IMG/VR virus record: IMGVR_UViG_3300014499_000196
Location: 1 to 21,332 of that record
Strand: one strand, 5' to 3'
Source of the DNA: a virus
DNA length: 21,332 bases
Positions 1 through 21,332 of this stretch are shown here, piece after piece. Under the pieces are notes generated by a model. That model worked only from the letters and a program-made list of their open reading frames with translations. It made no database searches and was not told where the DNA came from. The translations under genes were made by a program, and so were the position numbers. How positions within the stretch are numbered: position 1 is the stretch's first letter; each line of letters opens with the position of its first letter.

Positions 1-3
1 CAT
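1..3 (-). CDS. Start codon of next replication-operon gene (runs off window)
   Basis: The first three bases read ATG on the minus strand and share one base with the TGA stop of the nuclease gene (TGATG). This one-base stop/start overlap is the junction style used elsewhere in the operon, for example TAGTG between helicase and primase. It suggests the operon continues to the left with another gene. Nothing of its product is visible. Confidence 0.5.
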
Positions 4-875
4 CAATGCACTACTTTTCCATCACGGTCAGGGTTCAGCTTCTTGCACGGCGCGTTGTACTCGCACCAATTACACCAAGTCGTGATCAACGGCATGTGCG
101 GAAGCTGATCGTTGATCGCACCGACAAGCAATAGATCGATCCAGTTGTTCATCTTGCGCAGATTGTCGATCACCGCTTGCACGATTACGTCATCAAACCG
201 CCGCGCGTATATCTTTAATCGATGCGTATCCTTGTTTTCATATAGCAGAATGTACCAATCGGCTTCGTATCCGAACAAAGAGTATGCCGTCAACTGCATC
301 GTATGTTCCGGCGTCGGTTCAAGCAACACGTCGAAGTAAAGCGACTTCATACTCTTAAAATCCAAGATCGCCCGAACGGTAGTTCCGTCAAACGGGAACT
401 CGATCACCCGATCAACCGTGCCTGACATTTGTGTTGCTTTGTCATACCGTAAATCTTCTGCATACAGCGTTGTCACGTCACCGCGTTCGTGCAGTGCGTC
501 AAACAACAAGTGCTTCCCCACATGAAACAACGTGCCGTAATTAAGCGCTCGATGTGTTTCGGCTTTGCGCTTTATGGCTGCTGGGCAATCCACCCGCCCC
601 GGCATTAGCTTCTGTGCCGCTGCGAACACCTGCTGTTGAACGCACTTGCCCGCTGCTGACGCACGCCATCGCCCAGGGCGCACGGTATCGGGCTTCAGGT
701 AGCGCGCAACATCGTCAGCGTGCTGCGTGATGTATTTATCGAACTCGCCCGTCAGTGTGTATGCATCGATGATCGCTAACAGCCGTTCGGCGGGATTGCG
801 CAGCGACTTGTCCGTTGACTTGATCGACGTGACGAAGCGCGCAAGGGGACTGATCGGCACAGGCGTCTTAGGCAA
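3..875 (-). CDS. Cas4/RecB-like PD-(D/E)XK nuclease with Fe-S cysteines
   Basis: The 290-aa product reads as a PD-(D/E)XK superfamily nuclease of the RecB/Cas4 type. Visible motifs are H118 after GTLF, D155 in GTVDRV, the D172-x-K174 pair in LDFKS and the Q194-xxx-Y197 pair in QLTAY. C78 upstream and C268, C271 and C277 near the C-terminus match the four-cysteine layout that holds a 4Fe-4S cluster in Cas4 and AddB. In phages such nucleases act with replication or recombination, trimming DNA ends; that role is inferred from position. The start is TTG at 873-875, preceded by GGGAAG six bases upstream, and it overlaps the previous gene's TAA by a few bases. A GTG at 858-860 is the alternative. 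No helicase domain is fused to it, so it is a stand-alone nuclease, and all catalytic residues appear intact. Confidence 0.85.
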   Translation of the reverse strand: MPKTPVPISPLARFVTSIKSTDKSLRNPAERLLAIIDAYTLTGEFDKYITQHADDVARYLKPDTVRPGRWRASAAGKCVQQQVFAAAQKLMPGRVDCPAAIKRKAETHRALNYGTLFHVGKHLLFDALHERGDVTTLYAEDLRYDKATQMSGTVDRVIEFPFDGTTVRAILDFKSMKSLYFDVLLEPTPEHTMQLTAYSLFGYEADWYILLYENKDTHRLKIYARRFDDVIVQAVIDNLRKMNNWIDLLLVGAINDQLPHMPLITTWCNWCEYNAPCKKLNPDRDGKVVH

Positions 876-1101
876 GGGACACTTCCCGCCCGATCTGCGC
901 TATGTCGTACGCGAACTGCGAGAAGCATGCGGGACATACACGCAGTTCGGTGCGGTTCATTACCGGCTGACCGTTCGCAATGGCGGGCTTCTCGAACGAC
1001 ACGATCACGTAATGCTTAGAGTAATGGCCCGGTGTCACTTCGCAATACACATCGATTGATGACGTGCGAACGTTGACCTTGATGTACTCGGTAAGTTTCA
1101 T
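868..1101 (-). CDS. Small hypothetical protein with one CxxC
   Basis: This 77-aa protein is not recognised. The N-terminal half looks like beta strands, alternating hydrophobic and polar residues (KLTEYIKVNVRTSSIDVYCEV). A single CPAC motif lies near residue 57, with one more cysteine near residue 20. Two or three cysteines are not enough for a standard zinc ribbon. The ATG overlaps the polymerase TGA as ATGA, and the TAA overlaps the nuclease start, so it is translationally coupled on both sides. It is probably an accessory of the replication operon, inferred only from position. Confidence 0.75.
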   Translation of the reverse strand: MKLTEYIKVNVRTSSIDVYCEVTPGHYSKHYVIVSFEKPAIANGQPVMNRTELRVCPACFSQFAYDIAQIGREVSLA

Positions 1102-3068
1102 ACTGCCTCTTCAAAGAAGTCATCGTCATGTATCTTGTCGCCCCACCTGTGTAACAGATCGACAGACACGACAACCGGAACAACGAGTGTCATAGCGTTG
1201 CGCATCACTGCGGTAAGTTCATCGAGCGCTGCTTCATTGTGCCGAAGCCAAGCCTCGGGAACCTCGAACACCAACTCGTCGTGAACGGCGAGCAGCATGC
1301 GGAACGGGTAATGCGTATCGAGCAAGAACTGTCTGATCTTTAGCTGGGCGACCTTTAATAGATCAGCAGCGCTGCCCTGAATGCGGGAGTTGACTGCTTG
1401 CCTCTCCGCCATCGATGACAACATTGGATCGGGCAGCTTCGCATCGGGCAGTCTGCGCTTACGGCCCAGGATCGTTGTCACGAAGCCGTATTCACCGACC
1501 ATCACCTTCGTGTCATTGACGTACTTCTTGATCTTCGGGAACGTGTCGAACCACCGCTTGATCAGCGCCCGCGCATCATCGACAGTGATAATGTCTGCCG
1601 CCGTGCGCGCCTGCGCGTTGATCGTGTCAGCAAGCAGTTGCGGCCCCATGCCGTACAAGATGCCGAAGTTGATCGTCTTTGCGCGCACGCGCAGCGGATG
1701 ATCCTTGTCAGCTTTGAGTTCGGCGAGCGTGATCTGCGTCGGGAACATCAACAAACAGGTTGCGGTGTGAATGTCCTCGCCCGATGCGAACGCTGCGATC
1801 AGCTTTTCATCACCGGAGAAGTGCGCAAGCCAGCGCAGTTCTATCTGCCCGTAATCCATCGTAACGAGAACGTTGCCCTTCGATGGAATGAACGCGCGTC
1901 TGATCAGCGGCCCGATTGCTGCTTTCGGTAGCTGTTGCATGTTGGGACGCATACACGCCCATCTGCCGGTGCGCGTACCGCACGTTTTGTTATTCGTATG
2001 AATGCGCCCGTCAACAACATGCAGCGGGAGTTCTTGCACGAACATCTTATCGAGCGTTGCGTACTTGCGATACTCGATGAAGTTCTCGATGACGAGTTCG
2101 CGCCCGACCTGCCGCGCCTGTTCAACATCGTACTTGATAAGCCGGTGCAGCACTTTCTTGTCGAGTGCGTTACCATTGATGCGCGGCAACCGCAAGCCGT
2201 CGAAGAGCGCTGCTGCTACTTGGCTTGGACTATCGAGATTGACCGGACCGATAACGGCTTGAACCTTCGCCCGCGCCGCTGCACGTTTACTTTGGACTTC
2301 CGGCTTCATCACGGTATCGTAATAGAAGCCGTCCCACGCGATGCCGTACTGTTCCATCTCGTATGCGATCTGTATGTTTGGTATTTCAACTTCGTCGTAC
2401 AGCTTCTTCAGTACCGACAACTGCGCGAATTGCTTCTGTTGGAACTCATAGACCAACAGCGTCGTTTCACAATCCTTACCGAGATACGTCTGTGCCATAC
2501 CCAACGGCCACACGTTGAAGTGACCGTCTTGCTTGATCTTCCACCCGTCAATTGCTAACCATGTTTCCGCAATATCGACTAACTTGTGCGATTCATTCTC
2601 GTTCAGCAGGTGCATCGCAATCATCGTGTCGTCGGTAATGCCGTTGGTGTCAACGCCGTACGTGTTGTGCATGTGATGCTGATCGAACTTAACATTGTGA
2701 CCGATCTTCGAGATCGACTCATCTTCAAACACATCGCCCAGGTGTTCACGTATCTCCGCTGCCGTGAAGTTGTACATCGCATACGCCATGTTCGTTGGAA
2801 TGATAAACACGCGAATCATGCCGGTCGCGATGCGCACAGCAATGCCGATGCACACCGCGTAATCGGCCCAATCGAGTCCGGTCGTTTCGAGATCGAACAC
2901 GAATTGCTTGCGCTCCTTGATAATCCGTGCGCACTCTTGTAAGCCCGCGATGCTTTGCACGAACGTGAAGTTCTTCGGAACTTGCACCGTCCGTTCGCGC
3001 ACCTTCAGATCGCGCAGCACCTTCTTATCGCCCTTCGGCTTCGGAAGATACGGAAACAGTTCCATCAT
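1098..3068 (-). CDS. Family A DNA polymerase with 3'-5' exonuclease
   Basis: The 656-aa product is a replicative phage polymerase of the PolA/T7 family. The exonuclease domain has all three motifs: FDLETTGL (D59, E61), NVKFD (D129) and Y195-xxx-D199. Polymerase motif 1 is TGR (367-369) followed by PNMQQLP; motif A is DYGQIELR (D405, steric-gate E410); motif B runs R460, K464, F468, Y472; motif C is VHDELVFE (H596, D597, E598). All catalytic residues are present, so it should be an active proofreading polymerase. There is no 5'-3' exonuclease domain, as expected for phage enzymes. Oddities are Gly in place of the usual Ser of motif A, and Phe468 (E. coli F762 position), which predicts poor use of dideoxynucleotides. 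The ATG overlaps the stop of the upstream 43-aa gene as ATGA; a second ATG follows at once. Confidence 0.97.
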   Translation of the reverse strand: MMELFPYLPKPKGDKKVLRDLKVRERTVQVPKNFTFVQSIAGLQECARIIKERKQFVFDLETTGLDWADYAVCIGIAVRIATGMIRVFIIPTNMAYAMYNFTAAEIREHLGDVFEDESISKIGHNVKFDQHHMHNTYGVDTNGITDDTMIAMHLLNENESHKLVDIAETWLAIDGWKIKQDGHFNVWPLGMAQTYLGKDCETTLLVYEFQQKQFAQLSVLKKLYDEVEIPNIQIAYEMEQYGIAWDGFYYDTVMKPEVQSKRAAARAKVQAVIGPVNLDSPSQVAAALFDGLRLPRINGNALDKKVLHRLIKYDVEQARQVGRELVIENFIEYRKYATLDKMFVQELPLHVVDGRIHTNNKTCGTRTGRWACMRPNMQQLPKAAIGPLIRRAFIPSKGNVLVTMDYGQIELRWLAHFSGDEKLIAAFASGEDIHTATCLLMFPTQITLAELKADKDHPLRVRAKTINFGILYGMGPQLLADTINAQARTAADIITVDDARALIKRWFDTFPKIKKYVNDTKVMVGEYGFVTTILGRKRRLPDAKLPDPMLSSMAERQAVNSRIQGSAADLLKVAQLKIRQFLLDTHYPFRMLLAVHDELVFEVPEAWLRHNEAALDELTAVMRNAMTLVVPVVVSVDLLHRWGDKIHDDDFFEEAV

Positions 3069-3196
3069 TTGCGATTACGCACCCGCGCGCGAAGCTGCCG
3101 CCGCACCCGTTCGCACCGACGACAGACGAACTCGCGCGCCTTGATCATCATCGGGCAGTCATAACACGGGTGCGGTGTTCCGTTGACGTGTGTCAA
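3065..3196 (-). CDS. 43-aa zinc-knuckle protein, TTG start
   Basis: This short gene fills what would otherwise be a 124-bp gap between the SSB and polymerase genes. It reads 43 aa with CYDC at residues 11-14 and CRRC at 25-28, a CxxC-x10-CxxC zinc-knuckle pattern, followed by a strongly basic tail (many Arg). Its TGA overlaps the polymerase ATG as ATGA, and the only available start, TTG, overlaps the SSB stop as TTGA. Both junctions copy the coupling style of the operon, which is the main reason to believe the frame. A role in nucleic acid binding is inferred from the cysteines, the basic charge and the location. There is no clear ribosome binding site, so translation probably relies on coupling. 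Confidence 0.62.
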   Translation of the reverse strand: MTHVNGTPHPCYDCPMMIKAREFVCRRCERVRRQLRARVRNRK

Positions 3197-3852
3197 AACG
3201 GTGTCTTAGCTGAACCGTTCCCGGCACCGTTGCCAGCAGGCACCGCAGTCACATTCGCGGCATCGGTAAACGCCTGCGCGCGGTTGATCAGCACGCCTTC
3301 TTCGAGAATGACAATCGTTTCTTCCATATCCGGTACTTCGAGCGCCGCTTCTTTCTCGTCAAGCGGTCGATTGAACTTCGGATCGGCAACGATGTTCCAG
3401 AAGTACGTTGTATTCAGATCGTCGCCTTTGCGCACAATCTTGAAATCGAAGTCGGTCATGTGCGATCCCTCGGGTAAGTTCTCGATCTGATTCACAACTT
3501 GTTGGAAGTGATCGCGACCATATACGATGACTTGCACACGCGCCGGGTTCTCGTCACCGCGAACACGCACCGGAATGTACGTCTTGGGCGAACGCGGTGC
3601 TTCTGCCATGCACAGCGGACACGTCGAACGATCTTCAACCTGCACGTCGTTCTCCGTCGAGATCGCCGCTGCGCAACGCGTCGACTTCAAGCCTTTCTTG
3701 AAGTCGGCGTGGATGAACAGTTGAACCCATTCGTGTTCACTCTGCAACACACGCACTTGTTTTGTTTCTTTGTCCTTCATCTTGAAGGGCGTGTAACCCA
3801 TGCCGGTGTTTTCTTCAAAGACGCGCTGCGCCGCTAAGTATCCGCGTGCCAT
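3193..3852 (-). CDS. gp32-like ssDNA-binding protein
   Basis: The 219-aa product resembles T4 gp32-type single-stranded DNA-binding proteins. H48, C60, C78 and C81 give an H-C-C-CxxC order like the zinc ligands of gp32. The stretch around residues 90-152 (TYIPVRVRGDEN..., FDFKIVRKGDDLNTTYFWN) looks like the OB-fold core. The C-terminus is a flexible Gly/Asn linker ending in TPF, reminiscent of the protein-recruiting tip of bacterial SSBs (IPF). I chose the ATG at 3850-3852: AGGAAG stands nine bases upstream and the start lies one base after the primase stop. A TTG seven codons earlier would overlap the primase gene and has no better support. It should coat the lagging strand for the neighbouring helicase, primase and polymerase. 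Confidence 0.82.
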   Translation of the reverse strand: MARGYLAAQRVFEENTGMGYTPFKMKDKETKQVRVLQSEHEWVQLFIHADFKKGLKSTRCAAAISTENDVQVEDRSTCPLCMAEAPRSPKTYIPVRVRGDENPARVQVIVYGRDHFQQVVNQIENLPEGSHMTDFDFKIVRKGDDLNTTYFWNIVADPKFNRPLDEKEAALEVPDMEETIVILEEGVLINRAQAFTDAANVTAVPAGNGAGNGSAKTPF

Positions 3853-3853
3853 G

Positions 3854-4777
3854 TTAAGCTGCTTCCTGTTCAATGAATCGAGCGAGTATGATCACTTGCT
3901 CGAAGGTGAGTTTATTCGGATCGTGCGTGTCGGGCGGATATGGCGCTGCCATCACCCGCACGCGTGCAAGAAGTCGTTTGGTAATCTCCGCTTGCGCTTC
4001 TCGGCCCGCATCGTCGTTGTCTAACATCAACACGACGCGATGCGGTTCACGGCGGCACAGCACGTCGATCTGCCGGTTGTGCATGTACTTGCCGCCCAGC
4101 GCAACGGCGTGATGCCGGGTGAAGTGACCCAGGCGAAAGCACTGATCGAGAAACATCGCATCGAACTCGCCTTCGACCGGCCACACGAATGAGTGTTGCT
4201 TGACGAACTGCAAGCCGTACAGCGTCGAGTTGGGATCGCTGCCGTCGTCGAACTTGTAATACTTGGAATTGGGCGACCGCGACTTGATTGCGACGAGTGT
4301 GCCGTTCCCCGCGAACCACGGGAAGGTGATCATGTTGGTCGCCTTGTCGTATCCGACTCCGAAGCGCTGGGCCGTCTCTTCGATCACCCCCCGGCTGTAG
4401 ATGTACGGGTGACGCCAACGCAGCGGTGCGAGGCGGGCTTCCTGCGGCAGCTTGGGGATCGGCGGAGGCTTTGGGCGGGGCGGATCGTTTGCCACCGCCC
4501 GCGCCCACGCGCGACACGTCATCACACTCTTCGTATGTGACCAACCGGTGAACGCTTGCACCAACGTCTCGAAGCTGCCGCGCTGCTCGCACCCGAAACA
4601 GTGCCAAACCCCCGGCTTGTTATCGATGTTGACGTACAACGATGGCTTCTTATGCGTATTGAAGCAGCACCGGCAAACGGCTTCGCTTGGGCCAATCTTC
4701 ATATCGATCCCGATCTCACGCAAGCCGAGTTCGACCGATGCCGGTGTGAACTGCGGAACCGAAACAGTCGGTCGCAC
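3854..4777 (-). CDS. DnaG/T7-type DNA primase (zinc finger plus TOPRIM)
   Basis: The 307-aa product is a compact bacterial-type primase. Cysteines 35, 37/38, 60 and 63 form the N-terminal zinc-binding domain that reads the template. A proline-rich linker (about 98-111) follows. The TOPRIM fold has VEGEFDA (E202, D206) and LMLDNDDAG (D253, D255, D256), the metal-binding acidic residues. It lacks a C-terminal helicase-interaction domain and is much shorter than E. coli DnaG (about 580 aa), closer to the primase half of T7 gp4. Here the helicase is encoded separately just upstream. The start is GTG at 4775-4777, sharing one base with the helicase TAG (TAGTG); no strong ribosome site is seen, which suggests coupling. 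Confidence 0.93.
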   Translation of the reverse strand: MRPTVSVPQFTPASVELGLREIGIDMKIGPSEAVCRCCFNTHKKPSLYVNIDNKPGVWHCFGCEQRGSFETLVQAFTGWSHTKSVMTCRAWARAVANDPPRPKPPPIPKLPQEARLAPLRWRHPYIYSRGVIEETAQRFGVGYDKATNMITFPWFAGNGTLVAIKSRSPNSKYYKFDDGSDPNSTLYGLQFVKQHSFVWPVEGEFDAMFLDQCFRLGHFTRHHAVALGGKYMHNRQIDVLCRREPHRVVLMLDNDDAGREAQAEITKRLLARVRVMAAPYPPDTHDPNKLTFEQVIILARFIEQEAA

Positions 4778-6108
4778 TAGAACGGCAACCGATCAAGCTG
4801 CGATGTGTCCGCTTGCGGGATGATCGACACATCACGTTCGGACGGATCGAGCGAAGCCTGTTCAAGCTGAATATCCCAAAGCATACCGTGATCAATGTCT
4901 TGACCGAACGAAATGAAACGCGGTGCGCGACCGTTGCGGTTCTTACGCAGCGCAAGAAACGTACGCCCGTGCGTTTGTTTAATGGCAATCGCCTTGTTCG
5001 CGTACTGTTCGACCGCGCCCGACTCTGCAAGATGTGACAGATCGGGAATCAATTCATCGATCACGTACGCTTTCTTTGACTTTCGCTGCGACTTCACATC
5101 GGATTCACGGTTCGCTTGATGCGCGAGACGAATCGGAATGTTCGTATCCGTCGCAATCGTTTTCAGTTCTTCCATCGTGTTGATCAAGCGCTTGCGCGGA
5201 TCGCGATCATCCTTCATTGGTTCGAGCAACATCAAGCCGTCGATAACGAATATGTCAGGCTTATCGGACTTTGCATAACGTGCAATGTCTCCCGTTGTGA
5301 AACGACCGCCGCGCCCAGCAGCTTCGTAATACTGAATCGGGATTAGGTGCTGCGTTGCGTCCTCGAACTCGGCCTTTCGTGCGATGAACGCATTGTACTC
5401 CGCATCATCCATCTTGCCCGAGAACAACGCGTTCGATGACACATGCACCGTCATCGTATCGTAACGAATCTGATTCTCCCGTAACGTCATCTCCGGTGAC
5501 ACGTAGCAAACGACTGCACCTGACTGCTGGGCGGCAATGGCCCCGCGTATTAACATCAACGACTTGCCTTCACCGGGCCGACCGAACCATATCTCAATCT
5601 CGCCCGGTTGCGTGCCGAACGTTACCTCGTCAAGCAGATCGAAGCCGGTTGGTATGCCTGTCGTTATCTTCGCCAGTTCATTGCGCCACGTGATGCTGTC
5701 AGCGGGATACACACCGGACTTTAGGCTGTGCCGCATCTGCTGCACCGCCGTCATCTGTTTGATACGCACGGAGAGATCATACATCTTCGCAGCGGCGTCA
5801 CGTGGGTTCACCGCGCGCAGATCGAGTATGTCGGTCATCTCTGCATCAAATACGTGACCGGCGCACTCCTGTTCAACCTCTTCAAGCAACCACTCCGCAT
5901 TATGATCGCTGTTGATGAATGGGAACTCGGGAAACTGCAACATAAACGTCGCGACGTTTGGCAGCTTACGGAAGCGCTTTTGATAATCGGAGAGGAAACG
6001 CCACTCATCCGCGAAGTCGGCGAACAACTCGGCTTTCACACCGAAGTCGTCAGGTGAGAGTTCGTGCGCGCTAACAACGCGCGAGATCAGTTCCGAAACA
6101 TAGCTCAT
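4777..6108 (-). CDS. DnaB-type replicative helicase
   Basis: The 443-aa product is a RecA-fold hexameric helicase of the DnaB family. The N-terminal 120 residues are helical, with no clear catalytic motif. Walker A is GRPGEGKS (176-183), the catalytic glutamate is E206 in SPEM, Walker B is IFVIDG (D290), the sensing motif is HQANR (330-334), and the arginine-finger loop is RKNRNGRAP (388-396). All key residues are intact. The length agrees with DnaB (about 450-470 aa). The ATG overlaps the loader TGA as ATGA and the TAG overlaps the primase GTG, so loader, helicase and primase should be made in linked amounts. It unwinds the fork and is expected to be loaded at the origin by the initiator and loader encoded just upstream. 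Confidence 0.95.
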   Translation of the reverse strand: MSYVSELISRVVSAHELSPDDFGVKAELFADFADEWRFLSDYQKRFRKLPNVATFMLQFPEFPFINSDHNAEWLLEEVEQECAGHVFDAEMTDILDLRAVNPRDAAAKMYDLSVRIKQMTAVQQMRHSLKSGVYPADSITWRNELAKITTGIPTGFDLLDEVTFGTQPGEIEIWFGRPGEGKSLMLIRGAIAAQQSGAVVCYVSPEMTLRENQIRYDTMTVHVSSNALFSGKMDDAEYNAFIARKAEFEDATQHLIPIQYYEAAGRGGRFTTGDIARYAKSDKPDIFVIDGLMLLEPMKDDRDPRKRLINTMEELKTIATDTNIPIRLAHQANRESDVKSQRKSKKAYVIDELIPDLSHLAESGAVEQYANKAIAIKQTHGRTFLALRKNRNGRAPRFISFGQDIDHGMLWDIQLEQASLDPSERDVSIIPQADTSQLDRLPF

Positions 6109-6599
6109 AACTGCACCGTTCTACCGGAAATGATGCGTTCGTGCAGATCGTCGTGTGCATATAACATTGTGTAACCATCCTTTGATGTTGTAATGATAGT
6201 GACGCGCGATGAATCACACCGTTCTTGCACGCAACGCAGGAACAGCGGAATCGACGCATCGGGAATATCGTGAACATTCGTGAGAACTAACATGCCGGGA
6301 TCATACAGAGAACTCTTCAATGCCGACATATCACTGAAGCGCTGCGTATACAATTCATCGAACGCAGCGGGTGCGTTCACATAACCATACAGGCGTTCGG
6401 CAGCGCGATGGTTGTAGCGGAACACAATCGTCTTGACAAGCAGTGCAGCAGCAAGCTGTGTGCGCAACGTCGGAGAACCGTCATAAATCGTGATCAATCG
6501 CGTGCCTCGCGACAACCACGACAAGAACGCGCTTTGATCATCCATACGAAGTGCGCCAATGTGCATTGCAAGTTTATTCATGTTCGGCGTTGCGTACAA
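6105..6599 (-). CDS. DnaC-like helicase loader with degenerate ATPase motifs
   Basis: I read this as a DnaC/IstB-like AAA+ helicase loader that has lost its ATP-binding residues. DGSPTLRTQLAAAL (from about residue 40) lines up with the loader P-loop GPPGTGKTHLAAAL, with the invariant Lys changed to Arg and the glycines lost. MLVLTNVHD (103-111) lines up with Walker B LLVIDDLG, the two Asp replaced by Thr-Asn. ITTSKDG matches sensor 1 (ITTN), and ERIISG near the end matches the loader C-terminus. The position between initiator and DnaB fits. The start is uncertain: I give TTG at 6597-6599 (164 aa); ATG at 6581 is an alternative. A longer frame from ATG at 6752 would overlap the initiator by 134 bp and is not favoured. 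It could also be an unrelated fold. Confidence 0.6.
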   Translation of the reverse strand: MYATPNMNKLAMHIGALRMDDQSAFLSWLSRGTRLITIYDGSPTLRTQLAAALLVKTIVFRYNHRAAERLYGYVNAPAAFDELYTQRFSDMSALKSSLYDPGMLVLTNVHDIPDASIPLFLRCVQERCDSSRVTIITTSKDGYTMLYAHDDLHERIISGRTVQL

Positions 6600-6618
6600 C
6601 TCGGGAACTCGCGCTTCT

Positions 6619-7578
6619 CTAATCCGCCGTATGATCGACTGTGCGCGAAAACAAGAAGTCAAAGTCGGATTCGCTAATCCGTCCTTGCAGTTCGTGCCGC
6701 GACACGCCAAACATGACCATGTTGGTGAGAACTTGTCGTCTTGTAAACTCATCTTCTTGCGCGAGCGCTAACCGAATGTCAGATTCGGTTGTGTTCTTGC
6801 CACTCGCACCGCGTTGTATTTTGGGAATCTTGCTGCGATACTTCGCGCGGTACTTTGCATAATTCGTTACCTTGCCAGCGTTGAAGTCGGGATACTCGGT
6901 ACTGCGCAGCACCGTATCACGCAGCGCCCACGCTTCATCGATCAGTACGATCCATTCGTCAACCGTGTGCGAGTCATCGAACTTATGCGAGTCAGTGATC
7001 TCGACACCCGACAGCTTTAATATGTGAGCAGAGCAAGCGCGACGGGCCAAACTTGCGCCCTGCGGGGCTGCTGGGCGACGTGAGGGTGCATCTGCTATGT
7101 TGGTTGGTTTGCTAGTTTTGCTGGGCGACTCACCCCTGCCCGCGCCTGCGCGGTGCAGGTTCGTGATCTTCGCGGTCACGTCGTCCTCCGTCTGTTCTGA
7201 TAGTATGTTGAAACTATAACGAGGAGCGTCCCATGAATGGGAATTATCGTCCCACCCATGAGACGATTCGCTGTCCCATGAATGGGACGAATCCGGGTCG
7301 CCCAGCAAGTACGCACGCTGATCGGGCGCATGCGTGAGAACGCCCATCTGTAAAAGGGCGTCGAATGCTCGGTAGGCGGTCGATCTCGGAAGTGAACTTT
7401 CACGCAGTAACGTACGCTTCGATGCGAAGCAGTAACCGTCTCGGTTTGTTAGCAGCGCGATAGTTAAGAACATCATCACCGCGCCGAATGTTCCGTTCGC
7501 GCGCAGTACCGCAACTTGCGCCCGCGTTGCCTTACCGTACTGTTGTTGACGCGAAACTTCGCTTATGCTAGGATTCAT
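6619..7578 (-). CDS. Winged-helix replication initiator (lambda O-like in role)
   Basis: The 319-aa product (from the ATG at 7576-7578) has a winged-helix DNA-binding domain at about residues 33-92, including a recognition-helix-like LLRESSLPRSTAYRAFDALLQMG. An acidic Ser/His/Trp repeat (98-117: SHSWD, SHGWD, SHSWD) follows, then a disordered Ser/Pro/Ala-rich linker (135-180). The helical C-terminal part probably contacts the loader or helicase. This layout is typical of phage initiators that bind the origin within their own gene. The Ser/His/Trp repeat is encoded by palindromic DNA iterons, described separately. I rejected the longer frame from 7686 because it would run through the leader hairpin; GGTGG lies 11 bases before the chosen ATG. 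The gene is first in the replication operon. The initiator role is inferred from domain, iterons and gene order; no named family was confirmed. Confidence 0.8.
   Translation of the reverse strand: MNPSISEVSRQQQYGKATRAQVAVLRANGTFGAVMMFLTIALLTNRDGYCFASKRTLLRESSLPRSTAYRAFDALLQMGVLTHAPDQRAYLLGDPDSSHSWDSESSHGWDDNSHSWDAPRYSFNILSEQTEDDVTAKITNLHRAGAGRGESPSKTSKPTNIADAPSRRPAAPQGASLARRACSAHILKLSGVEITDSHKFDDSHTVDEWIVLIDEAWALRDTVLRSTEYPDFNAGKVTNYAKYRAKYRSKIPKIQRGASGKNTTESDIRLALAQEDEFTRRQVLTNMVMFGVSRHELQGRISESDFDFLFSRTVDHTAD
7229..7287. repeat. Three palindromic iterons, candidate replication origin
   Basis: TCCCATGAATGGGA occurs at 7229-7242 and again at 7274-7287, with a degenerate copy (TCCCACCCATGAGA) at 7250-7263. 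Each perfect copy is a dyad with 6-bp arms (TCCCAT/ATGGGA) and a 2-bp centre. Start-to-start spacings are 21 and 24 bp, about two helical turns. An AT-rich patch (about 7198-7220) lies beside the array. It sits inside the initiator gene, as lambda iterons sit inside gene O. Origin function is inferred. Confidence 0.6.
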
Positions 7579-7597
7579 CTGCAACCAAACCACCGTT

Positions 7598-7628
7598 AAA
7601 AGCATCGGCGTGAAGCCCCGGTGCTTTT
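7598..7628 (+). terminator. Terminator-like hairpin in the replication operon leader
   Basis: AAAAGCATCGG (7598-7608) pairs with CCGGTGCTTTT (7618-7628) over 11 positions with one T-G wobble, around a 9-nt loop, and is followed by TTTTTG. This is the form of a Rho-independent terminator read on the plus strand. On the minus strand it is weaker because the wobble becomes an A-C mismatch, although TTTTAA still follows. It lies 20 bp upstream of the initiator ATG, in the presumed leader of the replication mRNA, so it may also act there as an attenuator. Confidence 0.5.
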
Positions 7629-7765
7629 TGCTTTGCCGCAGGATGCGGTGCCGTCGATCATACATTCTTTTGACAGAGGCCCGCAAGAGCGTTTGTGTGC
7701 TTTTGTGTTAAGCTCTATCGCAGCAGAATCCATTACACCGCCAGCGATTGCTCGCTTCTGCAACA

Positions 7766-7817
7766 CCGTGATAAACGGTGATAAACCACAACAAACCGTG
7801 ATACACGGTGACAAAAG
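7766..7817. repeat. 10-bp tandem repeat array with two palindromic operator-like sites
   Basis: From 7768 the sequence reads as five units of ten bases: GTGATAAACG, GTGATAAACC, ACAACAAACC, GTGATACACG, GTGACAAAAG. The period equals one helical turn. Embedded in it are CCGTGATAAACGG (7766-7778) and CCGTGATACACGG (7796-7808). The second is a perfect dyad with 5-bp arms and the first has 4-bp arms; their starts are exactly 30 bp apart. The array sits just upstream of the first plus-strand gene, where a repressor or activator would control the divergent promoters. The binding protein is unknown. Confidence 0.6.
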
Positions 7818-7834
7818 AAAGCACAAAAGTACAC

Positions 7835-8062
7835 ATGCGTATCTCAAAGATCGAGTTCCGACTTGAAAAGACCACGCCACTTGAACCGCTGACCGGCAGC
7901 GAGTCAGATCGGTATGCGAACGTCAAACCTGCCGCCCGGTGCGAGATCGAGATCGAGAAGGGCGACGATCTCGAAACGGCGTTCAAATGGGCGCGCAACA
8001 CCTGCTTCGATCAGCTTGTGTGGTTTCAAGAAGAACTCGTCGCTGCCATCAAGGGCGCGTGA
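7835..8062 (+). CDS. Small hypothetical protein, first gene of plus-strand operon
   Basis: This 75-aa protein (MRISKIEFRLEKTTPLEP...) is not recognised. It looks like a small alpha/beta fold: a beta strand at the start, an acidic middle (EIEIEKGDDLE) and a C-terminal amphipathic helix (FDQLVWFQEELVAAIKG). It has two cysteines but no metal-binding pattern, no signal peptide and no membrane segment. I chose the ATG at 7835; a GTG nine codons earlier (7808) lies inside the 10-bp repeat array and is less likely. Only a weak AGAAAG stands upstream. The gene is followed after one base by the next start. The function is unknown; as the first gene after the operator array it is probably expressed early. 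Confidence 0.7.
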   Translation: MRISKIEFRLEKTTPLEPLTGSESDRYANVKPAARCEIEIEKGDDLETAFKWARNTCFDQLVWFQEELVAAIKGA

Positions 8063-8063
8063 A

Positions 8064-8282
8064 ATGGAAAGCGAGCAGTCTGTATACGATGTGCTGCGCG
8101 AAGTCAGGAAGGCGCTGCACGTGCCCGAGACGATGAGTGCTGTCGAAGCCGCCCAGCTTCACTTCGCCCGTTCGGTGATTGCCACCAACATCTTCAATGC
8201 GATGGACTCGCTTGTGTCGAGTGAGTGCGACGGCGAGTTCGTTCGCACGATCATCATTCGCGAACTGCGGGGGTTCAAGTGA
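8064..8282 (+). CDS. Small helical hypothetical protein
   Basis: This 72-aa protein (MESEQSVYDVLREVRKALHVPE...) is not recognised. Its residues suggest three or four amphipathic helices with no cysteine cluster, signal or membrane segment. The ATG at 8064 lies one base after the previous stop and is preceded by AAGGG eight bases upstream, a good ribosome site. A longer open frame upstream in the same phase would overlap the preceding gene and is not used. The TGA overlaps the SNF2 gene's GTG as GTGA. It may be a partner or regulator of the helicase, but that is only inferred from coupling. Confidence 0.72.
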   Translation: MESEQSVYDVLREVRKALHVPETMSAVEAAQLHFARSVIATNIFNAMDSLVSSECDGEFVRTIIIRELRGFK

Positions 8283-10012
8283 CCACGGTGATCGCCACCC
8301 CCGTGCTGTTTGCGAGCGCAGACTTCGTGAAGCTGACCTTCGCCTTCGACCCGTGGCTCATTGCCGCCGCAAAGGCCGTCCCAGGCGCACGAATCGCCTC
8401 GGGTGGATGGTTGATACCCCGCGCCGGTTTCCCCGCCTTCGTGCTTGCCGTAGGGGCCGCTGCGGTGAAGGCAGACGACTCGCTCGCAGAGATCATGCCG
8501 CCCGACCCGTTCGCGAATGCAAAGCCGACCGAAGTGCTGGGCGACTTCCACCCCCGCCGACCGACGTGGGCGCAGCTTCACACACCGTTCGGCTTGACCG
8601 CCCAGGATTACCAAGCAACGGGGTCATGCTTTCTGATCAAGACGCCCAACGCGCTGCTGCTCGATGAAATGGGTTTGGGCAAGACAAGTCAGCTTATCAA
8701 CGCAGTCAGCTACGTGTTCGAGCATCAACCTGCGCCCATGCGCCCGATGAAGGTGCTGATCGTCGCAAAGGCGTCGAGTGTTACGAATTGGCGCAACGAG
8801 ATCGACACGTTCAGCAGACCGTGCAGCGTCACGATTCTGCGCGGCACCCGACCGCAGCGGCACAAGCTGCTGAATGATAATCCACCGGTAGAACTCGGGT
8901 ATGCCGCGCTTCAGTACACGGTCGTTTCATGGCAGGGCATGCGCATCGATCTCGATATGCTTACGCAGCATTCGTGGGATTGGATCGTTCTCGACGAAGC
9001 ACATCTTGCGAAGTCAACACCACTGAACGACGATCAATCAAAGCAAGCGATTGCAATCCATTCACTGCACGCCCCGCGCAAGACCGCGATGACCGGCACG
9101 TTCGTGATCAACGCGCCGCAAGACGCGTGGAACGTGCTGCGATGGCTGAACATCGAGCATCGGTCATGGCACGACTTCGAGCGTGAAACATTAAAGACGA
9201 TCTCATATTCGCCCGGTAAGAACGAAGCGTTCACGTTAAAGATGGTTGTCGGCTATCAACCCACCGGACTCGCAAAGCTGCGCGCCATGATCGGTTCATC
9301 GATGATCAGACGCACCAAAGACGAGGAGATGCCGGGATTGCCGCCCTACATTCGCACGACCGTTGAAGTGATAATGAACGACGATGAAACGGCGCGTTAT
9401 CGGGCGGCTGAACATGACTTTCTGTTGTATTTGAGTGACAAGACCGAAACCGATACGATTGATGTGATGACGATGGCGCTGCGGTTACGGCAGACAACAT
9501 CGGACGTTAGTACATTCAGCGGTAAAGAGAAAGCATCAAGCAAACTCCTTACGGTGGAGAGTCTTGTCGAGGACCTTGACGCCAGCGGACAAAAGGTGCT
9601 GATCGGCACGGTGTTTGTTGATACAGCACTTGCAGCGGCGCGACTGCTCACACCGTATAAACCTGCCGTCGTGCAAGGTTCAACACCGATGGCCCAGCGA
9701 GATCGCGAAGTCGCCCGCTTTCAGAATGATCCAAGTTGTAAGGTGTTCATCGCGTCCGTTGCCGCATGCCGTGAAGCAATCAACCTTACTGCCGCATCCG
9801 CGATCATCCACATTGATAAAGAATGGTCACAGGCGTACGTCGATCAGTTCGAGGCACGCGCGCGGCGCATCGGTTCCGAGAAGCATAGCTGCATCAACGT
9901 GTATACGCTGATGGCGCACCTGTCGGATGGTAAAAAGACGATTGATTACGGACTCGAAGTGCTGCTCGCAAAGAAAGAACGTATTGCTGCACAATTAACG
10001 GGATCACGATAA
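8279..10012 (+). CDS. SNF2-family DNA helicase/translocase with HARP-like N-terminus
   Basis: The 577-aa product has the full SNF2 superfamily 2 motor. Motif I is DEMGLGKT (129-136), motif II DEAH (239-242) and motif III TGT (272-274). The characteristic SMIRRTK segment is at 341-347, and motif VI is QFEARARRIG (523-532). The N-terminal 80 residues (KLTFAFDPWLIAAAKAVPGAR...GGWLIPRA) resemble the HARP domain of SMARCAL1-type annealing helicases, which rewind DNA at forks; this match is by eye. It has no nuclease domain. The start is GTG at 8279, coupled by GTGA to the previous stop and preceded by a run of five G six bases upstream. Acting on replication forks or in recombination next to the replication operon would make sense. 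The motor call is firm and the HARP call is tentative. Confidence 0.92.
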   Translation: MTTVIATPVLFASADFVKLTFAFDPWLIAAAKAVPGARIASGGWLIPRAGFPAFVLAVGAAAVKADDSLAEIMPPDPFANAKPTEVLGDFHPRRPTWAQLHTPFGLTAQDYQATGSCFLIKTPNALLLDEMGLGKTSQLINAVSYVFEHQPAPMRPMKVLIVAKASSVTNWRNEIDTFSRPCSVTILRGTRPQRHKLLNDNPPVELGYAALQYTVVSWQGMRIDLDMLTQHSWDWIVLDEAHLAKSTPLNDDQSKQAIAIHSLHAPRKTAMTGTFVINAPQDAWNVLRWLNIEHRSWHDFERETLKTISYSPGKNEAFTLKMVVGYQPTGLAKLRAMIGSSMIRRTKDEEMPGLPPYIRTTVEVIMNDDETARYRAAEHDFLLYLSDKTETDTIDVMTMALRLRQTTSDVSTFSGKEKASSKLLTVESLVEDLDASGQKVLIGTVFVDTALAAARLLTPYKPAVVQGSTPMAQRDREVARFQNDPSCKVFIASVAACREAINLTAASAIIHIDKEWSQAYVDQFEARARRIGSEKHSCINVYTLMAHLSDGKKTIDYGLEVLLAKKERIAAQLTGSR

Positions 10013-10018
10013 TAAACA

Positions 10019-10360
10019 ATGAGTGAGCGTAATAGGCCAGTTTGGCTTCCAACCTTACACGAAGCGCCACCGCCAAAGTCTGACAACATTAAGTTGCTGA
10101 CGATGGCAGAACTTGCACGATACGTCGGGCGCTGTCATCAAGTCTTACGCGAACGCTACAGTGAAGGCGTGTTGCCGGAACCGCGTCACATGCTGCGCGG
10201 GAAGGTCAAAACATCCCGCCGGTTCACGCTGCAAGAAGCTGACATGATCAAGAAGATATTCGATGATCGTAAATGGGGCGACTTCGCAACGAAGCGCCGT
10301 CGCGCAAAGGCGCGGAAAGAGAGTATGTTCCGTGAATCAACCAAAACCGACACCCTCTAA
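10019..10360 (+). CDS. Small helix-turn-helix DNA-binding protein (MerR/excisionase-like)
   Basis: The 113-aa product has a winged-helix core at about residues 25-80 (LLTMAELARYVGRCHQVLRERYSEGVLPEP, then RFTLQEADMIKKIF). It resembles the MerR/excisionase-type fold in which the protein chooses a DNA site by a helix-turn-helix followed by a short wing. A disordered Pro-rich head (1-24) and a Lys/Arg-rich tail (91-105) flank it. It has no effector domain, so it would be a simple DNA binder: a transcription regulator, directionality factor or terminase-small-subunit-like protein. It starts six bases after the SNF2 stop without an obvious ribosome site. It is a possible binder of the 10-bp repeat array, but there is no direct evidence. 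Confidence 0.7.
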   Translation: MSERNRPVWLPTLHEAPPPKSDNIKLLTMAELARYVGRCHQVLRERYSEGVLPEPRHMLRGKVKTSRRFTLQEADMIKKIFDDRKWGDFATKRRRAKARKESMFRESTKTDTL

Positions 10361-10766
10361 TCGTGCCTTAGTCGATCCCATCGAAATCGTGCGCGAGTAT
10401 GCGCGCATTCAAGCTGCCGAAAAGCAGTTAGAGATCGACAAAGCCGAGATGAAGAAGAAACTCGGAATGATAATCCCAACCGACCTTGACGCGAAAGCGT
10501 TCGTGCTGCCGGAAGTACCGGGCGGCAGATACGTCGCGCGGCGTGTGCAGCAAGACCGACGCAAGCCCGATGACAGTAAACTCGTCAAGCTGTTGTCTGA
10601 CCTTGAAGCGCCATTCGCAGCGTTCGAGCGCAAGCCGAACCATGAATACGTTGCGTGGATGATCGAGAATGGACAGATGACGCTCGAACAGTTCCGGTCA
10701 ACGTTGTCCGGTAAGCTGATCAGCTACGTTTCGTTGACCTTCCGCAAAGACGGTGAAGCGGATTAA
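10332..10766 (+). CDS. Hypothetical protein with N-terminal coiled coil
   Basis: This 144-aa protein (from GTG at 10332) is not recognised. Residues 15-46 are a charged helix likely to form a coiled coil (IVREYARIQAAEKQLEID, then KAEMKKKLG). A basic middle (about 66-80, several Arg/Lys) and a helical C-terminal part with a short final beta stretch (LISYVSLTFRK) follow. The start is chosen because AAGAGAG stands about ten bases upstream; it overlaps the preceding gene by 29 bp. A GTG at residue 20 is the alternative. Its TAA overlaps the stop of the opposing gene at 10763-10766. The function is unknown; it is the last gene of the early block. Confidence 0.7.
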   Translation: MNQPKPTPSNRALVDPIEIVREYARIQAAEKQLEIDKAEMKKKLGMIIPTDLDAKAFVLPEVPGGRYVARRVQQDRRKPDDSKLVKLLSDLEAPFAAFERKPNHEYVAWMIENGQMTLEQFRSTLSGKLISYVSLTFRKDGEAD

Positions 10767-10772
10767 CGCTTC
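10755..10772. terminator. Hairpin across the overlapping convergent stops
   Basis: GAAGCG (10755-10760) and CGCTTC (10767-10772) form a perfect 6-bp stem around the 6-base loop GATTAA, which contains both stop codons. Neither strand carries a T-run after the stem, so it is not a classical Rho-independent terminator. It could only slow convergent transcription or protect mRNA ends. Confidence 0.3.
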
Positions 10773-10918
10773 GGCGGAGTCGGTGCCGGTGCGCCTAGTT
10801 CTTCCATAACGGCAGCGTGATTGCTCGCGTTCTGCGAACCGTTGTGCCATGACTTGATGAAGTTCGCGACCTGTAAGCCGATGACGGTTGTTGCCGTCAT
10901 CCATTGCTCGAACGTCAC
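10763..10918 (-). CDS. 51-aa protein after endolysin, possible lysis accessory
   Basis: This short gene directly follows the endolysin: its GTG overlaps the endolysin TGA as GTGA. The 51-aa product begins TFEQWMTATTVIGLQVANFI, a moderately hydrophobic or amphipathic helix, and ends in a Pro-rich basic tail (APAPTPPKR). It is too short and not hydrophobic enough to call a holin with confidence. The position at the end of the late operon beside the amidase makes a lysis role the best guess. Its stop codon shares three bases with the stop of the opposing plus-strand gene. The frame is supported by coupling, not by homology. Confidence 0.55.
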   Translation of the reverse strand: MTFEQWMTATTVIGLQVANFIKSWHNGSQNASNHAAVMEELGAPAPTPPKR

Positions 10919-11550
10919 AGCAGCGCACCTTTATACTTATGCACGCGAAAGCGAATCGATGTGCCGATTGCGATGGCTTCGACCTTCGTAAGCGGCGCAT
11001 CTGACGCTGCAAGTCGGGCCAAGTCCCATCGGCTGTCAGGATCGCCGTCACCGGGAAAGTAGCCGTCGAGGATCGCCGCTTCAGCGTGGGTCATCACGTT
11101 ATACTCACCCTTCGTCTTACCGACGGCATCGATCTTGTACTTCTCGCATACCGCCCCCGCTGCTGCAAACAGCACTTCAAGTTGATGATTCTGTACTCCC
11201 TCGGCACCAAAGTTATCGGTTGTCGCGCCGACCATACCAGTGACGGCAAGCCCAAAGCCGTGCGAGTTGCGATGATACGTATGCGCGGCATACGGGCCGT
11301 TGGTAATTGACACCGCGTTGTCGAGAGGGTCGTGCGTGATCTTGATCACCCACTGATCCGCTTCGAGATCGACTTCAGCGTTGTACGCGCCATCGAGGCA
11401 ACCGAACTGTTCGACGGACCAATGCAGGTACAGATGATCGAAGTACAGCGGGTGAATCAGATTCCACGGTAAGGGCGGCAACGCTTTAAGGAACTCGGAT
11501 GCTTTTGCTAACGCATCGTAATCAAGCGGGGCATTGAAGTCGAAACTCAT
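10915..11550 (-). CDS. Endolysin, N-acetylmuramoyl-L-alanine amidase
   Basis: The 211-aa product has the amidase_2/peptidoglycan-recognition fold that cuts the bond between N-acetylmuramic acid and L-alanine. Visible motifs are HWS (H43, first zinc ligand), TYHRNSHGFGLAVTG (91-105), the helix QNHQLEVLFAAAGAVCEKY (120-138) and VMTHAEA (H155, second histidine ligand). GYFPGDGDPDSRWDL (163-177) closes the active site. About 35 residues precede the domain and about 30 follow it; no separate cell-wall-binding domain is evident. The ATG at 11548-11550 has the best ribosome site in the window, AGGAAAG eight bases upstream. It overlaps the preceding frame's TGA as ATGA. No signal peptide is visible, so it should need a holin to reach the wall. 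Confidence 0.92.
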   Translation of the reverse strand: MSFDFNAPLDYDALAKASEFLKALPPLPWNLIHPLYFDHLYLHWSVEQFGCLDGAYNAEVDLEADQWVIKITHDPLDNAVSITNGPYAAHTYHRNSHGFGLAVTGMVGATTDNFGAEGVQNHQLEVLFAAAGAVCEKYKIDAVGKTKGEYNVMTHAEAAILDGYFPGDGDPDSRWDLARLAASDAPLTKVEAIAIGTSIRFRVHKYKGALL

Positions 11551-11858
11551 GTTGTTGTCTTTCCTAGCTGTTGCTGGGCGAACTCGATGACTTTCGGGTG
11601 CGTCACGTAGGGCAAGCATTCTTTACCATACCCGCCCAACTGCCGCGTTGGTACTGCCTCGATCTCCGCGATGTGCGCGCGTATGTCGGCGGCAAGTTGT
11701 GGTTCGACGTTATCGGCCAGCGTGTGAAGCGCTGCGAGATCGGCGGGGTTCTTTGCCGGTGATAATACATACGCACGCCCAACTTCGCGCGCGTTTGCAT
11801 CTTCGTGATCGATGATGGTAAATCGTTGTCGTAAGCGAGCGATGATAACACAACCTAT
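11547..11858 (-). CDS. Unknown 103-codon frame without a normal start, behind an amber stop
   Basis: Between tail tip gene and endolysin the most protein-like frame runs from the TAG at 11859-11861 to a TGA that overlaps the endolysin ATG as ATGA. It encodes 103 residues, including TIIDHEDANAREVGRAYVL, an acidic helical middle and GGYGKECLPYVTHP. It contains no ATG, GTG or TTG until residue 73, so it must start at a rare codon (ATA immediately after TAG, or one of two ATC codons) or be reached by reading through the tail tip TAG, with which it is in frame. The other frame over this stretch (GTG at 11851) looks less natural and stops at 11603. Function is unrecognised; there is no membrane segment. 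A sequencing error is the dull alternative. Confidence 0.5.
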   Translation of the reverse strand: MGCVIIARLRQRFTIIDHEDANAREVGRAYVLSPAKNPADLAALHTLADNVEPQLAADIRAHIAEIEAVPTRQLGGYGKECLPYVTHPKVIEFAQQQLGKTTT

Positions 11859-13046
11859 CTATGGCGTCGAAAGGATTGACGAGATATTACCTACTGGGTC
11901 CATCAAGTATAACTTCGATACCGCAGGTGCATTGAATGTTAATTGGGCGATGCCGGTATAGGAGTTTCCACCGTTCGCAGTGATGTTCAGTCGATAGAAT
12001 GTGAACATCGTAGGCGAAGCAATGACAAACGGTGCTGACGCTGTATTGATGACCCACGCGCTGAATGTTTGTGTGTCAAGCACCGTCCAGTTTACGCCGT
12101 CATTGCTGCCGCGCATTGTCCATTGCGTGGGTGTACGCGTTGGGAAGTTATCAACCGACCACGGCTTGATGCTGTACGACACGAACGCTTCTGCTGTCGG
12201 TAATTCGATCTGTATCCACTGCGGCAAGGCACTCGAATCGTTCAGCCAGCCATTAAATGCCGGATTGAAGGCATTGAATGCCGCAGCACCGGGGTTGTAC
12301 ACAGTCGAAGCAGACGTTACATATCCAGCCGGTACGTTATCCGCCGTCATCGCCGGGATTGCCGTCTGTGAAGTCGATAGTGCAAACAGTTGATACGCAC
12401 CGTTCGCCGTTGGCGTCGTCGTCGCAATCCCGCTGCTCGACGTGCCACCCACACCGCTCGCGCTAATCGTCTGATTCGGCCACGGCCCAGTGATTGTGAT
12501 ATTCTCTCCCGGCACGAGCGCAGGTGTTGCGGTGCCGGTCCCACCATCTGCTATCGGCACCGGCGAGTTGATCGAAATGACCGGCGTCAATCCACCGGTA
12601 CTGCCCAATGGTGTAAGCGCCTCGACACTTTGAATGGCACTGCCAGTGCTTGTGTTATTCGCGGCGTTCGACAAGACGCCGGGATCGATGTTCGTTGAAT
12701 TCACACCGCCGAGAACGCGGAGATCACGCGTGCCGACGAGCGAACCATTGACCACAAGATATTGATGCATCTTATGAACGCGTATATCATACGGAACACC
12801 GATTGGATTGTTCGTGGGCCGCATAACAACGTGAATAGCCGGGCCGTCCACTTGGGGGTGAGTCGTACTCACGCCGTACACTGCGAGTTCGTTGCAGACA
12901 AACACAACATAATAATCGCCATCGCCCGTCGCGCCCGTTAAGCTGTCTTGCAGCGTGACAGTATAACTTGCGGGCGGCAGCGAGAAGAATCCATAGGAAC
13001 CGAAGTACGCAGCGGGGGCGTCAAAGATAACCGTTGGAACGCTCAC
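11859..13046 (-). CDS. Tail tip / receptor-binding protein with F5/8 type C domain
   Basis: The 395-aa product looks like a tail tip adhesin. Residues 1-115 are beta-rich and probably dock to the tail. A short IADGGTGTATPALVPG motif (165-180), the 'GGTG' element common in phage tail fibres, precedes a Ser/Thr/Gly linker. Residues about 225-372 read as an F5/8 type C (discoidin) domain: QWIQIELP, QWTMRGSNDGVNWTVLDT, and FYRLNITANGG near its end. Such domains bind sugars or other surface glycans, so this is the likely host-recognition part. The GTG start overlaps the hub stop as GTGA. The gene ends in TAG, and an open frame continues beyond it. The tail location is inferred from gene order. Confidence 0.75.
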   Translation of the reverse strand: MSVPTVIFDAPAAYFGSYGFFSLPPASYTVTLQDSLTGATGDGDYYVVFVCNELAVYGVSTTHPQVDGPAIHVVMRPTNNPIGVPYDIRVHKMHQYLVVNGSLVGTRDLRVLGGVNSTNIDPGVLSNAANNTSTGSAIQSVEALTPLGSTGGLTPVISINSPVPIADGGTGTATPALVPGENITITGPWPNQTISASGVGGTSSSGIATTTPTANGAYQLFALSTSQTAIPAMTADNVPAGYVTSASTVYNPGAAAFNAFNPAFNGWLNDSSALPQWIQIELPTAEAFVSYSIKPWSVDNFPTRTPTQWTMRGSNDGVNWTVLDTQTFSAWVINTASAPFVIASPTMFTFYRLNITANGGNSYTGIAQLTFNAPAVSKLYLMDPVGNISSILSTP

Positions 13047-15580
13047 GCGGGCACGTACGCAAGCACGGGCGCTGCCGTCGAGAGATTGCCAGTATAACCG
13101 TTCAACTCGAACATCAAGCGCGCTTTCGTGACCGTCGTGCTTGTGTTGACGTAACTCCCTGACACCACGAAGGCAACACCTGAACTACTCGGCCCGCCGA
13201 CCTGTGCGTTCAGTGAATAGATATAGGTTTGCGGGTATTGCCCCACCGACACACCGCTGCCACGGTCAGCGACAATCGACCATCGAGGCAGACCACCGGC
13301 CAACGATGGCATGTTCAGTTGATACGAAAACGAATACGTTCCCGGCAAGAATGGAAATGAACCCGACAATGCGCGGCACGGATTGCTATCATTGAGGAAC
13401 TGCATGATACCGTTATTCTCGTTGGCGTTGCGGGAGATATAGAATGCAACGTTGTCGATATACGAGAACGACCACGTTAGCGAATAGGGACTGACAGCAC
13501 GGTTGTTACCATCATACACGGTCCCTTGCAGAAAGAACGAGTCGGGAATGATATTCGATGCAGGTGTGTTCTGCACCGGCACTGGGCCATTCAACATATA
13601 GTAGCTTGAAAGCTGCGTCGGGCCAGCAAAGCCTTGCGCAGCAGCGGTTCGCCCAGCAATGTAATTGATGCCACCGTAGTACGCGTGATCGATGAACGGT
13701 CGTGGTGCGGTTGCGAACACCTGTTGCTCGATGCGATCAACGCCTTCTTGCAATGTTAGCAGCACGCGGATCGCACGCATCTGCTTCAACCCTTGCACCG
13801 TCGAGAGATCGAGATCGCTGCCCGACGTACGGCTTATCTTCTGCCCTGCGACCTGCGTCGATACATAATCAATGAACCGATAACCGTCATACGACTTCGC
13901 TGCGCCTTCCATCACTTGAAACCACTGACCGGCGCGGGCCAAGTCGGACGGATACACCTTGAAGAACGAGATCGACGGTTGCGGATACGCGTTGCTTGCA
14001 AGCCACGCTGCGCCGTACTGTCCGAGTGTCGTGGTTGATAACAGTACCGAGTTCGTGATCTTCTTCTCACGTGTACCGTATAGCGCTTGCGACGTTGAAT
14101 CTTTGAATGCGCCGTACACCTGCACACCGTTGAGCGTTCCACCGTATAGTGCAATGATGTTGTAAATGCTACGTGACGAGTTCTGTACTTGATATTCGTA
14201 TATCGTTTCGTCTTTGAACTCGACGATGCAGTTCGTTGGTGTCTGCGCTCCGGGTGCGAAGAAAGATGGCCCGGTGACGAGTCCGGGGTCTTGCTGCGGC
14301 TGAATGACAACTGACGGCAGCGTTCCAGCGATGCCGCCGCGCACCCACCATTCGTATATCTGCCCGCTAACGTCAGTGATTTGCTTCACGACCGCATCGA
14401 TGCACGTGTTGAGTTCTTGCCCGTCGAACGTTAAGCCGTCGAGTGCTAATGGAATCGATGCGACGTAACTTGATCCAAACATCATATTGTCGAGATACGT
14501 TCCGAGGAGATGAATAAGATACGTGTCGGCGTTCATCGATCCGCCGATCTGCGTATTCACCCCGTTGATGATCTCGAAAGATACCGTCGCGCCAGGTGTT
14601 AGTATCTCAGAGACGATGGCGTAAGCCATCTGCGTTGACCAGCCTTCGGTTTGGATCGTAATCGTTTCACTGTCGTTTGAGTTGAACTGCTGCGGATCGA
14701 TCTCGATGATTCGGCCATCATACCAGGGATACTTCGACGCACCAAGATACAACTGTACTCGGTATTGGTAATCACACCACCCTTGATCGACGAACTGCCG
14801 CTTCAGCACGAACGATCCTTGCCCGCTGCCGCCGTTCACCACATCTTCAAACGAAAACGCAATCACGTCTTGCGGCACGATGACGATGTTACCGTTCAGA
14901 TCGTACACCACAAGCCGATACTTGGGCGGCACGTCAAGACCGGCTTCAATGACCGGAACGATTACCGGCGCATTCGATACAAGGAACACAAGCGCTGACG
15001 TGATGCCATCGGTGCTACCCGAGAACGTCGTCGTGTTGCCGCCCGTGCCGCTGCCCGTGTACTGCCGATGCGCGGCCCAGCCGCTTGCAATGTGGCCGCT
15101 TTGCGTCGAGATCGTGCCGTCTTGCGTCCAACCGCTGCCGCTTGTAACCGATTGCGTAGCGCTATTGTTCGTCACAAATGATAATGCGAGGCTACTTTGC
15201 GTGTACGCGAGAACAGGATCGACGAACGGGTTGCCGCTTTGACTCGACAAGCATTCGCTTGCACCAACAATGACCGTGCCGCTAACTTCGTAAACAACTG
15301 CAAGCCAACCGTACGGGCCATTCGTAAACGGTTCGACGGTCGCACTTAATGCATCGGTCGCAGTCACTTCCTTCAGTGTAATCTCACCAAAGAAGCCGCT
15401 ACTGAACGGCGCTTTGCTAACTACAGTCCAACCGCTGCCTTGATTCAAACCTTCATACGCTGAACCCATTGCAACCAATGTGTTACCAACACTAGGGTTT
15501 GCTGCAAGCGTAACCGGCAGATTGCCCGTTCCCGCATCCGATGATTGCGCCAATGCAAACTGAACGATACTTAAAGCCAT
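13043..15580 (-). CDS. Tail hub / baseplate protein (Tal-like)
   Basis: The 845-aa product follows the Dit gene, the usual place of the central tail hub. Residues 1-203 form a beta-rich domain with two GSGWT motifs (near 48 and 148). From about 218 to 600 the pattern resembles siphovirus hub proteins: YRLVVYDLNGN, SFEDVVNGGSGQGSFVLKR, WYDGRIIEID, TIQTEGW. A helical linker (about 605-640, QGLKQMRAIRVLLTLQEG) leads to a C-terminal jelly-roll-like region (about 690-845) that may be a carbohydrate-binding module. No peptidase or lysozyme motif is recognised. The ATG overlaps the Dit gene's end by 10 bp and has GGTGA about six bases upstream. The hub role rests on gene order and general resemblance; the additional domains are inferred. 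Confidence 0.7.
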   Translation of the reverse strand: MALSIVQFALAQSSDAGTGNLPVTLAANPSVGNTLVAMGSAYEGLNQGSGWTVVSKAPFSSGFFGEITLKEVTATDALSATVEPFTNGPYGWLAVVYEVSGTVIVGASECLSSQSGNPFVDPVLAYTQSSLALSFVTNNSATQSVTSGSGWTQDGTISTQSGHIASGWAAHRQYTGSGTGGNTTTFSGSTDGITSALVFLVSNAPVIVPVIEAGLDVPPKYRLVVYDLNGNIVIVPQDVIAFSFEDVVNGGSGQGSFVLKRQFVDQGWCDYQYRVQLYLGASKYPWYDGRIIEIDPQQFNSNDSETITIQTEGWSTQMAYAIVSEILTPGATVSFEIINGVNTQIGGSMNADTYLIHLLGTYLDNMMFGSSYVASIPLALDGLTFDGQELNTCIDAVVKQITDVSGQIYEWWVRGGIAGTLPSVVIQPQQDPGLVTGPSFFAPGAQTPTNCIVEFKDETIYEYQVQNSSRSIYNIIALYGGTLNGVQVYGAFKDSTSQALYGTREKKITNSVLLSTTTLGQYGAAWLASNAYPQPSISFFKVYPSDLARAGQWFQVMEGAAKSYDGYRFIDYVSTQVAGQKISRTSGSDLDLSTVQGLKQMRAIRVLLTLQEGVDRIEQQVFATAPRPFIDHAYYGGINYIAGRTAAAQGFAGPTQLSSYYMLNGPVPVQNTPASNIIPDSFFLQGTVYDGNNRAVSPYSLTWSFSYIDNVAFYISRNANENNGIMQFLNDSNPCRALSGSFPFLPGTYSFSYQLNMPSLAGGLPRWSIVADRGSGVSVGQYPQTYIYSLNAQVGGPSSSGVAFVVSGSYVNTSTTVTKARLMFELNGYTGNLSTAAPVLAYVPA

Positions 15581-16452
15581 CGATCAGTCACCGTTGTGCT
15601 GAACGTATACGCCCCACCACTGCCAGCAGCGAAACCATACGACAGTGTTGGTGTGATGCCGGGATCGATGAACGGGAACCATTCAGTCAGGTCATAGTCA
15701 TTCGAGAAGTCGGTGATGGCGCAATACTGCAAGGCGTTCGTTGCTGGGCCACCGGCTGTATACACCGCCGCGATGCTGCGCGTGTTCGGTCGCGGATCGC
15801 AGGTAATGACGAGTGTCGATCCCGCCACCATCGTGAGCATCGAGAACTTCACGCCCAGCGTCAACCCGCCGTAGGTGATCTCGACGTATGGCCCCGCGCC
15901 GACCGTTGCAGCGCCAGCAGTGAACGTCAAGACCGGATACGTGCGCACGTTGCCTGTGGTGGTTAATGGTAATGTGTTCGTGCTGACGCCCGACGCTGCC
16001 GTGTTGCTGTGCGTTGTCGTCGTCGGTGTCGGTGACAGATAGCGCGGATCATCGGCAAAGAACTTCAAGACCCAATCGGCATAGCGGAAGCCGAAGGCGT
16101 CTTGGAAGAACTTGTGTTCAAACGATTCGAGGTACGCCATGATGTATTGCTGCGCTCCAACGAACAGCGCTTGCCGCCCCTTCGCTTGTAGCGCGGCGAG
16201 AAGTCTGCGCTCCGCTTCGAGATCAGTAGCAGACGATAACACGTTCCCGAGACTGCCGGTGATCATCGATCCGACTGCCCCGCCGATCTCGATGGTACGA
16301 CCGTTCATCGACGTATTCGGTGCGATCTGCTCGCCCCAATTAAACGGTATCTTCTTCTTGTCGAAGGCGAGCGTCAGTGTGCGCGAAGTCTCTTGGAACG
16401 TCACGGGGAAGGTATAGGTCCCGAATGATAATTGCGGCAGCGGTTGATACAC
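15571..16452 (-). CDS. Distal tail protein (Dit-like)
   Basis: The 293-aa product is placed immediately after the tape measure gene, where siphoviruses encode Dit. The N-terminal half (GRTIEIGGAVG, LLAALQAKGRQALFVGAQQY, ADWVLKFFADDPRYLS) has the beta-helix-beta pattern of Dit N-terminal domains that build the ring at the tail end. A Thr/Ser-rich linker (about 140-165) separates it from a beta-sandwich C-terminal half. The start is GTG at 16450-16452 directly after the tape measure TAG, with a run of five G nine bases upstream. It would join tail tube and hub. Family assignment rests on position plus fold-like pattern. Confidence 0.72.
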   Translation of the reverse strand: MYQPLPQLSFGTYTFPVTFQETSRTLTLAFDKKKIPFNWGEQIAPNTSMNGRTIEIGGAVGSMITGSLGNVLSSATDLEAERRLLAALQAKGRQALFVGAQQYIMAYLESFEHKFFQDAFGFRYADWVLKFFADDPRYLSPTPTTTTHSNTAASGVSTNTLPLTTTGNVRTYPVLTFTAGAATVGAGPYVEITYGGLTLGVKFSMLTMVAGSTLVITCDPRPNTRSIAAVYTAGGPATNALQYCAITDFSNDYDLTEWFPFIDPGITPTLSYGFAAGSGGAYTFSTTVTDRWL

Positions 16453-19400
16453 CTAGAAGTTCCCCCGCCCGACCATCGATGATTGCGTACGCGCAACGAT
16501 CTGCTGCTGCCGACCGTACTCGTCGAAGATCGGTTTGAATGCGTTCCTCAACGCTGTCTGATCGACGGTCCCATGCACCGCCGCGATGTTCACAGTGAAT
16601 GACGATGCATGCCGGTCAGGGTTTGTCGTCGGCGTGTTGCCTAACGTGCTGTTGCCGCCACCCGTTACGTTATAGCCGCCCGCAGGCGTGACCGACGTGC
16701 CGTTGCCGAACAGTTGTGCGAGGTTCACATTCGTCGCACCGCCTAACAACTGCTGCATTTGATTCGCCATATTACCACCCGCGCCGGTGATCGCTGCCAT
16801 CGCTGTATTCGCGTCGTTCACTAGCTGCTGCCATTGTAAATCAACGCCGTTCGCTAAGTCCAAGATGCCGTTCTTGCCGTTCACGATTGACGTTGCGCCG
16901 GTGAACTCTTTGAGTAAGTTCGCCGATAGTCCCTTACCACCCGATGCGATGTACGAACTGATCTGCTGCAAGATACCGGTTGAATCACCGGCAGCGGGCG
17001 TGTACTGCGTACCGTTTGCGAGATCGCCCGAACCGCCCTGAAGATTGGCAATCGCCTGACCATACGCTTCACCGTTGATCGTTGCGTTCGTCTGATCGGG
17101 CGTGGTGTTGTCACTCGGCTTCTTTGGCCCAATGAAACTACCGATGATGGAACCGATGAATGTTCCGATTGCTTGGCCCGGTAAACCCCCAAAGGTTTGA
17201 CCAAGCTGACCACCAATCGAGGCGAACTGGTTTGAGTCAGAACGCCCACCACCGATCTTATTTGCAATATCGACACTAACTGTCTGTTCTAATGAACCGA
17301 GTGCTGCTGTAAGTGACTCTTGGCCGGAAGCCACCTTTTCGAGATTTGACGCTAAAGAATGCCCTATATTGTAGAACATTTCACCCGACGACCCAGCACC
17401 CGGCCCCGTATCACTCTTACTTGTAAGCGCACCGACAATAGCGATAATAGCAGTACCGGCTTGCGATGAGTCCAATCCCTTTGCGACAGCCTTCGAGTGT
17501 GCAGACGCGTTCTGATTGATAATCGAATCTGACGGCACAGCTTGCCGCTGGGTCGAACTCGGCATCACGTCGCCAGGATCACTCGGCCCGTAGTTACCGG
17601 TGCCGAAGCCGTAGTTGTTTGCACCCGCACTGTCTTGTGCTGTCCCGTACGTGTTTGCACCAATTACACTGCCGCCACCATCGCTTCCGCCGCTACCACC
17701 AAGTAATGATGCAAGCGGGTTATCGCTCGCACTGTTCGCTGATTGCTTCATCGATTGAACGAGCAACTTCAACTGAGCATCAATGTCGGCAATGAACGTT
17801 GACGCATCAACACCGGCTTGCACCATTGCGCTTGATAATGTGCCTGCCGTTTGCACCAATGCAGACGATGACGGGATGACATTCTGCACCCCCGTCTGTA
17901 CTGCGCTCGCTGTGTCGGCTTTGCTAAGGGTTTGTCTGCCACTCCTTGCGACACTGCTGGGCAGGCTCACGTCACCCGGATCACCGCCTCCGCTTGTATC
18001 ATTACCAAGGAAGCCACCCGGCAGCGATCCCGGTGTGTTTCCACCGGTGCCGAAGTTCGCATCCGTTGCGCCGCCAGTTCCGCTGCTTGTCCCCTTGCCG
18101 AATAGGCCCAAGACTTGATTTACAAGTCCGCTGACACCCGCACCGGCACCCTGCCCGCCCGCGATTGCCGCAATGATCTTCGTTGTGGCATAGATGCCGA
18201 TCAACGTCCCTGCGATCTCGCCGATCTTTGATAATCCGGCGTTGAACCCGGCATTCATGTTGTTGTTCAGGTCGTTCGCTTTGGCGACGAGATCGGCTGA
18301 CTTGCCACTGTTTATCTCGTTCATCGTGGGCAGATCGTGCGTTACTTGCAAAAGCGGCACCGCGCCCTGCAATGGTTGTAAGCTGTCGGTTACGAGTTTG
18401 ATCTTCGCAATGCCGAGTCCAAACACGTCGAGTAACGACACGACGATGTTGTAAAGCGTGATGAACACGTTCACGACGCCAACAAGCACACCGAGAAGCA
18501 AGTCGATCACCGGGCGCATTGCATCGAATATCTGCGCAACGGTATCGATGACCTTACCTAAGATAACGAGAATGTCGTTGAACGACTTCGACTTCTCGAA
18601 CAGCGAGACGAAGATAGCGACAAGCGGGTTCACGCCCTCTTGTATCAAATTGATGGCGTCCATGATCGGCCCAGCGACTTGCTGTGCCATCTTCATCAAC
18701 CCGTCGTTCAGTGTCTTTGAAGTTATGTCAGTTGTCTTTTGCGCCTCTTCGAGTTTGATGGTCGATACGGCCAGTGCAGCTTGTGCTGTCGTCTGTGCCG
18801 CCGTCGCGTTGTTCACATCCGTCTGTAGTTTCAGCAGCATCGTGTCAGATGCATGAAGGCTGTCGGTTGCTTCTTTTAGCTGCTCCTGTGCCATCGTTGC
18901 AGCTTTGGTTGCTGCGTCCGCATCGATCTGCGCGTTCGTATGATCGGCAGTCGCATCGGCTATCGCCCGCGCTTGTGCCTTCGCGCCTGTTGGGTCAGGG
19001 CCAAGCGTCTCTGCGTCGGCCACCGACTTCTGCGCATTAACACGTGCCTTCACCGTCGCATCTTGCGAGTTGGTCAGATCGTTTTGGAGTTTCGCAGCTT
19101 GGGAGAGAATGTCGAGTTTGGTCTGTTCGAGTTTGGCAAGTTTCTCGTTATGAACGATCTGCTGCTGACCCGATGCAACGATCTCGCGCGTCGTATCCAA
19201 GATTGCATCGTCAACCGCCTTCAATCGGACGGCAGTCGGTAATGCTGAATCTTCCGCTTGCGACTTATCGAACGTTCCCGGTGCGGCTTGACGCTCCTCA
19301 CGAAACTTTTGAATCTTCAGCGCTTCTTGTTGCGCCTTCAGCGTTTCGTTGTCGTAATCTTTGCCGTACGAGTTCGCAGCTTCGCGATCTCGCTTCTTTT

Positions 19401-21332
19401 CCTTCGGGTCTTTCGCTTTCGCTTCGAGTGCGTTTACGGCTTGCTTGTTGCGCAGGTCTTGCGCGGCTTCATTGCGTTCTTGTTGTTGCAGCTTCATGGT
19501 CGCTGCGATCTGTTGACCGTATAGCGCAACCGCGCGCTGCATCTTGTCGTATGTGTCGATCTTGCCAAGCATCGCCTGTGCAAGCGCGAGTTGTGACAGT
19601 TGCAGTTCGGTCTTGCGGATCGCCTCTTGATACGGGTACAGGCTTTCTTTCAGTGCATCGAGTGCATCCGAGTTTGCCGTACTCTTGACTGCGGGCGGGG
19701 TTGTGTGATGACCGCCCTTTCTTTCGCGCTCCTCTGCTTCTTTCTTACGATTCGCAAGATATGCAGCTTCATTATCAGCGGCACGCTTTCGGCGTTCACC
19801 TTCAGCAAGTTCAACTGCGTGCAGATCGGCATCGGGCGTCGATGATGGTGACTGATCACCCGGCGCAGTACCAACGTTTGCGGCAAGTGACCCTTGCGCT
19901 TTAGCAAGTGCCTCGGCTGTGCGTTTCGCGTCGTTAGCTTGATCCTGCGCCGTGTTGTATTTGTTCCACTTGTCGGTTGCGTTTTCGATTGCCCGCCCGA
20001 CCCATTCAAAACCTTGCGCCAGCTTTTCGACGCCAGCAACATAGAGATCGAACCCACTCCAAAACGCAACAAACTGCGCTAACGGACCCAAGACACCCAT
20101 TATGGCGTCACGACACCCGTTCCAGTTCGTCCAAAGTGCGTACACTGCTGCTGCAAGTGCAACAGCACCCGCGACAACCAATCCCCAGGGATTCGCTAAC
20201 AGTAGTATGTTCTCGCCTTCGGTAAGCAAGATCAGAACGGTGTACGCGTCACGCAGTATGGTGATCGCTTTCGTTACCTGTCCGATTGCTGCCACCGCGC
20301 CAGTGAACAGCATCTTCGCATTCACGCCGAGAATGACAATGCCGAGTGCTGTGAGTGCCGGTGCAAGATGATCTTTAATGCCTGTCACCATATCGGTAAT
20401 GACAGGGATGATCCTATTGTTCAGATCGAGTAACGCTTTCAACGCGTCTATTACATCATCAGCAGCATCTTTGAACGCAGAGAACGCATCGGGATTGTCA
20501 AGAACTGCTTTCGCTAAATCAACCCATGCTTGCCACAACAACCCAAGTTGCGTTTGCATATCATCAAACGCCGAACCAAGAACCGACTTCGCATAATACG
20601 CGATTGCCTGAAACGCATCGACGATACGCGTCCAAAACTGTTTAATAATCTCGCCGAGTTCAAAGACAATCGTTTTCATTCCGCCGAAATTGGTCGCCCA
20701 GGCTACGGCGAGCGCACCGACAACCGGCACAAGGCCGGTGATGATGCTCGACATTTCGAGCAGACTGTCAAGTGCTTCTTTGTTGATCAAACTGCCCAGG
20801 ATCGGGCGGAACGCCATCAAGCCATCTTCTGCCAGCAACGCAGCGCCGCCGATAGCCGTGAAGATCACCGCGAGTTTCGTGTCGTCAGACAATCGCTCGA
20901 AGGCGGCATAGGTGTCTTGCACTGCCTGGGCGATGGCTTTGAACGCCCCCGCGAATGGCGCGATGAACGACGCGTAAAAGACCTTCGAGGTAAAGGCGAG
21001 TTGATTCATCTTCATCTGAAGGTTGTCAAGTGCGGTGACTGCTCCGCCACCTAACACCCCGCCCGCTTTATCTGCGGATTCTTCAAGTGCTGTGAGTGCG
21101 TCACCGCCTTCGACGAGAATCGGGATAAGCTGTCTGCCTGCGCGCCCGAACGCGTACATGGCAAGATCGTCACGTTCGGCGGAGGTTGATAATCCGCGCA
21201 TCGCGTTCGAGACTTGCTCGATGTTGGTCGAAGCGGACTGATCGACCATCTTCTTCGGATCGAGTCCGTTACGTGAGAAGAGATCGTTGCCTTTACCGCG
21301 CTGCGCTGCCTCTTCGAGTTTGCGGTTGAACA
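16453..21332 (-). CDS. Tail tape measure protein (5' end outside window)
   Basis: At least 1,625 residues are visible and the frame stays open to the window edge. The ATG at 21249 is internal: RKLEEAAQRGKG... reads through upstream of it without a stop. The N-terminal part has the TP901-type tape measure signature (LAMYAFGRAGRQLIPIL). Hydrophobic segments follow, including NPWGLVVAGAVALAAAVYAL (plus 20130-20192). A long charged coiled-coil region lies at about 18750-19900, with another membrane-like stretch at about 18420-18700. The Gly/Ser/Asn-rich C-terminal third has a repeated DPGDV element (about 17965-17985 and 17563-17580) and a glycine-zipper stretch (GQAIGTFIGSIIGSFIG, about 17127-17180). 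It sets tail length and helps DNA enter the cell. No lytic domain is recognised in the visible part. Confidence 0.93.
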   Translation of the reverse strand, partial: FNRKLEEAAQRGKGNDLFSRNGLDPKKMVDQSASTNIEQVSNAMRGLSTSAERDDLAMYAFGRAGRQLIPILVEGGDALTALEESADKAGGVLGGGAVTALDNLQMKMNQLAFTSKVFYASFIAPFAGAFKAIAQAVQDTYAAFERLSDDTKLAVIFTAIGGAALLAEDGLMAFRPILGSLINKEALDSLLEMSSIITGLVPVVGALAVAWATNFGGMKTIVFELGEIIKQFWTRIVDAFQAIAYYAKSVLGSAFDDMQTQLGLLWQAWVDLAKAVLDNPDAFSAFKDAADDVIDALKALLDLNNRIIPVITDMVTGIKDHLAPALTALGIVILGVNAKMLFTGAVAAIGQVTKAITILRDAYTVLILLTEGENILLLANPWGLVVAGAVALAAAVYALWTNWNGCRDAIMGVLGPLAQFVAFWSGFDLYVAGVEKLAQGFEWVGRAIENATDKWNKYNTAQDQANDAKRTAEALAKAQGSLAANVGTAPGDQSPSSTPDADLHAVELAEGERRKRAADNEAAYLANRKKEAEERERKGGHHTTPPAVKSTANSDALDALKESLYPYQEAIRKTELQLSQLALAQAMLGKIDTYDKMQRAVALYGQQIAATMKLQQQERNEAAQDLRNKQAVNALEAKAKDPKEKKRDREAANSYGKDYDNETLKAQQEALKIQKFREERQAAPGTFDKSQAEDSALPTAVRLKAVDDAILDTTREIVASGQQQIVHNEKLAKLEQTKLDILSQAAKLQNDLTNSQDATVKARVNAQKSVADAETLGPDPTGAKAQARAIADATADHTNAQIDADAATKAATMAQEQLKEATDSLHASDTMLLKLQTDVNNATAAQTTAQAALAVSTIKLEEAQKTTDITSKTLNDGLMKMAQQVAGPIMDAINLIQEGVNPLVAIFVSLFEKSKSFNDILVILGKVIDTVAQIFDAMRPVIDLLLGVLVGVVNVFITLYNIVVSLLDVFGLGIAKIKLVTDSLQPLQGAVPLLQVTHDLPTMNEINSGKSADLVAKANDLNNNMNAGFNAGLSKIGEIAGTLIGIYATTKIIAAIAGGQGAGAGVSGLVNQVLGLFGKGTSSGTGGATDANFGTGGNTPGSLPGGFLGNDTSGGGDPGDVSLPSSVARSGRQTLSKADTASAVQTGVQNVIPSSSALVQTAGTLSSAMVQAGVDASTFIADIDAQLKLLVQSMKQSANSASDNPLASLLGGSGGSDGGGSVIGANTYGTAQDSAGANNYGFGTGNYGPSDPGDVMPSSTQRQAVPSDSIINQNASAHSKAVAKGLDSSQAGTAIIAIVGALTSKSDTGPGAGSSGEMFYNIGHSLASNLEKVASGQESLTAALGSLEQTVSVDIANKIGGGRSDSNQFASIGGQLGQTFGGLPGQAIGTFIGSIIGSFIGPKKPSDNTTPDQTNATINGEAYGQAIANLQGGSGDLANGTQYTPAAGDSTGILQQISSYIASGGKGLSANLLKEFTGATSIVNGKNGILDLANGVDLQWQQLVNDANTAMAAITGAGGNMANQMQQLLGGATNVNLAQLFGNGTSVTPAGGYNVTGGGNSTLGNTPTTNPDRHASSFTVNIAAVHGTVDQTALRNAFKPIFDEYGRQQQIVARTQSSMVGRGNF

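Follow-up and report, generated by a model that had tools for sequence, protein, structure and literature searches.

A 60-bp segment in the linker-coding part of a replication-initiator-like gene is very probably the initiator-binding part of a phage replication origin, of the type known from lambda and SPP1. Its membership in this origin-in-initiator architecture is proposed from anatomy and comparison: repeated initiator-type sites lie inside the initiator gene, and an A+T-rich region adjoins them. From the same features we infer initiator binding, melting, helicase delivery, and origin function. A probable origin is thereby located in an uncultured phage without a close relative; the plan known from lambda and SPP1 appears here with another site sequence in an unfamiliar phage of bacteria. 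In the proposed mechanism, the initiator would bind three 18-bp dyads about two helical turns apart, probably as one dimer per dyad, and the complex so formed would open the A+T-rich patch beside them (7193–7222). The phage DnaB would be delivered at the opened patch, after which the phage primase and polymerase would take over. The peptides SHSWD, SHGWD, and SHSWD would be incidental, the result of translating the sites in that frame within a linker that tolerates them.

Three dyads and an A+T-rich patch in the initiator gene

The initiator-like gene (6619–7578, minus strand, ATG at 7578) encodes 319 residues comprising a winged helix, the dyad-holding linker, and a C-terminal part. Residues 37–79 match Pfam HTH_36 (E 4e-5; 23.7 bits, 1.3 bits short of the 25-bit gathering cut-off), and this match and an AF2 model place the winged-helix DNA-binding domain at 7342–7470 (minus strand). 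In the model (AlphaFold, three sequences) residues 1–97 form four helices with a core pLDDT of 80–87; its viral structure matches include replication initiators, a replisome organizer, and a lambda-O-like protein, none of them at E <0.001. The best PHROG matches are 270 (E 7e-4) and 428 (E 2e-3), both annotated “replication initiation protein”. As judged by these comparisons the product is a winged-helix protein nearest to replication-initiation families, with a weak family match. It is outside the lambda O family by sequence: the lambda-O model is absent among its Pfam matches, and PHROG 678 (“O-like”) is reached only at E 0.06. No close relative was found by protein search of IMG/VR or by tblastn of phage records. 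Two further SHxxD motifs, SHKFD and SHTVD, occur in the C-terminal part (~6955–7002) without DNA dyads, and the leader of the gene contains a hairpin (7604–7634) with T-runs on both strands, which is terminator- or attenuator-like (RNA fold z ~ −1.9).

One dyad type, CGTCCCAT-NN-ATGGGACG, occurs three times just past the DNA-binding domain, ~290–350 bp inside the gene, with starts at 7227, 7248, and 7272 (21 and 24 bp apart). The sequence-only reading had described palindromic iterons in a winged-helix initiator gene, two perfect and one degenerate, and its exact 14-mers were recovered (TCCCATGAATGGGA at 7229–7242 and 7274–7287), as was the weaker copy (TCTCATGGGTGGGA, minus strand, 7250–7263), all unique in the window, i.e. 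the whole stretch of 21,332 nucleotides that was analyzed. When the half-site is extended to CGTCCCAT, the iteron nearest the A+T-rich patch (7227–7244, CGTCCCATGAATGGGAAT) has 2/16 mismatches, the middle iteron, which is that reading’s degenerate copy (7248–7265, CGTCCCACCCATGAGACG), 2/16, and the third (7272–7289, TGTCCCATGAATGGGACG) 1/16; in this form the middle copy fits about as well as the others.

These three are the only sites with ≤3 mismatches in the window, the next best on the plus strand having 5; shuffled windows held a mean of 0.11 such sites, and none of 100 shuffles gave three. Repeated dyads (arms ≥5, within 80 bp) are confined to the in-gene pair and one at 7765/7795, and a repeated dyad with 6-bp arms arose in 0/300 Markov-simulated windows. 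Plain direct repetition of the copies is not significant (p = 0.34 at lags 18–30, p = 0.09 at lags 18–48) by a fixed-lag statistic ill-suited to the uneven site spacing of the window; the signal is carried by dyad symmetry, not by direct repetition. In IMG/VR the exact paired 14-mer was not found a second time. Paired TCCCATNNATGGGA is also found in unrelated bacterial repeats among the genome-scan hits as far as these were examined, so the motif on its own has no diagnostic value. Folding the array as RNA yields a strong hairpin (z −5.3), which is explained by the palindromic repeats and is not counted as evidence for an RNA element.

The candidate DNA unwinding element at 7193–7222 adjoins the array on its downstream side in the gene sense. 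It is 70% A+T, which puts it at the 99.9th percentile among 30-bp windows, and no stretch of the initiator gene is richer. Because many positions were scanned, we estimate its chance probability at ~0.05. An AT-rich patch next to the dyads had been claimed from the letters alone; it is present, and on the same side as at other loci. Across nine loci, several of them mutually related and so not nine independent cases, the best A+T window was higher downstream than upstream of the array in seven, equal on the two sides in two, and never lower. At four loci (L058, L060, L061, and L062) the A+T-rich patches downstream of the arrays contain pairs of TTAA-type words (e.g. TATTAACGACTCTTGTTTAACGCC), which are perhaps unwinding-element repeats. 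GC skew is uninformative for the origin, because in the window it tracks gene strand.

The replication operon and its relation to known origins

The initiator gene heads an operon in which a 215-residue product (6105–6752, minus strand) is followed, on the same strand, by a DnaB-type replicative helicase (4777–6108; Pfam DnaB_C E 1e-22, PHROG 19 E 8e-45), a DnaG-type primase (3854–4777; Toprim_2 E 8e-12, zinc ribbon E 1e-6, PHROG 47 E 7e-50), a weak match to a single-strand DNA-binding protein (3193–3873; PHROG 14578 E 5e-7), and a family A DNA polymerase, PolA (1098–3068; Pfam DNA_pol_A E 6e-92). Protein searches of IMG/VR gave no close relatives of DnaB or PolA; PolA matches from fecal records were discounted: L005, the one contig among them examined from end to end, has genes that look bacterial. 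The earlier description of a loader gene followed by a DnaB gene is borne out for DnaB, whereas “loader” is a label by position only, because the 6105–6752 product has no Pfam, PHROG, NCBIfam, meaningful PDB, or phage match (tblastn of phage records included). Its single-sequence fold model has a pLDDT of 35. Visual inspection shows a cluster of cysteines near its N-terminus and a stretch resembling a degenerate P-loop, so that it is perhaps a diverged DnaC/DnaI-type protein.

In lambda, gene O contains 19-bp imperfect inverted repeats to which the O protein, a dimer, binds, and the minimal unwinding unit comprises two iterons and the adjacent A+T-rich region (PMC7466680). Lambda ori resembles the window in having imperfect inverted-repeat iterons, of the TCCC...GGGA type, in the initiator gene with an A+T-rich tract adjoining (PMC7466680). 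In contrast, the window has another iteron sequence and spacer, three sites rather than four, no O-family match, its own DnaB, and no recognizable P. The central points of the lambda-like reading are supported: the winged-helix initiator gene contains palindromic iterons, with an A+T-rich element beside them.

SPP1 offers a parallel for the helicase. Its genes 38-39-40 encode initiator, loader, and DnaB helicase (PMC6316719, PMC5499656), and oriL lies inside gene 38 (PMC6316719); oriL is described as direct repeats plus an A+T-rich region, there is a second origin, oriR, and the host DnaG and polymerases are used (PMC6316719, PMC5499656). SPP1 and the window are alike in placing origin-type repeats and an A+T-rich region in the initiator gene with a phage-encoded DnaB-type helicase downstream, in the window within the initiator operon itself. 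They differ in that the window has palindromic sites, a loader by position only, and its own primase and PolA. The sequence-only reading had set the DnaB/primase/polymerase set apart from lambda; the phage does encode all three, but SPP1 already provides a precedent for a DnaB gene of the phage’s own downstream of an initiator gene that contains an origin (PMC6316719, PMC5499656). Francisella phage KIRK has a predicted origin with iterons inside fhv_0043, likened to lambda by its authors (PMC7924643); it is similar in placing a predicted iteron origin within a phage replication gene, and differs in its protein family (Phg_2220_C) and in being a prediction only.

Arrays in other initiator genes

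Linker arrays after the winged helix were found in Sinorhizobium, Nostoc, Bradyrhizobium, and Mesorhizobium phages, two IMG/VR phages, and two proteobacterial genomes. They have other site sequences, are mostly spaced 20–24 bp apart, and several have their copies in different reading frames. When IMG/VR was scanned for two CCCATNNATGGG sites, 20 loci were obtained, among which L009 (PHROG 428 E 2e-12) and L023 (PHROG 1032 E 6e-10) have the sites inside initiator-family genes, after the winged helix, and L011 has them within an unassigned gene, where SHPWD is encoded three times; these three are biased, because they were found through the motif. Relatives of the L009 protein were then sought by protein similarity alone, with DNA repeats ignored, and in each of the initiators found in this way, those of phi2LM21, vB_MseS-P1, ppBdUSDA122-1, and Nsp-JY10, the winged helix is followed by an array that exceeds what synonymous recoding gives. 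The array is of the TGCCGGTATACCGGCA type at 20/21/24 bp in phi2LM21 (recoding p 0.005), is spaced at 21/24 bp in Nsp-JY10 (p 0.005), is of the TGCCC-N6-GGGCA type at 20/24 bp in ppBdUSDA122-1 (p 0.005), and consists of AGGGTGACACC at 36/23/22 bp in vB_MseS-P1 (p 0.015).

Phi2LM21 and its relatives (PHROG 428/270 type) resemble the window in their 20–24-bp-spaced array right after the winged helix and in the A+T-rich patch downstream. They differ in having TGCCG/TGCCC-type iterons and no DnaB listed within 4-kb flanks, and tblastn with the window initiator finds none of the phi2LM21-type initiators. The initiator was predicted in the phi2LM21 paper; neither “iteron” nor “origin of replication” turned up when its text was searched.

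Copies in different frames are present in L023 (PIHG and PSMG), phi2LM21, and ppBdUSDA122-1. In an initiator-like gene of a bacterial genome (L075, 1555–1690), at least four perfect TTGCCC-N5-GGGCAA sites follow a 23-bp grid and between them occupy all three frames. Two of eight gammaproteobacterial PHROG-428 matches reached p 0.003 (L071 and L075), several of the eight being short fragments, so within this sample, which is small and in part fragmentary, the layout is common, not universal. A search for the same dyads in related initiator genes had been proposed as a check: arrays recur in the same linker, with other site sequences.

There is about an even chance that winged-helix initiator genes share one layout across many phages and prophages that are not related, in which the linker past the DNA-binding domain serves as the origin, with iterons commonly in 20–24-bp steps and then an A+T-rich patch. 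That site sequences diverge along with the protein, reading frame disregarded, belongs to this general layout and is an equally balanced proposition. If it is general, origins and binding specificities could be read directly from the initiator genes of uncultured phages. Because the layout turns up in other phages too, a simple rule by which phage origins might be found can be put to the test.

DNA constraint and alternative readings

The three dyads encode SHSWD, SHGWD, and SHSWD in one reading frame. When the sites were recoded with phage codon usage, a given copy was palindromic in ~2% of trials and both perfect copies in 0.03%, and when the gene’s own synonymous codons were permuted, the total symmetry of the three sites was reached with p = 2e-4. 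Since synonymous recoding so rarely recreates the symmetry, the DNA is constrained, not only the SHSWD peptide. The window copies share a frame, which makes a reading-frame test unusable on the window alone, and the frame argument therefore rests on the other phages. The earlier suggestion that DNA constraint explains the Ser/His/Trp repeat agrees with the recoding result and with the arrays of other initiator genes, often in different frames.

The converse, that the repeat is a protein feature (an SHxWD linear motif of the linker) and that the peptide, or a tandem duplication in the recent past, accounts for the DNA repeats, is highly improbable. The shared frame of the three copies would suit it, as would a middle copy that keeps SHGWD despite different DNA, the further SHxxD motifs of the C-terminal part, and the lack of significance of direct repetition on its own. 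However, the peptide does not require symmetry, as synonymous recoding indicates, and the rare Ser codon TCC is used; counterparts elsewhere encode unrelated peptides in different frames. The window offers a case of a repeated peptide as a by-product of DNA sites, and warns against calling such repeats protein motifs.

Two further explanations place the origin elsewhere or give the dyads another function. The dyads might form an intragenic operator, at which the initiator or a repressor controls transcription of the replication operon and not the start of replication; dyads <80 bp apart are typical of operators, and dyads of the CCCAT-N2-ATGGG type are intergenic near XRE-regulator genes in four phage contigs (L010, L017, L024, and L028). 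But the sites lie ~290–350 bp into the gene, past the DNA-binding domain, with the A+T-rich patch adjoining, and the same layout recurs in other initiator genes, while autoregulation by an origin-bound initiator is compatible with an origin role; a purely regulatory function is accordingly improbable. Slightly more doubtful still is an origin in the intergenic array at 7765–7815, with the in-gene dyads as auxiliary sites or leftovers. This array holds the window’s only other repeated dyad, has a 10-bp period, lies between divergent gene blocks, and is adjoined by an equally A+T-rich stretch. Against this, such a location is typical of operators of divergent promoters, and its half-site differs from that of the in-gene dyads, so another protein probably binds there. 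An origin at the in-gene dyads remains the preferred reading.

The second dyad pair consists of ACCGTGATAAACGGT and ACCGTGATACACGGT (ACCGT-N5-ACGGT type), 30 bp apart (RNA fold z −4.3 for 7765–7815); it is likely an operator pair, and possibly a further origin element. The intergenic dyads around XRE-type genes in L010, L017, L024, and L028 are mostly ACCCAT-N2-ATGGGT and are probable repressor operators.
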